This document shows positions 1 to 64,000 of a DNA stretch of 64,000 nucleotides, piece by piece. The stretch covers positions 62,001 through 126,000 of the forward strand of contig PKEX01000009.1 in assembly GCA_002919235.1 (NCBI GenBank), read 5' to 3'. Below the pieces are notes generated by a model. The model was not told the DNA's origin. It did not search any database and saw only the letters and a program-made list of their open reading frames with translations. The stretch comes from Clostridia bacterium. Its GTDB lineage: Bacteria > Bacillota > Limnochordia > DTU080 > RSA5. The first letter of the stretch is position 1, and the number at the start of each line of letters is the position of its first letter. Position numbers and translations under genes: made by a program.

Positions 1-1
1 C

Positions 2-118
2 GTCTACGCCGCCTGCGAACGGCCTCACGCCTGGCGGCTGGTCCGTTTCGGGGTGGGCCACGTGGAGACCCATGCGATGCGCCGGCTGGCGGTGGATTTC
101 TTGCGGGAGTGGCTCTAG
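2..118 (+). CDS. C-terminal end of an alpha/beta-hydrolase-like protein (partial)
   Basis: An open frame enters from the left edge and ends at TAG 116-118, giving 38 residues. The stretch around residues 18-25 (FGVGHVET) resembles the catalytic-histidine loop (G-x-GH) of alpha/beta hydrolases, and the last residues (AVDFLREWL) look like the closing helix of that fold. The family assignment rests on this short tail only; the start and catalytic serine lie outside the window. It is tail-to-tail with the next gene, with 6 bases between the stops. Confidence 0.45.
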   Translation, partial: VYAACERPHAWRLVRFGVGHVETHAMRRLAVDFLREWL

Positions 119-124
119 AGGGCG

Positions 125-685
125 TCAGCCGTCGACCTTTTGGATCTTGCTTTCCAGCTCCGCGAGCTGCAGGTTCAGGGCGCGCATCTCCGACTTGGCT
201 TTTTCCACCACGAACTTGAGATAGGCACGCTGCGCCTCGTCCGTGGTGGCCAGGCCCTCCGTCGCGGTGCGGTAGGCGTCGAGAGCCAGGTCGATTTTCT
301 CCCGAATCTGCTCGATGGAGTGTTCCAGCGCGTTCTTTTGGCCGGGGAGCGAGCTCTCGAGGGCCTCGGTGTACCACTGGGGCGGCTCCGCCGTCCCCAG
401 GTCGACGCGCACGTAGATGTCCACATCCCGGAGCGCGACGATGTCGATGAACATGATGGGGTTGGTGATCGCAGCGCCGTCCACCTGCGCCCGGAAGGGA
501 AGCCTCGGCCAAAGGCGCATGTTGAGGGAGAAGTGGACGGACACCTGCGCCCCTGCCGGGTCTTCCACGAAGTGGACCTGGTCGAGCCGGCCGGCCAAGA
601 AGGCGAGGACCGGGATGAGGCTGGCGTCCCCCGCGGCCATGCCGATGTGACGAAGTGCGTTCAGTTTTGTAGAGCGGCTTACCAA
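125..685 (-). CDS. Hypothetical protein with C-terminal coiled coil
   Basis: A 186-residue protein I do not recognise. Residues 1-100 read as a beta-rich domain with regular polar/hydrophobic alternation. Residues 115-186 are charged and heptad-like (ALEHSIEQIREKIDLALDAY, then a second helix ending in KIQKVDG), so a coiled coil is likely. No signal peptide or membrane segment is seen. The start is TTG at 685, with an AGGG-type ribosome site about 8 bases upstream; ATG at 640 is the alternative. It is transcribed away from the sco1 promoter region. A longer frame on the opposite strand (140-904) has arginine- and proline-rich shadow composition and was not used. Confidence 0.6.
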   Translation of the reverse strand: MVSRSTKLNALRHIGMAAGDASLIPVLAFLAGRLDQVHFVEDPAGAQVSVHFSLNMRLWPRLPFRAQVDGAAITNPIMFIDIVALRDVDIYVRVDLGTAEPPQWYTEALESSLPGQKNALEHSIEQIREKIDLALDAYRTATEGLATTDEAQRAYLKFVVEKAKSEMRALNLQLAELESKIQKVDG

Positions 686-821
686 TCTAGATCCCTCGCA
701 CCCTCAAGGTCGAGCTCTGCGTCGCTGCCTTCTTCTCCAACCTTTGAGATCGACATCTTTCGACCCTGCTCGAGACTTCCCCTCAAGGATGTTCGTTCGC
801 GGCGTAGCCCGATCCTACTGC

Positions 822-905
822 TTTTGTCCCTACCATACCAGGACAAATGTCCCTGCCCGGCGATGACAACCCTACCTACCTGCTTTCATCCTCTTGGGCT
901 ATAGT
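822..905 (+). promoter_or_regulatory. sco1/cba operon promoter with GGACA-N2-TGTCC palindrome
   Basis: The palindrome GGACAAATGTCC lies at 841-852 (centre 846.5), with an extra TGTCC half-site at 825-829. A -10-like TATAGT is at 900-905 with no good -35, as expected for an activator-dependent promoter. The palindrome centre is 53.5 bases upstream of the -10 box. The cupredoxin promoter (4669-4734) has the same core at exactly the same distance. The regulator is unknown. The geometry, about -62 to -65 from the expected start, is that of a class-I Crp/Fnr-type site. Confidence 0.55.
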
Positions 906-927
906 CTCGATGAGGTGAAAAAGGCGG

Positions 928-1614
928 ATGAAACGCCTCACGTACGCCACGCTTTTTCTCGTCGCGGTGCTCCTCCTCGCGGGCACCCTGTATTGGGGCG
1001 GGCGCACGCCGTCACCGGTTCCGGCCTCCCCGGGCGGTGCCGCAGGCACAGCCGCCGGGGACGGAACGCCAACGGCCGGTGAGACTTCATTTTATGGAGC
1101 CACGCTGGATCCGCCGCGCGCCGCTCCCGACTTCGCCCTCATCGACCAGCACGGAAACGAGTTCCGGCTGAGCGATTACCAGGGCGACGTCGTCGTGCTG
1201 TTTTTCGGCTACACGTCGTGTCCCGACGTCTGTCCGGGCACGCTGGCACAGTACCGGCACGTCAAGCGCACCCTCGGCCAGGAGGCCGAAAGGGTGCAGT
1301 TTGTCTTTGTGACCGTCGATCCCGAACGCGACACCCGGCAGCGGCTTTACGAGTACATCAACCTCTTTGATCCCGAGTTCAAAGGGCTCACGGGCGACCT
1401 GGACGCGCTCGAAGCCGTGTGGCGGGCCTACGGCGTCTACATCGAGAAGGTGGAGGCTCCGCCCGGCTCGTCCGTGGGCTACCTGGTGAACCACACTGCG
1501 GTCAGCTACGTCGTCGACGCCTCGGGCCAGCTGCGGTTGATCCACTTCTACGGCATGCCTGACGACCAGGTGATCCACGATCTCCGGCTGCTGCTGGAAG
1601 AGGGGCAGGCGTGA
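928..1614 (+). CDS. SCO1/SenC-family copper chaperone for cytochrome oxidase
   Basis: A 228-residue membrane-anchored thioredoxin-fold protein. Residues 5-22 form an N-terminal anchor followed by a Gly/Pro/Thr-rich linker. The copper site is complete: C98 and C102 (CPDVC) and H189 (VNHT). SCO proteins deliver copper to the CuA centre of oxidase subunit II outside the membrane, and the CuA subunit is encoded 870 bases downstream. ATG 928 has GAGGTG at 912-917. It is the first gene of a tight run (sco1, sco-like, IIa, II, I) with gaps under 30 bases, so one transcript is likely. Confidence 0.92.
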   Translation: MKRLTYATLFLVAVLLLAGTLYWGGRTPSPVPASPGGAAGTAAGDGTPTAGETSFYGATLDPPRAAPDFALIDQHGNEFRLSDYQGDVVVLFFGYTSCPDVCPGTLAQYRHVKRTLGQEAERVQFVFVTVDPERDTRQRLYEYINLFDPEFKGLTGDLDALEAVWRAYGVYIEKVEAPPGSSVGYLVNHTAVSYVVDASGQLRLIHFYGMPDDQVIHDLRLLLEEGQA

Positions 1615-1618
1615 GCCG

Positions 1619-2284
1619 ATGAAAGGGGCTTTGCGCATCGGCGCCGGCCTTCTGATCGCGGTGGCCGCGCTGATCTTCGCCTTCGCCGTTGGACGCCCTG
1701 TTCAGGTGCTGCCCCGGGTCGCGCCGGCGCCCCCCTTCGAGCTGGTGGACGCCTCCGGCGCTCCGGTGATGGCGCCGAGAGAAGGAAGCCCCATCACCCT
1801 GTACCTCTTCGGCGCCGTCCGGGACGAGGCCGGGATGGAGCAGGTGAAGCGGTTCTACCATGAGGCCAGCCGGGCGCTGGCCGCCGCAGGCTACAGCGAC
1901 GGCGTGGCTTTTTCGTTTATTACGGTGGATCCGGACCACGACACGCCGGAGGTCTTGAGGCAGGCGGCGGAAAGGCTGGCCGTGCCCCAGGGCTTGCCGC
2001 TTTCGTTTCTCACCGGGTCATGGGTGGCCATCCGCATGGTGGTGGGAACCGGTTTCGGCGTCTACTTCCAGCCCTCCGCCGACCCGGAGCTGCCCCCGGC
2101 GTACGACCCGGCCGTGATCATCGTCGACGAAAACCACGTGATCCGGGCCCGCTACGGGCTGGATCAGCTGGACAGCAGGACCTTGGTTCGCGACATCAAC
2201 CTCTTGGCAAAGGAGGCGGGAGCCAAAGGAGCGAGCCGTTGGATCTACGAAGGCGCACACCTGTTTCTCTGTTACCCGAGATAG
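1619..2284 (+). CDS. SCO-like thioredoxin-fold protein lacking the copper ligands
   Basis: A 221-residue protein with an N-terminal anchor (residues 7-24) and clear similarity to SCO1 in layout: APPFELVDASG near the start of the domain, FITVDPDHDTPEVL in the middle, and PAVIIVDENHVIRARY near the end. Where SCO1 carries CxxxC, this protein reads FGAVRDEAGM, with no cysteine, and the later copper histidine is also absent. It starts 4 bases after the sco1 stop. It probably descends from a SCO duplication and may have a structural or partner role in oxidase assembly; redox or copper chemistry of the usual kind is not possible. Confidence 0.75.
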   Translation: MKGALRIGAGLLIAVAALIFAFAVGRPVQVLPRVAPAPPFELVDASGAPVMAPREGSPITLYLFGAVRDEAGMEQVKRFYHEASRALAAAGYSDGVAFSFITVDPDHDTPEVLRQAAERLAVPQGLPLSFLTGSWVAIRMVVGTGFGVYFQPSADPELPPAYDPAVIIVDENHVIRARYGLDQLDSRTLVRDINLLAKEAGAKGASRWIYEGAHLFLCYPR

Positions 2285-2310
2285 AAGTCTTTGAAAGCGA
2301 GGGATTTTCC

Positions 2311-2478
2311 ATGGCGCAGGAGACTGCGGCGGCTCCCCGGGAGCGCGACGCGGCCCGTCCCGTTCAGGCCGAGGACACGATGACGCCCAAAGGGACGCTC
2401 ACGATCTTGCTGGGGTACGCCGGCGTCATCATCGCCCTGTGGGGCTACATGTACCTGACGATGCTCGCAAGGAGGTAG
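2311..2478 (+). CDS. cbaD: Cytochrome ba3 oxidase subunit IIa
   Basis: A 55-residue protein with one membrane helix (about residues 28-50, GTLTILLGYAGVIIALWGYM) after a charged N-terminus. Size, topology and position directly before subunit II match the single-helix subunit IIa of the Thermus ba3 oxidase, which replaces a helix missing from subunit II. The coding end contains AAGGAGG (2469-2475), which serves as the ribosome site of the next gene. Such a short gene is easily missed by automated calling. Confidence 0.8.
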   Translation: MAQETAAAPRERDAARPVQAEDTMTPKGTLTILLGYAGVIIALWGYMYLTMLARR

Positions 2479-2484
2479 CGTCAC

Positions 2485-2952
2485 ATGCACGTTCATCCTT
2501 ACGAAAGGATGTGGATCCGCCTCTCGGCGGTGCTGCTCGTCGTCTTCGGCATCGCCATCGCGGTGAGCAGCCTGGCCTTGGGCGTCACGATCCCCGGGGC
2601 GACGCCGCGTTCCGTGGCGACGGGACTGCCGGCCGACGCCACCCCCAGCCAAGGATGGGTCCGGGAGCTGGGGCCAGGCCGCTACGAGGTGAACCTGGTC
2701 GCGCGGATGTGGGGCTTTGAGCCCAACGTCATCCGGGTTCCCAAGGGTTCGACGGTGACGTTCTACGTCCACAGCCAGGACGTGCTCCACGGCTTCAAGA
2801 TCAAGGACACCACCGTCAGCATGATGGCCATTCCGGGCCAGGTGGGCCGGGCCAGCTACACCTTTGAAGAGCCCGGCGAGTACCTCTACGTCTGCCACGA
2901 GTACTGCGGCCTGGGCCATCACGTCATGTCGGGGAAGGTCATCGTCGAATAA
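2485..2952 (+). CDS. cbaB: Cytochrome ba3 oxidase subunit II (CuA)
   Basis: A 155-residue protein with one N-terminal membrane helix (residues 13-33) and a cupredoxin CuA domain. All CuA ligands are visible: H102, C137, C141, H145 and M148, in the pattern CHEYCGLGHHVM typical of the short ba3-type subunit II. It accepts electrons from cytochrome c or a cupredoxin and passes them to subunit I. The start ATG 2485 is 9 bases after AAGGAGG. The lack of a second transmembrane helix is normal for this family because subunit IIa supplies it. Confidence 0.93.
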   Translation: MHVHPYERMWIRLSAVLLVVFGIAIAVSSLALGVTIPGATPRSVATGLPADATPSQGWVRELGPGRYEVNLVARMWGFEPNVIRVPKGSTVTFYVHSQDVLHGFKIKDTTVSMMAIPGQVGRASYTFEEPGEYLYVCHEYCGLGHHVMSGKVIVE

Positions 2953-2974
2953 GGAAGGAGCGTGAACGTGAGCC

Positions 2975-4624
2975 ATGGCTAACGCTGCCAGTTATCGCGT
3001 GCCGGCAGGCGACCGGCGGCTCATCCTCGCGTACATCGGCATCGCCCTGGCGCACCTGGCCGTGGGGATCCTCCTCGGCTTCATGCAGGGGATGGAGCAC
3101 GCCGGCATCGACTTGTACAAATACACCTTCCTGGCCCACTACTACCAGGGCCTCTCCATGCACGGCGTCTACAACGCCCTGGTGTTCACCACGTTCTTCA
3201 TCGCGGGGTTCCTTCACTTCGCCGTCACCCACAGCTTCCAGCGGCCGATGAAGTGGCCCGCGCTCTCGTGGGTCACCTTCTGGCTGATGACGGCGGGGCT
3301 GCTGATGGTCGACTGGGCCCTGCTCACCAACAGGGCGTCGGTCCTCTACACGTCCTACGCCCCGCTCCAGGCGCACTGGGCCTACTACCTGGGCCTCGTG
3401 CTGATCGTGGTGGGCACGCTGCTCATTCTGGCCAACATGGTGGCCACGTACCTCGCGTGGCGGCGTGAGAGCCCGGGCCAGCGGACGCCGCTGCCCGCTT
3501 TCGGCGCGCTGGTCACCATGATCATGTGGGGCATGGCGTCGCTGGGCATCGCGGTCCAGTTCATCTTCCTGCTGCTCCCCTGGTCGCTGGGGTGGACGGA
3601 CCGCATCGACCCGCTGATCAGCCGGACGCTCTTCTGGTTTACGGGACACCCGCTGGTGTACTTCTGGCTCCTGCCGGCCTACACGTCGTGGTACTTCATG
3701 CTGCCCAAGCAGGCGGGAGGAAAGCTGTTCAGCGAGCCCCTGGCGCGCCTCGCGTTCCTCCTCTTCATCCCGCTGTCGCTGCCGGTGGGCTTCCACCACC
3801 AGTTCCTGGACCCGGGTGTCTCCACGGGCTATAAAGGCATCCACGCCTTCCTCACCTTCGCCGTCTTCATGCCCAGCATGATCACGGCCTTCACCGTCCT
3901 GGCCTCGCTGGAGCTGGGCGGCCGGGCCCGGGGCGGCAAGGGCCTTCTGGGCTGGATCCGGACGCTGCCTTGGGGCGATCCGTCCTTCACCCTGCAGGCG
4001 CTGGCGATGGTGCTCTTCGCCCTGGGCGGCGTCAGCGGGCTGGTCAACGCCTCGTACAACCTGAACCTGGTGGTGCACAACACCATGTTCGTGCCGGGCC
4101 ACTTCCACCTGACCGTCGGCACGGCAGTGGCCCTCACCTTCATGGCCGTGGCCTACTGGCTAGTGCCCTACTTGACGGGCAAAAAGCTCTGGGGCCGCAA
4201 GGCCGCGGTGGTGCAGGGGTGGCTCTGGTTCATCGGCATGGCCATCATGTCCCGCGGCATGAGCTGGGCCGGCCTCATGGGCGTCCCGCGCCGCACCGCC
4301 CTGGGACAGGCGCCCTACGTGCTGCCTGAATGGCTGACCGCCTTCAACTGGATGGCGCTGGGCGGCGCGATCCTCACCGTCAGCGGCGTCCTCTTCTTCA
4401 CGGTGCTGATCATGACCGCCCTGCGCGGCCAGCCCGCGGCCGAGGGTGAAGTGGACGTTCCCCTGGCGGAGCCGCTGGAGGACGAGGCGGTCCCCACGTA
4501 CCTCGACCGCTTCCGCCCGTGGGTGATCGGGGCGGCGGTCCTGGTGCTCTTGGCGTACGGCCCTGCGGTCGTGCAGCTGGTTTCGGTGGCCAATCCGGTG
4601 TCGCCCGGCTTTAGGCCTTACTAA
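2975..4624 (+). CDS. cbaA: Cytochrome ba3-type oxidase subunit I
   Basis: A 549-residue polytopic heme-copper oxidase subunit with about 13 helices. Metal ligands are complete: H63 and H378 for the low-spin heme, H225, H274 and H275 for CuB, H376 for the oxygen-reducing heme, and Y229 as the cross-linked tyrosine (TGHPLVYFW). The YxxxH-type order and the small II/IIa partners place it in the B (ba3) family rather than the aa3 or NO-reductase families. It reduces O2 to water and pumps protons at the cytoplasmic membrane. ATG 2975 is preceded by AAGGAAGGAG with a long spacer; an upstream start is blocked by the subunit II stop. Confidence 0.94.
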   Translation: MANAASYRVPAGDRRLILAYIGIALAHLAVGILLGFMQGMEHAGIDLYKYTFLAHYYQGLSMHGVYNALVFTTFFIAGFLHFAVTHSFQRPMKWPALSWVTFWLMTAGLLMVDWALLTNRASVLYTSYAPLQAHWAYYLGLVLIVVGTLLILANMVATYLAWRRESPGQRTPLPAFGALVTMIMWGMASLGIAVQFIFLLLPWSLGWTDRIDPLISRTLFWFTGHPLVYFWLLPAYTSWYFMLPKQAGGKLFSEPLARLAFLLFIPLSLPVGFHHQFLDPGVSTGYKGIHAFLTFAVFMPSMITAFTVLASLELGGRARGGKGLLGWIRTLPWGDPSFTLQALAMVLFALGGVSGLVNASYNLNLVVHNTMFVPGHFHLTVGTAVALTFMAVAYWLVPYLTGKKLWGRKAAVVQGWLWFIGMAIMSRGMSWAGLMGVPRRTALGQAPYVLPEWLTAFNWMALGGAILTVSGVLFFTVLIMTALRGQPAAEGEVDVPLAEPLEDEAVPTYLDRFRPWVIGAAVLVLLAYGPAVVQLVSVANPVSPGFRPY

Positions 4625-4668
4625 AGCCGGGCGGCCCGCCGGCCAGACCATCCTGGGCTATTTTGGAT

Positions 4669-4734
4669 AGGACATTTGTCCTTTTGGAAGGGGACATTTG
4701 AGACTTCCGTCCAGGGTCATTTGCAATCCATAAT
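4669..4734 (+). promoter_or_regulatory. Cupredoxin promoter with perfect AGGACA-TT-TGTCCT palindrome
   Basis: A 14-base perfect palindrome lies at 4669-4682 (centre 4675.5), followed by a half-site GGACATTTG at 4692-4700, two helical turns downstream. A -10-like CATAAT is at 4729-4734 and a weak -35 (TTCCGT) at 4705-4710. The distance from palindrome centre to -10 is 53.5 bases, identical to the sco1 promoter. The two promoters probably share one regulator. Confidence 0.55.
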
Positions 4735-4779
4735 GAATGGGACCTTGGTCGAGGAGTCACTCCCCTGGAGGTGAACACA

Positions 4780-5211
4780 TTGCCGCAACTCACTCGACGC
4801 CGTACGCTGTTTGCCGTGGGGCTTGTCGTCCTCGCCATGCTCCTCGCCGCCTGCGGTGGGGGCGGGGGCAGCTCGACGTCCAGCAGCTCCAGCTCCACGT
4901 CGACGGCCAGCTCGACCAGCGCAGGCGTGGTCGAGGTGAGCATGAAGGACTTCAAGTTCACGCCGTCTGACATCCGGGTCAAGGTGGGCCAGAAGGTCCG
5001 CTTTGTCAACAACGACTCGGTGCGCCACAACGTGGTCCAGGCTACGGTGGACACGGCCTTGACGGGACCCTACGGCTTTGAAGGGCCGGTGCAGATGCCG
5101 GGCGACACCTGGGAGTACACCTTCAACACCCCGGGCACGTACCCCATCGTCTGCAACCTCGACGGCCATTACCTGCTCGGCATGACCGGGACCATCACCG
5201 TCGAGCAGTAA
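4780..5211 (+). CDS. Lipoprotein cupredoxin (plastocyanin-like electron carrier)
   Basis: A 143-residue exported blue-copper-type protein. The signal peptide ends in the lipobox LLAAC (C25), followed by a Gly/Ser/Thr-rich tether (about 27-52) and a cupredoxin domain. The type-1 copper ligands are visible: His in SVRHNV, then Cys, His and Met in VCNLDGHYLLGM near the C-terminus. TTG 4780 is preferred over the in-frame GTG 4771 because GGAGGTG (4767-4773) sits 6 bases before it. Linked by operator to the ba3 operon, it is a plausible electron donor to subunit II. A perfect terminator follows. Confidence 0.85.
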   Translation: MPQLTRRRTLFAVGLVVLAMLLAACGGGGGSSTSSSSSSTSTASSTSAGVVEVSMKDFKFTPSDIRVKVGQKVRFVNNDSVRHNVVQATVDTALTGPYGFEGPVQMPGDTWEYTFNTPGTYPIVCNLDGHYLLGMTGTITVEQ

Positions 5212-5281
5212 GCGGGAAACGGTCTTTCAGAGATTGCCGCGCCTACGACACACCCTTGACGCACCACGCGCGGCGCTTGTG

Positions 5282-5312
5282 AGAAGAGGGGGCACACCGC
5301 CCCCTCTTCTTT
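5282..5312 (+). terminator. Rho-independent terminator after the cupredoxin
   Basis: A perfect 12-base-pair stem (AGAAGAGGGGGC / GCCCCCTCTTCT, 5282-5293 and 5299-5310) with a 5-base loop, followed by a short T-rich tail. It also separates the cupredoxin from the convergent gene at 5341. Confidence 0.85.
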
Positions 5313-5340
5313 ATCCACGGCTCCAGCGGGTCTCGACGTC

Positions 5341-5757
5341 TCAAGAGCCTTCCGGCGGCGCGGATTGATAGGCCACGTCCACGGTGTACCCGTCGCCCGG
5401 GAAAAGGCGGAGGGTCACAAAACCAAAGAAGGGCTCGCCCGCCGCCGCGAGGTCCTGGCAGTCCAGCGCGACGGTCTCTCCCGGGTTCACCTCCCCCGCC
5501 ACGATCCCCGGTTCCACCACGAGCTCGCCGCTGTCGTCGCTCTCCCGCCCCTGGCTCGCCAGGGTGATCGCTATCGCCGTGCTGTAACGGGACACGGGCC
5601 CGCCGGGCGGCGCGCCTTCCCCGCACAGCACGAAGACGGGGAGGGTCAAAGGCAGCGCTTCCCGCTGCGCCACGGCGCCCCCGCTTCCGCCCAGCAACGC
5701 CGGGACCACGAGCCCGGCCCACAGGAGCGCGGCTCTCCTTTTCCTCCACTCAGGCAT
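5341..5757 (-). CDS. Secreted hypothetical protein
   Basis: A 138-residue protein with a standard signal peptide: RKRR at residues 5-8, a hydrophobic core to about 22, and an AVAQ-type cleavage site near 30. The mature part is beta-rich, with two cysteines (VLCGEG and LDCQDL) that could form a disulfide, and no recognised catalytic motif. It stands alone between the cupredoxin terminator and the divergent phosphatase gene. I do not recognise the family. The other minus-strand frame here has shadow composition. Confidence 0.6.
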   Translation of the reverse strand: MPEWRKRRAALLWAGLVVPALLGGSGGAVAQREALPLTLPVFVLCGEGAPPGGPVSRYSTAIAITLASQGRESDDSGELVVEPGIVAGEVNPGETVALDCQDLAAAGEPFFGFVTLRLFPGDGYTVDVAYQSAPPEGS

Positions 5758-5845
5758 CGGTTCCCGTCCTTTCGCCCGGGTGTTCGGAGCCGGTACACCC
5801 TATGCCGCTCCGGACCCGGGTAGGCGCCCCCGCTCGTGCCTCGGC

Positions 5846-5875
5846 TTGCCCTCCCGCACCGGCCTCGGGTACCAT
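5846..5875 (+). promoter_or_regulatory. Possible promoter of the tyrosine phosphatase gene
   Basis: TTGCCC (5846-5851) and TACCAT (5870-5875) are 18 bases apart, each matching four of six consensus bases. A similar TTGCCC...GGGTACCA arrangement with shorter spacing occurs at 7162-7188 before the secreted DUF3006 gene, and GGGTACCAT recurs at 15953-15961. Evidence is pattern only. Confidence 0.35.
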
Positions 5876-5920
5876 AGGAGGCAGGTGCCAGGCTTCCACT
5901 ACCTTCGACGAGGTGTCGCG

Positions 5921-6412
5921 ATGAGCAAAGTGCGGGTCTTGTTCGTCTGTCTCGGAAACATCTGCCGGTCGCCGATGGCGGAGGCGGTGTTCCGGGCGCG
6001 GGTAGCGCAGCGGGGTCTTGCGGACCGGATCGAGGTGGCGTCGACGGGCACCGGCCACTGGAACCTGGGCCAGCCGCCCCACCGGGGGACCCAGCGGATC
6101 TTGCAGGAGCGGGGGTACTCCTTCGACGGGATGCGGGCCAAGAAGCTGCCGGCCAGCGAGATCCTGACGTACGACTACATCGTGGCGATGGACCGCTCCA
6201 ACGTGGAGGACCTGGTGGCCATGGGCGTTCCCCGGGAGCGCATCCGCATGCTCACCGACTACGTGCCGGGAAAGGAAGGGCAGGACGTGCCCGACCCCTA
6301 CTACACCGGCAACTTCGAGGAGGTCTACGAACTGGTAGATGCCGGCGTCGACCGGCTGCTGGACGAGATCGCCTCGTCGCCCAACCCCAGCGCTTCCACC
6401 ACGTCCCGGTAA
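5921..6412 (+). CDS. Low-molecular-weight protein-tyrosine phosphatase
   Basis: A 163-residue protein with the complete family signature: the P-loop CLGNICRS at residues 10-17 (nucleophile C10, phosphate-binding R16) and the general acid D125 in VPDPYY. It dephosphorylates phosphotyrosine, or in some bacteria phosphoarginine, in the cytoplasm. ATG 5921 is used because the family starts just before the P-loop; the longer frame adds an Arg/Pro-rich leader overlapping the promoter. Its last 88 bases overlap the 3' end of the convergent DUF2161 gene, an unusually long coding overlap. Confidence 0.92.
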   Translation: MSKVRVLFVCLGNICRSPMAEAVFRARVAQRGLADRIEVASTGTGHWNLGQPPHRGTQRILQERGYSFDGMRAKKLPASEILTYDYIVAMDRSNVEDLVAMGVPRERIRMLTDYVPGKEGQDVPDPYYTGNFEEVYELVDAGVDRLLDEIASSPNPSASTTSR

Positions 6413-7092
6413 GTCTCCAGCGCCGCCCGCCCGGCGTCCGTAAGGCCGTAGACGCCGCGGGAGAGCCGCTCAAACCAGCCGTAGTAGTTCCGCTGCAGGA
6501 TCGACCCTGCCCGCGCTGATGCGCAGGCGGCGCGGATCTCCCGCACGGCGCTGGGCCCCCGGGCGGCGAGGAAACCGGCGATGCGCAGCGCTTCCTCCCG
6601 GTAGGCGGTGACGAGGGGGCGGCCTGCACTGCCGCCCACGTTGAAGTCGCCCGAGCGGGTTTCAAACTCCGCCAGCACTCGGGACCTGCGGCTGGAACGC
6701 TTTCGTACAGCGGGGCTCCGGGGGGTTCCTGGCTCGCAGGCCACTTGGACCCAGCCGCGGCCTTCCCGGCCCAAAGAGACAAAAAGAAGGCCCAGCCCCA
6801 GCGTGCGGCAGAGGCGGACCACCCGATCCCAGTGGGTGCGGCGACGTCCCTTCGGCGTGGGAACGGCCAGGTACACCCGGTCCGTGATGGCCTTCCGATT
6901 GAGCCCCTGCAGGATGAGGGATAGGTTCATCGACCCCTTGAGCTCGACCACCACCACGTCCTCGCCCCGGCAGGCGACCAGATCGCACCCTTCCACCTCG
7001 CCGCGCACGGTGTAGCCCTGCGCGGCCCAAAACTCCTTCACCGGCTGGTAAAGCCGGCTCTCCCGGAGCCTTTCCTCTCGGACTTTGCCCAC
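6325..7092 (-). CDS. DUF2161-family PD-(D/E)XK-type protein
   Basis: A 255-residue protein. Residues 30-55 carry the nuclease-like core: E-x-C-D-L-V-A, then VVVVELKGS, matching the D...ExK metal site of PD-(D/E)XK enzymes. The C-terminal third (NYYGWFERLSRGVYGLTDAGRAAL) is the winged-helix-like end typical of DUF2161. No activity has been established that I know of. The start is GTG 7092 after a G-rich ribosome site. It is convergent with, and overlaps, the phosphatase gene; both stop codons lie inside the partner's frame. Confidence 0.75.
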   Translation of the reverse strand: MGKVREERLRESRLYQPVKEFWAAQGYTVRGEVEGCDLVACRGEDVVVVELKGSMNLSLILQGLNRKAITDRVYLAVPTPKGRRRTHWDRVVRLCRTLGLGLLFVSLGREGRGWVQVACEPGTPRSPAVRKRSSRRSRVLAEFETRSGDFNVGGSAGRPLVTAYREEALRIAGFLAARGPSAVREIRAACASARAGSILQRNYYGWFERLSRGVYGLTDAGRAALETYRDVVEALGLGDEAISSSSRSTPASTSS

Positions 7093-7207
7093 CCCCGACC
7101 GCCGCCGTACGGCGCCGGAAAAACTCAGACGTTACACCTTCATCCCGCGAGGAGCAGCCCCTTGCCCGGGCGTACTCATCGGGTACCACTCTCGACAGGT
7201 ACCCGCA

Positions 7208-7636
7208 GTGCGCAGGCAAAGGCAGGTTTGTCTCAACACCCCGGCTGCGGCCTTTCGCCGTCTCTTCTTGGCTGCCGGCCTTCTCCTCCTGGCCGGCCTG
7301 GCGGCGGCTCGCGCCGCCGGGATGAATCCGGATCACGTCCGGGTATACGAGCCGCGGGCCACCGCCGCGAAAGAAGGCCCGCGCGCCGCCGTGGATCGCA
7401 TCGTCGACGGGACCCTGGCCGTGATCTTGATCGGCCCGGCCGGCCGCGAGCGCCTCGTCCCCCTGGCCGAGCTGCCCGCGGGGACGCGGGAGGGAGACTG
7501 GCTGGTCGTGGGCGACGGCGCTCCCGGTGCGGGTTCTTACGCGCTGGACCGCCGCGCCGCCGCCCGGGCCCGGGCGAGAATCGCCGGTAAACTAGAGGTC
7601 CTCAAAGCCCGGGGATGCGCGGTCACATGCCTTTGA
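7208..7636 (+). CDS. Exported DUF3006-like protein
   Basis: A 142-residue protein whose second half repeats the DUF3006 pattern of the neighbouring minus-strand gene: VDRIVDGTLAVILIG, then RLVPLAELPAGTREGDWL, then RARARIAGKLEVLKARG. Unlike its partner it carries a signal peptide or anchor (RRLFLAAGLLLLAGLAAARAAG, about residues 18-38 from GTG 7208). The start was chosen as the first codon that keeps a short basic n-region; ATG 7322 would remove the signal. It ends 14 bases inside the convergent DUF3006 gene. Confidence 0.6.
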   Translation: MRRQRQVCLNTPAAAFRRLFLAAGLLLLAGLAAARAAGMNPDHVRVYEPRATAAKEGPRAAVDRIVDGTLAVILIGPAGRERLVPLAELPAGTREGDWLVVGDGAPGAGSYALDRRAAARARARIAGKLEVLKARGCAVTCL

Positions 7637-7880
7637 GGCCCCGCCGGCGCAGCGCCTCCAGCTTGGCGGCGATCCGCTTTTTCACTCGTTCGGTTTCCTC
7701 GTGATCGATCTCCGCTTCGACCAGGGTCTCCCCGTCAAACCGCACCTCGAGCCACATTCCCTCGCGGACGCCTTCCGGCAGGCGCGCCAGGGGGACGATG
7801 CGCTCCTCTTCGGACTCCCCCACCAGGAGGACGGCGTGGAGGCCGTCGACGATGCGGTCGACCACTGCCTTGTCCTTCAT
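7623..7880 (-). CDS. DUF3006 protein
   Basis: An 85-residue cytoplasmic-looking protein with the DUF3006 pattern: VDRIVDGLHAVLLVGE, ERIVPLARLPEGVREGMWLEV, and a charged C-terminal helix ERVKKRIAAKLEALRRRG. DUF3006 genes are often found next to secreted ComEC-like metallo-beta-lactamase proteins in Bacillota, and here it lies 45 bases downstream of one. Function is unknown. It is probably the last gene of the ppa / MBL / DUF3006 transcript. Confidence 0.8.
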   Translation of the reverse strand: MKDKAVVDRIVDGLHAVLLVGESEEERIVPLARLPEGVREGMWLEVRFDGETLVEAEIDHEETERVKKRIAAKLEALRRRGLKGM

Positions 7881-7925
7881 GGAGGCAACCCTCCTCGCCC
7901 CCGCCGGGCGAGCGGCGCCGGCGTG

Positions 7926-9047
7926 CTACGGCATTTCAACGCAGGCAAGTCCCTGCTTCTTGATGTCGCCGAGACGTCCCTGCCCGATCCCGGGGATCCG
8001 CAGCAGGTCGTCCAGGGAGTGGTAAGGCCGCCTGGCGATGAGCTCTTGCGCCCGGACCTCGCCGATGTGGACGATCTTGGCCAGCTCCTCGGCGCTGGCC
8101 GTGTTGACGTTCACCTGCCCGGGGAGGCACTTCCCTCCCGCCAAGGCCGACGCCAGGGCCACCGGCCCCCGGTCTTCCCGCTCCACGGTGACGCGGTAGG
8201 TGGTCCCGTCCGTGACCACTTTGATGGTCCCGTGGACGTCCGTCCCGTACACCGTCACGCCGTGCTGGAGCAGCCGCTCGAGGGTCTCCGCGTGGGGATG
8301 CCCGTAGGAGTTCCCCTCGCCGGCCGAATAGATGGCCACCCGGGGCCGGACGGCGGCCAAGAACGCGTCGCTGGTGGACGTGCGCGACCCGTGGTGCCCC
8401 ACGTGCAGGATGTCCGCGGAGAGGTCGTGGCCCCGGGCGATCATCTCCAGCTCCGCCGGCGCCTCGGCGTCGCCGGTAAGCAAGATGGTTACATCACCAT
8501 ACACCACCCGCATCGCGATGGAGCCGTTGTTGAAGTCCCCCGTCACCTCCGCCGGGTGGACCACTTCGATCCGGGCGCTGCCCAGCTGGAACACTTCGCC
8601 CGCCCGCGGCTCGTGATATCCGGCCCCCGACTCCAAGATCGCGTCGATAGTCTCCTCGAAGTTGCGGGTGGTGTGCACGTCGCCCGAGAGCCAGACGTCC
8701 ACCACTGGAAAGCTCCTCAACACCCGGGGAAACTGCCCGATATGGTCCGAATGCGGGTGGGTGCCCACCAGGAGATCGATGCGCTCGACCCCGGCCGATT
8801 GGAGATACGGCACCACGTCATTCCGGTCGTGCCGTCCGGCATCCACCAGCATGACGAAATCGGGGCCCAGAAAGAGCGTGGCGTCGCCTTGCCCTACGTC
8901 GATAAAGTGGATTTCCAGGACCCGCGGCGCGCCCGCCGCGCCCGGGCCCGCCGCCAGCAAGAGGCTGAGGACGAAGGCCGCGAGCAAGAAGGCCTTGGCC
9001 CACGCCTTCTGCAATCCAAGCCGCCGCCGGATCCGCTTGCCGTTCAT
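7926..9047 (-). CDS. Secreted ComEC-like metallo-beta-lactamase-fold hydrolase with C-terminal HhH domain
   Basis: A 373-residue protein. Residues 15-40 are a signal peptide or anchor. Residues 43-300 form an MBL domain with THPHSDHIG at 96-104 (H97, H99, D101, H102), LLTGDAE and HVGHHGS, close to the hydrolase domain of the competence protein ComEC but without its membrane channel. Residues 310-368 hold helix-hairpin-helix motifs (VNVNTASAEEL, LLRIPGIG) like ComEA, which bind DNA. It could act on extracellular nucleic acid; substrate not shown. ATG 9047 overlaps the pyrophosphatase stop (ATGA), implying coupled translation. Confidence 0.85.
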   Translation of the reverse strand: MNGKRIRRRLGLQKAWAKAFLLAAFVLSLLLAAGPGAAGAPRVLEIHFIDVGQGDATLFLGPDFVMLVDAGRHDRNDVVPYLQSAGVERIDLLVGTHPHSDHIGQFPRVLRSFPVVDVWLSGDVHTTRNFEETIDAILESGAGYHEPRAGEVFQLGSARIEVVHPAEVTGDFNNGSIAMRVVYGDVTILLTGDAEAPAELEMIARGHDLSADILHVGHHGSRTSTSDAFLAAVRPRVAIYSAGEGNSYGHPHAETLERLLQHGVTVYGTDVHGTIKVVTDGTTYRVTVEREDRGPVALASALAGGKCLPGQVNVNTASAEELAKIVHIGEVRAQELIARRPYHSLDDLLRIPGIGQGRLGDIKKQGLACVEMP

Positions 9048-9523
9048 CGGGCCCGAAACGCCTCCCTGGCCCGGACGATGGCATCGACGGCCACGTCCTT
9101 GTCGGCCCAGCCGCGCACCTCTACTTTCCGGCCTTCCAGCTCCTTATAGACCGCGAAGAAGTGGCTGATGGCCCGCAGGGTGTGGCTGGCGATGTCGGCG
9201 AGACTTTGGATGTGCTGCTGGTACGGGTCGACGGCGCAGACCGACAGGATCTTGATGTCCTTGCCCTTGTCGTCGGTCATGTCCAGCGCCCCGATGACCC
9301 GGGCGGGGACGATGCAGGTCGGCTGAAAGCGAGCCGGCCCCAGCACCAGGATATCGAGGGCGTCGCCGTCTTCGGCCAGCGTCTCCGGGATGTAGCCATA
9401 GTTGGCCGGGTACACTACGGGGCTCGGCAGGATGCGATCGACCCGCAGGACTCCTCGTTCTTCGTCGATTTCGTACTTGATCTGGCTCCCTTCCGGCAGT
9501 TCGATCAATGCGTCCACGATCAC
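9044..9523 (-). CDS. ppa: Inorganic pyrophosphatase (family I)
   Basis: A 159-residue cytoplasmic enzyme that hydrolyses pyrophosphate. It shows the family pattern: KYEIDEERG, VYPANYGYIPET, and the metal-binding EDGDALDILV, then DDKGKDIKIL. GTG 9523 is preferred because GAGGAG (9533-9538) lies 9 bases upstream; ATG 9532 directly abuts that site and upstream extensions (to 9862) run into the divergent ArsR promoter. Its stop overlaps the start of the secreted MBL protein by 4 bases. Confidence 0.9.
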   Translation of the reverse strand: MIVDALIELPEGSQIKYEIDEERGVLRVDRILPSPVVYPANYGYIPETLAEDGDALDILVLGPARFQPTCIVPARVIGALDMTDDKGKDIKILSVCAVDPYQQHIQSLADIASHTLRAISHFFAVYKELEGRKVEVRGWADKDVAVDAIVRAREAFRAR

Positions 9524-9620
9524 TGCGATCATCTCCTCGCCAACCCGGCGTTCTGGCATGCCATAACCTTTAGCCATCCGGCCGGACACGTCCTCCAGCC
9601 CGGTCCGCCCGGCCTTCGGC

Positions 9621-9672
9621 TTGACACCGCCTCGGCGCCCGTGATAGAGTGCTGATCGACGATGTTCGATCA
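9621..9672 (+). promoter_or_regulatory. ArsR-family gene promoter with TGATCGA inverted repeat
   Basis: A consensus -35 TTGACA (9621-9626) and a -10-like TAGAGT (9645-9650) are followed at once by a perfect inverted repeat TGATCGA-N6-TCGATCA (9653-9659 and 9666-9672), which covers the expected transcription start. This is the usual layout for an autorepressor site, so the downstream ArsR protein is the likely ligand. It also argues that the ATG at 9662, inside the repeat, is not the start. Confidence 0.7.
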
Positions 9673-9691
9673 AGCCGCGGGCGGTGAAACC

Positions 9692-10006
9692 ATGGCCGAG
9701 GAGGTCCTCTCCACCGCGGAGGACCGCGAGATCGCATTGATCGGCAAGGCGCTGTCGAACCCCATCCGCGTGCGGATGCTCCGCTTCATCGGGGCGCAGG
9801 GTGCCTATTGCGGGGACTTGACGGAGCGGTTTGGCCTGGCACAGTCCACCGTCTCCCACCACATCCGCATCCTCAAGGAAGCAGGGCTGATCGAGGGAGA
9901 GGAGCAGGGCACGTCCACCTGCTACCGGGTGGTGCCCCGCCGGTGCGAGGCGGTCTGCCGGCTCATCTCCGAAACCTTGCGGGGCGCGGCGGGCCTTGCC
10001 CGCTGA
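9692..10006 (+). CDS. ArsR/SmtB-family winged-helix repressor
   Basis: A 104-residue helix-turn-helix protein: ALSNPIRVRMLRFI, then recognition region LAQSTVSHHIRILKEAGLI and wing GEEQGTSTCYRVV. Cysteines occur at AYCGD, STCY and RRCEAVC. The classic CVCDL arsenic/metal motif is not present, so the inducer is unclear; the clustered C-terminal cysteines could bind a metal or thiol reagent. ATG 9692 is chosen because the upstream ATG lies in the operator. No target operon lies adjacent on the same strand; the divergent ppa cluster could share control. Confidence 0.85.
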   Translation: MAEEVLSTAEDREIALIGKALSNPIRVRMLRFIGAQGAYCGDLTERFGLAQSTVSHHIRILKEAGLIEGEEQGTSTCYRVVPRRCEAVCRLISETLRGAAGLAR

Positions 10007-10113
10007 GCCCGGCAGGCCGGCGTTCCCGCCCGTTTCCGCACGCCTTAAGGCAGGGAGAAGCGGCCCCCGGGTGGAATACCCCCGGAGAGCGCCTCATCGT
10101 CGCCGGGCCGCGC

Positions 10114-10329
10114 TCAGTCGTCCTCCCGGTGGCCGTAATGCTTGGTGACGCTTTCCACCGCGTCGCCGTCGATGACGTACGTGGCCTTGGGCCCGCGTAA
10201 GGTGAGGAGCCGCCGCTCCGTGTCAAACTTGGTGTCGCCCAGGTGGAGCTCAAAGGTCTGGCCGCCGGCGGTGTGGATGATGAGCTCGCCCCACTCTTGC
10301 AGGAGCTCGTGGACGATTTCCATCTTCAC
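10114..10329 (-). CDS. Small hypothetical protein
   Basis: A 71-residue protein beginning MKMEIVHELLQEWGELII, probably a small beta-rich fold with four or five strands (ELHLGDTKFD, RLLTLRG, ATYVIDG). GTG 10329 has AGGGAG 9 bases upstream and is preferred to ATG 10323. It has no transmembrane segment or recognised domain. It lies between the ArsR gene (convergent) and the LysM gene (divergent). Confidence 0.6.
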   Translation of the reverse strand: MKMEIVHELLQEWGELIIHTAGGQTFELHLGDTKFDTERRLLTLRGPKATYVIDGDAVESVTKHYGHREDD

Positions 10330-10418
10330 GAGAACGCACTCCCTTGCAGTCGGTGTGGCCGCGAAGCGGCCCGGCAAGATGCCAGGTCTAGTTTTTCCAT
10401 GAGGAAGAGCGGCATATC

Positions 10419-11063
10419 ATGAGACGACGCGGTTTTGCCATCATCGCCATCATGATCCTGCTGGCGCCTTTCCTCTTTTCCGGAGCGGCCGTACACGGGG
10501 CCAGCGGCGAGGTGCGGGAGTGGCAGCTGGGCGAGCGCACCCTGGCGCGAGGCTCCTGGGGCGCCGACGTGTTTACGCTCCAGATTTACCTCAAAGAGCT
10601 GGGATACGAGCTCGCGGCGGACGGGCTCTACGGCTCTGAGACCAAAGCGGCAGTCGAAGCGTTCCAGAGGGACTACGGCCTGCCGGTGACGGGAATCGCC
10701 GGGCCGCAGACCATCGAGCGGCTGGCCTGGGCGCGCCTTCGCCGCATGGAGACGATGCCGTACACCGTGCAGCCGGGAGACTCCTTGTGGTCCATCGCCC
10801 GCACCTTCGACACCACCATGGAGGTCCTGATCGAGATCAACGACCTGCCCGACCGGCCGCTGCGGGCGGGTGAAGTGATCGAGGTGCCGGCGCTGGCACG
10901 GTACGAAGTAAAGCCCGGCGACACCCTGTGGGGGATCGCCCGGCGGTTCCGCACCACGGTCCAGGAGCTGGCCGGCCTCAACGGCATCTCGCCCGACGAC
11001 ACCTTGCGGGTGGGCACCGTCCTGTGGCTCCCCAGGGGCTCGGTCATCTTGCCTGATCCGTGA
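10419..11063 (+). CDS. Exported peptidoglycan-binding protein with two LysM domains
   Basis: A 214-residue cell-wall protein. Residues 1-30 are a signal peptide. Residues 40-105 form a peptidoglycan-binding type 1 domain (GSWGADVFTLQIYLKELGY...DGLYGSETKAAVEAFQ). Two LysM repeats follow, starting YTVQPGDSLWSIA (about 115) and YEVKPGDTLWGIA (about 163). No catalytic domain is seen, so it is a wall-anchoring or spore-coat-type protein rather than a hydrolase. It is followed 28 bases later by ctaB. Confidence 0.87.
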   Translation: MRRRGFAIIAIMILLAPFLFSGAAVHGASGEVREWQLGERTLARGSWGADVFTLQIYLKELGYELAADGLYGSETKAAVEAFQRDYGLPVTGIAGPQTIERLAWARLRRMETMPYTVQPGDSLWSIARTFDTTMEVLIEINDLPDRPLRAGEVIEVPALARYEVKPGDTLWGIARRFRTTVQELAGLNGISPDDTLRVGTVLWLPRGSVILPDP

Positions 11064-11090
11064 CACACGACGAAAGGCGGCGACTTTGGT

Positions 11091-11993
11091 TTGAGCCAAG
11101 CTCTACCCAGACGATCGCTGGAAGCTGCTGAGGGGCGCGCCGCTGCGCCTTCTTTTCGCGACTTTGTCGAGATCACCAAGCCCAAGCACCAGTTTGTCCT
11201 CTTCACGGGCTTCGTGACCATGCGCCTCGCCGCGCCGGAGCTCCCGTGGGACCTGGCTCTCTTTACCCTGCTGGGCACGGCGCTGGCCGTCGCGTCGTCC
11301 CACGTCTTCAACCAGATCTTTGACCGGGACATCGACGCGCTCATGGAACGGACCAAGAACCGCCCCATGGCCGCGGGCAGGATCCGGGTCCCGCAGGCCG
11401 CGGCCTTCGGCAGCGTCCTCGGCCTCCTCTCCCTCGCGGTGATGGCCTGGAAGACCAACCCGCTGACCGTGCTCTTGACTGTCGCCGGATGGTTTGTCTA
11501 TGCAGTGGTGTACTCGTACTGGCTCAAGCGCCGCAGCCCCTGGTGCACCTTGGTGGGCGGCATCTCCGGGGCGATGCCCACGCTCATCGGCTGGGCGGCG
11601 GTGAAAGGGAACCTGGAAGCCGTCCCGCTGCTCTTCTTCGCCTTTATGGCCATCTGGCAGAGCCCGCACTTCTTTGCCCTCTCGCTCTACCGGGCAGATG
11701 AATACCGGCGGGCCGGCATCCCGGTGGTGGTGGTCCGCTACGGCATCCGCTCCACCCTGCGGCGGATGCTGGTGCACGGGCCGCTCCTCATCGGCTGCAC
11801 GCTGCTGCTTTCCGCCCAGGGCGTCGGCGGTGCGTTCTTCCTCTACACGACGCTCATCGCAGGGCTCCTCTACTACGCCGGCATCATCCAGGCGAACCGC
11901 GAGGGCGAAAAAGCAGCCGCTGCCTGGGGCAAGCGGCTCTTCCACGCGTCGTACGCCTACATGCTGCTGGTCTTCGCCTGCGCTCTCGTGTGA
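11091..11993 (+). CDS. ctaB: Protoheme IX farnesyltransferase (heme O synthase)
   Basis: A 300-residue UbiA-family membrane enzyme with 8-9 helices. It attaches a farnesyl group to heme b to make heme O for the terminal oxidase. The prenyl-diphosphate motif is visible as NQIFDRDIDALMERTKNRPM at about residues 76-95; the second conserved loop is YRADEYRRAGIPVV. The start is TTG 11091 with AAAGGCGG upstream. No ctaA (heme A synthase) is in the window. It is separate from the ba3 operon 6.5 kb away but belongs to the same pathway. Confidence 0.92.
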   Translation: MSQALPRRSLEAAEGRAAAPSFRDFVEITKPKHQFVLFTGFVTMRLAAPELPWDLALFTLLGTALAVASSHVFNQIFDRDIDALMERTKNRPMAAGRIRVPQAAAFGSVLGLLSLAVMAWKTNPLTVLLTVAGWFVYAVVYSYWLKRRSPWCTLVGGISGAMPTLIGWAAVKGNLEAVPLLFFAFMAIWQSPHFFALSLYRADEYRRAGIPVVVVRYGIRSTLRRMLVHGPLLIGCTLLLSAQGVGGAFFLYTTLIAGLLYYAGIIQANREGEKAAAAWGKRLFHASYAYMLLVFACALV

Positions 11994-12015
11994 CGGGCGC
12001 CGCCCCGGCGCGGCC

Positions 12016-13008
12016 CTACGAAATCCCGAAGACCCGCACGATCAGGGGCGTGTCGACGGTGACGTGGGGCGCGATGGCGTGATAGGCCCAAAGGTGCACC
12101 CACGCGTTGCCCGTCCTCAGGGTGAGGACGGACTTGATCAGCCCGGGGTACGCAAACTGCAAGAAGACGAAGGCCACGCTGAGGAGCCCGTGAGCCAGCG
12201 AATCGTACACGGTCCAGTACTCCACCAGATGCAGCCCGGCGTAGGTCAGAGCGCCGAGGACCGCCGCTGAAGCCCGTGATCCGGTCACCTTGAGGTACCG
12301 GGGAAAGAGCAGGGAGTAGATGAAGATCATCACCGGCAGGCCGGTGCCGAGCAGGTGAAGGACCAGCGTCAGCGGCACGCCCAGCGCGAGCTGCCTCGCG
12401 CTGAGGGAGAAGATCCCGGGAAACGTGACCAGCTCGCCGATGCTTTCCACCAGCAGGATGACGGCGATGACGAGGAAGTCCTTCTTCGCGTCTTCAGACT
12501 TCAAGCCCAGCTCCCGGTGCCCGTAGCCGCGCCGGCGGAACACCAGGTACGGGATGAGAGCAAAGAACACCCCGTTGTAGATCGCCCACACCACGGCGTC
12601 GGCCGGCGCCAGGTGGTGAGTGGGTCCAAACACCGAACCGTGCAGGTGCAGGCCGATCCCGAACGCGTTCCCCACACCCAGCACCACCGCGCCGTAGACC
12701 AGAAGAGCAATCATCTCGCGCCTTGCCGCCGTGACGCCGGGCGTGCGCGCCTCGAAATCCACGGCCGGCCGTCCCCGGGTCGCCAGGAACGCGAGGCCGA
12801 TGATGACCAGCGCAAAGGCAATCTGCATGAGCTGGGTCATGAGGTTGGGGATCAGCTCGTGTGTCCCCACCGCAGGCCGGTCGAACGGCAGGCCGCCGGA
12901 TCCCAGCACAAGAGCCACGCCGAAGGCGAGCACCGTCGCCCCCGCAAACCCGTGCAGGGCACGGAAGGATTCCCCGGACTTCGTCTGAATGGACGGCGAT
13001 ACGTTCAT
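12016..13008 (-). CDS. Polytopic membrane protein, CPBP-protease-like
   Basis: A 330-residue integral membrane protein with about 8 helices. The second half contains YAGLHLVEYW and VHLWAYHAIAPH, which resemble the second and third histidine motifs of CPBP (CaaX-processing) intramembrane proteases, and a GHRELGL segment as often found before them. The first motif (EExxxR) is not seen, so proteolytic activity is doubtful. It may be a non-catalytic relative; the family call is tentative. Neighbours give no functional hint. Confidence 0.55.
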   Translation of the reverse strand: MNVSPSIQTKSGESFRALHGFAGATVLAFGVALVLGSGGLPFDRPAVGTHELIPNLMTQLMQIAFALVIIGLAFLATRGRPAVDFEARTPGVTAARREMIALLVYGAVVLGVGNAFGIGLHLHGSVFGPTHHLAPADAVVWAIYNGVFFALIPYLVFRRRGYGHRELGLKSEDAKKDFLVIAVILLVESIGELVTFPGIFSLSARQLALGVPLTLVLHLLGTGLPVMIFIYSLLFPRYLKVTGSRASAAVLGALTYAGLHLVEYWTVYDSLAHGLLSVAFVFLQFAYPGLIKSVLTLRTGNAWVHLWAYHAIAPHVTVDTPLIVRVFGIS

Positions 13009-13117
13009 CTTTCACGCAGATCCTTTCTTGTGTGCTGATGCTGAAACTTCGGTCTTGCCCCGCTCCACCGGCCGGCGGCGCCTCTCGCACGGGCGTCCGG
13101 CACCTCTCGCCTTATCG

Positions 13118-13777
13118 TTATGCCTCTACCACCGCATAGGCCCTCACCGGAAACGCGCTGCACCCCCGCACCTTCACCGGGACCGCATGAAACCGGAAAC
13201 CCGAGGCGGGAAGCTGCTCGAGGCCCCGCAGGTGTTCCACAATGAGGATGCCGGCGGCGAGCAGGATCGAGTGGACGGGCCGCTCCCCGGTAACGGTGTC
13301 GTCGATGTTCAGCGAGTCGATCCCCACCAAGGCGGGACCGGCCGCCTTCAGCCATTCGGCGGCCTCCGCCGTGAGGAAAGGATGGCCGTGGAAGTACGCC
13401 TCCGTACCCCAGTGCCGCGCCCAGCCCGTATGGACCAGCACCGCCTTTCCCCTCACGTCCGCCCCGGCGAACAGCTCCGGGCCGATGGCCCGCCGCGCGG
13501 GGTCCGCGCGAAAGACGATCCCTTCCAAGTCGGCGACCTGCTCCAGCGGGAGCTCCGCCAGGTCTTTCTCTCCTTCGTAGCGGTGGAAAGGGGCGTCGAT
13601 GTAGGTGCCCGTGTTGCCTACCATCTCGATCTTGCCGATGTGGAAGGTGGTTCCCTGGGCATAGCGGTCCTTCGAGGCCTCCCGGCTCAGGTAGTCGGAG
13701 ATCACCGGGCCAGGAAGACCCGGATAGGTCACCATGCCGTGCTCCACCGCGTGGCTGAGATCGATCAGCCGGCGCAT
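13118..13777 (-). CDS. Cyclase-family (kynurenine-formamidase-like) hydrolase
   Basis: A 219-residue protein of the PF04199 cyclase / metal-dependent hydrolase fold: LIDLSHAVEHGMVTYPG at the N-terminus, IDAPFHRY in the middle and LVGIDSLNIDD later. The canonical metal motif HxGTHxDxPxH reads NTGTYIDAPFH here, with the first two histidines replaced by N and Y, so metal binding and substrate may differ from formamidases. The start is ATG 13777. It stands alone upstream of the tRNA-Arg terminator, in the same direction. Confidence 0.75.
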   Translation of the reverse strand: MRRLIDLSHAVEHGMVTYPGLPGPVISDYLSREASKDRYAQGTTFHIGKIEMVGNTGTYIDAPFHRYEGEKDLAELPLEQVADLEGIVFRADPARRAIGPELFAGADVRGKAVLVHTGWARHWGTEAYFHGHPFLTAEAAEWLKAAGPALVGIDSLNIDDTVTGERPVHSILLAAGILIVEHLRGLEQLPASGFRFHAVPVKVRGCSAFPVRAYAVVEA

Positions 13778-13896
13778 CCAACGGTCACCTCTGTCAGGCA
13801 GTTGCGAGATTTAGCTCCATTCTTTCCGCGCCGGCACGCGACTTCCTTGTCAGACGGGCCAGCAGGCACTCAAGACCGGGCGCCGCCTGGCTCGAG

Positions 13897-13944
13897 AAAA
13901 AAGATCAAGGGGTTTCGCGTCGCCTTGAGGCGCCGAAACCCCTT
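13897..13944 (-). terminator. Terminator of the tRNA-Arg transcript
   Basis: On the minus strand, an 11-base-pair stem AAGGGGTTTCG / CGAAACCCCTT (13944-13934 and 13917-13907) encloses an inner GC-rich hairpin and is followed by a run of T (forward AAAAAA at 13897-13902). It lies just after the tRNA. Confidence 0.8.
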
Positions 13945-13951
13945 AACCTGG

Positions 13952-14025
<74 letters not shown>

Positions 14026-14123
14026 ACGGCAAATGGAGCAGAACTTAATATATCAGATCCCCGGCGAAAGTTCAACCACCTGCTTGCCGCCAGTTGCTCC
14101 CGGGGCCCCGGCGGGCGCCGGGA

Positions 14124-15134
14124 TCACCCTGAAACCGGCCGCGGGATGTACACGATGTTCCCCGTCCAGCTCTGGCCCGGTTCCAGCACGATCATCCCCG
14201 CGTCGACGCCTCGCGCCGCGAGGTTGAAGGCGTCGGTCACGCAGGTGTACGGCTCGAGGCAGATCACGTCCCGCGACAGCGGCGCGTAGATCACGAACTC
14301 GCGAAAGGCGCTGTCCGAGCGGACGGCAATCTCCACGCCGGTGCCGGGATCGGCGTAGACCACCTCCGACGGGCCGTGCTGGTTGAGGCCGGTGTAGACG
14401 TCGTCGTACTCCTCGTCCGCCAGCGGCACGTCGCGGGAGAGGTCCCGGGCCGGCGCGGGCTGCCGGATCTCGCCGGTGGGCAGGAGCCGCGCGTCCAGCT
14501 CCCAGACCCCCGTCACCGGCGCTTTCACCCGGCACTGGCTGCGGCGGCCCTTGGGGGAGAGGGGCAGCGGGAACCACGGGTGCAGGCCGTAGCCCATGGG
14601 CATAGGCCCGGAGCCCGTGTTCTTCGCGGTCATCTCGTTGGCGAGGGCGCCGTCCTTGAGGCGATAAGTAAAGAGCACCTCGAACGGGAAGGGGAACGCG
14701 GCTTCCACCTCGGGGTGGGCGCTGGACGCAAAGCGGAGCGTCACCCACGCGCCCTCTTCGTCGCTGGCGCCCTGGCTCACCACTTCCCAGGGCCGGTTGT
14801 AGACCAGGCCGTGGATGGCGTTGTTCCGCTCGGGCTCATTGATGGGCAGAGCCGCCTGTTTCCCCCCAAAGGCAAAGCGGCCGTCCCGCACCCGGTTGGG
14901 ATAGGGAAAGAGAATCGGGTTGCCGTAGAGGTACGGCCCCTCCCGGAGGGCGTCGTAGTCGGGAGCGCTGACCAGGAGCTCCAGCGGCTGGCCCTGATGC
15001 TCCCACACGTACCGGTTGCAGTTGGCGCCCACCGTCGGCACGATGGTGGCGCTGCTCTTGGTGCCGGCGTCGATGAGCTCGACCACCTGCTCGCCCCTGT
15101 CGACCCTCTGCGCCACGGAGTACCTGCTGCTCAT
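14124..15134 (-). CDS. Aldose 1-epimerase family protein
   Basis: A 336-residue galactose-mutarotase-like protein. It shows GNPILFPYPNRVRDGRF (substrate-binding arginine region), NNAIHGLVYNRPW (catalytic His) and GYGLHPWF (second His), with the glutamate region VICLEPYTC near the end. It interconverts alpha and beta anomers of sugars in the cytoplasm. ATG 15134 has GGGAGG 6 bases upstream; the frame extends to 15167 without a better start. With the xylanase and two Gfo/Idh dehydrogenases it fits sugar catabolism, but it is not in an operon with them. Confidence 0.85.
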   Translation of the reverse strand: MSSRYSVAQRVDRGEQVVELIDAGTKSSATIVPTVGANCNRYVWEHQGQPLELLVSAPDYDALREGPYLYGNPILFPYPNRVRDGRFAFGGKQAALPINEPERNNAIHGLVYNRPWEVVSQGASDEEGAWVTLRFASSAHPEVEAAFPFPFEVLFTYRLKDGALANEMTAKNTGSGPMPMGYGLHPWFPLPLSPKGRRSQCRVKAPVTGVWELDARLLPTGEIRQPAPARDLSRDVPLADEEYDDVYTGLNQHGPSEVVYADPGTGVEIAVRSDSAFREFVIYAPLSRDVICLEPYTCVTDAFNLAARGVDAGMIVLEPGQSWTGNIVYIPRPVSG

Positions 15135-15309
15135 GCTCGTCCTCCCAAGAGATTGGTGCGCGGGCACGCGCCGGCGGCCGCCGGCGCTCGGCGCCCGGGC
15201 GCCTTTGCCCCAGGGAAAATTGTACCAGACGCGCTCTGCGGGCGAAAGGGCGACGGGCAGATGCCGGATGCGCCCAAAGATCGCCGGGCGAGATCGCCCG
15301 GCGGGCCCG

Positions 15310-15852
15310 TTACGGCCGCCGGAACGTGGCGGGCGTCACCGCCATCGTGACGGTATACACGTCGTGGAGAAAGTCGAACAGCATCTCTTCCACGACGGCA
15401 AAACCCAGCTCGCGCAGGATCTCAAGCCCCTGCTGGTCCGTGCTGGGGATGTCGATCAGCAGCTTTTCGACGCCGTGATGGGAAAAGGCATACTCGGTGA
15501 TGAGGGCGATGGCTTCCCGGCGGTAGTCCGGTGTCGTGAGATACCGCAGGTCGCCGACCATAGGGGTGATCCACGCCTCGCCCCGGATCACGTGGATGCT
15601 GTGCAGGTCGATATCGCCGATGTACTCGCCGTCCTTGGTCTCGATGGCCCACTGCTCGCTGAAAGGATCCTCCTGGAGCGCGTAAAACCAGCTCTCCATG
15701 TCAAACCTGGTATTTGTATCGCCCGGAGCGCCGATGTAGAGCAGCTGCACCTCGCGGTCGTTCACCATCTCCAGGCGCCGGTCGAGATCGCTTTCGGCCA
15801 GCGGCCTGAGGTTGACCCGCGTCCCGGTGATCTTGGCCTGGGCCTTTTCCAT
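15310..15852 (-). CDS. GNAT-family N-acetyltransferase (RimJ/RimL-like)
   Basis: A 180-residue acetyltransferase. NLRPLAESDLDRRLEMVND at the start is typical of RimJ/RimL-type acetyltransferases; WAIETKDGEYIGDIDLHSIH and EAIALITEYAFSHHGVEKLLIDI supply the acetyl-CoA-binding strand and helix. The usual R/Q-x-x-G-x-G/A loop is degenerate (DYRREA). The substrate is unknown. ATG 15852 is chosen for GAGGGTG 6 bases upstream over the in-frame GTG at 15861. Confidence 0.75.
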   Translation of the reverse strand: MEKAQAKITGTRVNLRPLAESDLDRRLEMVNDREVQLLYIGAPGDTNTRFDMESWFYALQEDPFSEQWAIETKDGEYIGDIDLHSIHVIRGEAWITPMVGDLRYLTTPDYRREAIALITEYAFSHHGVEKLLIDIPSTDQQGLEILRELGFAVVEEMLFDFLHDVYTVTMAVTPATFRRP

Positions 15853-15979
15853 GGATATCACCCTCGTACAGTATTTGCCCGGAGCCGGGGCGCCACCTGC
15901 ACGCGGCCCGGACCGGTGAAGGGCTTGCCGCCGTCGAATCGAATTGATGACAGGGTACCATCACACGGAGGCATCGGCG

Positions 15980-16252
15980 ATGAGCGATATAGACCGTGAC
16001 GTCGTACAACGCATCATCAACGAGATCGACGAGCTGCTGGCCATGCGCCAGGGATTCGTGGACGCGTACCGCGACTGGCGCGAAAAGGCGCTGGAGGAAG
16101 TGCGCGCCGCCTTGGGCCAGGAGCGGGCTGAGGAGTTTGACGGGCTCGGCCCGCGCCAGGCGCCGGTGAACCGCCAGCATCGCGTCCACATCTACCGGCA
16201 GCGGCTCCACGCGCAGCGCAAGTACCTCTCTGACCTCTTGGAGAGCCAGTAA
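15980..16252 (+). CDS. Small hypothetical helical protein
   Basis: A 90-residue, highly charged helical protein (VVQRIINEIDELLAMRQGFV, WREKALEEVRAALGQERAEEF, HRVHIYRQRLHAQRKYLSDLL), probably a helical bundle. ATG 15980 has CGGAGG 8 bases upstream; the earlier ATG (15944) lies next to a GGGTACCAT promoter-like stretch. No family recognised. A terminator follows directly. Confidence 0.6.
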   Translation: MSDIDRDVVQRIINEIDELLAMRQGFVDAYRDWREKALEEVRAALGQERAEEFDGLGPRQAPVNRQHRVHIYRQRLHAQRKYLSDLLESQ

Positions 16253-16255
16253 GCT

Positions 16256-16280
16256 CCGGCCGCCCGCCGTTGGCGGCCGG
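16256..16280 (+). terminator. Hairpin after the small helical protein
   Basis: CCGGCCGCC (16256-16264) pairs with GGCGGCCGG (16272-16280) around a 7-base loop directly after the stop codon. There is little T-rich sequence after it, so it may act as a 3' stabiliser or a weak terminator. Confidence 0.5.
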
Positions 16281-16310
16281 ACCCCGCGCGAACCGCCGCA
16301 AGACGCGAAG

Positions 16311-16343
16311 AGGGCCCTGGGCGGCACCGGCCGCCAGGGCCCT
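16311..16343 (-). terminator. Terminator of the tRNA-Ser(GCT) transcript
   Basis: AGGGCCCTGG (16311-16320) pairs with CCAGGGCCCT (16334-16343), with extra pairing of the inner GCGGC/GCCGC. On the minus strand it follows the tRNA by 13 bases and leads into CTTCGCGTCTT. Confidence 0.6.
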
Positions 16344-16356
16344 CACGTTCGTGTCG

Positions 16357-16449
16357 TGGCGGAAGGGGAGGGATTCGAACCCTCGGTAGGACTTTTGGTC
16401 CTACTACGGTTTAGCAAACCGCCCGGATCGGCCACTCTCGCACCCTTCC
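16357..16449 (-). tRNA. tRNA-Ser (anticodon GCT)
   Basis: A 93-base class II tRNA on the minus strand with acceptor GGAAGGG / CCCTTCC, discriminator G and encoded CCA. The anticodon loop TTGCTAA gives GCT. The long variable arm (GTAGTAGGACCAAAAGTCCTACC region) is typical of serine tRNAs. The T-arm reads GGGTTCGAATCC. Confidence 0.95.
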
Positions 16450-16680
16450 GCGCCGATACGCCGCGAGCAGGGAACCCTCCCTGCTCGAAGAGCGCCTTTA
16501 TTCTAGCACAAACCGCTCCCGGGCGTCAACGGATGCGGGAAACACCAGGAACGGCCAGCCAGCGCGTCAAAGTAGCTCTCGCATGCCTGCCGCGTCGCTG
16601 GAGCACCCTAGCCTCGGGGATGGCATCGATTCGCGGCATTCCTGGAACGCCTTGGGATGCCGGTCGCAGGCGGTGAGAGT

Positions 16681-17022
16681 ATGGGCGGTGAACCCATCGG
16701 CGGCTCGATCGACTGGCCCGTCATCGGCCAGCAGGTGGGCCTTGGGATGCTCTTGGGCTTTGCCGTAGGCTACCTGGCCAAAAAGGCGTTGAAGGTCGCG
16801 CTGGTCGTCGCGGGCATTCTGTTCCTGATCCTCGTCGGGCTGCAGCACTACGATTTTATCGCAATCAACTGGACCCGGATCGAAGAGACGTATTCCCAGG
16901 CCCTCAATCCCCCGGGCGGGCTCGACGCGGTGATCCGCGGGTGGGTCGACTCCCTCGCGGCCGTCATCCCCGGCGCCGGGGGCTTCGCCGTCGGCTTCTT
17001 CTGGGGCATGCGCAAAGGCTGA
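16681..17022 (+). CDS. FUN14-domain membrane protein
   Basis: A 113-residue protein with the FUN14 pattern: GMLLGFAVGYLAKKALKVALVVAGILFLILVGLQ forms two closely spaced membrane helices, then YDFIAINW, and a C-terminal glycine-rich helix (PGAGGFAVGFFWGMRKG). FUN14 proteins in bacteria have no settled function. ATG 16681 is used; ATG 16657 is possible but lacks a ribosome site. It precedes a spore-protein gene by 113 bases. Confidence 0.8.
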   Translation: MGGEPIGGSIDWPVIGQQVGLGMLLGFAVGYLAKKALKVALVVAGILFLILVGLQHYDFIAINWTRIEETYSQALNPPGGLDAVIRGWVDSLAAVIPGAGGFAVGFFWGMRKG

Positions 17023-17135
17023 GCCGGATTCACCTCCCGCCGCCGGTCGCCACCTGGCCCGCCGCTCCTAGAATTTGGTCCGAAACCAGGTCAAAGGCAG
17101 GGGAGAGACTACGGCATCGAAAGGAGGTCTCTCTC

Positions 17136-17501
17136 ATGGCCAGAGGACAAAAGCGAAACCAGCCGCTGATCCAGCAAGCGGGGCAGGCTCTCGAGCGTTT
17201 CAAATACGAGGTGGCTCAAGAGATCGCCCAAAACCCCAGCGACCCGCAGGCGCAGCTGCTCCAGCAGTACCTGTCGGGCCAGACGGGCGGCTACGGCGGC
17301 GACATCCCGTCCCGTGTCTGGGGCGCCGTCGGCGGGCACATGGTGCGCCGCATGATCGCCGCAGCGGAACAGACCCTCATCTCGCAGGCGCAGGCCGCGG
17401 TGCAGCAGAGCTTCCGCCAGGGCCTGCAGGGGACCCTGACCGGCACGACCCAAACCGGGTTCCCGCAAGGGCAGACCGGGACCCAGACCCAGACCATCTG
17501 A
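17136..17501 (+). CDS. Alpha/beta-type small acid-soluble spore protein with extended linker and tail
   Basis: A 121-residue DNA-binding spore protein. The two SASP boxes are recognisable: ERFKYEVAQEIA (residues 20-31, containing the GPR-protease-like site) and DIPSRVWGAVGGHMVRRMIAAAEQTL (56-81). Compared with the usual 60-70 residues it has an enlarged linker (NPSDPQAQLLQQYLSGQTGGYG) and a Gln/Thr/Gly-rich tail (about 82-121). SASPs coat and protect DNA in dormant spores, so this is the strongest sign of sporulation in the window. ATG 17136 has a perfect AAGGAGG 9 bases upstream. Confidence 0.85.
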   Translation: MARGQKRNQPLIQQAGQALERFKYEVAQEIAQNPSDPQAQLLQQYLSGQTGGYGGDIPSRVWGAVGGHMVRRMIAAAEQTLISQAQAAVQQSFRQGLQGTLTGTTQTGFPQGQTGTQTQTI

Positions 17502-17576
17502 CGGCCGCGACGCGTCGCCGGCGGATCGGGGATCCACTGAGGCCAGCTGCAAGACGCCTCGTCGTGAAGGAAACCG

Positions 17577-17600
17577 GGAGACGGCCATCCGGCCGTCTCC
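17577..17600 (+). terminator. Terminator after the SASP gene
   Basis: GGAGACGGCC (17577-17586) pairs perfectly with GGCCGTCTCC (17591-17600) around a 4-base loop, followed by TCTCGCGTTCC. Confidence 0.7.
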
Positions 17601-17695
17601 TCTCGCGTTCCGGAAAAGGTGAGCCGCCCGGGGCGCCGAATCGTAGTGGAAGAACGTGCGGACGGCACGCAGCATCATGAGGAGGCTCACGACGC

Positions 17696-18745
17696 ATGGC
17701 AGCAACCACCACCAGAGTGCGCTGGGGCATCCTGGGCACAGCCGACATCGCACGCACCGCGTTCATCCCGGCGGTGCGCTTGACGGACAGCGGCGAGGTG
17801 CGGGCGGTGGGGAGCCGCAGCCGCGAAAAGGCCCAGGAGTACGCCAAGGCGCACGGCATCCCGGTCGCTTACGACTCCTACGACGCCGTACTGGACGATC
17901 CCGAGATCGACGCAGTCTACATCCCTCTGCCCAACACGCTGCACGCGGAGTGGATCATCAAAGCGGCCCACGCCGGCAAGCACGTCTTTTGCGAAAAGCC
18001 CCTCACGATGACCTACGAGGAGGCGAAAAAGGCCGTCCAGGCCTGCAAAGACGCCGGCGTCATGCTGGTGGAAGCCTTTGTCTACCGCTTTCACCGCCAG
18101 AGCCGCCGCCTGCGGGAGATCATCGAAAACGGCGAGATCGGCGACGTGCTGCACACCGACGCCCGGTTCCACTACTCGTTCCGGGGCGACCGGGACAACA
18201 TCCGCGTCCGGCCCGAGGTGGGCGGCGGCGCCCTCTTGGACATCGGCTGCTACGTGTTGAGCTGGACCCGGTTCGTCATGGGCGGCCTGCCTCTCGCCGT
18301 AGCCGCCACGTCGGTCACCGACGAGCCCACCGGCGTCGACAAGACCACCGTGGCCACGCTCCGCTTCTCGCGGGGCCGCACCGCCAACGTCTCCTCCGGC
18401 ATCCGCATGTTCGGCGGCCAGCAGGCCACCATCTACGGCACCGACGGCCAGATCGACGTCAGCCAGCCGTTCCATCCCAACCCGCCGCAGGGGGGCTGGC
18501 CCGGCGCCCGGGTGACGGTCTTTAAGCGCGGCGAGGTGCTGGACCGGAGCGTCCCCGTGGACAAGCCGCCGTTCTACGAAGCGGTGGAGACCATCCAGCG
18601 CTCGATCCTCAAGGACGAGCCTCTCCCGTTCGACACGATGGAGGATGCCCTGGACCAGGCCCTCCTGATGGAGGCGTGCCGCCTCTCGGCCGAAGAGGAC
18701 CGCTGGGTGGACCTGCCGTCGATTGACTGCCGCGCGGTTTCGTGA
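17696..18745 (+). CDS. Gfo/Idh/MocA-family sugar dehydrogenase
   Basis: A 349-residue NAD(P)-dependent oxidoreductase. The Rossmann motif GILGTADIA is at residues 11-19, the conserved EKPLT with the catalytic lysine near 100, and GGGALLDIGCYVL near 179. It resembles D-xylose or glucose-type dehydrogenases of the family, but the substrate cannot be fixed from sequence. ATG 17696 directly follows a GAGG-rich stretch. It is a single gene ending 85 bases before tRNA-Ser(TGA). Confidence 0.87.
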   Translation: MAATTTRVRWGILGTADIARTAFIPAVRLTDSGEVRAVGSRSREKAQEYAKAHGIPVAYDSYDAVLDDPEIDAVYIPLPNTLHAEWIIKAAHAGKHVFCEKPLTMTYEEAKKAVQACKDAGVMLVEAFVYRFHRQSRRLREIIENGEIGDVLHTDARFHYSFRGDRDNIRVRPEVGGGALLDIGCYVLSWTRFVMGGLPLAVAATSVTDEPTGVDKTTVATLRFSRGRTANVSSGIRMFGGQQATIYGTDGQIDVSQPFHPNPPQGGWPGARVTVFKRGEVLDRSVPVDKPPFYEAVETIQRSILKDEPLPFDTMEDALDQALLMEACRLSAEEDRWVDLPSIDCRAVS

Positions 18746-18830
18746 TAGATTGAAACCGCCGGGCGGCGCAGCCGAAAGCCCGTTCACAAAAGGGTTTGCG
18801 GCCCGTCCGGCGATGCGTCGGGACGTGCGC

Positions 18831-18919
18831 GGAAGGGTGGCCGAGCGGACGAAGGCAGCGGTCTTGAAAACCGTAGACGGCCCCGCCGTCCGTGGGTTCG
18901 AATCCCACCCCTTCCGCCA
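18831..18919 (+). tRNA. tRNA-Ser (anticodon TGA)
   Basis: An 89-base class II tRNA: acceptor GGAAGGG / CCCTTCC, discriminator G, encoded CCA at 18917-18919. The anticodon loop CTTGAAA gives TGA. It has a long variable arm (ACGGCCCCGCCGTC) and T-arm GGGTTCGAATCC. It shares the acceptor stem with the tRNA-Ser(GCT) at 16357. Confidence 0.95.
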
Positions 18920-18964
18920 CCTGTCCTTTCCTGTTTTTCTCGCTTCTTCTTGCGCTCTCATCAG

Positions 18965-18994
18965 TTGACAGCGCCCCCCGGGCAGCCGTATAAT
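18965..18994 (+). promoter_or_regulatory. Consensus sigma-A promoter of the metNIQ operon
   Basis: TTGACA (18965-18970) and TATAAT (18989-18994) match consensus in all positions, with an 18-base spacer. The start is expected near 19001. A hairpin GTGTTGG-N6-CCAACAC (19020-19039) lies between the start site and the S-box aptamer. Confidence 0.85.
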
Positions 18995-19051
18995 CATCTC
19001 AACGTCGCGACGGACAAACGTGTTGGTCCAAGCCAACACCAAAGCGTGCAA

Positions 19052-19223
19052 CTCTTATCGAGAGTGGTGGAGGGACTGGCCCGATGAAACCCGGCAACCG
19101 GCCGTCTCCCGGCGGCGAGCCGCGGAGCGGCAAGGTGCCAAGTCCTGCCGGACGCGATGCGTCTGGAGAGATGAGAGGAGGAATGCGCGATCACAGGCCT
19201 CTTCTCGTCGAAGAGGCTTTTTT
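19052..19223 (+). ncRNA. SAM-I (S-box) riboswitch with intrinsic terminator
   Basis: The aptamer spans 19052-19177. P1 is CTCTTATC / GATGAGAG. The conserved core includes AGAGTGGTGGAGGGACTGGC, CGATGAAACCCGGCAACC and AAGGTGCCAAGTCCTGC. The expression platform is a perfect 8-base-pair hairpin GCCTCTTC / GAAGAGGC (19197-19204, 19210-19217) followed by six T. When SAM is bound, the terminator should form and shut off metNIQ. Confidence 0.97.
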
Positions 19224-19338
19224 GTTGCTGAAACAGCGGCAGAACCGGTCGGAAGCCACAGGCTGCCGCGGGAGAGGTCGAGAGCCGTCCGGTTGGTTTG
19301 GCGTCGGTTCCTGGTCCCAGCTGTCGAGGTGATCTTCT

Positions 19339-20127
19339 TTGCCCGCCCACGCCGCGAGCGCCGCAGCAGCGCCACAACCTATCTTGAGCTTGAGGGACGT
19401 CGAAAAGACCTACGGCCGGGGGAACAAGCAGGTGGATGCCCTGCGCGGGGTCACGCTGGACGTCTATCCCGGTGAGATCTTCGGCATCATCGGGCCCAGC
19501 GGTGCCGGAAAGAGCACCCTGATCCGCTGCATCAACCTGCTTGAGCGCCCCGAGAAGGGCCAGATCTTCATCGACGGCGTGGACGTGACGGGGTTTCGCG
19601 GCAGGCGGCTGCGGGAAGTGCGGCGGAACATCGGGATGGTGTTCCAGCACTTCAACCTCCTCTCCAACCGGACGGCCGCGGGAAACGTCGCGTTTCCCAT
19701 GGAGATCGTCGGCATCCCCAAGGGGGAGCGAGCGCGCCGGGTCGCGCAGCTCCTGGCCTTCGTGGGCCTCGAAGAGAAGGCCGATCGCTATCCCTCGGAG
19801 CTCAGCGGCGGCGAAAAGCAGCGGGTGGGCATCGCCCGGGCGCTGGCCATGGAGCCCCGGATCCTCCTCTGCGACGAGGCCACGTCGGCGCTGGACCCGG
19901 ACACCACCGTCGCCATCCTCAACCTGCTCAAGAGCATCAACCAGCGGCTGGGGCTCACCATCGTCATGGTGACGCACCAGATGCACGTGGTGCGCTCCAT
20001 CTGCCACCGCGTCGCGGTGATCGACCAAGGGCGCATCGCCGAGGTCGGCCCGGTGATGGAGCTCTTCTCCAACCCCAGGGCCACCGCGACCCGCCGCCTG
20101 GTGGGGGAGGCGGCCGGCATTGCTTAA
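19339..20127 (+). CDS. metN: Methionine ABC transporter ATP-binding protein
   Basis: A 262-residue ABC ATPase: Walker A GPSGAGKST, Q-loop MVFQHFNLL, signature LSGGEKQR, Walker B ILLCDEATSALD, and the MetN-type H-loop VTHQMHVV. It powers import of D/L-methionine through MetI. It lacks the C-terminal regulatory extension (NIL domain) seen in longer MetN proteins, so transinhibition by methionine may be absent. TTG 19339 has GAGGTG about 6 bases upstream. It is under the S-box and overlaps metI by 8 bases. Confidence 0.93.
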   Translation: MPAHAASAAAAPQPILSLRDVEKTYGRGNKQVDALRGVTLDVYPGEIFGIIGPSGAGKSTLIRCINLLERPEKGQIFIDGVDVTGFRGRRLREVRRNIGMVFQHFNLLSNRTAAGNVAFPMEIVGIPKGERARRVAQLLAFVGLEEKADRYPSELSGGEKQRVGIARALAMEPRILLCDEATSALDPDTTVAILNLLKSINQRLGLTIVMVTHQMHVVRSICHRVAVIDQGRIAEVGPVMELFSNPRATATRRLVGEAAGIA

Positions 20128-20785
20128 CCCGCAGGTGCTCCAGCTCCTCTGGCAGGCGACCCTGGAAACGCTCTACATGGTGGCCTGCTCCAGCGCTTTG
20201 GGAGCGCTGTTCGGCCTGCCCGTCGGCGTCCTCCTGGTGGTGACGGCTCCGGGCCACATCCTGCCGAACCGGGTGATCCACCGGATCACGGGCGTGGTGG
20301 TGAACATCGGCCGGTCGGTGCCGTTCGTCATCCTGATGATCGCGATCATCCCCTTCACCCGGATGATCGCCGGCACCTCCATCGGCACCACGGCCGCCAT
20401 CGTGCCGCTCACCGTCTCGGCCATCCCCTACGTGGCGCGGCTGGTCGAGAGCGCCCTCAGCGAGGTGGACTTCGGCGTCATCGAGGCGGCGGAGAGCATG
20501 GGTGCCACGCCTCTCCAGATCATCTGGAAAGTGCTCCTGCCCGAGAGCCTCCCCTCCCTGGTCCTGGGCTTCACCATCACCACGGTGAGCCTGGTGAGCT
20601 ATTCCGCCATGGCGGGCGCCATCGGCGGCGGCGGCCTCGGCGACCTGGCGATCCGCTACGGCTACCAGCGGTTCCGGAGCGACATCATGATCCAGACCGT
20701 CGTCGTCCTCGTCGTGCTGGTGCAGCTGGTGCAGATGGCCGGCAACGCGCTGGCGCGGCGCTTGGACCACCGTCATCCGTCGTAA
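20120..20785 (+). CDS. metI: Methionine ABC transporter permease
   Basis: A 221-residue permease with five or six helices. The EAA loop that contacts MetN reads EAAESMGATPLQIIWKVLLPES (about residues 126-147), typical of MetI. TTG 20120 lies inside the metN end, indicating translational coupling. It is followed by a 133-base gap, longer than the others in the operon, before metQ; no terminator was seen there. Confidence 0.93.
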   Translation: MLNPQVLQLLWQATLETLYMVACSSALGALFGLPVGVLLVVTAPGHILPNRVIHRITGVVVNIGRSVPFVILMIAIIPFTRMIAGTSIGTTAAIVPLTVSAIPYVARLVESALSEVDFGVIEAAESMGATPLQIIWKVLLPESLPSLVLGFTITTVSLVSYSAMAGAIGGGGLGDLAIRYGYQRFRSDIMIQTVVVLVVLVQLVQMAGNALARRLDHRHPS

Positions 20786-20918
20786 GCCTGCCGGATGGCT
20801 GCGGCGCGGGCTTGGGGCCTCGAACCCCGCGGGCCAGCAAGAGCCGGGGGCTGCGCCGTCCCGCCCAGTCAGACGGCGGTAATACCACGTAAAGAGATCT
20901 GTTAAGGAGGAGTTGTTC

Positions 20919-21713
20919 GTGCGCAGATCCGTCCTGTCCGCCCTGGTCCTCATCGGCTTGCTTGTCGCCGGCGCTCCGCTCGCGGCCGCCCAGGCGACGG
21001 TGCTCAAGGTGGGCGCGACCCCCGTGCCCCACGCGGAGGTGCTGGAGTTTGTGAAGCCTCACCTGGCCGCCGAGGGCATCGATCTCCAGATCGTGGTGTT
21101 CAACGACTATGTCCTTCCCAACTTGGCGCTGAGCGACGGCGAGCTGGACGCCAACTACTTCCAGCACATCCCGTACCTTGAAACCTTCAGCGCCGACCAC
21201 CGCCTCGACCTCGAGGTGCTGGTGAAGGTGCACATCGAGCCCATCGGCCTCTACAGCAGCCGCATCTCCAGCCTCGACCAGCTGCCCGACGGCGCGCAGA
21301 TCGCGATTCCCAACGACGTGACCAACGGCGGCCGCGCCCTCTTGCTGCTGCAGGAGGCGGGGCTCATCACCCTGCGGCCGGATGCAGGCCTTGAGGCCAC
21401 CGTCCTCGACATCGTGGAGAACCCCAAGCGCCTTCGCTTCCGGGAGCTGGAGGCGGCCATGCTGCCCCGGGCCCTGGCCGACGTCGACGCCGCCGTCATC
21501 AACACCAACTTCGCCCTGGAGGCCGGCCTCAACCCGGTGAAAGACGCCCTGATCATCGAGGGCGAGGAGTCTCCTTACGCCAACGTGGTGGCCGTGCGCA
21601 AGGGCGACACCGCCAACCCGGCCCTGCAGAAGCTGGCCGAGGCGCTGACCCGGCCCGAGGTGCGAGCGTTCTTCCTCGAGACCTACGGCGGCGCCGTTGT
21701 CCCGGTGTTCTAA
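20919..21713 (+). CDS. metQ: Methionine-binding protein MetQ (NlpA family), non-lipoprotein signal
   Basis: A 264-residue substrate-binding protein with the family features VGATPVPHAEVLEF, DGELDANYFQHIPYLE and EIEPIGLYSS-like strand VHIEPIGLYSSR. GTG 20919 is chosen since AAGGAGG (20904-20910) is 8 bases upstream; TTG 20913 would be too close. The signal peptide ends in LAAAQA without the lipobox cysteine usual for MetQ in Gram-positive bacteria, so the protein may be tethered differently or released. Third gene of the S-box operon. Confidence 0.9.
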   Translation: MRRSVLSALVLIGLLVAGAPLAAAQATVLKVGATPVPHAEVLEFVKPHLAAEGIDLQIVVFNDYVLPNLALSDGELDANYFQHIPYLETFSADHRLDLEVLVKVHIEPIGLYSSRISSLDQLPDGAQIAIPNDVTNGGRALLLLQEAGLITLRPDAGLEATVLDIVENPKRLRFRELEAAMLPRALADVDAAVINTNFALEAGLNPVKDALIIEGEESPYANVVAVRKGDTANPALQKLAEALTRPEVRAFFLETYGGAVVPVF

Positions 21714-21784
21714 GTCTTGGGGCACCCTTCGCCCCTTCAACCCTGGGATCCCAAGATCCTGGCGTTTCACGACATCAGCGTCAC

Positions 21785-21817
21785 GGAACGAGGCCTGCCC
21801 CCGGCAGGCCTCGTTCC
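21785..21817 (+). terminator. Strong terminator of the metNIQ operon
   Basis: A 15-base-pair perfect stem GGAACGAGGCCTGCC / GGCAGGCCTCGTTCC (21785-21799, 21803-21817) with a 3-base loop CCC, followed by TCTCCC. The remaining part of the 21714-22027 gap holds only the short palindrome at 21935. Confidence 0.8.
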
Positions 21818-21934
21818 TCTCCCGGCGGCCGCGCTCGCCTTCTTGTGTTCCCCGCGGTACCCAGATCCGACGTTTTTCCACCCACCTTGGACGCGGCGAC
21901 CACCCCGCTTTCATGGAACCCCCTTTTCAAGCGT

Positions 21935-21945
21935 GTTAGCCTAAC
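21935..21945. promoter_or_regulatory. GTTAGCCTAAC palindrome
   Basis: This 11-base palindrome matches the core (GTTAG-S-CTAAC) of DtxR/IdeR-type iron boxes, but the flanks (GCGT and GGTG) do not extend the match. It lies 83 bases upstream of the secreted protein gene at 22028 and could be its operator. Confidence 0.3.
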
Positions 21946-22027
21946 GGTGCCAGGCGGACTGACGGCCGTCTCTCCTGGTGACACCGCAAGCGGCTGACAC
22001 CACTCAAGAGGTTGAGGAGGAATCGGG

Positions 22028-22519
22028 ATGGTACGACTGGGTCGACTCATGCGCATCGGGCTTGTCCTTGCGATGGGAGCCATGCTATTGGGCCTCCCGG
22101 TGCAGGCGCAGGAGGGGTTTGACTTTTTCGCCGCTGAGGAAACGGCCGCCGGCGACGACCTGTGGGTGAAGCTCGCGGCGCTCAAGGAGACGCTGGACGA
22201 GAGCGTGGTCACCAGCACCGGCGACGTGGCATCCCTCGCTGAGACCGCCTCCGGCCTGCTCCTCGGCACGGAGGAGGAGGCAGGCGTCATCGCCCTGGTT
22301 CAGGAGCTGGCGGGCGTCGAGGACTATGAGGCCATCGACGCGGAAGGCATCGTCGAAGCGGGCGTCGACGCGCCCGAGCTGATCGCCCTGGCGCACCTGG
22401 TCCTCGCAGCCCGGGCGGTGGAGGCCGGCGCGGACCTGGACAGCTTGCTCCAGGCGGGCGAGCACGTGCGCGAGGCCGACCGGCTCCTGGCCCACCTCAA
22501 TCCCGAAACCGCCCAGTGA
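22028..22519 (+). CDS. Secreted hypothetical protein
   Basis: A 163-residue protein with a signal peptide (residues 1-28, ending VQAQE). The mature protein is acidic and helical, rich in Ala, Glu, Leu and Asp, without cysteines or a known motif. ATG 22028 has GAGGAGG 7 bases upstream, so expression is likely good. It is a single gene, with a terminator at 22643. Family not recognised. Confidence 0.6.
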   Translation: MVRLGRLMRIGLVLAMGAMLLGLPVQAQEGFDFFAAEETAAGDDLWVKLAALKETLDESVVTSTGDVASLAETASGLLLGTEEEAGVIALVQELAGVEDYEAIDAEGIVEAGVDAPELIALAHLVLAARAVEAGADLDSLLQAGEHVREADRLLAHLNPETAQ

Positions 22520-22642
22520 CGGCTGCCAGCCGCTGCCCGGGCTCAAGCTCCGTGCGCCGCACCACGGCCGGCGAAGGCCGGCGCATGGGGCGGCACGCCC
22601 GGCAGCGTGCATGGCAGGAGAGTACACTCCGGCTCACGCCGG

Positions 22643-22671
22643 AAGGACCGCGGCAGGCTGCCGCGGTCCTT
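22643..22671. terminator. Bidirectional terminator
   Basis: AAGGACCGCGGCA (22643-22655) pairs with TGCCGCGGTCCTT (22659-22671), a 13-base-pair stem with a 3-base loop, with T after it on both strands. It separates the secreted protein gene from the convergent CstR-like gene. Confidence 0.85.
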
Positions 22672-22717
22672 TCGCGTTTCGGTGAAAAGCCCCGGGGAGA
22701 GCTTCGAGAGGAACGGC

Positions 22718-22996
22718 TCAGCGGACGAAGCCCGCAAAGAGCTTCTTTGCCCGGGCGATGGCCTCTTGAGCCGATGGATCATCCCTGCCGTCCAGCAGAC
22801 ACGCCTCGAGATTTTCTACCATAAGTATCGTCGCGATGGAACCGATCGCGGACCGCATGGCGCTGAGCTGCGTCAGGATTTCCTCGCAGCTCCTCGCCTC
22901 GTCGAGCATCTTTTGCAGCCCGCGGGCCTGCCCTTCCACTCGCTTGAGCCGGGCCTTCACGTCGGCGATCACCTTGGGATCGATCCGCTCCACCGG
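22718..22996 (-). CDS. cstR: CsoR-family repressor with CstR-type (persulfide-sensing) signature
   Basis: A 92-residue all-helical repressor: LKRVEGQARGLQKMLDE, C36 in RSCEEILTQLSAMRSAI, and VENLEAC with N61 and C65. Copper-sensing CsoR needs C36, H61 and C65. Here the histidine is asparagine, as in Staphylococcus CstR (ENLxxC), which senses persulfide through its two cysteines. GTG 22996 has AAGGAGG 9 bases upstream and gives the normal family length; the longer frame is Arg/Ala-rich. It is last in an operon behind two YeeE/YedE genes, which fits sulfur sensing. A CsoR/CstR-like operator lies at the operon promoter. Confidence 0.82.
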   Translation of the reverse strand, partial: PVERIDPKVIADVKARLKRVEGQARGLQKMLDEARSCEEILTQLSAMRSAIGSIATILMVENLEACLLDGRDDPSAQEAIARAKKLFAGFVR

Positions 22997-23209
22997 TGCC
23001 CGCCTCCTTGTTCGAGCTTTCGTCACGGCGGCAGCCGCCGCGCCCGCACGGCGCTCCCGGCCTCGCCTCTTTACTCCAAGCTCTTCTCGCCCGGGGAGTC
23101 CCTTCCCTTGCACGCAAGCGCCCACGCTGCGCCGGCACGCCGCCCAGCCGTGGGGACCCGCCCGAGGGCAGCAATTTGGGCCTAGAGGCCGTGCCAGGCA
23201 GGGGGAGGC

Positions 23210-23797
23210 TCAGGCCCCGGCGTCGTGGGCTTTCCTCCTCGCCACCCACGCCTTCCGGATGAAGCACACGCCGCGCTCCCAGCGGTCGATCACCGTCACC
23301 ACTCCCAGCAGGAGGAGCGCGAAGGCGATTCCCATGGCCACGGGGTTGACGCCCAGCGCGTCAGGCAGCGAATGCCGGCCAAAGTTGAGCGGCCGGATGA
23401 GGACCGGCTCCAGCACCGGGTAGACCCGCGCGTACGCCAAGGCCCCCGCGAGGCCGCCGAGCACCATGGGCCAGGCATCCTTCCGCCCGGCGCCCAGCGC
23501 CGCCAGCGCGGTGCCCGGGCAGTAGCCGGCGATGGCAAAGCCCAGGCCGAACACGGCGCCGCCCGCCAGAACGCCGAGGACGTAGAGGGTCTTGCCGCCG
23601 ATGCTCACCAGCCCCAAGGCCGAGAGGGGGTACACAATGAGCGAGCCGACGGCCACGGCGGTCAGCATCAGCTTGACCGCTTTGAGATTGAGCAAGTTCA
23701 GCGCGTCAAAGATGCACCCGCACCGGGATACCCCGGACCGGTACAAGATGTAGCCAAACGCGACGCCTGTCACCAGGCCCAGTGCCAGGATGCCCAC
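23210..23797 (-). CDS. YeeE/YedE-family sulfur-transport half, second subunit
   Basis: A 195-residue membrane protein with 5 helices. Conserved cysteines lie in VSRCGCIFDAL (about 25-30) and IAGYCPGTALAALG (about 92), the latter being the family's hallmark G-x-C-P-G-T motif. Characterised relatives (TsuA) move thiosulfate across the membrane via such cysteines. GTG 23797 immediately follows the stop of the first subunit. The single-chain TsuA fold is here split into two genes. Confidence 0.82.
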   Translation of the reverse strand: MGILALGLVTGVAFGYILYRSGVSRCGCIFDALNLLNLKAVKLMLTAVAVGSLIVYPLSALGLVSIGGKTLYVLGVLAGGAVFGLGFAIAGYCPGTALAALGAGRKDAWPMVLGGLAGALAYARVYPVLEPVLIRPLNFGRHSLPDALGVNPVAMGIAFALLLLGVVTVIDRWERGVCFIRKAWVARRKAHDAGA

Positions 23798-24358
23798 TTA
23801 CACCCACCCCTTCGACCGGAACCACTTGGCTGCCGGGATTCCCACGGCGAAGACCGCCGCTGCAAACAGAAAGCTCGCCGTTGCCAGCTGGGTCATCCCG
23901 GTGATCACGTGACCGCTGGTGCACCCGTCAGCCAGCCTGGCGCCGAACAGGACGAGAAAGCCGCCGAGAAACGCCCTCCAGCGCCGCTGCGGGCTCACGT
24001 CAACGGGATCCGCAGGGCCCGCGGCGCACGACTCCCCGCGCGGGGAAGCTTCTGCCGCCCCGGACGCCTGGTCTCCCTTGGCTCGCTCCGCCGCCTCCAT
24101 CCGGGCTGTGACCCTCGAGGCGATGAACCCGCCGATGACGATGCCGATCACCAGCATCAGCTGCCAGTCGACGACGGGCGGCACTCGCTGGAAGTAGGGG
24201 TTGTCCGCGACCCACGCGGGGACCAGCGGGTTGAGAAGGAGCGCGACGGTCCGCGGGTACGACGTCGAGACGCCCAGCGGCTTGTACGTGAGAAAGGCGA
24301 ACGCGCTGAGCAAGCCCAGCGCCACGCCGCCTTTGAGCCAGCTCCACTCCCGGGTCAT
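23798..24358 (-). CDS. YeeE/YedE-family sulfur-transport half, first subunit
   Basis: A 186-residue membrane protein with 4-5 helices and a charged cytoplasmic loop (about 95-130). The family cysteine motif is FGARLADGCTSGHVITGMTQLA near the C-terminal third. ATG 24358 has AGGAGG 8 bases upstream; ATG 24364 is too close to it. It opens the operon (first half, second half, cstR) behind a promoter with a TACCC-N4-GGGTA operator. Likely substrate is thiosulfate or another reduced sulfur species (inferred from family and the CstR-type regulator). Confidence 0.82.
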   Translation of the reverse strand: MTREWSWLKGGVALGLLSAFAFLTYKPLGVSTSYPRTVALLLNPLVPAWVADNPYFQRVPPVVDWQLMLVIGIVIGGFIASRVTARMEAAERAKGDQASGAAEASPRGESCAAGPADPVDVSPQRRWRAFLGGFLVLFGARLADGCTSGHVITGMTQLATASFLFAAAVFAVGIPAAKWFRSKGWV

Positions 24359-24393
24359 TCCCATGACCTCCTCTAGCCACCAGTGTATTACCG

Positions 24394-24451
24394 TACCCCC
24401 TAGGGTATAGCGTTCTGACCCTATCCTACCTGCTCTCGGGGTATGTGTCAA
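24394..24451 (-). promoter_or_regulatory. Promoter and CstR/CsoR-like operator of the sulfur-transport operon
   Basis: On the minus strand, TTGACA (24451-24446) and TAGGAT (24428-24423) are 17 bases apart. Just downstream of the expected start lies the inverted repeat TACCC-CCTA-GGGTA (24394-24407), the form of operator bound by CsoR/CstR repressors. The -35/-10 spacer also contains a TACCCC half-site. Confidence 0.7.
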
Positions 24452-24481
24452 CCGTTGCACTTCAGACGCCCTTGCAAAACG

Positions 24482-24508
24482 AGAGCCCGCCGCGGAGACC
24501 ACGGCGGG
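24482..24508 (-). terminator. Hairpin downstream of the small lipoprotein gene
   Basis: AGCCCGCCG (24482-24490) pairs with CGGCGGGCT (24500-24508). On the minus strand it leads into CTCGTTTTGC. It lies between the lipoprotein gene and the sulfur-operon promoter and should insulate the latter. Confidence 0.6.
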
Positions 24509-24668
24509 CTGCGGGCCGGCGCCCGGGGCCATGACCCGGCCAATAGGCTGAGCTGCCTGGCACAGCTCAAAGAAGCTCTGCAAGAAGGCTCCACGAAGGT
24601 GCGCGCAAGGCCAACCCCCGGGAGGAAAGGCGACGCCCAGTCGCTCGCTGGGGGGGAACGCGAGCCGC

Positions 24669-24953
24669 TCAGGGGTAGAGATTCGCTTCTGGCACGTCCT
24701 CCGAGAAGCCCGGCTCTCCGGCGTCCGGAACGTCGAGCGCCGGCGCGCCGTCCGGCCCGGGCACCTCAAGCTCCGCGGGGAGCTCCGGCTGCGGGCCCTG
24801 CTCGAGATCCAGCGTCTCTCCTACCTGCCCCACGGGCTCCTGCCCTTCAGAGTCGACGCCCGACATCGTTTGTCCGACTCCACCGCAGCCTGCACTCAGC
24901 GCCAGGGCGACCAGCAGCGTTCCGGCGCAGCCAAGCCGTGTGACAGCTCTCAC
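24669..24953 (-). CDS. Small lipoprotein of unknown function
   Basis: A 94-residue exported lipoprotein: a hydrophobic signal ending in the lipobox LSAGC (C23), then an acidic, Pro/Glu/Asp-rich, probably disordered mature part. GTG 24953 has AAAGGAGG 9 bases upstream. The same frame stays open to 26546 but that stretch is the shadow of the histidine kinase gene. It is divergent from that kinase; no domain is recognised. Confidence 0.65.
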   Translation of the reverse strand: MRAVTRLGCAGTLLVALALSAGCGGVGQTMSGVDSEGQEPVGQVGETLDLEQGPQPELPAELEVPGPDGAPALDVPDAGEPGFSEDVPEANLYP

Positions 24954-25097
24954 ATTCCGAGCCTCCTTTCCCGTTGTAGCATCAATGATACCGGAGGAGC
25001 CGCCGGACTCCATGACGCGCGGGTGGCGAAAAGGTCCCAATTGCGTGGAAGCGCGCCGCGCAGGTTTTGGCGCGGTGCACCGGTGTGAGGGAGATCC

Positions 25098-26699
25098 ATG
25101 CGCTATTCCGCCGACTTGAAAGTGACCCTGGTCCTCGCGGTCCTGGCTTTTGGCGGGCTTCTCTTTCTCGCCTTCGCCGCGGTCTCGTCCTATTGGGTGA
25201 CGCACGACCTTTCCGAGCAGTTCCGCCGGCGGGGCGAAGTCCTCGCCGAAAACCTGGCGGCGGAAGCGGCGGCGTCGCTGGCCATCGACAATGTCTTTGA
25301 GCGGCGCCTGCGGCTTCTCTTGCTCACCAGCCGGGCGACCATCGACGACGTCGCCTACGCCCAGGTGGTTCAGGGCGGGCTGGTGATCTCCGAGTCCATC
25401 CAGCCCGGTGGGCTGGAACTTCCCGTGATCCTCAACCCGCCGGCCCGTTTGACGGTCTCCCGATGGCAGCACCAGCATACGGAGTACCTCGATTTCATCC
25501 GCCCGCTGCCCCCCGGCGCCGGCTCCGGCTACATCCGCGTGGGCCTCAGCCTCGAGAGCGTCCAGCGCCGCACCCGGCAGGTCCTGCGGGTCATCGGCGG
25601 GCTCTCGGTCCTCTTTACCGGCCTTGCGGTGGTGGGCGTCTTCGGCCTCTATTCCATCATTCTCCGACCGCTGGATCGGCTGATGGAGTCCATCCGCCAG
25701 GTGTCGCAAGGGGCGTTTCCCGTCTCCGCCGACATCCGGGGCTGCCGTGAGTTTGAGGAGATTTCCGCAGCGTTCAACCACATGGCCCGGGAAATCAACC
25801 GCCGGACCGAGGCCCTGCACCAGCGCAACGCTGAGCTGCAGCAGGCCAACCGGGCCAAGGCGGAGTTCCTGGCCATGGTCGGGCACGAGCTCAAGGCGCC
25901 CCTGCACAGCATCCGGGGCTACTGCCAGCTCCTCTTGGAGGAAGCCGAAGGGCCGCTCACCCCGGCGCAGCGCACCGACCTGCAGGCGATGCTGGCTGCC
26001 GCCAACCACCTGCTGGCGCTGATCCAGAACATCCTGCGCTTCATCGAGCGGGGCGCCGACTCCGTGCACCTTTCCCAAGTCGATTTGGGCGCGCTGCTGC
26101 AGCACGCCGCCGACTACGTCCGCCCCATGGCCCAGGCCAAGGGGATCCGCGTCGTCGTCAGCGCACCGGGCCTGCCCCGGGTGCTGGTGGACGAGACCAA
26201 AGTGCGCCAGGTCCTCATCAACCTGCTTCACAACGCGGTGAAGTACACCCGGGAAGGGTGCGTGGAGGTCTCGGCCTGGTGCGCCGAGGACGGCACCTAC
26301 GTGCGGGTGCGGGACACGGGACCCGGGATTCCCCCCGAGGAGCAGCAGCGCATCTTTGAACCTTTTGTCCGGATCGAACGGGGCGAGAGCAAGGAGGCAC
26401 GAGGCATGGGCCTTGGGCTTGCCGTGGTCCAGCGCTACGTCGAAGCCCACGGAGGCTGGGTGAAACTCTCGTCGGCCCAGGGGCGCGGGAGCACGTTCAC
26501 CCTCTTCCTGCCCCGGCAGGAGGCGCGCGCCCCAATCCGGGAACACCGGCAGGGCGCCTCCACCGGCGGCCGGCGGCCGGCGGGCACGGTCCTGCCTCAG
26601 GCCGTGCCCGCCGGGCCGGGGACGGCGACGGACTCGGAGGAAGGCTCCGGCCTTGCGCCTGCGAACGAGCTCGCCCCCGCAAAGGAGGAGATCGCGTGA
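25098..26699 (+). CDS. Sensor histidine kinase with HAMP domain
   Basis: A 533-residue membrane kinase. Helices at about 10-32 and 165-187 flank an extracytoplasmic sensor (33-163), followed by HAMP (about 186-240) and HisKA with phospho-acceptor H263 in the unusual H-box MVGHELKAPLHS. ATP-binding boxes are LINLLHNAVKY (N), DTGPGIP (G1) and GMGLGLAV (G2). A 60-residue Pro/Gly/Ala-rich tail follows the catalytic domain. The stop overlaps the response regulator start (GTGA), so the two are co-translated partners. Signal unknown. Confidence 0.92.
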   Translation: MRYSADLKVTLVLAVLAFGGLLFLAFAAVSSYWVTHDLSEQFRRRGEVLAENLAAEAAASLAIDNVFERRLRLLLLTSRATIDDVAYAQVVQGGLVISESIQPGGLELPVILNPPARLTVSRWQHQHTEYLDFIRPLPPGAGSGYIRVGLSLESVQRRTRQVLRVIGGLSVLFTGLAVVGVFGLYSIILRPLDRLMESIRQVSQGAFPVSADIRGCREFEEISAAFNHMAREINRRTEALHQRNAELQQANRAKAEFLAMVGHELKAPLHSIRGYCQLLLEEAEGPLTPAQRTDLQAMLAAANHLLALIQNILRFIERGADSVHLSQVDLGALLQHAADYVRPMAQAKGIRVVVSAPGLPRVLVDETKVRQVLINLLHNAVKYTREGCVEVSAWCAEDGTYVRVRDTGPGIPPEEQQRIFEPFVRIERGESKEARGMGLGLAVVQRYVEAHGGWVKLSSAQGRGSTFTLFLPRQEARAPIREHRQGASTGGRRPAGTVLPQAVPAGPGTATDSEEGSGLAPANELAPAKEEIA

Positions 26700-27397
26700 A
26701 CGCCTGCGCCGAAGCAGCTCGGATCCTGATCGCCGACGACGATGACGACGCCCGGCGGCTGCTCGTGAAATACCTCACGGTGAAGGGGTTTCACGTCACG
26801 ACCGCCGAAGACGGCAGCGAAGCGTGCCGGCGGGTGTTTGCGGACGAACCTGACCTGGTCCTGCTGGACGTGAACATGCCTGAGCTCGACGGCTGGAGCG
26901 TGCTCCAGGAGATCCGGTCGGCTACGGACGTGCCCGTGATCATGCTCACCGTCCTGGACAGCGCCCGCGACAAGGTGCGCGGCCTGGCGGGCGGAGCGGA
27001 TGATTACATCACCAAACCCTTCGACCTCAAGGAGCTGGAGGCCCGGATCCGGGCCGTCCTTCGCCGCGCCGCGCCCCAGGAACGGCCGGAGGTGATCACC
27101 ATCGGCGACCTCACCATCGACGACAAGGCGAAAGAGGTGCGGTTCAAAGGCGCGGCCGTCAGCCTCTCGCCCAAGGAATACGACCTCCTTCGCCTGCTGG
27201 CTTCAGCCCCCGGGAGGGTCTTTTCCACCCGGGAGATCCTGCGGGCCGTCTGGCCCGAGCGCCTCGACGAAAGCGGCCCCGAAGACGTGAAGAAGTACGT
27301 CTACTACCTGCGCACCAAGCTCCGGGAGCTCCCCGGTGCGGGGCCCGTGGTCCGCACCGTGCGGGGGTTCGGGTACAAGCTCGAAGCGCAGGCGTGA
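26696..27397 (+). CDS. OmpR-family response regulator
   Basis: A 233-residue two-domain regulator. The receiver has the acidic pocket ADDDDD (13-18), phospho-acceptor D58 (LLDVNMPELDG), the T in MLTVLD and K in YITKPF. The C-terminal winged helix ends KYVYYLRTKLRE...VRTVRGFGYKLE. GTG 26696 overlaps the kinase stop by 4 bases. No obvious target lies directly downstream on this strand; the next genes are convergent. Confidence 0.93.
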   Translation: MNACAEAARILIADDDDDARRLLVKYLTVKGFHVTTAEDGSEACRRVFADEPDLVLLDVNMPELDGWSVLQEIRSATDVPVIMLTVLDSARDKVRGLAGGADDYITKPFDLKELEARIRAVLRRAAPQERPEVITIGDLTIDDKAKEVRFKGAAVSLSPKEYDLLRLLASAPGRVFSTREILRAVWPERLDESGPEDVKKYVYYLRTKLRELPGAGPVVRTVRGFGYKLEAQA

Positions 27398-27462
27398 CGC
27401 CTGCGGCCCGTGCCCCGGGACCGGCCTCCGGGCTGGCCGGGCGGCGGCGGGGCCGCATGAGC

Positions 27463-27897
27463 TCAGGCGTACGAAAGGCCGTGAAGTGCTGCCTTGGCCT
27501 CCCGTTCCACCCGGCTCACCGGCGCGAAATCATCGGCCGCGATGTACTGCAGCAGCGACGTGGTCCCGTCCCCGGTGAACAACGAGATCACGGCGACGCT
27601 GGGCGCGACGGGAAAGGTTCCGGCGCCGAAGCCGTCCACCGGTACAGTGACGTTCACCTCGATGGTCTCGCCCTCCACTTCGTCGCTGGAGAGCTCCAAA
27701 GAGACCCGCTCGTCGCCGGGCACCTCCAGCTGCTGCCAGCGGATGCGCTCTTTGCGGTTGCCTTCGAGGCGAAGCACCTCCACCGTGGCCCGGTGAGGCT
27801 GGTTTTCCAGGTTGGCCAGGAAGATGCGCACCGACACCACTTGAGCGGCCGGAAGCTGTGCGACAGGGAACAAACCGCTGGTCAACGTGACAGGCAC
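27463..27897 (-). CDS. Beta-rich protein of unknown family (paralogue 2 of 2)
   Basis: A 144-residue protein with repeated alternating beta-strand pattern and no signal peptide, cysteines or membrane helix. It aligns by eye with the C-terminal 120 residues of the adjacent gene: a TSGLFPVA / TTGIFQVP start, V-x-V stretches, EGNRKE / VSGNQLE, ETIEVNVTVP / ERVEVEVTLP, FTGDGTTSLLQY / FPADGGILVLVY. GTG 27897 has AGGAGGG 7 bases upstream. The pair are tandem duplicates; role unknown, possibly structural. Its 3' end faces the response regulator. Confidence 0.6.
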   Translation of the reverse strand: MPVTLTSGLFPVAQLPAAQVVSVRIFLANLENQPHRATVEVLRLEGNRKERIRWQQLEVPGDERVSLELSSDEVEGETIEVNVTVPVDGFGAGTFPVAPSVAVISLFTGDGTTSLLQYIAADDFAPVSRVEREAKAALHGLSYA

Positions 27898-27935
27898 CGT
27901 GCATCCCTCCTCAGAACGTGCGAACCAGCGCCGGG

Positions 27936-28469
27936 CTACACCGCGACCAGATCGCCCGGCGCCTTGTAGACCAGCACCAGGATTCCCCCGTCCGCCGGGA
28001 AGTACTGAGTGACGGTGACGGTGGGTACCAGCTGGTCCGAGGGGAGCGTCACTTCCACCTCGACCCGCTCGCCGGCGAGCCCGTCGACGACCACCCGCTC
28101 CGCACCGCCCGCCGGGATGGTGAGGGCGCGGAAGAACACCGGCTCCAGTTGATTGCCGCTCACTTTCCGGACTCTCACCGACGCCGGCTGCTCCTGGTCG
28201 CTGAAGCTGCTGACGGCGACCACCAGCTGGATCACGGTATCGCTGGGCACCTGAAAGATGCCCGTGGTCCGCACTCCTCGCACTTCTTGACGCCGCCCGT
28301 CGCGCTCGCGCGGGCCCGGCGGCCTCCTCCCGGGCGGGGGCGTGCGCTCCTCCAAGTCCGGTCCGGGCCCGGAATCCCTTCCCGGCTCCGGGCCGCGCCG
28401 AGGCCTTTCGGGCGCGCGCCGCCTGCCGCCGTTGAACGTGTAGACCGGCCACTGCTTCACACGGCTCAC
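27936..28469 (-). CDS. Beta-rich protein with Pro/Arg-rich N-terminus (paralogue 1 of 2)
   Basis: A 177-residue protein. Residues 10-60 are strongly Pro/Arg/Gly-rich and look disordered. The remaining 115 residues form the same beta-rich domain as the downstream paralogue (TTGIFQVPSDTVIQLVVAVS onward). GTG 28469 has AAAGGGG 9 bases upstream; ATG 28493 is an alternative. There is no export signal. The two genes are 38 bases apart and probably co-transcribed. Family not recognised; a spore-coat or surface-layer role would be a guess. Confidence 0.55.
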   Translation of the reverse strand: MSRVKQWPVYTFNGGRRRAPERPRRGPEPGRDSGPGPDLEERTPPPGRRPPGPRERDGRRQEVRGVRTTGIFQVPSDTVIQLVVAVSSFSDQEQPASVRVRKVSGNQLEPVFFRALTIPAGGAERVVVDGLAGERVEVEVTLPSDQLVPTVTVTQYFPADGGILVLVYKAPGDLVAV

Positions 28470-28675
28470 CGCCGATCGCCCCTTTCTCCGCATCTCGCCG
28501 GTCCGTCCCGGCTTTCGAATAGGAATCAAAGACTAGCTGCGCTATGCTATGCCGGAAAGCCCCCGGCGGTCACAGCGAGGTTGCTGCCGGCACGGGCGGA
28601 GAGGAGGGGGCACAGCGGGTCCGGCGTTGCCTGCCGGCGCCATGCCTCCGCCTAGCGAATTCCGCCGGCGTCTCG

Positions 28676-28684
28676 TGGTATGAT
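28676..28684 (+). promoter_or_regulatory. Extended -10 promoter of the globin gene
   Basis: TGGTATGAT has the TGN extension before a five-of-six -10 box, 47 bases upstream of the globin start. No good -35 is visible. The same extended form (TGGTATAAT) is seen at 56500-56508. Confidence 0.45.
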
Positions 28685-28730
28685 GGAACCGAGCAGCGAG
28701 AAGTCGCGAGAGACAGCGAGGAACAGAGAG

Positions 28731-29135
28731 ATGCAGGTTACTGAAGGCATGTTTGAAGGCACGCCGTACGAGGCGATCGGCGGGGAAGCCACCGTCGCCA
28801 GGCTGGTGGACGCCTTTTACCGGAGGGTGGCACGGCACCCCGACCTGGCGCCCATCTTTCCCAAGGATTTGACGGAGACCCGCCACAAGCAGTTCGCTTT
28901 TCTGACCCAGTTCTTCGGCGGGCCGCCGCTCTATTCCCAGCAGTACGGGCCGCCCAAGCTGCGGCGGCGGCACCTGCCCTTCCCCATCACGCCGAAGCGG
29001 GTCGAGGCGTGGCTCGGGTGCATGGCCGAGGCCATGGACGAAGCGGGCATCCAAGGGCCCGTGCGCGACCTGCTCTTCGCCCGCCTGACGGCCACGGCCC
29101 ATCACATGGCCAACACTCCGGAGGGCGGCAACTAG
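28731..29135 (+). CDS. Group II truncated hemoglobin
   Basis: A 134-residue globin very similar in layout to Bacillus YjbI: PYEAIGGEATVARLVDAFYRRV, FPKDLTETRHKQFAFLTQFFGGPPLY, the proximal-histidine segment RRRHLPFPIT and the G8-type tryptophan in VEAWLGCM. Such globins bind O2 or NO and are linked to peroxide or NO stress. ATG 28731 follows GAGG with a 9-base spacer. Its stop overlaps the stop of the convergent small gene by a few bases. Confidence 0.92.
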   Translation: MQVTEGMFEGTPYEAIGGEATVARLVDAFYRRVARHPDLAPIFPKDLTETRHKQFAFLTQFFGGPPLYSQQYGPPKLRRRHLPFPITPKRVEAWLGCMAEAMDEAGIQGPVRDLLFARLTATAHHMANTPEGGN

Positions 29136-29353
29136 CGTTCAACCAGCTCCCGCACGGGGACGTGGAGCCGGCCCCGGCGGACGGACTGGCTCCACCGGTG
29201 CACCTTCCGGGCCCACCGGCTCCGCTCGGCGCCGCCGGATATCTCCATCCGTTCTAGGATCAGCTCATAAAGGGCCCTCAGCTCGTCGACGGACAGCTCT
29301 TCGGCTCGGATCGGCTGGTCTGCCACCGGGCGTACGACCTCCTTTGCGGCCAT
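29132..29353 (-). CDS. Small hypothetical basic protein
   Basis: A 73-residue protein with a helical middle (ELSVDELRALYELILERMEIS) and a very basic C-terminal half (RSRWARKVHRWSQSVRRGRLHV), suggesting nucleic-acid or membrane contact. ATG 29353 is the first sensible start; the upstream extension to 29452 reads through the promoter region. Family not recognised. Confidence 0.5.
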   Translation of the reverse strand: MAAKEVVRPVADQPIRAEELSVDELRALYELILERMEISGGAERSRWARKVHRWSQSVRRGRLHVPVRELVER

Positions 29354-29399
29354 CGTACCACCCAAATGTGACCGGCCCGTGACAATTTGGCTACGGTGA

Positions 29400-29416
29400 T
29401 GTAACAGGCCGTTACA
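29400..29416. promoter_or_regulatory. TGTAAC-N5-GTTACA inverted repeat
   Basis: A perfect 6-base inverted repeat with a 5-base centre, 47 bases upstream of the small basic protein gene (minus) and just beyond the 3' end of the GMC gene. It has the size of a GntR- or TetR-type operator. The regulator is unknown. Confidence 0.35.
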
Positions 29417-29460
29417 GAGCAGGAACGGGAACGGCGTGCGCCGCCGCCTCAAGCATCCCG

Positions 29461-31107
29461 CTACCTGCCGCGCGCGGCCTCGAGCGTCTGCCGCCCCCGC
29501 ACCTGCAGCCGCTCCAGGAACCGGTCGGCAGTGCGGGCCGCGAGGGCCATCACCGTCTCCGTGGGGTTGCCGCCTCCGCTGGTGGGAAACACCGCGGCGC
29601 TGCAGATGTAAAGGTTGGGCACGTCGTGAGCCCGGCAGTCGGCGTCCACCACGGACGTCTCGGGATCGGCGCCCATGCGGCAGCCGCCCATCAGGTGCGC
29701 CGTGTCGGGCACCACGTACCTCGGCTTTCCCCCCGCCGCCTCGAGGATCTGATTGGCCGTCTCCACGGCGTGGGCGATGAGCTTGCGGTCGTTCTCCCCG
29801 TAGCTGAAGGTGACCTTGGCCCGGCGCAGGCCGTACTCGTCCACCTCGTCCGCGAGCGTCACCGCGTTCCGCTCGTCGGGGAGCACTTCGCCCACCAGCG
29901 TGATCCGGCCGAAGTAGTTGTAGTCCCGCAGGGCGTCCCGCAGCTCTTTCCCCCAGATGCCCGCGCTGGCGAGCCCGCCGGCGAACTCCACGGGGCGGGC
30001 GCCGTGGGCGTGCAGCGTGTAGCCCCGGGCAAAGCCCCGGGCCGGGTCCGTCTCGTAAAACTCCTGCGTGGTGGCGAGCACCGGCGTCCCTTTGTAAAGC
30101 CGGATCTCCTCGTCAAACAGCGCGTACATGTCGTGGCTGCTGTGGGGCATGATGGCCTTGCCCACCATGCCGCTGCTGTTGGCGAGGCCGTCGGGAAAGA
30201 GCGGGCCGGTGCACTGGAGCAAGAGGCGGGGCGTCTCCACGACGAAGCTGCAAAGAAAGACGTACCGGGCCCGCTGGCGGTACTCTTTCCCGCCGTGCTG
30301 GAACACGACCCCGGTGACGTGCCCGCGGCCGTCCACCTCCACCTGCGTTACCATGCAGTCCGTGAGCACCTCGGCTCCTTCGGCGATGGCCTTGGGGATG
30401 TGGTGGATCAAGGAGCTGTACTTGGAGTTGGGCATGCACCCCTGGTTGCAGAAGCCCCGGTTGATGCAGGGCGGGCGGCCTTCGAACGGGGCCGAGAGGA
30501 TGGCGAGCGGCGCGGTGACGCTGCGGATGCCCAGCTTCTCGCAGCCCTTCCGGAACATCCAGGCGTTGGCGCTCAGGCGGTCCCGCTCGGGGTACGGGTA
30601 GGGCCCCCGGAACGGCCCCCACGGGAAATACCGGGGGCCCGAGACCGCCACTTCCTTTTCGATCTGGGTGTAGTACGGCTCGAGATCCCGATACTCGAGG
30701 GGCCAATCCACCCCGACCCCGTCGACGGAGTAGGTCTTGAAGTCGCTTTCGTGAAACCTCAGGAAGACGCCGGTAAAATGGGTCGTGCCGCCGCCCACGC
30801 CCCGGCCCGAGTTGTTGTGGCCCAGCTTCAGCGGGTCGTCTCCCGCGACCAGGCGCGTCTGTTGCCATCCCAACCGCTGCATGGACAGCTCGTCGCTGGC
30901 AAAGTCCGTTTCCGGATCCCAAAACGGGCCCGCTTCGATCACCACCACGTCGAGGCCCGCCCTGGCCAGCCGGTGCGCCAGGACGCCTCCGGCCGCGCCC
31001 GCCCCCACGATGCAGGCATCCACCACCTCGCCCCCGTACTTCCTGCGGTCGAGGTGGGGGAAGCGCTGCCCCGCGTAGTGGTCGCAGTGACGGGCGCTCG
31101 CGGTCAT
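29461..31107 (-). CDS. GMC-family flavin dehydrogenase (gluconate-2-dehydrogenase-like large subunit)
   Basis: A 548-residue FAD enzyme. The dinucleotide motif ACIVGAGAAGGVLAHRLA is near residue 32, the GMC signature GRGVGGGTTHFTG near 105, and the C-terminal GMC_oxred_C domain includes HLMGGCRMG and the final GGGNPTETVMALA. It oxidises a sugar, sugar acid or alcohol and passes electrons to the membrane. ATG 31107 overlaps the small-subunit stop (ATGA). No cytochrome c subunit is nearby, unlike classical three-subunit gluconate dehydrogenase, so the electron acceptor is open. Confidence 0.88.
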   Translation of the reverse strand: MTASARHCDHYAGQRFPHLDRRKYGGEVVDACIVGAGAAGGVLAHRLARAGLDVVVIEAGPFWDPETDFASDELSMQRLGWQQTRLVAGDDPLKLGHNNSGRGVGGGTTHFTGVFLRFHESDFKTYSVDGVGVDWPLEYRDLEPYYTQIEKEVAVSGPRYFPWGPFRGPYPYPERDRLSANAWMFRKGCEKLGIRSVTAPLAILSAPFEGRPPCINRGFCNQGCMPNSKYSSLIHHIPKAIAEGAEVLTDCMVTQVEVDGRGHVTGVVFQHGGKEYRQRARYVFLCSFVVETPRLLLQCTGPLFPDGLANSSGMVGKAIMPHSSHDMYALFDEEIRLYKGTPVLATTQEFYETDPARGFARGYTLHAHGARPVEFAGGLASAGIWGKELRDALRDYNYFGRITLVGEVLPDERNAVTLADEVDEYGLRRAKVTFSYGENDRKLIAHAVETANQILEAAGGKPRYVVPDTAHLMGGCRMGADPETSVVDADCRAHDVPNLYICSAAVFPTSGGGNPTETVMALAARTADRFLERLQVRGRQTLEAARGR

Positions 31108-31685
31108 GTGGGCTTCACCTCGGCCTTCGCCTCCCAGGGATCGGTCACGCCCGCTTCGATCCGGTAGTAGCCCCTGGGGTACGCCGGCCCCCCGTATCCC
31201 ATCTCCGACCACACCGCCGGGTGGGAGGCGTACGCTTCCACCGCCAGGGCCAGCAGCGTTTCAAAGAACTCCTTTTCGTGCCGCGATCCCTTTTGCAGTG
31301 CAGCGAGAACGGCAAACTGCTCCGGGACGACGCAGTCGGCAAACGGCGCTCCGTGCTTTCGGACCGCGAGCTTATCGAGCGCTGCCAAGCCTTCCCGCAC
31401 CCGCTGCGGCCGGGGCGGCATCCCTTCTTTACGCTGTGCTTCACCTAGAGGCGACCCCAGCTGCTGGTCGATGTGGGAGAGGACATAACCGAGGATGTCG
31501 TCCCGGTCTTCGTAGAGGAGGTGGGAGACGATAGCCCGCAGGGTCTGGGCCTCTTGCGGCGTGAGAAACGCCGGCTTGGCCGGAGGGCGCAGCCGTCTCT
31601 CGACGATGGAACGGGTATGCGGGTCCCACGCGCCGGCGTGCGCCATCACGTCGTAGCCAGGGTATCGGGTCCTGGACTCCGCCAT
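31104..31685 (-). CDS. Gluconate 2-dehydrogenase subunit 3 family protein
   Basis: A 193-residue small subunit. It has the family features FLTPQEAQTLRAIVSHLLYED and HEKEFFETLLALAVEAYASHPAVWSEMGYGGPAYPRGYY. No Tat or Sec signal is evident, although family members are often exported with the flavin subunit. ATG 31685 has GGGAGGG 7 bases upstream. It is translationally coupled to the GMC gene and preceded by a membrane-protein gene. Confidence 0.85.
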   Translation of the reverse strand: MAESRTRYPGYDVMAHAGAWDPHTRSIVERRLRPPAKPAFLTPQEAQTLRAIVSHLLYEDRDDILGYVLSHIDQQLGSPLGEAQRKEGMPPRPQRVREGLAALDKLAVRKHGAPFADCVVPEQFAVLAALQKGSRHEKEFFETLLALAVEAYASHPAVWSEMGYGGPAYPRGYYRIEAGVTDPWEAKAEVKPT

Positions 31686-31805
31686 CCTCTCGCCCTCCCG
31701 TCCCGGCAGGATGAGCCCCCCGCCTCGCTCCGCTTCCCGCGCCTTCCAGCAGCGGCCAAGGAGGCGATGCAGGAAGCGACCCACGGGGGCTGCCCGCCGG
31801 CACGC

Positions 31806-32198
31806 TCAGTCCATCAGGTACACCGCGATCAGGCCCAGCGCTCCCAGCGCGGAAACCAGTAGCGGCAGCGCAACCGGCGGGCCGACCATGAAGTTGTTCA
31901 GCGTGTAACCGTCGACCCGCTCGCCCACGCCTGCCCAGTGGTAATAGGTGCCGACGAGACCCGTCAGCCCGCTGAGCGCCGACAACAGGACCAGCAAGCT
32001 CCTGAGCGCGCCGCTGTTCACCCAGGTGAGGAGCAGCGCCACCACGGCCAAGAGCGGCGTTTCGATCACCGGCGTCCACATCGACCAGTGCCTGAAATTC
32101 TGCCGCCAGTGCATCAGCGTCACTTGCGCGGCGACCGCCAGCGACACCACGCCGAGAAACAGGTAGAGGATCCGTTCCGCCGGCCAACCTGCCCACAT
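31806..32198 (-). CDS. Four-helix membrane protein linked to the GMC dehydrogenase
   Basis: A 130-residue protein with four predicted helices (ILYLFLGVVSLAVAAQVTLM, ETPLLAVVALLLTWV, SLLVLLSALSGLTGLVGTYYHW, VALPLLVSALGALGLIAVYL). Histidines at HW and YYHW could be functional but no heme motif is certain. It is the first gene of the cluster and could anchor the dehydrogenase or hand electrons to quinone (inference). ATG 32198 follows GGAGGTG with a 9-base spacer. Confidence 0.65.
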   Translation of the reverse strand: MWAGWPAERILYLFLGVVSLAVAAQVTLMHWRQNFRHWSMWTPVIETPLLAVVALLLTWVNSGALRSLLVLLSALSGLTGLVGTYYHWAGVGERVDGYTLNNFMVGPPVALPLLVSALGALGLIAVYLMD

Positions 32199-32434
32199 GC
32201 CTGCGCCCACCTCCCGCTCGCGCGGCCGGCAGCGCCCAACGTCCCAGCCGCTCGTTTTCCTCTTCTCTCCAGTCTGCCCGGGGCTCGCGGGCACCTTGAC
32301 AGGAAACTGCTGCCGCCCGCCGCGGCGGGACCGCGGCGCCTGTCCGCCGGGGCCGAAGCGAAAAGGCGCCCCGCCGGGGCGAGGCGAAGTGGAAACCATG
32401 ATCGCGGGAAAGCTCCTCGAGAGGGCGTGCCGAC

Positions 32435-33268
32435 GTGGGAGAGCAGGTGGACATCGCCGAAGTGACGGCGGCGGAGTTTCTCCAGTGGATGGATGAGGCG
32501 CTGTTTGAGGCGTTTCCGGGAGGCCACTTCTGGCTGGAACACCTGGTCCGGGTTCTGGCGCAGGCGGGCCCGGCTTACGACCCGGTCTGGCGCTTGTTTG
32601 CCGCCGCGTCCCCCGGAAGCCCGCGCTGGACGGCGCTCTACGCCGTCGATGCCGGCACCCGCTACGGGCTGTTTCACGCCACGAGCCCCGAGGCCGGCGC
32701 GTCGCTGCTCCGCTGGGCGCTGGACCACGAGCCGCCCCACAAGGTGCTCAGCCCCTATACCTCCATGGACCGGGCCCTCGAAGCGGGAAACCTCACGAAG
32801 AGAGTGGCCCGGGACCACCGCGAGCTCCTGATGTCGCTGGCCCCGGGCCAGCTCGCCGTCGAACCCGACTGGGCGTACCGCCTCGCCGGAGAACAAGACA
32901 TCCCCCGGCTCATTGAGTACAACAGGCTCTACAATGAAGAGCGCCGGACCCATTGGACGCGGGACTGGCGCCGCGCCATCGCCCAGCGCCTGGTCTACGT
33001 GCGCGAGCGGGAAGGCACCGTCTCCAGCTGCCTGATCCGGGGCGCCACTCTAGGCGCCCGGGTCTCTCTGGGCGGGACGTTCACCTTCCCGGAGTACCGG
33101 GGCCGCGGGGAGGCCACCATGCTGGTCGCCAACTTCTGCGCCGAAATGGCGCTGTACGGGTACCACGTCTGCCTCCTCGTCGACGACGACAACCTCCCGG
33201 CGCTCCGGGTCTACGGCAAAGTGGGCTTCACCCCGCTGGGGCTTTTCCGGACCACCTATTTTCGCTGA
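32435..33268 (+). CDS. GNAT-family N-acetyltransferase with N-terminal extension
   Basis: A 277-residue protein. The C-terminal half is a GNAT domain: GGTFTFPEYRGRGEATMLVANFC includes the acetyl-CoA loop R-G-R-G-E-A, and LPALRVYGKVGFTPLG is the closing strand. The N-terminal 140 residues form an additional domain with no recognised motif, as in the longer GNAT proteins that act on bulky substrates. The start is GTG 32435; a later GTG is possible. It is convergent with serS. Confidence 0.75.
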   Translation: MGEQVDIAEVTAAEFLQWMDEALFEAFPGGHFWLEHLVRVLAQAGPAYDPVWRLFAAASPGSPRWTALYAVDAGTRYGLFHATSPEAGASLLRWALDHEPPHKVLSPYTSMDRALEAGNLTKRVARDHRELLMSLAPGQLAVEPDWAYRLAGEQDIPRLIEYNRLYNEERRTHWTRDWRRAIAQRLVYVREREGTVSSCLIRGATLGARVSLGGTFTFPEYRGRGEATMLVANFCAEMALYGYHVCLLVDDDNLPALRVYGKVGFTPLGLFRTTYFR

Positions 33269-33332
33269 CTATTCTCGCTGACCGCGCCCGGGACGCGCGC
33301 CGGCCGTGCCCGCCCGGAGCGCTGCCGCGGGC

Positions 33333-34613
33333 TCATCCCGCCGGCGCGATCCGCTCCACACCGCCCATGTACGGCACCAGTACGTCGGGAATCCGCACGC
33401 TGCCGTCCTCCTCCTGGTAGTTCTCGAGAATGGCAGCCAGCGTGCGGCCGACGGCCAGACCTGAGCCGTTGAGGGTGTGCACGTACTCCGCTTTGGCGCC
33501 GGGCTCCCTGCGGAAGCGGATCTCCGCCCGCCGGGCCTGGAAGTCTTCGAAGTTGCTGCACGACGAGATCTCCACGTACCGCCCGTAGCTGGGCATCCAC
33601 ACCTCGAGGTCGTACGTCTTGGCCGACGAGAACGTGAGGTCGCCGGTGCACAGGGCCACCACCCGGTACGGCAGCCCCAGCCGCTGGAGCACGTCCTCGG
33701 CGTCCCGCACCAGCGACTCCAGTTCGTCGTAGGACGTCTCGGGCTTCACCAGCTTCACCAGTTCCACCTTGTCGAACTGGTGCTGGCGGATGAGCCCCCG
33801 GGTGTCCCGGCCGTGGGCGCCCGCCTCCGCCCGGAAGCACGGCGAGTACGCCGTGTAGTACAGCGGCAGCTCGGCGCCGTCGATGATCTCGCCCATGCGG
33901 TAGTTGGTCACCGGCACTTCCGCGGTGGGGATCAGGTAGTAGTCGGTCCCCTCCACCCGGAACATGTCGGCGGCGAACTTGGGCAGCTGCCCGGTGCCGG
34001 TCATGCTGGCGTCGTTGGCCATAAAGGGCGGCCAGAGCTCGGTGTAGCCGTGCTCCCGGGTGTGCAGGTCCAGCATGAACTGGATCAGCGCCCGCTCCAG
34101 CCGGGCGCCCAACCCTTTCAGAAACGCGAACCGGGCCCCCGTCACCTTGGCGGCCCGCTCGAAGTCGATGATGTCCAGCGAGACGCCCAGCTCCCAGTGG
34201 GGCTTGGGCTCAAAGCCGAACTGCCGGGGCTCGCCGGCCCGGCGCACCTCCACGTTGTCCGCGTCGCTCCGGCCGTCGGGGACGCTCGCGTGGGGGATGT
34301 TGGGAACCTGCAGGAGCAGCTCCTTGAGGCGGGCTTCGAGCCCTTCCACCTCCTGCTCCATGGCCTTGATGCGGGCCGCCACTTCCCGCATGCGCTCGAT
34401 GGCCTCGCTCGCGTCCTTCCCCTGCCGCTTGGCCAGGCCGATGGCCTCCGAAGCCTCGTTGCGCTCGGCCTTGAGCCGCTCCAGGGCAGTGAGCTTTTCC
34501 CGCCACGCCCTGTCCACCTCGATGAGCTCGTCCACCGGCACCTCGGCACCCCGCCGGCGCATCCCTTCTTTGAGCGCGTCGGGATGAGCCCGGATCCACT
34601 TCAAGTCCAGCAT
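33333..34613 (-). CDS. serS: Serine-tRNA ligase
   Basis: A 426-residue class II synthetase. Residues 1-100 form the coiled-coil arm that contacts the long variable arm of tRNA-Ser. Class II motifs are visible: motif 2 [22 protein letters not shown] and motif 3 [18 protein letters not shown]. It charges tRNA-Ser with serine; two of its tRNA substrates are encoded at 16.4 and 18.8 kb. It is preceded by a T-box leader with a UCC specifier, so expression should rise when uncharged serine tRNA accumulates. Confidence 0.97.
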
Positions 34614-34660
34614 TCTCTACCACCTCTCCTTCCGCCGTAGATCTCGCAGCAGCGGTCGTA

Positions 34661-35190
34661 CAAAAAACAAGAACCCGTCCCTTCCAGGGACGGGTCCGTA
34701 GCCCGCGTTGCCACCCTGCTTGGCAAGCCGGTTCTTCACCTCCGCGGACCTGCGCCCGCGCAAACCTTGCGCCGCGCAGCCCGTGCTCGCCCGCTCCGGT
34801 GGGTGATAACGGTCCCGGCCGTCGTCGCTTCGCCCACCGCTCCTCCCGCTCTCCGCCGGCGACCCCGCAAGGCTCTTACGTCCCGGGGAGAACCGGCCCC
34901 TCCTCCGCGAGGGGCCGCCGCGAGAACAGCATGATCCTCCCGGAAGAGGCAGTGGGTTACCGCGCGCCGCTCGTGAGGTGGAAACGCCCCGTCCGGCCAC
35001 CGGTTTGCACCATGGACCGCCGTCCGCCCGCCTTCGGGCGGGGGCGGCCCTCCCGGCTCTCTAGAGGTCCGGGTGCGAAGCGCCGTCCCCGTCATCGCGT
35101 TCTTTTCCTCTAAGAAGCCGCCGCGACCCGTGCCTGGCGGTGGGCCGGCAGCGAGCCCGTGCTGCGACCCGCCTGCCGGCTCGCGGCTTG
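34661..35190 (-). ncRNA. T-box leader of serS (specifier UCC, Ser)
   Basis: The T-box sequence AGGGTGGCAACGCGGG is on the minus strand at 34717-34702. It is followed by a terminator with a 10-base-pair stem (ACCCGTCCCT / AGGGACGGGT, 34695-34686 and 34682-34673) and a T-rich tail (forward CAAAAAACAA at 34661-34670). The specifier region reads UUUCC-ACCUCACGAGCGG, which aligns with the UAC-AUCUUUGAGUAGG of known T-boxes and puts UCC (Ser) at 34982-34980. The leader is long (about 530 bases), and the exact fold of stem I was not resolved. Confidence 0.9.
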
Positions 35191-35195
35191 GCTTG

Positions 35196-35224
35196 ATGAT
35201 AGCGCATCCTGCTCGCCATTTCAA
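35196..35224 (-). promoter_or_regulatory. serS promoter
   Basis: On the minus strand, TTGAAA (35224-35219) and TATCAT (35201-35196) are 17 bases apart. The -35 box overlaps the last codons of the upstream bceB gene, so serS has its own promoter directly at the end of that operon. Confidence 0.75.
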
Positions 35225-37146
35225 GCCGTAGGCGCCGGCCGCCAGCGCTCCGCCGCCACCGCCCGCTGGTAGACGCCGTCGGTCACGGCGAAGAACAGCG
35301 CGTAGATGACCAAGTACGCCGCGGCCACCAGCCAGCCCAGGGTGAGCACGGGACGGGACATGAGCGTGCTCAGCGCCTTCATCGCGAAGGTGGAGTGCAA
35401 AAGGCCCACCGCGAACGGCACGAGAAAGACCACCCCGTTTTGGATGCGAGACAGCCTGCGCACCTCGGGCGCATCCACGCCCAGCTCGTAAAGGCGCCCG
35501 AAGTACCGCCGGTCGTCGTCCACCTCGGTGAACAGCCGGAAGTAGAGCAGGCTGCACGTGGCGGCGAAGAAGACCAGCGAGACGAAGACTGCGATGAAGA
35601 GAGCGAGGCCGAAGCCGCTCATGACGTCGTGGTACGCCTGGAGGGTGGTCGTCACCTGATCGCGGAGGTCAGCCCGTTCTGCGATCTCCCGCACGGCCGC
35701 CTCCATCGCCCGGCCCCGCCAGCCGGGGCCTGTCCAGACCGCCAGGCTGAGCGATCCGGCTTGCGGCTGCGCCCCCTTGAGCCGTTGAAACACGGAGTCA
35801 CTGACCACCACCACTTCGGTCAATCCCACGGCGCCGTTGAAGAGCCGTCCTGACCCGTCGTGCACCAGGTCGAGGGAGAGCCGCTGGTTCCCCACCACCA
35901 GCTGCGCCCGCGCCGGTGGGGCATCGCCCTCTTGACCGGGGAAGGGGTGGACCACGATGCCCTGCCCGTCGCGGCTCAGGGGGAGGACCTGGCCGTGAGG
36001 CCGGTAAAGCGACCGGTACACTCCGTACGGGATCACATACACCTCTTCGCCGCCCAGTTCCCCGTGGAACAGTTCCACTCGCACCTCGGCCAACGGCACG
36101 CCGTGGCGGGCCAGGATCTCCCGGACCGCCTCCACGCGGGCCTCGCCGGGATCCTCCGCCGCTTCACGTTCCAGCTGGACCGCCTGGGGCATGAGGTGCT
36201 GCACGTCGTCCGCGACCACCACAAAGAGCGAGTAGGCGGTGCCCACGGCGCTCAAGATCACCGCGATCAAGAGCGAGACGGCCGTGAGGACCCGGTAGTT
36301 CTCCTGCACTCTAAAGACGAGCTGGCTCACCACCAGGAAGGGGCGCGGGCGGTAGAAGAACCGCTTGGAGCGGTGCAGCCAGCCCAGCAGGGCGACGGAG
36401 CCCTCCCGGAGCAGGAGGTAGGTTCCCAGCGAGACGATGGCCGTCACCGGGATGACGCCGGCGATGACGGTCATAGGCGAAGGCGCGCTGGCCCAGGCGT
36501 ACCCCAGGGCCACCAGGCCCAGGCCCGCCGCGGCCCGGGCGTGCGAGTACGACGGGACGCCCTTGGGCTGCCGCCGCGCCTGGATCAGCTGGACCACGCT
36601 GCGGCGGAGCACCCCCCGCAGCGACACCAGCGACACGACGGCAAAGGACGAACCGAAGACGGCCACCGTCTGGAGCCACACCGGCGCGCCGGCGTAGAGC
36701 GGGAGCTCCCGGGGAAGCCGGAGCAGGGCGCTCACCGCCATGAAGAAGAGCTTGAGAAAGAGAAGCCCGGCGCCCAGCCCGATGGCCAGCGCCGTCACGG
36801 CGATGATCAGGTTCTCCCAGAGGATCATCCGCACCAGCTGGCCGCGGGTAAAGCCCACCAGCGACAAGAGGCCAAACTCCTTCATCCGGTACCGCACGAA
36901 GGCCGCGCTGGAGTACAGCAGAAAGAGAAAGGTGAAGACGGCGATCACCACGGCGGCGGCCCCGGTCGCGGCGGACACGTACTGAGCGCCGTAGAAGCCG
37001 GACCGAAGCTCCGGGTGGTACGTCAGCGCCGTGTAGAGGAAATAGATGGCCACGGAGAAGACGGCGCTGCCCAGGTAGGCCAGGTACCGCCCCCGGCTTT
37101 GCCAGATGTTCTTAAAGGCCAGGCGCCTCAGGTTCACCGTTTCCAC
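35221..37146 (-). CDS. bceB: BceB-type ABC transporter permease (FtsX-like)
   Basis: A 641-residue permease with about ten membrane helices. Two FtsX-type bundles flank a large extracellular loop (about residues 330-500), the hallmark of Bce-type peptide-antibiotic sensors and transporters. The N-terminus LAFKNIWQSRGRYLAYLGSAVF is typical. With BceA it protects against cell-wall-targeting peptides and signals to the BceS kinase. It overlaps bceA by 35 bases. Confidence 0.9.
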   Translation of the reverse strand: METVNLRRLAFKNIWQSRGRYLAYLGSAVFSVAIYFLYTALTYHPELRSGFYGAQYVSAATGAAAVVIAVFTFLFLLYSSAAFVRYRMKEFGLLSLVGFTRGQLVRMILWENLIIAVTALAIGLGAGLLFLKLFFMAVSALLRLPRELPLYAGAPVWLQTVAVFGSSFAVVSLVSLRGVLRRSVVQLIQARRQPKGVPSYSHARAAAGLGLVALGYAWASAPSPMTVIAGVIPVTAIVSLGTYLLLREGSVALLGWLHRSKRFFYRPRPFLVVSQLVFRVQENYRVLTAVSLLIAVILSAVGTAYSLFVVVADDVQHLMPQAVQLEREAAEDPGEARVEAVREILARHGVPLAEVRVELFHGELGGEEVYVIPYGVYRSLYRPHGQVLPLSRDGQGIVVHPFPGQEGDAPPARAQLVVGNQRLSLDLVHDGSGRLFNGAVGLTEVVVVSDSVFQRLKGAQPQAGSLSLAVWTGPGWRGRAMEAAVREIAERADLRDQVTTTLQAYHDVMSGFGLALFIAVFVSLVFFAATCSLLYFRLFTEVDDDRRYFGRLYELGVDAPEVRRLSRIQNGVVFLVPFAVGLLHSTFAMKALSTLMSRPVLTLGWLVAAAYLVIYALFFAVTDGVYQRAVAAERWRPAPTA

Positions 37147-37888
37147 CTCCCATCAAGGAGAGCGCGTCCAGGATCCGCTGGAAGAAGAGCTGGCGGCTCT
37201 CGCCCCGGTGCAGCTCGCTGTGGCGCTGCCCGTCCCGGATGAAGATGATCCGCCGGCAGAAGCTGGCCGCAAAGGGATCGTGGGTGACCATGACGATGGT
37301 CGCGCCTTGCGAGCGGTTGAGGTGGGAAAAGGTCTCCATGAGCTCGCGGGCGGCCCGAGAGTCCAGGTTGCCGGTGGGCTCGTCGGCCAAGATCACGGCG
37401 GGCCGGTGAATGATGGCCCGGGCCGCGGCCGCCCGCTGCTGCTGGCCGCCGGAAACCTCATACGGGTACTTGTCGAGGATGTCCCCGATGCCCAGCTGCC
37501 CCGCGACCTCCTGCACGGCGGCCTGGATCTCGCGGGGTGCGAGCCGCTCCAGCACCAGCGGCAGGGCGATGTTCTCGCCGATGGTCAGAGTGTCCAGCAG
37601 GTTGAAATCCTGAAAGACAAACCCCAGCTTGCGGCGGCGAAAGGCGGCGAGCTGCGAGCCTTTGAGAGCGGCGGTGTCGACCCCCTCGATCAGCACCTTG
37701 CCCGCCGTCGGCCGGTCGATGGTGGCCAGCAAGTTGAGGAGCGTGGTCTTCCCGCTACCCGAAGGCCCCATGATCCCGACGAATTCGCCCTTTTTCACTT
37801 CCAGCGAGAAGTTGGAGAGGGCGCGCGTCGCCACCTTGCCCTGGCTGGTATACACCTTGGTCAAACCCTCGGTCTGGAGGACGGTCAC
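37112..37888 (-). CDS. bceA: BceA-type ABC transporter ATPase
   Basis: A 258-residue ATPase: Walker A GPSGSGKTT, Q-loop FVFQDFNLLD, signature VSGGQQQR, Walker B VILADEPTGNLD, H-loop VTHD, the pattern of the MacB/LolD/BceA group. ATG 37888 lies in a 163-base gap after bceS that carries a BceR-type operator and a promoter, so bceAB can be induced independently of bceRS. Confidence 0.92.
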   Translation of the reverse strand: MTVLQTEGLTKVYTSQGKVATRALSNFSLEVKKGEFVGIMGPSGSGKTTLLNLLATIDRPTAGKVLIEGVDTAALKGSQLAAFRRRKLGFVFQDFNLLDTLTIGENIALPLVLERLAPREIQAAVQEVAGQLGIGDILDKYPYEVSGGQQQRAAAARAIIHRPAVILADEPTGNLDSRAARELMETFSHLNRSQGATIVMVTHDPFAASFCRRIIFIRDGQRHSELHRGESRQLFFQRILDALSLMGGGNGEPEAPGL

Positions 37889-37980
37889 CGGGCGTACCTC
37901 CTTCGCGTGTCGATGGTGCAGCCTGCCCCGGCGCCATGCGGCCGCCTCCCGGCGCGGCGCCGCGTCGAGGCTGCGCCCTC

Positions 37981-38054
37981 AGTGTACCGCCCGGCCGGCG
38001 GACGTGCCATCGCTGGAGCTTACACAGAAGGGCGGGCATCTTACATTCCTGTCA
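37981..38054 (-). promoter_or_regulatory. BceR-type operator and promoter for bceAB
   Basis: On the minus strand, TGACA-GGAA-TGTAA (38054-38041) fits the Bce-type binding consensus TNACA-N4-TGTAA exactly and overlaps the bceS stop codon. A second half-site, TGTAA, follows in TGTGTAAGC after a linker. A -10-like TACACT (37986-37981) with ATGGCA 18 bases upstream lies downstream of it. Confidence 0.75.
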
Positions 38055-39185
38055 CCTTTCGCCGGGGAGGGGGGTGGGCGAAAGGCCGGCGTGGAGGGTG
38101 CGCTCGGGAGCAAAGTAGAGCCGCACCCGCGTCCCTTGGCCGGGCGCCGAGGCGATGCGGATCTCGTGCCCCAGGCGCCGGCAGGCCTCCCGGGCAAGGT
38201 ACAGGCCCATGCCCGTGGCGCGGGCGTTCATCCTCCCGTTCGCGCCGGTAAAGAAGGGTTCAAACACCCGGCCCAGGTCCTCGGGGGCGATGCCGATCCC
38301 GTCATCGGCCACCTCCAGGACGACGCCGCCGTCTCCGAGCCGCTCAAAGCGGATGCGGACGCTGCCTTCCCGGTCGGGCCGGGCGGAGTACTTGATGGCG
38401 TTGGTCAAGACCTGTTCCAGGATGAGCCGCAGCCACTTGGGGTCGCTCTCCACGGTGAGGCCGGAAGCCGGGCACTGGCCGGGGCCGGGCTCCTCGACCG
38501 TGGGATAGACGCGGTGGGCGATGAACGCCCGCCGGTGGTCGTTCACCACCCGGCGAGCCAGCGCCAGGAGATCGACCTTTTCCACCCTGAGGTCGCCGGA
38601 GAAATCGTCCAGGCGGTTGAGGTTGAGGAGCATCTGCAAGAGCGCGTCGAGACGGGCGTTCTCCTCGGCGATGCTCGCGAGCAGGGCCCGCAGCTCCGGC
38701 CCAGGCGCGCGGGAGCCCAGCTCTCCCGCCAGGTTCGCTGCCTTGTCCAGCTCGAGGTGAATCACCGAAACGGGCGTCTTCATGTGATGCGCCCACTGGC
38801 TGATCATGGCGACCCGCTTCGCGCCGCGCTCCCGCTCTTTCGCCAGTTCGCTCTGGAGCCGGGCGTTCAGCCTCTGCCAGGCGTCGTACACCAGCCGCTG
38901 CTCAAGGCTGGCCGGCTTCTCCAGGGCGCCCAGCGCGTCGAGGTCGTCCGCGGCTGCGGCCTCCTCAAGGCTCCGGCAAAACCCGCGGCTTCGGCGGTAC
39001 TCGTAGAGGAGAAAAAGAAAGAGGCCCACGAGACCCAGGAGCAGGAGGTACGCGACGTTGACATAGCGCAGCGAGGCGCCGGAAATCGCCAGGTCCAGCT
39101 GGACGACGGCCACCACCACGAACCCGAAGATGAGATACGCGGCGATGTACGCCGCGCGATCCCGCAGGAAATGGCTGAGCTTCAC
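38052..39185 (-). CDS. bceS: BceS-type intramembrane-sensing histidine kinase
   Basis: A 377-residue kinase with two membrane helices (about 12-32 and 38-62) separated by only a few residues, so it has almost no extracellular sensor. This is typical of kinases that sense through their ABC transporter. The H-box is QWAHHMKTPVSVIHLE; ATP boxes are VLTNAIKYS, ADDGIGI and ATGMGLYLA. GTG 39185 has AAGGGGG 8 bases upstream. It begins 31 bases after bceR. Confidence 0.9.
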   Translation of the reverse strand: MKLSHFLRDRAAYIAAYLIFGFVVVAVVQLDLAISGASLRYVNVAYLLLLGLVGLFLFLLYEYRRSRGFCRSLEEAAAADDLDALGALEKPASLEQRLVYDAWQRLNARLQSELAKERERGAKRVAMISQWAHHMKTPVSVIHLELDKAANLAGELGSRAPGPELRALLASIAEENARLDALLQMLLNLNRLDDFSGDLRVEKVDLLALARRVVNDHRRAFIAHRVYPTVEEPGPGQCPASGLTVESDPKWLRLILEQVLTNAIKYSARPDREGSVRIRFERLGDGGVVLEVADDGIGIAPEDLGRVFEPFFTGANGRMNARATGMGLYLAREACRRLGHEIRIASAPGQGTRVRLYFAPERTLHAGLSPTPLPGER

Positions 39186-39216
39186 GACGCCTGCCCCCTT
39201 CTCCCGCGCCCCGTGG

Positions 39217-39918
39217 CTACTCCCCGACGAACAAGCGATACCCCTGGCCCCGCTTGGTCTCGATGGCGTCTTCAAGCCCCAGCTCCGCGAGGCGCCGCCG
39301 CAGCCGGGCCACGTTCACCGTGAGCGTGTTGTCGTCGACGAAGTGCACGTCGTCCCAGAGCGCCTCCAGCAAATCCTCACGGGCCACGATCTGCCCGTGG
39401 CGCTCCATGAGCAGCGAGAGCAGCCGGGCTTCTTTGGGCGCGAGTTCCACTTCCTTGTCGCCGCAGCTGGCCCGGTTGTCGCTGCGGCGCAGCCAAAGCT
39501 TTCCGGCCCGGATCACATCGGCTTCGGGGCCCAGGGCGTATTCGCCGTACGTCCGCCGGATGAGGCTTTGGATCTTGGCGATGGCCAGCTCCAAGGTGAA
39601 AGGTTTCGTAATGTAATCGTCGCCCCCGTTTTCCAGCGCCCGCACCTGGTCGAAATCGCTGTCCCGGGCGGAGATGAAGATGATGGGCACCTTGGAGAGG
39701 GTCCGGATCTGCCGGCACCAGTAGAAGCCGTCGTAACGGGGGAGGTTGATGTCCAGCAGGACCAGGTCGGGTTTGAGCGCCATGAACTCCTCTTTCACCC
39801 GGCCGGGATCGACGGCCCGGACCACGTCGTAGCCGAAACGCTCCAGCTCGCCGGCGAGCACCGAGGCCAGCTTTTCATCGTCTTCCACCACCATGATGCG
39901 AAACGGACGGCCGTGCAC
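39217..39918 (-). CDS. bceR: BceR-type response regulator
   Basis: A 233-residue OmpR-family regulator: acidic pocket VEDDEKL, phospho-acceptor D56 (LLDINLPRYDG), K in YITKPF, and a winged helix ending ETKRGQGYRLF. The LPRYDGFYWCRQIR segment is typical of the Bce/YvcP group. GTG 39918 is 6 bases after the MFS stop, so it is probably transcribed with the two upstream transporters as well. Confidence 0.92.
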   Translation of the reverse strand: MHGRPFRIMVVEDDEKLASVLAGELERFGYDVVRAVDPGRVKEEFMALKPDLVLLDINLPRYDGFYWCRQIRTLSKVPIIFISARDSDFDQVRALENGGDDYITKPFTLELAIAKIQSLIRRTYGEYALGPEADVIRAGKLWLRRSDNRASCGDKEVELAPKEARLLSLLMERHGQIVAREDLLEALWDDVHFVDDNTLTVNVARLRRRLAELGLEDAIETKRGQGYRLFVGE

Positions 39919-39924
39919 GCCTGG

Positions 39925-41556
39925 TCACGCTCCCGGTCGATGGTCCTGCTCCGAGGGATCGTCGCCGCTCGCCCCCGGTTCACCCTGCTTGAGGGCCTCC
40001 TGGAGCGCGGTCTCCACCCGGCGCCGCTCCATCTTTTGCCGCAGCCGCCGCTCGAGGAGCCTGGCCCGCAACCGCCGCACCACCCGCCCCGGCAGCTGGG
40101 CCGCCTCGTGCGGCAGGCGTTTGAGGGCCCCGGCGGAGACGGGGATGAAGTCGCGCCAGGTGACCGGCCGCTCGTGCGCCGTCTTGAGCCGGTAGGCGAA
40201 GGCCCACCACGCGGCGAGGCGGATCAGCGTCGACGCCAGGAACACCGGCCGGGCGCCGAACAAGTCGGCGGCCACTCCGCCCAGGATGGGCCCGGTGAAC
40301 TGCGAGAGGCCGATTAGGGCGTTGTACGCGGCCACGTACGTGCTGCGCCCCCGGTCCGGCGTCACCTCGAGGAGCAGGTTGAAGGCGGCCAGGTTGAACC
40401 CGGCCCAGCCCAGCCCCGACAGCAAGTTGATCCACAGGGCGTGCTCGGGCCTGTAGGCCAAGAACCAAAGCCCCGGGATGACGCCCGCGATGATCCCTCC
40501 GGCCACCAGGACGCTGCGCCCGCCGAACTGGTCATTGAGCCGGCCCCAGTACCGCTGCCCCAGCACGGTAGTGAAGAACGTGGACGCCGACACCACGCCC
40601 CAAAAGCCGGGCGTCCCGCCCAGCACCTCCACGAAGTGCACCGGAAACAGCGGCTGCGGCGCCATGACGCCAAAGTTCCAGACCGCCGAGGCCAGGGCGT
40701 AGGTCACAAAGCTTTTTTCCTGCCGCACGCCGGCGAGGAACTCCTGCAGGTTGAAACCGGCCGCGGGCCGGCCTTGCGCGCGCCGCCGCCAACCCGGCCC
40801 TCGCCTGCGCGCCGGAGCCGCACCCGCCTCCTGCCCGGCGCGCGCTGCCAGCCGCGCCGGCGCGTCGAAGTCGGGAAAGCGGGTGGTGGCGCAGCCCGCG
40901 GCCAAGCCGAAGGCGGCGGCGATGAGAAACACCGCTTGGTAGCCTACCGGTTCACCGAGGTACCGGAGGACTGCGCCGGAGGCCAGCGTGGCCGTGAACG
41001 CCGAAAGGTTGATCAAGATGTTCCGGTTGCTGAAGTAAGCGCCCCGTATGCTGCGGGGGGTCATATCCGCCATCAGCGACGTCCAGGCCGGCATCGACGC
41101 CGCCGCGAACACCGACCGCAAGGCCAGCAGCGCGATGTAGGCCAGCACCGCCGCCCCGGGGGACACGGCGAAGTAGGGGATCAAGGCGATGGGCAGCCAC
41201 GAGACCCGCATGCCGCCGCCCCCGATGACCCAGAACGCCTTGCGGCGCTGAAGACGGTCCGAAAGGATGGCAAAAGGAATCTGGAGCACGTTGGTAAGCA
41301 GGGCGGGCAGGGCGTTGACCAAACCGATCTGGGTGTTGCTGGCTCCCAGCGACAGGGCGTACAAGGAGACGTACGGGCCGGCGAAGTTGTCGCTGGCCAG
41401 GGCCAGGACCCCTTCGACGTTGGCGACCCGCATCGCCCGCCGGGTCTCTTCTCCCAGTCCAGGGTCGCCGTCTAACCGGGGGGATTCGCTCTCGCGCACC
41501 GCGCTCACCGCCAGCGCCTCCTCAACCGTCATGGGTCGCCGTGCTCCCGTGCTCAC
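39925..41556 (-). CDS. MFS transporter
   Basis: A 543-residue major facilitator protein with 12 predicted helices. The loop 2-3 motif appears as ILSDRLQRRKAF and the central cytoplasmic loop is enlarged and Arg/Ala-rich (about 225-265). Both ends carry long charged extensions (about 40 residues N-terminal, 70 C-terminal, the latter rich in Arg and Glu and coiled-coil-like). Substrate unknown. It sits between another MFS gene (2 bases upstream) and bceR (6 bases downstream). Confidence 0.85.
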   Translation of the reverse strand: MSTGARRPMTVEEALAVSAVRESESPRLDGDPGLGEETRRAMRVANVEGVLALASDNFAGPYVSLYALSLGASNTQIGLVNALPALLTNVLQIPFAILSDRLQRRKAFWVIGGGGMRVSWLPIALIPYFAVSPGAAVLAYIALLALRSVFAAASMPAWTSLMADMTPRSIRGAYFSNRNILINLSAFTATLASGAVLRYLGEPVGYQAVFLIAAAFGLAAGCATTRFPDFDAPARLAARAGQEAGAAPARRRGPGWRRRAQGRPAAGFNLQEFLAGVRQEKSFVTYALASAVWNFGVMAPQPLFPVHFVEVLGGTPGFWGVVSASTFFTTVLGQRYWGRLNDQFGGRSVLVAGGIIAGVIPGLWFLAYRPEHALWINLLSGLGWAGFNLAAFNLLLEVTPDRGRSTYVAAYNALIGLSQFTGPILGGVAADLFGARPVFLASTLIRLAAWWAFAYRLKTAHERPVTWRDFIPVSAGALKRLPHEAAQLPGRVVRRLRARLLERRLRQKMERRRVETALQEALKQGEPGASGDDPSEQDHRPGA

Positions 41557-41558
41557 GC

Positions 41559-44346
<2,788 letters not shown>

Positions 44347-44353
44347 GGCCGGC

Positions 44354-44935
44354 GTGATCTTGCCCATCCGGGCCTACGGCGACCCCGTCCTGCGGGAGCG
44401 GGCCCACGAGGTGAAAGAGGACTCGCCCGAGCTGCAGAAGCTGATCGACGACATGATCGACACCATGCGCCGGGCGAACGGCCAGGGCCTGGCTGCCCCC
44501 CAGGTGGGACAGCCGGTCCGCGTCTTCGTGGCCGATCTCCGGCACGCGTGGAAATCCCTCGCGCCCCGGGACCGGCCCGAGATTCCCCGCCAGCCCATGG
44601 TGGTGATCAACCCTGAGATCGTTGAGGCGAGCGAGGCTACGGCGGAGTTCGACGAAGGCTGCCTCTCGGTGCCGGGAATCGTGGTCCCGGTGAAGCGGCC
44701 GATCCGGGTCACCTTGCGGTACCTGGACCGCACGTTCACCCCCAGGACCATCGAGGGATTCAGCACGGTGGCTTCCGTGCTCCAGCACGAGTTTGACCAC
44801 CTCGAAGGTGTCCTGCATATCGACCGGCTTTCCGCTTTGGCCAGGGCGCGGCTTCGCCCGCAGCTGCGCAAGATCGAGCAGGGGAAAGTGGAGACGCCCT
44901 ACCCGATGCAGTTCCCAAAGGATGCGGGGCGCTAG
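44354..44935 (+). CDS. def: Peptide deformylase
   Basis: A 193-residue metalloenzyme removing the formyl group from new proteins. All three motifs are present: GQGLAAPQ (43-50), EGCLS with metal ligand C103, and QHEFDHLEG with H145, E146, H149. GTG 44354 is 7 bases after the OYE stop, so the two genes share a transcript, an unusual pairing (def is more often near fmt or priA). The gene ends at a bidirectional terminator. Confidence 0.95.
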   Translation: MILPIRAYGDPVLRERAHEVKEDSPELQKLIDDMIDTMRRANGQGLAAPQVGQPVRVFVADLRHAWKSLAPRDRPEIPRQPMVVINPEIVEASEATAEFDEGCLSVPGIVVPVKRPIRVTLRYLDRTFTPRTIEGFSTVASVLQHEFDHLEGVLHIDRLSALARARLRPQLRKIEQGKVETPYPMQFPKDAGR

Positions 44936-44963
44936 GCCCGCTGCCCGGAGTCTGGCAGGCGCA

Positions 44964-44997
44964 AAAAGCCCGGTGGGCCTGTTCCCACCGGGCTTTT
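44964..44997. terminator. Bidirectional terminator between def and glyA
   Basis: A 14-base-pair perfect stem AAAAGCCCGGTGGG / CCCACCGGGCTTTT (44964-44977, 44984-44997) with a 6-base loop and A/T runs on both sides, between convergent genes. Confidence 0.92.
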
Positions 44998-45045
44998 CCC
45001 CAAAACGCGGCCGTCCGGAGAGCTGCTCCACCGGAAGGAGAGCGC

Positions 45046-46326
<1,281 letters not shown>

Positions 46327-46340
46327 GGCCCGAGCTCCTT

Positions 46341-47702
46341 TCATCTGCCGACCTTCGGCAAGTCTTTCAGTGCCTCTTGGATCAGCTCGTCGGGGTACTC
46401 GTAGTCTTCGAGCTTTCCGGCGAGGTAGGCGTCGTATGCTGCCAGGTCGAAATGGCCGTGCCCCGAGAGCCCGAAGAGGATGGTGCGGGGCTCTCCCACT
46501 TCCTTGGCCGCCAGGGCCTCCTCGATGGCGGCCTGCACCGCGTGGGCCGACTCCGGCGCCGGCAAGATCCCTTCGTGGCGGGCGAAGAGCACGGCCCCCT
46601 CAAAGATCTTCCGCTGCGGCAGCGCCTTGGCTTCGATAAATCCTTCGTGATAGAGCTGGCTGACCAAGGGCGAGTCTCCGTGATACCGGAGCCCGCCGGC
46701 GTGGATGCCGGGCGGCATAAAGGTGTGGCCCAGGGTGTACATGAGCATCATGGGCGCGAGCTTCGCCGTGTCGCCGAAGTCGTAGGCGTAGTGCCCCTTG
46801 GTGAGCGTGGGACATGCCGTAGGCTCCACCGCGACGGCCCGCACCTCCTTGCTCCCCGCAAACTTGTCCGCCAGGAACGGGAACGCCAGGCCGCCGAAGT
46901 TGCTGCCGCCGCCGCAGGCGCCGATGACCACGTCGGGGTAGTCGCCCACCAGCTCCAGCTGCTTCTTGGCCTCAAGCCCGATCACGGTCTGGTGCATGAG
47001 AACGTGGTTGAGGACGCTTCCCAGGGCGTACTTGGTGTCCTCGTGGGTCGCGGCGTCCTCCGCCGCCTCGCTGATGGCGATCCCCAGGCTCCCGGGCGAG
47101 TCGGGGTCGGCCTCCAGGATCGTGCGGCCCGCTTGCGTGCGGGTGCTGGGGGAGGGGATCACCTCCGCGCCCCACACCTGCATCAGGGAGCGGCGGTACG
47201 GCTTTTGCTCGTAGCTCACCTTCACCATGTACACGGTGCACTCAAGGCCGAAAAGGCTGCAGGCCAGGCTCAGCGCGCTGCCCCACTGGCCGGCGCCCGT
47301 CTCCGTCGCCAGGCGCTTTACGCCTTCCTTCTTGTTGTAATAGGCCTGGGCGACGGCAGTGTTGGGCTTGTGGCTCCCGGCCGGGCTGACGCCTTCGTAC
47401 TTGTAATAGATCTTGGCCGGGGTCCCGAGCGCCTGCTCCAGCCGCCGGGCCCGGTAGAGCGGGGTGGGCCGCCAGAGGCGGTAGATGTCCAGCACTTCCC
47501 CGGGGATGTCGACCCAGCGCTCCTGGCTCACCTCTTGCTCGATGATGGCCATGGGAAAGAGCGGGGCGAGATCGTCGGGCTTCACCGGTTCGCCCGTCGC
47601 CGGGTGCAGCGGCGGCGCCGGCGGATTGGGCATGTCCGCCATGATGTTGTACCACTGCCGCGGCATCTGCCCTTCGTCCAGCAGGATCTTGGTGTAGCTC
47701 AT
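46341..47702 (-). CDS. trpB2: TrpB2-type tryptophan synthase beta-like enzyme
   Basis: A 453-residue PLP enzyme of the TrpB2 group, longer than standard TrpB, with the N-terminal [17 protein letters not shown] typical of that group. The PLP lysine is in [14 protein letters not shown], the catalytic acid in TETGAGQWG, and the phosphate loop in [11 protein letters not shown]. TrpB2 enzymes make tryptophan from indole and serine without needing TrpA; none is encoded here. It is directly upstream of glyA, which can supply serine. ATG 47702 has only a weak ribosome site (GACGGA). Confidence 0.92.
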
Positions 47703-48050
47703 TCCGTCGGCCGGGGGCGCTCCCTCCGTGCACCCCGGCCTCCACCTCCCGGTCGCTTGGTAGCCGTTGTTGGATCGGCAAAACGGCGGGTGACAATCGG
47801 GTCGCAGCCGCTGCGGCGGCCGACGGCGCGGCCCGTTCCGGCGCGACGAAACGGCAACCTACTTCGGCAAAGGAATACCGCCTCCTCCTGCCTTGGGGAG
47901 CGCCCTCTCCAAGGCTCCCCGTCCCGCCCCGGGCGGCTCGCGGCGACATAGCGCCCCGGCGCCGGGCGTACCGTTAGGAAGGACGAGCAGAAAAGGGGAG
48001 CGGGTGGCGATGCCGTGTTTCACAGCTCCCGTGCGAGGTCGGGTGAACGC
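47703..48050 (-). other. Leader region upstream of trpB2 with a hairpin over a GGAGGG site
   Basis: No gene was found in these 348 bases. On the minus strand, GGCCGGGG...CCCCGGCC (about 47742-47711) forms an 8-base-pair hairpin whose loop holds a GGAGGGAG element, 20 bases before the trpB2 start. Further upstream, GGGGAGCCTTGG / CCAAGGCTCCCC-like pairing occurs (47895-47925). I looked for a Trp T-box (AGGGTGGNACCGCG) and a glycine riboswitch and saw neither. Confidence 0.35.
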
Positions 48051-48323
48051 ATGGTAGGCGACGAGTCGCGCATCGTCTGGGGCATGGCGCTGTTTCGGAT
48101 TTTCTCCGCCGCGGTGGAGTTTACCGCCGCCCTGTTGATGCTCCGCTTCCAGCGGGTGGAGACGGCGTTTCAGATCAACGCCGCCCTGGGTCTTTTCGGC
48201 CCATCGATCATGGTGATCGTCAGCGTGCTGGGCCTGGTGGGCCTTGCCGGCCGCATCCCGTTCAACCGATTGGCCCTGGTGGCCGCCGGGGTGATGCTGA
48301 TCCTCTACGCAGCACGAAAGTGA
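48051..48323 (+). CDS. YqhV-family (DUF2619) membrane protein
   Basis: A 90-residue protein with three short helices. It matches Bacillus YqhV in layout: GMALFRIFSAAVEFTAALLMLRF, ALGLFGPSIMVIVSVLGLVGLAG and a final VAAGVMLILYAARK. YqhV in Bacillus lies by the spoIIIA operon but its role is not settled. ATG 48051 is used; the frame extends to 48015. It ends 22 bases before the convergent YlbF-like gene. Confidence 0.82.
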   Translation: MVGDESRIVWGMALFRIFSAAVEFTAALLMLRFQRVETAFQINAALGLFGPSIMVIVSVLGLVGLAGRIPFNRLALVAAGVMLILYAARK

Positions 48324-48344
48324 CCAACGGCGCCGGAGCGCCCC

Positions 48345-48833
48345 TTACCGGCCAGGCACCCACAGCCGGCTGCGAGCCGCGCCGCCTTCGTCATCCCGCC
48401 CCCCGGAGGACCGGCTCCCTTCGGCGGCGGCTCCAGCGGCTCCCGAAGCGCCGGCCCCCGCGGACCCGGCGGCCGGGCCTGGCGCCGGGGCCTGCGGCAG
48501 TTCGATCCCCACCGCACCGGCCAGGATCCGCTGCACCTCGGCGAAGGTGACGGCGAAGGCGGCTTCCGCTTCCAAGAGCTTGCGCACGTACGGATTGAGG
48601 GCGACGATCTGCATGGCCTGCTGGAGCGCCTGGACTTCTTCGTCGCTCGGGGTTTCCCCCGCCAGCACCTTGGCCTCCAGCGCCGCCTGCTTTTGCCGGA
48701 AATCCCGGTACATGATCCGGGCCGCCTCGTGGCGCTCCAGCTCTTCCCGGGCTGCTTTGACCGCCTGGTACACCTCGGAGTTGGCCAGCGCGTCCGCCAG
48801 CGCTTCGGCTTTCGCTCGAATCTCCGGATTCAC
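48345..48833 (-). CDS. YlbF-family regulator with Gly/Ala-rich tail
   Basis: A 162-residue protein. Residues 1-112 form the all-helical YlbF/YmcA domain (AEALADALANSEVYQAVKAARE, then FRQKQAALEAKVLAGETPSDEEVQAL). In Bacillus these proteins form the Y-complex that modulates RNase Y and sporulation, biofilm and competence decisions. The C-terminal 50 residues (Ala/Gly/Ser-rich) are an added disordered tail. GTG 48833 has GGGAGG 9 bases upstream. Confidence 0.82.
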   Translation of the reverse strand: MNPEIRAKAEALADALANSEVYQAVKAAREELERHEAARIMYRDFRQKQAALEAKVLAGETPSDEEVQALQQAMQIVALNPYVRKLLEAEAAFAVTFAEVQRILAGAVGIELPQAPAPGPAAGSAGAGASGAAGAAAEGSRSSGGRDDEGGAARSRLWVPGR

Positions 48834-49030
48834 TCGACGACGCCTCCCGGTAACGTCCCTGACTTGCGAGCGTCCGTCTCATCCCGCGTTTCCAGTTGCA
48901 GTATAGCACAATCCCCACGGGGCGGCCCCCCGGGAAACGCCTTTCCGGAGGCGCTTATCCGGACCGCGCGGCGCTACAAGGACTCCTCCCGCGCCCTACA
49001 GAACTCAAGAGCCATGCGAGGTGACTCTCC

Positions 49031-49786
49031 ATGAAACTAGCCAACAAAGCAGCGGTGGTCACCGGGGCCGGCGCCGGGATCGGCCAGGCCGTCGCCTTGC
49101 TCTTTGCATCCGAAGGCGCGCACGTGTTCGCTTTAGACATCGATGAAGCGGGACTCAAAGAGACGGAGGCCAAGGCGCCTTACGGCGCCAAGCTGTCGGT
49201 GATGGTGGTCGACGTCACGAAGGAAGAGACGATGCGGGACGCCCTTGAGGCCGCAGCCGCCCAGGCAGGGAGGCTGGACATCCTGGTGAACAGCGCCGGG
49301 ATCCGCGTGGCCGGCACGGTGGAGGAGACCCGCGAGGACGACTGGGATCGCGCGATCGCGATCAACCTGCGCAGCGTCTTTTTGGGGTGCAAGTACGCCG
49401 TGCCCTTGATGAAACGCCACGGCGGGGGCGTCATCATCAACGTGGCCTCCGTCGCCGGGATGGTGGGCGTCAAGAACCGGGCGGCCTACAGCGCCTCCAA
49501 GGCCGGCGTCATCGGCCTCACCAAGGCCATGGCGGTGGACCACGCCGCCGACGGCATCCGCGTCAACTGCATCTGCCCCGGGCCCGACGACGGGCCGTGG
49601 CTGGAAGAGGCCCTGGAAGGCAGCTCCGGCCGGAACCAGGCTCTCCGCCCGGCGGCGGTCCAGCGGGTGGGGCGCTTGGGCACACTACAGGAGATCGCCC
49701 ACGCCGCGCTCTACCTGGCGCAGGACGAGTCGGCTTCCGTCCACGGGACGACGCTGGTCATCGACGGCGGCTACACGGCGCAGTGA
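49031..49786 (+). CDS. Short-chain dehydrogenase/reductase
   Basis: A 251-residue NAD(P) oxidoreductase: cofactor motif TGAGAGIG (12-19), NSAG near 89, catalytic serine region NVASVAG and YSASK (Y and K near 155-159), and the C-terminal VIDGGYTAQ. The aspartate after beta-2 (ALDIDEA) favours NAD. Substrate unknown; it is followed 108 bases later by a Gfo/Idh dehydrogenase in the same direction, which suggests a shared sugar or polyol pathway. Confidence 0.9.
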   Translation: MKLANKAAVVTGAGAGIGQAVALLFASEGAHVFALDIDEAGLKETEAKAPYGAKLSVMVVDVTKEETMRDALEAAAAQAGRLDILVNSAGIRVAGTVEETREDDWDRAIAINLRSVFLGCKYAVPLMKRHGGGVIINVASVAGMVGVKNRAAYSASKAGVIGLTKAMAVDHAADGIRVNCICPGPDDGPWLEEALEGSSGRNQALRPAAVQRVGRLGTLQEIAHAALYLAQDESASVHGTTLVIDGGYTAQ

Positions 49787-49893
49787 CGCTGCGGCGCAGT
49801 GCCGCGCCGCCTGCTGTTGGCAGGTTTCGCCGCGTCGTGCCGGGAATCAAACGTGGTGAAGAATTCCACGCATCGCAGGGAGGGGTAACCTGT

Positions 49894-51069
49894 ATGGGGC
49901 TTGGCAGGAAGATTCGCTACGGCATGGTAGGCGGCGGTCCCGGAGCCTTCATCGGCGCGGTGCACCGCCAGGCAGCGGCTCTCGACGGTGAGATCGAGCT
50001 GGTGGCCGGGTGTTTTTCGTCATCGCCTGAGAAATCGCAGGCCCAGGGGCGGGCGCTCTTTCTCGATCCCAAGCGGGTATACAACTCCTACCAGGAAATG
50101 GCCGAAAAGGAAGCGCAGCTTCCGCCCGGGGAACGGATCGATTTCGTCGCCATCGTGACCCCCAACAACTCGCACTTTCCCATCGCCAAGACCTTCATCG
50201 AGGCCGGCTTTCACGTGGTCTGCGACAAGCCCATGACCACCACCATCGAAGAAGCGGAAGAGCTTTGCCGCCTCGTCCAAAAGCACGACGTGGTCTTTGC
50301 CCTGACCCACAACTACACCGGCTACCCGATGGTGAAAGAGGCCAGGGAACTCGTCCGCAGCGGCAAGCTCGGCGAGATCCGCAAGATCGTCGTCGAGTAT
50401 CCCCAGGGCTGGCTTTCCAAGTACATTGAGAACGAGTCGAAGCAGGCCAGCTGGCGGACAGACCCTGCGCAGGCCGGTGTCTCGTCGTGCATCGGCGACA
50501 TCGGTTCCCACGCGGAAAACCTCGCCCACTACATCACGGGCCTTGAGATGACCGAGATCTGCGCGGACCTCACCACCTTCGTCCCCGGCCGCCAGCTGGA
50601 GGACGACGGCAACATCCTGGTCCGCTACGAGAACGGGGCCCGCGGGATCCTCTACGCCTCGCAAATCTCCATCGGCGAGGAGAACAACCTGCGCATCAGG
50701 GTGTACGGCACCGAGGCGTCCCTCGAATGGCGGCAGGAGTACCCCACCGACCTCTGGGTCCGCTACGGCGACAGGCCGGCGGAGCTGCTTCGCATGGGGA
50801 ACCCGTACCTCTCCGACCGGGCCAAGCACTTCACGCGGCTTCCGGCCGGGCACCCCGAGGCCTTTATCGAGGCGTTCGCCAACATCTACCGGAGCGCCGC
50901 CCGCACCATCGCCGCCAAGATCGCGGGCGAGACGCCGCACCCCCTCGACACCGACTTCCCCACGGTGTACGACGGCGCCCGCGGCGTGCACTTCATCCAC
51001 AAGGCGGTCGAAAGCGGCAAGTCCGACGCCAAGTGGGTCGACGTGCGCTACACCCCGCCGGGGGCGTGA
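49894..51069 (+). CDS. Gfo/Idh/MocA-family oxidoreductase
   Basis: A 391-residue dehydrogenase: [16 protein letters not shown] Rossmann start, [28 protein letters not shown] with the catalytic lysine, and [18 protein letters not shown] for the substrate side. The AFIGAVHR insertion and length resemble the subgroup acting on inositol- or glucoside-type sugars, but the substrate is uncertain. ATG 49894 follows GGGAGGGG. It ends at a strong terminator. Confidence 0.88.
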
Positions 51070-51109
51070 GGCTGGCGCCGCCGGGCTTGAGTTTTGGACA
51101 GCACACGGA

Positions 51110-51146
51110 CGGAGGGGGAGCTCCCCGCAGGGACGCTCCCCCTCCG
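51110..51146 (+). terminator. Terminator after the Gfo/Idh gene
   Basis: CGGAGGGGGAGC (51110-51121) pairs with GCTCCCCCTCCG (51135-51146) around a 13-base loop, followed by CCTCTTACT. Confidence 0.75.
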
Positions 51147-51233
51147 CCTCTTACTGCCCGATATCCTCGCCGCCGCCGGTGATGATCTGTTGGTATTCCA
51201 CGCTTCGCCGACCTCGCTCTCTTTCGCTTCCGG

Positions 51234-51501
51234 GATCACGGGTTTTCCTTTCGCGCCCAGAAGATGTACCCGCCCGCGAACTGGTCGTCCAGCCGTTCGA
51301 CGATGGCAGCGTGTCCGCCATGATGTCGACGCACACCACCGTCGCCGGGTTGGGGTGGCCCTCCCGCCGCTGGCGATAGGCGAAGAGCTCGCAGATGCCG
51401 GGCTTGATGTCGACGCTGGTCAGACTGCCGCAGCCGGCCAAGAGGTCGAGCCCTCGGCAGGAAGCCTCCGGACTATCGCTAATAGCTACATTCTTGAGCA
51501 T
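51234..51501 (-). pseudogene. Probable frameshifted small gene
   Basis: A minus-strand frame from ATG 51501 reads sensibly for about 58 residues (GCGSLTSVDIKPGICELFAY, then PATVVCVDIM), then turns into Ser/Thr/Arg-rich shadow sequence. Shifting frame near 51325-51318 restores a natural ending, HAAIVERLDDQFAGGYIFWA, up to TGA at 51236-51234. The simplest reading is one small cysteine-containing protein broken by a frameshift or by a sequencing error. Family not recognised. Confidence 0.4.
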
Positions 51502-51545
51502 CGGAAACCCGATTAAAAAGCGAACAGTAGTAGGAGTGGATGCAC

Positions 51546-52412
51546 ATGCCGCTGTCCCGGCGCGCCTGCCTGCTGATTTCCTGCCCCGACCGGCCGGGGA
51601 TCGTCGCGTCGGTCTCGGGGTTTCTCTTTGAGCGGGGCGCGAACATCGTGCAGCTCGACCAGTACTCGACGCACCCGGAAGAGGGCACGTACTTCATGCG
51701 CCTCGAGTTCGACGCCGAGTGGGTGAACGGCGACCGGGCCCGGATCGAAAGGGAGTTCGCCCAGCAGGTCGCCGCCGCGTACCAGATGGACTGGCGCTTC
51801 GCCTACGCCGACCACATCAAGCGCATGGCGGTCTTCGTCTCCAAAGAGGATCACTGCCTGCTGGAGCTCCTTTGGCAGTGGCGCTGGGGCGACCTTCGCG
51901 CGGAGATTCCCATGGTCATCAGCAACCACGACACCCTGCGGGAGACGGTGGAGTCGTTCGGCATCCCCTTCTACCACCTGCCCATCACCAAGGAGACCAA
52001 GCGCCAGCAGGAAGAGAAAGCCCTGGAGCTCATGGAGGGCCGGGTCGACTTCATCGTCCTCGCCCGGTACATGCAGATCCTCACGGGGGACTTCATCCAG
52101 CACTACCCCAACCGGATCATCAACATCCACCATTCGTTCTTGCCGGCGTTCGTAGGCGGGCGGCCGTACGAGCAGGCCTACGAGCGGGGCGTGAAGATCA
52201 TCGGCGCCACGGCGCACTACGTCACCGAGGAGCTGGACGCCGGGCCCATCATCGAACAGGACGTGGCCCGCGTCGACCACCGCAACGACGTAGCCCAGCT
52301 CAAGGCCATCGGCCGCAACATCGAGCGGACGGTCCTCGCCCGGGCGGTCCGCTGGCATATCCAGGACCGCATCCTCGTGCACGGCAACAAGACCATCGTC
52401 TTCGCGGGGTGA
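51546..52412 (+). CDS. purU: Formyltetrahydrofolate deformylase
   Basis: A 288-residue enzyme: an N-terminal ACT-like regulatory domain (CPDRPGIVASVSGFLFERGANI) and a C-terminal formyl-transferase domain with NIHHSFLPAFVGGRPYEQAYERG and ELDAGPIIEQD (the N, H and D catalytic set). It releases formate from 10-formyl-THF and balances one-carbon pools with glyA. ATG 51546 is 9 bases after AGGAG; ATG 51540 is closer and less likely. Confidence 0.95.
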   Translation: MPLSRRACLLISCPDRPGIVASVSGFLFERGANIVQLDQYSTHPEEGTYFMRLEFDAEWVNGDRARIEREFAQQVAAAYQMDWRFAYADHIKRMAVFVSKEDHCLLELLWQWRWGDLRAEIPMVISNHDTLRETVESFGIPFYHLPITKETKRQQEEKALELMEGRVDFIVLARYMQILTGDFIQHYPNRIINIHHSFLPAFVGGRPYEQAYERGVKIIGATAHYVTEELDAGPIIEQDVARVDHRNDVAQLKAIGRNIERTVLARAVRWHIQDRILVHGNKTIVFAG

Positions 52413-52421
52413 AAGCTCCCG

Positions 52422-53162
52422 ATGGCCGGCTCTCTTCGCCCCGTCCCGCTCCGGAGCGTCTTCATCGACGCGACGCCGATCGCGCTGAGCTACGTCCCGT
52501 TCGGCGTCCTCTTCGGCGCCTTGGGCCAGCGGGCCGGCCTCTCCCTTTTCGAAGCCAGCGCGATGTCGCTGTTGGTGTACTCGGGCGCGGCGCAGCTGGT
52601 GGCGGCCCAGATGCTGGCCGTAGGCGCGGCGCCGTACACGGTGGTGGCGGCTTCGGCCATTCTCACCATCCGGCACGTGCTGATGGGCGCCTCGCTCTCT
52701 CCGTACACCCGGCGGCTGCCGGCCTGGGCCAAGCTGCTCTTGAGCCCCTTGATGACCGACGAGAGCTTCGCGCTGGCTTGGGGCCGCTACCGCCGCGAAC
52801 CCGGCGCGCACGGCTTTTTCCTCGGCGCGAACCTGTACCTTTACGCCACGTGGAACCTCTCTACCGTGGTCGGCTACTTCGCCGGCCAAGCGGCCCCCGC
52901 GCTGCTGGGCCTCGGCCTCGACCTCGTCTTCCCGCTGCTCTTTGTGGCCATCCTCGCCGGCATGACCCGCAGCGGGAGCGAGCTCCTGGCAGCCGCAAGC
53001 GGGATCGCCGCAGCCGCGATCGGCCGGCGCTGGCTGGGAGCGGAGTGGGCGATCCCCGCCGGCGGCGTCCTGGCCGCCGCCGTGGGCCTGGCTGCGGAGA
53101 AGGCTCTGGGCTCTCAGGGCGCGGGCGGGCACCCGAAGGCGGTGGACGCGCCCGATGAGTGA
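52422..53162 (+). CDS. azlC: Branched-chain amino acid exporter large subunit
   Basis: A 246-residue membrane protein with about 7 helices, matching the AzlC family: IALSYVPFGVLFGALG, SLLVYSGAAQLVAAQML and HVLMGASLSPYTRRLP. It works with AzlD to export branched-chain amino acids or analogues. ATG 52422 is 9 bases after the purU stop, with no clear ribosome site, suggesting coupling to purU. The coding end overlaps azlD by 8 bases. Confidence 0.9.
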   Translation: MAGSLRPVPLRSVFIDATPIALSYVPFGVLFGALGQRAGLSLFEASAMSLLVYSGAAQLVAAQMLAVGAAPYTVVAASAILTIRHVLMGASLSPYTRRLPAWAKLLLSPLMTDESFALAWGRYRREPGAHGFFLGANLYLYATWNLSTVVGYFAGQAAPALLGLGLDLVFPLLFVAILAGMTRSGSELLAAASGIAAAAIGRRWLGAEWAIPAGGVLAAAVGLAAEKALGSQGAGGHPKAVDAPDE

Positions 53163-53469
53163 CTCTCTCATCCTCATGATCCTGGCCATGAGCGTCCTGA
53201 CCATGGGCAGCCGCGTGCTCGGCTTCTTCGCAGTGAGCGAGCCCAAAGGCGCGCTGGGGCGGGCGCTGCACTATCTGCCGTTCGGGCTTTTCGGCGCGAT
53301 CGTGGTGACGGGACTGCCGCAGGATCCGGGCGCCTCCTGGCCCGCGGTAGCCGCGGCGATCCTGGCCACCGCCGCCGCCGCCTGGCGAAAGTGGCCCGTC
53401 GTCCTCGCCCTCGCCGCAGGCTATACCGCCTGGGCCCTGGCCCGGTGGATCCTGCCGCCGGTTTCGTGA
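53155..53469 (+). CDS. azlD: Branched-chain amino acid exporter small subunit
   Basis: A 104-residue protein with four helices: MILAMSVLTMGSRVLGFF at the start, then HYLPFGLFGAIVVTGL, typical of AzlD. Its start lies inside azlC (8-base overlap), as in other azlCD pairs. No Lrp-type regulator (azlB) is adjacent. Confidence 0.9.
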   Translation: MSDSLILMILAMSVLTMGSRVLGFFAVSEPKGALGRALHYLPFGLFGAIVVTGLPQDPGASWPAVAAAILATAAAAWRKWPVVLALAAGYTAWALARWILPPVS

Positions 53470-53653
53470 TGCGGGTCACACAGGCCCGGCCTGAGCAGAG
53501 GTTAAGATGGGTGTGATTCCGGTTTCTCACCTGTGAAGGAATGTGAGCGCATTTTCTGGAAGTTACGTAGAATAGGCCGCTGCGGCGGATCGTCGCCAGG
53601 GAAGCCAGTATGACCACCGGCCAGCAGCCGGCACGGGGAAGGAGCGTGTCAGC

Positions 53654-53719
53654 ATGCTTTCGTTGATCGGTCTCATCGTGGTGATCTGGTTCATCATCGA
53701 ACACCTGCAGAACCTGTAA
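53654..53719 (+). CDS. Single-helix membrane microprotein
   Basis: A 21-residue peptide (MLSLIGLIVVIWFIIEHLQN plus a final L) with a strong ribosome site GGGAAGGAG about 8 bases before ATG 53654 and its own terminator at 53786. Almost all of it is one hydrophobic helix, ending in a short polar tail. It resembles the small regulatory membrane peptides of spore formers in size only; no family is assigned. The upstream 53480-53590 stretch has TGTGA/TCAC-type repeats that may be regulatory. Confidence 0.5.
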   Translation: MLSLIGLIVVIWFIIEHLQNL

Positions 53720-53785
53720 ACGGACGCGCCGTCACGGCGGTTTCTTCCGGTGACGGCTGCACCCAGAGCACCGAGCGAGGCACCC

Positions 53786-53817
53786 AAAAGGCCCCGGCAC
53801 CGGCGCCGGGGCCTTTT
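53786..53817 (+). terminator. Terminator after the microprotein
   Basis: AAAAGGCCCCGGC (53786-53798) pairs with GCCGGGGCCTTTT (53805-53817), a 13-base-pair stem with a 6-base loop and flanking A/T runs. Confidence 0.88.
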
Positions 53818-53880
53818 GCCCGCCGGTTCTGCGCATAATCGCGGCCCGCCCCGGCATAGGTAATTCGCCGGGGTGTTGCT

Positions 53881-54690
53881 GTGGTGCGCCAACGGCAGGC
53901 TTTCTTCCTGGCGGTGTCGGCACGCCGCCTCGTCTTTCTCGCCTCGGTGTTTATCTGCTGCTTCTGCTTGGGCGCCCTGCTGGGCGCTTTCGAACTCCTG
54001 GGCGGCTCTTTCGCCCTGTTGAAGGGTCTCGGCCGCCCCGCGACCGGGAGCGGGCCGGGCCAGCCCGTTCTTGAGCTGCCCCCCGGACCGCTGGCGAACG
54101 GCGTCCTGAAAGACCTGCTCATCGTCCTCGACCCCGGCCACGGCGGCGCCGACCGGGGCGTCTGCCACTTCCCCGACGACTTGATCGAGAAAGAGATCAA
54201 CCTGGACATGGCCAACCGCGTCCGGGCGGTGCTGGAGGCCGCCGGCGCCCGGGTCCTCCTGACCCGCGCCGACGACGTGTTCCTCTCCCTGGACGACCGC
54301 GCCCGGGCCGCCAACGAGGCGGGCGCCCATCTTTTCCTGAGCCTTCACGTGAACCGCATTCCGGGGCACCCCGAGTGCTTCGGGGCGCAGACCTTCTACT
54401 TCCCCGGCTCGACCCAGGGCGAGCGCCTGGCCAGCATCATCCAGGAAGAGCTGATCAAGGTGGATCCCGAAAACTACCGGGATCCCCTGCCGGGCAGCTA
54501 CCGCGTCCTGCGCCTCACCACCATGCCCGGAGCCTTGGTGGAGATCGGCTTCATGACCAACGCGCGCGACCGCGAGCTCATCGCCACGGAGGCGTACCGC
54601 GACCGGATCGCCCGGGCCATCGCCGCCGGCGTGGCCCGCTACGTGGCGGAGCAGGGCCTCACTGCTGGAAAAGATCAAACCCCGTCGTGA
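53881..54690 (+). CDS. N-acetylmuramoyl-L-alanine amidase (CwlD-like)
   Basis: A 269-residue cell-wall amidase with an N-terminal membrane anchor (about 16-45). The Amidase_3 zinc site is complete: DPGHGGAD (first His), the glutamate in IEKEINLDMA, SLHVNR (second His), and ALVEIGFMTN with the catalytic Glu. It cleaves the lactyl-peptide bond of peptidoglycan; CwlD homologues make muramic lactam in spore cortex, which would fit the SASP gene, though general wall turnover is also possible. GTG 53881. The last 32 bases overlap the convergent gene. Confidence 0.9.
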   Translation: MVRQRQAFFLAVSARRLVFLASVFICCFCLGALLGAFELLGGSFALLKGLGRPATGSGPGQPVLELPPGPLANGVLKDLLIVLDPGHGGADRGVCHFPDDLIEKEINLDMANRVRAVLEAAGARVLLTRADDVFLSLDDRARAANEAGAHLFLSLHVNRIPGHPECFGAQTFYFPGSTQGERLASIIQEELIKVDPENYRDPLPGSYRVLRLTTMPGALVEIGFMTNARDRELIATEAYRDRIARAIAAGVARYVAEQGLTAGKDQTPS

Positions 54691-55157
54691 TCGCCACCCG
54701 CACGTGCGAGCCGCCGCCCGCGCTCTCCCCCGTCGGGAAGATGACGTCGGCGTTGAGTTCGAACGGGAGCGACGTCCGGCCGAACAGGTCCACCTGGGTG
54801 CCCGCGGTGAGCCGCAGCGTCACCCCCTGCGGCCCGCCCGTCCGCATGGGCGACGCAAACCCGATCCCCGTGCCGAAGAAGCCACCGCTGGTCCTCTGGA
54901 TGGCGTCCAGAGTGAAGAACAGGGCCTCGCTGGGCTCCACCTCCAGCTCGATGGTGAACATGCCGTCGGAGAGCAGCGAACTGAAGACGTTGGTCAGGAA
55001 GGAGAGCGGGTTGCTGGCCGCGGTCTCGAGCTCTTTGGTCACCTGTCCTTGCTGCGCAGCCCGGGGCCGCAGGTCCACGGTGGGCGTGATGCGAAGCCCC
55101 AGACAGTGCGAGCGCAACGAGCCACACGACGGGAAAACCGGCCGGGAAGTACGTCAT
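54659..55157 (-). CDS. Exported beta-rich protein, apparently frameshifted after the signal peptide
   Basis: The frame from ATG 55157, with a good ribosome site (GAGAGGTG), encodes a signal peptide MTYFPAGFPVVWLVALALS, then degenerates into His/Arg/Gly-rich sequence. A second frame, open from TTG 55117 to 54659, gives a natural mature sequence: VDLRPRAA..., FTIELEVEPSEALFFTLDA, GVTLRLTAGTQVDLFG, HVRVAITTGFDLFQQ. A single-base shift near 55095-55110 would join signal and mature part. Either an error, a recent mutation or programmed frameshifting is possible. Family not recognised. Confidence 0.5.
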
Positions 55158-55308
55158 GCATCCAACACCTCTCTGCCCGGCTTGACGAAAAGAGCCCGGG
55201 CTAGTCTCCCGACCCCCGGCGGTCGCATCACTCCCGGATTTCGAAACGGAAGCGCCTTCCCCTCTTGGTGCCCTTTGACCTGCCCTTGCCTACGGGATGT
55301 GCCTCGCA

Positions 55309-56454
55309 CTACTCCATCCCCAGCTGCCGCTTGAGCCACTTCGCGAAGAGCGCCTCCACAAAGGCGTAGCGCCCCCGGTCCATCCGGGCGATGACGCCCT
55401 GCTCCTGGAGGCGGCTGAGAATCTCCGTGACCCGTCCCGAAGGAATCCCCAGCCCGTAGGGGGGTCTTTCAGCCAGCAGGGCCTGAACCACTTCAGGCGC
55501 CTGCTTCACCTTTCGGACATCTTCCCACTCCTTTTCGTAGATAGGGGTGAGGCGGGCGAGGACGTCTTCTTCCAGCGTGGCCAGGACCAGCTCTGCGGAG
55601 ACGGCAGGCTTTTGCCGTGGCAGGCAGCGGAGGTAGACGGCGTTGGCCAGCTGCATCATGCCGAAGGGATGCCCGCCCGTCTCCCGGATCATGATCTCCA
55701 AGGCCACGGTGCTGGTCTTGATGCCCACCGACTCGTACTTGCCCCGCAGGTATTCGAGCCACGCTTCGCCGGGCACCGGGGGCAGCGCTTTAATAGAGGC
55801 GAAGCGGTAAAACGCCTGCCTCCGGTCGCTAAAGAGCGTTTTCAACGTGGATTCCTGGCTTCCCAAGAGCAAGTACGTGCAGCGCTCCTGGGCCTGGAAG
55901 ATCGAGCGGAGCTTCTTGATCAACGGCGTGCCGCCCAGCCGCTCGAGCTCTTGGAACTCGTCCAGCAGCACCACGAAGGGCGCTCCCTGCCGCGCCGCCC
56001 AGCGGTCCGCGTACTCCAGGGCCAGGGCCAATGCCTCGTCGGGCCGGGGCGCCTCCCCGTGCAGGGGGAACTGGATTTCGACGTCGAAATCCCCGATGCT
56101 CTGCGTCAAGACGATATGGCGGATTCGCTCCTGGATGCCCTTGAGCGTGCGGATCACGGCCCGGCTGGGGCCAAAGCGCTGTTCCAGGACGAGCTGCCAA
56201 AGGAGCGACGCGAACTCCTCGACGGAAGCGACGTAAAAGAGGTCGATCCTGCCCCCGTGGCACCCTTGCGCCTTGAGACGCCGCAGGATCTCCAGGGCCA
56301 CGCTGCTCTTTCCGATGCGCCTCGGCCCGGTGACGAGGATGCTCTGCCCGCTGAGAAGCTCCCGCACCGTATCCTCGATGAACTCCTGCCGGTCGACCAC
56401 GTCTTCGGGTCCAGCCAATCGCCCTACCGGGAACAAGGCTCCTGGGCGGCGCAC
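55309..56454 (-). CDS. AAA/STAND-type ATPase with winged-helix tail
   Basis: A 381-residue ATPase of the archaeal-type ATPase_2 / MNS family. Walker A is GPRRIGKSS (43-51), Walker B VVLLDEFQEL, with sensor-like LLGSQES. The C-terminal 70 residues (ILSRLQEQGVIARMDRGRYAFVEALFAKWLK) form a winged helix. Such proteins are common, often near mobile or defence genes, and mostly uncharacterised. GTG 56454 has AGGAGG 7 bases upstream. It is divergent from the DUF1538 operon. Confidence 0.82.
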   Translation of the reverse strand: MRRPGALFPVGRLAGPEDVVDRQEFIEDTVRELLSGQSILVTGPRRIGKSSVALEILRRLKAQGCHGGRIDLFYVASVEEFASLLWQLVLEQRFGPSRAVIRTLKGIQERIRHIVLTQSIGDFDVEIQFPLHGEAPRPDEALALALEYADRWAARQGAPFVVLLDEFQELERLGGTPLIKKLRSIFQAQERCTYLLLGSQESTLKTLFSDRRQAFYRFASIKALPPVPGEAWLEYLRGKYESVGIKTSTVALEIMIRETGGHPFGMMQLANAVYLRCLPRQKPAVSAELVLATLEEDVLARLTPIYEKEWEDVRKVKQAPEVVQALLAERPPYGLGIPSGRVTEILSRLQEQGVIARMDRGRYAFVEALFAKWLKRQLGME

Positions 56455-56499
56455 ACGGACACCTCCTCCGGAGCGGCATCATAGCACAAGTCTTATATC

Positions 56500-56508
56500 A
56501 TTATACCA
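56500..56508 (-). promoter_or_regulatory. Extended -10 promoter of the ATPase gene in an AT-rich island
   Basis: On the minus strand TGGTATAAT (56508-56500) has a consensus -10 with TGN extension. The surrounding 56486-56508 is AT-rich, unlike its neighbours, and may also hold the promoter of the divergent DUF1538 operon. Confidence 0.5.
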
Positions 56509-56651
56509 TGTCGATGATGCCAAACCAGCTGGACCGCAGGCCCGGCGTTCCGGAACCAGAAAGGGTGAGCCCTGTGCTTCACGAATACACTTTAGGTGCG
56601 GCTGAAAGAGCGCCGCGAACATCTAACAAGGAGGGCGGGGGTCGGCGATCG

Positions 56652-57356
56652 ATGTTGTCGCTATGGCGTGAAACGCTGGCAGAGGTTTTCAAGTCTACGG
56701 CACCTATCGTCGCGCTCTTGATCGTCCTGCGACTGACCTTGATCGAATTCGACGTCACCGAGGTCTCCGTGGTCATCTTAGGCAGCCTCATGGCCCTCGC
56801 CGGCTTAGTGCTGTTCTTGTTCGGCGCCCGGGCAGGCATCGTTCCTTTCGGCGAACGATTGGGCGCCCAGCTGCCCGGCTACCGCTCGCTGGTCCTTCTC
56901 ATCGTGTTCGGCGTCATCATCGGGCTTGCGATCACCGTTGCCGAGCCCAACGTCCGGGTGATGGAAGCGCAGGTGAACCAAGCGGCGCCCGGGTTCCTTC
57001 CCCCCGGCTCGCTGGTGTGGGCCATCGTCCTCGGCGTGGCGGTCTTCACGGGACTGGGCATGGTGCGCACGGCCTTTCAGATCCCGCTGATCTGGCTCTT
57101 GGTCCCCAGCTACCTGCTGAGCTTCATCTTGATCTTCCTTGCCCCGCCGGAATTCGTAGGCATTGCATATGACTCGGGAGGCGCGGCTACGGGGCCGCTT
57201 TCGGTACCGTTCATCATCGCATTTAACGTAGGTGTCGTCTCCGTTCTCGGCAGGGCCAAGGGAGTGGAGGACAGCTTCGGCGTGGTGGCCCTGGCCTCAA
57301 TCGGACCGGTCATCGCGGTGCTCCTCCTCGGGGTGCTGCTCGGAGGTATCCGCTGA
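56652..57356 (+). CDS. DUF1538 membrane protein, first subunit
   Basis: A 234-residue polytopic protein with about 7 helices. The family motif VGIAYDSGGAATGP is at 169-182, and an AEP motif within TVAEPN at 98-100. DUF1538 pairs have been described as two-component cation/proton antiporters (UmpAB); that name is from memory. ATG 56652 is about 16 bases after AAGGAGG; the frame stays open to 56508 but without support. It is followed after 2 bases by a second DUF1538 gene. Confidence 0.85.
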   Translation: MLSLWRETLAEVFKSTAPIVALLIVLRLTLIEFDVTEVSVVILGSLMALAGLVLFLFGARAGIVPFGERLGAQLPGYRSLVLLIVFGVIIGLAITVAEPNVRVMEAQVNQAAPGFLPPGSLVWAIVLGVAVFTGLGMVRTAFQIPLIWLLVPSYLLSFILIFLAPPEFVGIAYDSGGAATGPLSVPFIIAFNVGVVSVLGRAKGVEDSFGVVALASIGPVIAVLLLGVLLGGIR

Positions 57357-57358
57357 CG

Positions 57359-58126
57359 ATGGAAATCCTCCAGGCGCTCTTCCGAGACATCGACGAAACG
57401 CTGAAGGTGGTCCTCGCGGCCATCGGCCCCATCTTCGTCCTCCTTTTGATCACCCAGGTGACGATGCTGCGCATGAACCGCAAGGAGCTCCGGGCCAAGC
57501 TGCGCGGTTTCTTTTTCGCCACGGTAGGCCTGCTCCTGTTCCTGCAAGGGGTGGAGGTGGCCTTCATCCCGGTGGGGGAGGCTTTGGGCTACTCAGTCGC
57601 GGTCAAATGGTCGCCGTGGTGGCTGGTGCCCATCGGCTTTGCCCTGGGGTTCCTCGCGACGTTCGCGGAGCCGGCGGTACAGCTCTTGGCGGACGAGGTG
57701 TATAATACGTCGGGAGGCGCCATCCCCCGGGGCCTGGTCCTCTGGACGCTGGCCATCGGGGTGGGCGTCTCCGTCGCGCTGGCGATTACCCGCACTATTT
57801 TGGGAATCCCGCTGTGGCTGCTGCTGGTGCCCGGGCACCTTGTGGGCCTGGCCTTGATCCCCTTCTGCGACAAGGACTTTGTCGGCATCGCGTACGACTC
57901 GGGGGGCGCGGCCACGGGGCCCATGACGGTCTCGTTCATCGTCGCGCTGGCGCTGGGCGTCGCCGCGGCGTTTCCCGACAGGAATCCCGTGATCGACGGC
58001 TTCGGGCTGGTAGCCTTTGTGCTGCTCGCGCCCATACTAAGCGTGCTGGTCGTCGGGGTGCTTTACGCACGAAAGAGGAGGGCCTTGGATGCAGAGTCCG
58101 AGAGAGTTGAACAACCAGGCGTTTGA
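57359..58126 (+). CDS. DUF1538 membrane protein, second subunit
   Basis: A 255-residue membrane protein with about 7 helices. It is homologous to the first subunit: the same VGIAYDSGGAATGP motif (175-188) and AEP motif (103-105), in the same order. Sequence differs enough elsewhere that the two are long-separated subunits, probably forming a pseudo-symmetric heterodimer. It overlaps the PII-like gene by 38 bases. Confidence 0.85.
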   Translation: MEILQALFRDIDETLKVVLAAIGPIFVLLLITQVTMLRMNRKELRAKLRGFFFATVGLLLFLQGVEVAFIPVGEALGYSVAVKWSPWWLVPIGFALGFLATFAEPAVQLLADEVYNTSGGAIPRGLVLWTLAIGVGVSVALAITRTILGIPLWLLLVPGHLVGLALIPFCDKDFVGIAYDSGGAATGPMTVSFIVALALGVAAAFPDRNPVIDGFGLVAFVLLAPILSVLVVGVLYARKRRALDAESERVEQPGV

Positions 58127-58436
58127 CCTCATCGTCACCATTGTGAATCGGGGTGCGGCAGAGGACGTCATCGACGCCGCCCGCGAAGGAGGGGCGGAGG
58201 GAGCCACCGTGGTGCTGGGCAGGGGCAGCGGGATCCACGAGAAGGGGACGTTCCTCGGCATTCCCATCGAGCCCGCCAAGGACCTGGTCCTCATCGTGAC
58301 CCCGGAAGAAAAGACCGACCGGATCTTGGAATCGATCCAGCACAAGGTGGAACTGGACAAGCCGGGACACGGCATCGGTTTTGTCATCCCGCTCAAGAAG
58401 GTCGTGGGCATCGCGCACCTCGGGCGGACGTCGTGA
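58089..58436 (+). CDS. PII-like signalling protein linked to the DUF1538 pair
   Basis: A 115-residue protein of the PII (GlnB-like) superfamily: FDLIVTIVNRGAAEDVIDAAREGGAEGATVVLGRGSG, DLVLIVTPEEKTDRILESIQ, and the C-terminal PGHGIGFVIPLKKVVGIAH. The classical T-loop uridylylation tyrosine and glutamine-type T-loop are not present, so it is a PII-like rather than canonical nitrogen regulator. ATG 58089 follows AGGAGG and lies inside the transporter gene, so the three proteins are made together. It probably gates the DUF1538 transporter in response to a nucleotide. Confidence 0.85.
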   Translation: MQSPRELNNQAFDLIVTIVNRGAAEDVIDAAREGGAEGATVVLGRGSGIHEKGTFLGIPIEPAKDLVLIVTPEEKTDRILESIQHKVELDKPGHGIGFVIPLKKVVGIAHLGRTS

Positions 58437-58447
58437 CGCACCGGGAT

Positions 58448-58490
58448 CGCGGCGCGCCCCCGGCTCCCGGAACGCCGCGTCCGTTTTCTC
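58448..58490 (+). terminator. Terminator of the DUF1538-PII operon
   Basis: CGCGGCG (58448-58454) pairs with CGCCGCG (58473-58479), with an inner CCGG hairpin in the loop, followed by TCCGTTTTCTC. Confidence 0.55.
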
Positions 58491-58689
58491 CCCTGCCGCA
58501 AGAGTGAGTGACCCATCCGCCGCAGGCCCCGGGAAACGCCCCGCGGGTCTTGCGGCGTGATTTGCTTTGGGACGACGACGGGGCTTTCCGCCGAACTCTT
58601 CCCGTCTCCACTCCCGCGGTCCGGGGCGCGTCCCGGCCCGGGCCCCCGACCAGGAGATCCCCTCGCCGGAGTAGAAGCTTTTGGCAGCG

Positions 58690-58704
58690 GTGAAACGTTT
58701 TCAC
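58690..58704 (+). promoter_or_regulatory. LacI-family-like operator before the xylanase gene
   Basis: GTGAAACGTTTTCAC is nearly palindromic around a central CG and is one base short of the perfect GTGAAAACGTTTTCAC form expected for LacI/CcpA-type sites. It lies 31 bases upstream of the GH10 start. The rest of 58491-58734 shows no gene. Confidence 0.45.
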
Positions 58705-58734
58705 TCTTAAGATCAGCTTGTGGGGAGGATGTAG

Positions 58735-60600
58735 ATGCGCCTGAGACGCACGGGGTTGCCGCAGGTGTTGTCGCTTCTCTTGAGCCTTTTGGCTTTGGTC
58801 GTCGCCGGGGCGGCCGCGCCGGCCGCTGCGCAACCGGAGGCGCAGGATCAGGCCGCCGCCGGCTCCGGGCCTTACCGGAACACCCGGGGCATTCCTTCGC
58901 TGAAAGAGATCTACGCCGACAAGTTTCTGATCGGCTTTGCCACGGGCCTCTACTACTCGGAAGTGGAGGACCTGATGGCTCACCTCTACAACGCCCTCAC
59001 GCCTGAAAACGAGATGAAGTGGCAGTCCGTCCAGCCCGCTCCGGGGCGGTTCAATTTCAACGCCGCGGACCAGCTGGCCCGCTTCGCCGAGCAGAACGGC
59101 ATGAAGCTCATCGGCCACACGCTGGTGTGGCACAGCCAGACGCCCCTCTGGGTGTGGCAGCGGCCCGACGGCACTCGCCGCACGCGCGAGGAGCTGCTCC
59201 AGATCATGGAGGAGCACATCCGCAGCGTGGCCGGGCGCTACGCCGGCCGCATTTACCAGTGGGACGTGGTGAACGAGGCGGTCGAGCAGTACGGCGGCGT
59301 CTGGCAGCTGCGCCGTTCGCCGTGGCTGGAGATCATAGGCGAAGACTACATCGAGCACGCGTTCCGCATCGCCCACGAAGTCGATCCCCGGGCGATGCTC
59401 CTCTACAACGACTACAGCAGCACCGATCCGGGAAAGCGCGACCGCATCTACCAGCTTCTCAAGGACCTGCTGGACAAGGGCGTACCGGTCCACGGCGTCG
59501 GCATGCAGGGCCACTGGAACCTTTACTACCCGTCGGCCGAACAGATCCGCCAGGCCATCGAGAAGTACGCCTCCTTGGGCCTGCGGGTGAACATCACCGA
59601 GCTCGACATCAGCGTCTACGAATGGTCGGACCGGAGCAACCGCTACCCCACCGGCCTGCCCGAGAGCATGCTCGAGCGGCAGGCGGAGCGGTACGCCGAG
59701 ATCTTCCGGGTTTTCCTGGAGTACCACCACGTCATCGACCGGGTGTCGTTCTGGGGGACCACCGACCGCCGCAGCTGGCTCAACAACTACCCGCAGCCCA
59801 ACCGGCCCGACCACCCGCTTCTGATCGACAGGTACGGCCAGCTGAAGCCGGCCTTCTGGGCCATCGTCGATCCGTACCGCCCGTGGTACGTCAACAAGGC
59901 AGAGTACCTGGGTGCCGCGGTGTTTGAGACGGCGGACGGAACCGAGGTGGGAACCCTTATCCCCGGCAGGTACCAGCTGGAGGAGCTGGCGGCCAAAGGG
60001 TTCGACCTCGCCCGCGTTGAGCGGCTCGCGATCGAGCGCGGCCACATGGTCACCTTCTATGAAACTGCCGACTTCGACGGCGAATCGTGGGCGTACACGG
60101 GAACGACAGCCATCGACGGGGCCGGCCTGGCGCAAAAGGTCCGCTCGATGGTGATCGAGTACACCGGAGCCGCGAACGTCGCCGCCCAGCGGCCCGTGAC
60201 GGCCAGCGCCGATGAGGCGCGGGCCGTCCGGGCCGTGGACGGCGACCCCAACACCAGCTGGTCTTCGAACCGCGGCGCGCCCTATTGGCTCGCCGTCGAC
60301 CTGGGAGACGAGTACACCCTCACCGGCTGGGCAGTGAGACTGGCCGGGAGCAGCTCGCTGCTGGGCGGTCCCTCCGAAGGCCCTCTCAACGCCGCCGACT
60401 TTGAACTGCAAGTGAGCCGCGACGGGGTGAACTGGACCACCGTCGACCGGGTGGAAGGCAACACGCAGAGTATCGTCGAGCGAGAGATCCAGCCGGCCAC
60501 CGGCCGGCACGTCCGGCTGTACGTGAGCAAACCCACGTCGCTGGAGTTCAACAAGAATCTCGTGGTGTACGAGTTCGAGGTCTACGGGTTTACGCGGTGA
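58735..60600 (+). CDS. Secreted GH10 endo-1,4-beta-xylanase with two accessory domains
   Basis: A 621-residue exported enzyme. Signal peptide 1-32. GH10 catalytic domain about 53-385, with acid/base E181 (WDVVNE) and nucleophile E289 (NITELDIS) and the substrate motif GHTLVWHSQTP. Residues about 390-458 resemble a beta/gamma-crystallin-like module (PGRYQLEELAAKG...VTFYETADFDGESWAY). Residues about 462-620 form an F5/8-type (discoidin, CBM32-like) domain. It hydrolyses xylan outside the cell. ATG 58735 has GGGGAGG upstream. No other xylan genes are adjacent; the LacI-like site suggests sugar control. Confidence 0.93.
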   Translation: MRLRRTGLPQVLSLLLSLLALVVAGAAAPAAAQPEAQDQAAAGSGPYRNTRGIPSLKEIYADKFLIGFATGLYYSEVEDLMAHLYNALTPENEMKWQSVQPAPGRFNFNAADQLARFAEQNGMKLIGHTLVWHSQTPLWVWQRPDGTRRTREELLQIMEEHIRSVAGRYAGRIYQWDVVNEAVEQYGGVWQLRRSPWLEIIGEDYIEHAFRIAHEVDPRAMLLYNDYSSTDPGKRDRIYQLLKDLLDKGVPVHGVGMQGHWNLYYPSAEQIRQAIEKYASLGLRVNITELDISVYEWSDRSNRYPTGLPESMLERQAERYAEIFRVFLEYHHVIDRVSFWGTTDRRSWLNNYPQPNRPDHPLLIDRYGQLKPAFWAIVDPYRPWYVNKAEYLGAAVFETADGTEVGTLIPGRYQLEELAAKGFDLARVERLAIERGHMVTFYETADFDGESWAYTGTTAIDGAGLAQKVRSMVIEYTGAANVAAQRPVTASADEARAVRAVDGDPNTSWSSNRGAPYWLAVDLGDEYTLTGWAVRLAGSSSLLGGPSEGPLNAADFELQVSRDGVNWTTVDRVEGNTQSIVEREIQPATGRHVRLYVSKPTSLEFNKNLVVYEFEVYGFTR

Positions 60601-60672
60601 CCGGCCCGGGCAGACAGGCCTCCATTCTACAAGACCTGTGTGCTGACGGCAAGGGCTGGGAAGCGAACAAAA

Positions 60673-60713
60673 AGCCCGGGACGCCGGCCACCTAAACGCC
60701 GGCGTCCCGGGCT
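60673..60713. terminator. Bidirectional terminator between xylanase and hsp20 genes
   Basis: A perfect 16-base-pair stem AGCCCGGGACGCCGGC / GCCGGCGTCCCGGGCT (60673-60688, 60698-60713) with a 9-base loop. The T-rich tail is on the minus-strand side (forward AACAAAAA), so it mainly serves hsp20. Confidence 0.85.
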
Positions 60714-60737
60714 CGCTCTCGTCCCGGCGACCGGAGG

Positions 60738-61157
60738 CTAGTTGAGCGCGATCCTCCACCGTCTCTCCGCGTCCGCCTTGGGCAGCGTGATCACCAGCTC
60801 ACCCTTGTTGAATTCAGCGGTCACCCGGTCGTGGGCGATCTCGCCGGGGAGCTGGATGCGGCGCTCGAACCGGGTCACGCTGCTGGCCCGCTCCCGGCGC
60901 AGGAACCGCCTGCCTTCGTTCTGCACCCTCTCGCCCTTGATGATGAGGACGTTGTTGCGAAGCTCGATCTCGATGTCCTTCTTGTCAAAGCCCGGAAGCT
61001 CCGCCGTGACGATGTACGCCTCGTCGGTCTCTTCGACGTCCACCGGCGGGGTGAGGGCGAAGGGAGCAAAAGCGAACGCCGGGAACTGGAACGCCCGGTT
61101 GAAGAACTCATCCATCTCCGTCCAGATATCCATGGGCCTGGGAACGAGAAATCTCAT
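60738..61157 (-). CDS. Hsp20-family small heat-shock protein
   Basis: A 139-residue ATP-independent chaperone. The alpha-crystallin domain covers about 38-135: PPVDVEETDEAYIVTAELPGFDKKDIEIEL, NNVLIIKGER, FERRIQLPGEIAHDRVTAEFNKGELVITLPK. The short N-terminus is Phe/Ala-rich (FFNRAFQFPAFAFAPFAL), as used for oligomerisation. ATG 61157 has GGGAGGT 9 bases upstream. No CIRCE (HrcA) element was seen upstream. Confidence 0.92.
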   Translation of the reverse strand: MRFLVPRPMDIWTEMDEFFNRAFQFPAFAFAPFALTPPVDVEETDEAYIVTAELPGFDKKDIEIELRNNVLIIKGERVQNEGRRFLRRERASSVTRFERRIQLPGEIAHDRVTAEFNKGELVITLPKADAERRWRIALN

Positions 61158-61285
61158 GGCTTCGGGACCTCCCTCTCGCGGATCTGACCTTTCCTGACCT
61201 TTCGCCTTCATCTTACCACCATTGGTCAAGATTGGTCAAGACCCGCGAGCGGAGGTTCTGGTCCGGAAATCGAACTGCGTCCCGC

Positions 61286-61684
61286 TTATCCCGCCTGCCC
61301 TCGCGCTTTTTGCATCCACGGCAGAACCGCGGTGTTGTAGATCCAGCAGCCGATGCAGAACTGGACGCTGGCCTGCAGCGCCGCAGCCGCGAAGGTCAGG
61401 GCGGCGAGCACCAGGGCCAGAACGCCCGCGCCCGCGATCCCCGCCAGGGCGGCGCCCAGGAGCATCGCTCCGCCCATGCCGGCCGCAAAGCGCTTGGGAT
61501 GCAGCGTGGTGCGCTGCTCCGTCCCGCTGAGCACCGAGACCCAGCGGTCCAGGAGGTTTGCCTCCGGCCGGATGGCCCCCACCAGCATCATCGCGCCGAA
61601 CACGCCCAGAAGCCACCACAGCCCCGCGAGCGAAAGAACCGCCGTCACCGTCAGGACCGTCAGCGGTTGGATCCTTGCCGCCAT
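61286..61684 (-). CDS. DUF4395 membrane protein
   Basis: A 132-residue protein with four helices and the conserved cysteine pair FCIGCWIY near residue 110. DUF4395 proteins are of unknown function; the C-x-x-C in a membrane setting suggests thiol chemistry or metal binding. The region TLHPKRFAAGMGGAML is also typical. ATG 61684. It is a single gene, in line with hsp20 but 128 bases upstream of it. Confidence 0.75.
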   Translation of the reverse strand: MAARIQPLTVLTVTAVLSLAGLWWLLGVFGAMMLVGAIRPEANLLDRWVSVLSGTEQRTTLHPKRFAAGMGGAMLLGAALAGIAGAGVLALVLAALTFAAAALQASVQFCIGCWIYNTAVLPWMQKARGQAG

Positions 61685-61812
61685 CGCTCCGTCTCCTCCC
61701 CGCGCCGGGTTTCCCGGCGTCCTGTTGTCTCGACCTGTCTCCCTAAATCCTATAGATCCGATCTAAGTTATTATAATTAGCGCGGCGGTCGGCGGCAACC
61801 TCCCGTCCTCCC

Positions 61813-62613
61813 TCACGAGGTGAGCGGCAGCCAGCTTCGATCCGCGCTGCGGAAGGCTTCCAGGAGCAGGCGGTTCGCCCGCTGGTTGATTCGCGCGGCG
61901 GCCCGGTGCGCCGGGCTGTACCTTTCGACCGGCGACACCGGGTATTCACCGCAGATGTCCGCCCCGCGCAGCGTGCGCCGGCTGGCGATGAACCGGATCA
62001 GCTCCGTCACGACGTCCAGCTTCATCGAGCCCTGTTCCCAGTCGGTGACGGCATCCGCGGGGTCGAGGACGTCCTTGTCGACGCTTATATAGACATCCCG
62101 AGTGGTAAGGCGGGACATGACGGCAGGAAGGATGATCTTCGCATTCTCGCCGGTGACCGGTCCAAAGATGGAGACTTTCCGTCTCAGCTCCGGGCCGAAA
62201 GCGGGCGGGATCGCCTTGGCCGCGTCGCTCCGGGCGCCGACAATCACCACCTGTTTGAGCATGGGTAGTTCCGCCAGCGCCTTCAGCACCCACGACCCGC
62301 AGGTGATGAGGCTCTCGTCCGGGCTTTCGATCATGTCGGTGTGGTAGTCGAAAAGCACGAGGGAAAAGGGCGTCTCGATCTCCGCCAGGAGGAGGTAGGT
62401 GACGTAATGGTAGCTCCCGCTCCCGATCAACGTGACGCCCCGCCGCCGGCGCCGGCCGAGCCTCCGCCGGATGACAGCCAGGGTCTCGAGGGAGCAGTAC
62501 CGCTTGGTGCCGGGAAGATCCGAGAGGTCGATCCACTCGACGGCCTGCTCATTGAGGAAAGACTGCCATTGGTAGCTGTGGTCAAAGTCAAGAACGGTAA
62601 CGCCCTCGTACAT
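61813..62613 (-). CDS. Arginase/agmatinase-superfamily (ureohydrolase-like) protein
   Basis: A 266-residue protein. The manganese-site motifs are partly present: GSGSYHYVTYLL (first His region), LVLFDYHTDM (H-x-D) and YISVDKDVLDPADAV (D-x-D). The arrangement fits the divergent ureohydrolase group often labelled arginase family protein; the fully canonical SDAHxDxN is not seen, so the substrate may differ from arginine or agmatine. ATG 62613. It is divergent from the ECF transporter operon across a 420-base gap. Confidence 0.8.
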   Translation of the reverse strand: MYEGVTVLDFDHSYQWQSFLNEQAVEWIDLSDLPGTKRYCSLETLAVIRRRLGRRRRRGVTLIGSGSYHYVTYLLLAEIETPFSLVLFDYHTDMIESPDESLITCGSWVLKALAELPMLKQVVIVGARSDAAKAIPPAFGPELRRKVSIFGPVTGENAKIILPAVMSRLTTRDVYISVDKDVLDPADAVTDWEQGSMKLDVVTELIRFIASRRTLRGADICGEYPVSPVERYSPAHRAAARINQRANRLLLEAFRSADRSWLPLTS

Positions 62614-62784
62614 CTGTACCGCGCTCCCTTCCCTCGCCCCAGATGCCTATGGCCGCTACCGGTGATTTGACTTTGCACCCAATGGCTCGACCGCTGTCAC
62701 ATCGCCGCTTCACGTCTACGGGACCGATACTGCGGCGAAACCATTTCTCTCGTTGAGTCGTCCTGCGCCGAACTTGAGAAACGG

Positions 62785-62810
62785 CTCTTCAATCAATCTC
62801 TTCAATCAAT
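62785..62810 (+). repeat. Tandem 13-base direct repeat abutting a -10 box
   Basis: CTCTTCAATCAAT occurs twice without a gap (62785-62797, 62798-62810). The last T starts TATAGT (62810-62815), a -10-like box. The repeats thus occupy the -35 to -12 zone of a probable promoter for the ECF leader. Confidence 0.7.
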
Positions 62811-62815
62811 ATAGT

Positions 62816-63034
62816 AGGGCGGCGGCTTCCTTCTTGCCAACGGCGGCCTGGCAGCGCCTTTGGTGAGACCCGCCGCGCAGGGGACAAGATGAAGACTCTA
62901 CAAAGGTGAATTCCGTGCCGGTGCGGAAATTCTCACGAATGTAAGCCTCCTGCTGCAGACCGATTGACATTTCCGCCGTCGAGGCGTTCAAATTTTACGA
63001 GGCACCAGCGATCACCCTTCGAGGACGATGCCAG
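62816..63034 (+). other. Possible structured leader of the ECF transporter operon
   Basis: About 210 bases between the probable -10 (62810-62815) and the first ECF gene, without a convincing gene. It has several potential stems, among them GTGAATTCCG (62909 region) with CGGAAATTCTCAC (one bulge) around TGCCGGTG, and GCGG/CCGC pairings upstream. ECF vitamin transporters are commonly under riboswitches (cobalamin, thiamine, riboflavin and others). I could not match this to a known class. Confidence 0.35.
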
Positions 63035-63868
63035 ATGACCGGAGCGCGGGAAGATTTCCCGGGGGCCTTTAAGGCTTCCGCGCTGATCACCTTGGAAGAC
63101 GTGACGTATCTCTACCCCGGTGCGGACACGCCGGCTCTCTCCGGCGTCTCGCTCACCGTTTCGCCTGGAGAACGCCTGGCCATCATCGGGGCGTCCGGCT
63201 CGGGCAAGTCCACCCTGGCCAAGCTGATGGCGGGCCTTCTCCAGCCCACTTCCGGCCGGGTGGTGCGAGAGCACGGCGATGCGGCCATCGTCTTTCAAAA
63301 CCCCGAAACGCAGCTCATCGCCGCCACCGTCGAAGAGGACGTCGCCATCGGGCCCGAAAACTTGGGACTTCCCAGCGACGAGATCCGCCGGCGGGTGGAG
63401 AACGCCCTGGCGACGCTGGGCATTTCCCATCTGGCCAAGCGCCCGGTCTCGGCGCTTTCCGGGGGCGAAAAGCAGCGGGTGGCCGTGGCCGGCGCCCTGG
63501 CAATGGAGCCCAAATGCTTGATCCTGGACGAAGCCACGGCCATGCTCCACCCGCAGGCCAAGCGACAGCTGGAGGAAGCGCTCTTGCGGATCTCCGCCCG
63601 CTCCGTGGCGATCGTCCAGATCACCCATGACATGGACGAAGCCGCCCGGGCCGACCGCGTCGCCCTGGTTCACCGGGGCAGGCTGGCGGCGTGCGGCCCG
63701 CCGGATGAAATTCTAAGCGAAGCAGAACTGATCTCCGCCGCCGGCCTGGAGCCGCCGGCCGCGGTCCAGCTGGCCCTGGCGCTCAGGCGGCGCGGCCTGC
63801 CGCTTCCGGACGTGCCGCTGGACGTGCGTTCCCTGGCTGACGCCGTCCTCAAGGCGGTGGTGCCATGA
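63035..63868 (+). CDS. ecfA1: Energy-coupling factor transporter ATPase, first
   Basis: A 277-residue ABC ATPase of the ECF (CbiO-type) group: Walker [11 protein letters not shown]-loop [26 protein letters not shown] (characteristic of ECF ATPases), signature LSGGEKQR, Walker [14 protein letters not shown]. The C-terminal extension ([25 protein letters not shown]) is typical of CbiO/EcfA. The usual Walker B partner motif SMLDP reads AMLHP. ATG 63035 follows GAGGACG. The second ATPase starts in an ATGA overlap. Confidence 0.93.
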
Positions 63869-64000
63869 GCATCGAAGCCCGGGACGTCGCGTTTTCCTAC
63901 GACGGGGAACGGCCGGTTCTTCGCTCCGTCTCCTTCTCCGTCGGTCCGGGAGAGCTCTGCGCTCTGGTGGGCCCCAGCGGTAGCGGCAAGAGCACGCTGC
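63865..64000 (+). CDS. ecfA2: Energy-coupling factor transporter ATPase, second (partial)
   Basis: The 45 visible residues begin [19 protein letters not shown] and reach Walker [11 protein letters not shown] at the window edge. ATG 63865 overlaps the ecfA1 stop by 4 bases. EcfT and possibly a substrate-binding S component should follow outside the window; which vitamin or metal is carried cannot be told here. Confidence 0.9.

Follow-up and report, generated by a model that had tools for sequence, protein, structure and literature searches.

A conserved operon of two DUF1538 membrane subunits and a PII-like protein: a candidate PII-gated cation/proton antiporter

The window that we analyzed is a 64,000-nucleotide stretch of contig PKEX01000009.1 from a Clostridia bacterium. 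It contains three genes, designated A, B, and C, which encode two homologous membrane subunits followed by a PII-like protein (Table 1). An earlier reading based on the sequence only (termed the sequence-only reading) had placed the three open reading frames correctly, all on the plus strand, with +2 bases between A and B and −38 bases between B and C, the PII gene indeed starting within the gene of the second membrane subunit, with which it overlaps by 38 bases. The upstream neighbor of the operon encodes an AAA ATPase on the opposite strand and the downstream neighbor, after a gap of ∼300 bases, a GH10 xylanase, so that the unit consists of A, B, and C only. We saw no sigma-70-like promoter at the window operon. 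Control by a riboswitch was considered and rejected, since no Rfam element was found at the operon and since the few Rfam matches obtained in 51 other loci were never located just upstream of the DUF1538 genes. As for the surroundings, the xylanase gene directly 3' of the operon (58735-60600) also encodes a C-terminal F5/8-type carbohydrate-binding domain, and two overlapping genes for small membrane proteins at 52422-53469, located after a formyltetrahydrofolate deformylase-like gene, resemble AzlC/AzlD (branched-chain amino acid export), both assignments in this latter region being judged from the open reading frames alone.

Table 1. Features of the DUF1538-PII operon (positions refer to the window)
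Feature	Position	Strand	Description or basis
Gene A (umpA-like), DUF1538 subunit	56652..57356	+	234 aa, 7 TM, predicted N-in/C-out
AEP motif of A (break in TM3)	56940..56948	+	sequence; conservation
GIAYDSGGAATGP motif of A (break in TM6)	57159..57197	+	sequence; conservation
Gene B (umpB-like), DUF1538 subunit	57359..58126	+	255 aa, 7 TM, predicted N-out/C-in
AEP motif of B	57665..57673	+	sequence; conservation; AF2 model of B
GIAYDSGGAATGP motif of B	57884..57922	+	sequence; conservation; AF2 model of B
Shine-Dalgarno AGGAGG, likely ribosome site of gene C, within gene B	58076..58081	+	sequence
Gene C, PII-like regulator (umpC proposed), "second domain" (PC) type	58089..58436	+	115 aa
T-loop region GRGSGIHE...IEPAK of C	58218..58280	+	alignment to GlnB

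We compared A and B with known protein families and folds. Both matched the full 211-position Pfam model of DUF1538 (PF07556, cut-off 22.6), with E values of 5.4e-63 for A (212.6 bits) and 1.3e-67 for B (227.6 bits), and the two proteins are 38% identical (89/234). The AEP and GIAYDSGGAATGP motifs that had been noticed in the two membrane subunits are present in each of them; P105 is invariant and E104 nearly invariant in the first motif, and D180 and G187 are invariant in the second (B numbering). In the AlphaFold2 model of B (mean pLDDT of 96), helices are broken at AEP and at DSGG...TGP, and we propose from this model that the broken helices probably form the ion site. A Foldseek search of the PDB with the model of B gave no match at an E value of ≤0.001 (the best, BbZIP, had 0.44), so that the transporter fold of B is not related to that of SbtA or AmtB by this measure. 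Inferring the structure by homology was likewise abandoned, as the PDB holds no relative of DUF1538, whether by sequence or by fold.

The sole characterized DUF1538 case among the papers that we found is UmpAB from Halomonas zhaodongensis, a hetero-dimer that, when expressed in E. coli KNabc, exchanges Na+(Li+,K+) for H+ in a pH-dependent manner (PMC5484666). The window pair shares with UmpAB the organization into paired homologous DUF1538 proteins of 7 TM each, encoded by closely spaced genes, which overlap by one base in Halomonas and are separated by +2 bases in the window (PMC5484666). UmpAB was active in E. coli although no PII partner had been introduced with it; the paper contains no mention of PII, of membrane orientation, of topology, or of the terms dual and inverted, and uses "orientation" for cloning only (PMC5484666). 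Against the UmpA and UmpB models (NF041627 and NF041628; cut-offs 490/500), A scored 89.9 and 83.4 bits and B scored 121.8 and 91 bits, values so far below the equivalog cut-offs that A and B are members of the family rather than equivalogs, and their substrate is something that we infer. The nearest relatives of UmpAB that we reached, in the phylum of Pseudodesulfovibrio (316-360 bits to the UmpA/UmpB models), do have an adjacent PII gene. By analogy with UmpAB, we infer that A and B together would exchange Na+/K+ for H+. The sequence-only reading had left the substrate unassigned and had put forward cation/proton exchange and bicarbonate as first ideas; the characterized relative UmpAB, which it did not name, provides a precedent that makes cation/proton exchange the right first idea, and bicarbonate received no support.

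An antiparallel transporter regulated by its own PII might also carry something other than Na+/K+, such as a different cation, a metabolite, or an anion, for instance bicarbonate. We regard this alternative as unlikely. In its favor, A and B reach only 83-122 bits for UmpA/UmpB cut-offs of 490/500, no fold in the PDB matches the AlphaFold2 model and thereby defines the chemistry, and SbtA is a PII-gated bicarbonate transporter (PMC8352866). However, Na+(Li+,K+)/H+ antiport is the sole activity of the DUF1538 proteins characterized so far, and the conserved carboxylates (E of AEP and D of YDSGG) suit cation/proton exchange. In addition, a 2026 model lists DUF1538 among the genes informative for growth pH (PMC13255231). 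We retain exchange of Na+ or K+ for H+ as the preferred activity of the pair.

The third protein, C, matched the Pfam P-II family (PF00543) with an E value of 1.3e-9 (38.7 bits, gathering cut-off of 25). Its AlphaFold2 model (pLDDT of 85) has the ferredoxin-like PII fold, and the best Foldseek matches of this model were GlnK1 (E value of 5e-7, probability of 1.00), E. coli GlnK, and SbtB. As had been pointed out from the sequence, the T-loop residue Tyr51, site of uridylylation/adenylylation, is absent, and C in fact contains no tyrosine at all; its T-loop region is five residues shorter than that of E. coli GlnB. The loop glycines of GlnB are kept in C, as is T29 of E. coli GlnB, which corresponds to T40 in C and is invariant in 85 homologues, and R45, G46, G48, E51, P62, and K64 are further conserved positions. 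R38, K90, R101, and R103 of GlnB, which are the phosphate ligands of ATP/ADP, are replaced in C by I49, I96, G107, and A109, respectively, G107 being found in 80/85 homologues. Since the four basic phosphate ligands are replaced, a classical ATP/2-oxoglutarate site is unlikely in C; from its sequence, it is possible that C binds an adenine compound in another, non-classical manner. The earlier suggestion of a nucleotide-gated system is therefore weakened, T29 being kept in its favor but R38, K90, R101, R103, and Y51 all being replaced.

C is the sole PF00543 match in its genome, which is 99% complete and contains neither a classical PII nor an ammonium transporter (PF00909). We rejected nitrogen control of AmtB by C because the genome has neither another PII nor an ammonium transporter. 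AmtB-GlnK nevertheless offers a parallel, in that a PII-family protein works with a membrane transporter and that GlnK and archaeal GlnK1 were among the best fold matches of C; C differs from GlnK in that the residues of the classical ATP/2-oxoglutarate site and of uridylylation are replaced and the genome lacks the ammonium channel. In common with PII-gated transporters in general, the DUF1538 genes are accompanied in many lineages by a linked PII gene of their own. The SbtA-SbtB system is similar in that a transporter gene is followed by its own PII-like gene and that the transporter is an inverted repeat, of 5+5 rather than the 7+7 considered here; the T-loop of SbtB is inserted into SbtA and SbtB binds AMP/cAMP (PMC8352866).

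The genome also encodes two DAC-domain c-di-AMP synthases, and Gram-positive bacteria use c-di-AMP to control K+ transport and osmotic transport, two points which would fit an antiporter gated by c-di-AMP via C, much as PstA/DarA senses c-di-AMP. We judge this alternative distinctly unlikely, as PstA belongs to a Pfam family different from that of PII and as the DUF1538-linked PII also occurs in organisms and phyla in which the use of c-di-AMP is putative. Moreover, the loop lengths of PstA are reversed relative to those of PII (PMC6516651). For the antiporter gated by a PII-like protein that we favor, our first guess is that the ligand of C would be a non-classically bound adenine nucleotide or c-di-AMP.

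We then looked into the association of DUF1538 and PII genes across genomes. In a set of 41 genomes, made up of that of the window and its relatives, 27 contain DUF1538, and the PII subfamily was matched strongly in every one of these 27; it was matched in only one of the 14 genomes without DUF1538, and weakly (G037, E=3e-6). Extending the count to 299 genomes of the phylum, DUF1538 was found in 101 and the PII subfamily in 102 (E ≤ 1e-8), with 100 genomes containing both, 1 containing DUF1538 only (G107), 2 containing PII only (G053 and G100, both weak matches), and 196 containing neither (Fisher's p of ∼2e-76, a value which ignores relatedness). Among 80 named loci taken from a scan of ∼85,000 species genomes, the PII gene was directly downstream in all except five, two of which lie at a contig end. 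The order of two DUF1538 genes or one fused gene followed by PII (D-D-P or D2-P) was found in Bacillota, methanogenic archaea, Spirochaetota, Balneolota, Desulfobacterota, and others, D-P neighbors being present in no fewer than six phyla when named organisms are considered, and on plasmids of Chelativorans, Methylocystis, and Paraclostridium, which include plasmids of Alphaproteobacteria. Because gene order is conserved across phyla, the association goes far beyond chance. The sequence-only reading had staked the functional link on the PII-like gene being conserved beside DUF1538 pairs in other genomes, and its proposal of a conserved DUF1538-PII unit was borne out by this recurring adjacency. 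In one locus (L082), a single tandem PII gene is flanked by two fused DUF1538 genes (D2-P2-D2).

Two Sutcliffiella genomes (L042 and L059) and one Metabacillus genome (L091) contain a DUF1538 pair and no member of the PII subfamily genome-wide, and in another genome (G003), the PII gene is present but unlinked from its DUF1538 pair (C285; L116:4173-4511). These cases indicate that PII is an accessory or a regulator and no structural necessity. In the Metabacillus locus, the gene after the DUF1538 pair looks YitT-like, YitT being a family with a DUF2179 domain. DUF2179 is presented as a PII-like domain in PMC6516651. We also computed corrected mutual information between PII and the DUF1538 loops over 191 pairs (effective number of 151), which did not prefer cytosolic loops over outer ones.

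The existence of pairs without PII, the fact that PII proteins often have several targets, and the lack of a usable inter-protein coevolution signal in the mutual information of these 191 pairs would be compatible with C acting on another target than the transporter, the genes being co-transcribed since both answer the same stress. This alternative seems very unlikely to us, however, in view of the near-perfect co-occurrence across phyla, which holds even where PII is unlinked (G003), of the overlapping genes, and of C being the sole PII of a genome without AmtB. We keep the transporter itself as the favored target of C.

We examined the membrane orientation of A and B by counting K+R in their eight loops, mapped via one alignment, and by expressing the bias as the odd side minus the even side. 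The bias was positive in 98/98 proteins of the A class (mean of +4.1) and negative in 98/98 of the B class (mean of −7.2), counts which are not independent trials since A rows share descent and B rows likewise. In fused DUF1538-DUF1538 proteins, it was positive in 80/81 first halves (the remaining one being zero; mean of +5.2) and negative in 81/81 second halves (mean of −7.9), and solitary DUF1538 proteins (n=20) were near zero (mean of −0.85, range of −3 to +2). In PMC3962082, dual-topology proteins have a bias of −2 to +1 and the subunits of antiparallel hetero-dimers have +6/+7 or −6/−7. The predicted direction of the charge change held in all eight loops, and the flip between A and B persisted among distantly related rows. 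In the tree, A grouped with the fused first halves (SH-aLRT of 92), B grouped with the fused second halves (99), and the solitary proteins formed a group of their own (98).

From these charge patterns, A and B are predicted to be oppositely oriented, like the two halves of their fused relatives; the earlier reading had rightly recognized two homologous membrane subunits and had missed this opposite orientation. A shared orientation of A and B, with the charge pattern as a lineage accident, is very unlikely even granting the common descent within each class, since the flip concerns all eight loops, persists among distant rows, and recurs in fused forms whose odd 7-TM first half forces the second half upside-down. 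Judging from the bias and the tree, the DUF1538 family with its oppositely oriented A and B is a series that would run from dual-topology proteins to an antiparallel pair and to a fused inverted repeat. The DUF606 and SMR families display similar near-neutral solitary genes and oppositely charged gene pairs, and DUF606 includes fused inverted repeats within one family (PMC3962082). DUF1538 differs from both in having 7 TM per unit and in probably forming a cation antiporter that is partnered by a soluble PII protein.

Many relatives have two PII domains, which are encoded by separate genes or joined in one protein. Of the two domain types, the first is divergent, and single PIIs, including C, group with the second type in a tree in which many forks are weak. 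Two adjacent and divergent PII paralogues with one target are familiar from NifI1/NifI2, which differ in that their target is nitrogenase. Fused DUF1538 proteins came with two PII domains in 76/81 scored units and lone DUF1538 proteins with one in 20/20, and DUF1538 pairs were about equally divided (one PII domain in 47, two in 46). The close spacing of the genes had been taken to make a fixed stoichiometry likely, which goes too far given this even split beside DUF1538 pairs. The number of PII domains may reflect stoichiometry, as read from these sequences. However, the lone DUF1538 proteins form one clade, fusion had at least two origins, one of them in Balneolota, and unfused relatives from Balneolota already have two PII genes; with so few independent events, descent could account for the pattern. 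Two loci from the phylum of Pseudodesulfovibrio (L219 and L220) contain a fused DUF1538 gene with a long insertion, then a gene for a protein of 369-381 aa with three tandem PII-like domains, the outer ones being weak matches. From its sequence, this protein is possibly a single-chain pseudo-trimer.

We propose, as a fairly probable reading, that the operon encodes an UmpAB-type antiparallel 7+7-TM antiporter which a dedicated trimer of the PII-like protein would gate from the cytosolic side. A (N in, C out) and B (N out, C in) would form an antiparallel heterodimer corresponding to a single transporter of 14 TM built as a 7+7 inverted repeat, which would exchange Na+ or K+ for H+ by secondary antiport. 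The C trimer would sit on the cytosolic face, next to the odd loops of A and the basic C-terminal tail of B, where its short T-loop would most likely insert and keep the antiporter off until a ligand binds or leaves. C is expected to be an inhibitor or a modulator because UmpAB works without its own PII and because three genomes contain the pair only. Both the binding of C to A/B and the sign of this control are argued here by analogy.

That DUF1538 proteins can be antiporters and that transporters can be gated by PII is already known. In our search of the open-access literature, we found no earlier description of a PII protein paired with a DUF1538 antiporter, nor of an antiparallel DUF1538 architecture. 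We see even chances that the DUF1538-PII unit ("UmpABC") is a widespread, undescribed signaling antiporter that arose from a dual-topology 7-TM ancestor, with a fold absent from the PDB, a PII-trimer gate, and a non-classical ligand site, and that it still exists in three forms: solitary, as an antiparallel pair, and fused into a 7+7 inverted repeat. PII proteins are known chiefly as nitrogen and carbon sensors. We know of no cation/proton antiporter that is controlled by PII, and "UmpABC" would then be the first. If this reading is true, bacteria and archaea would share a PII subfamily that accompanies a Na+/K+:H+ antiporter in a nearly one-to-one manner, and PII control would reach the homeostasis of pH, salt, and membrane energy in alkaliphiles, methanogens, and gut Clostridia. 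Many genes whose present annotation is limited to "P-II family nitrogen regulator" or "DUF1538" would gain a testable partner and a reason, and the solitary, paired, and fused 7-TM forms would provide a clear natural series for how inverted-repeat transporters arise.
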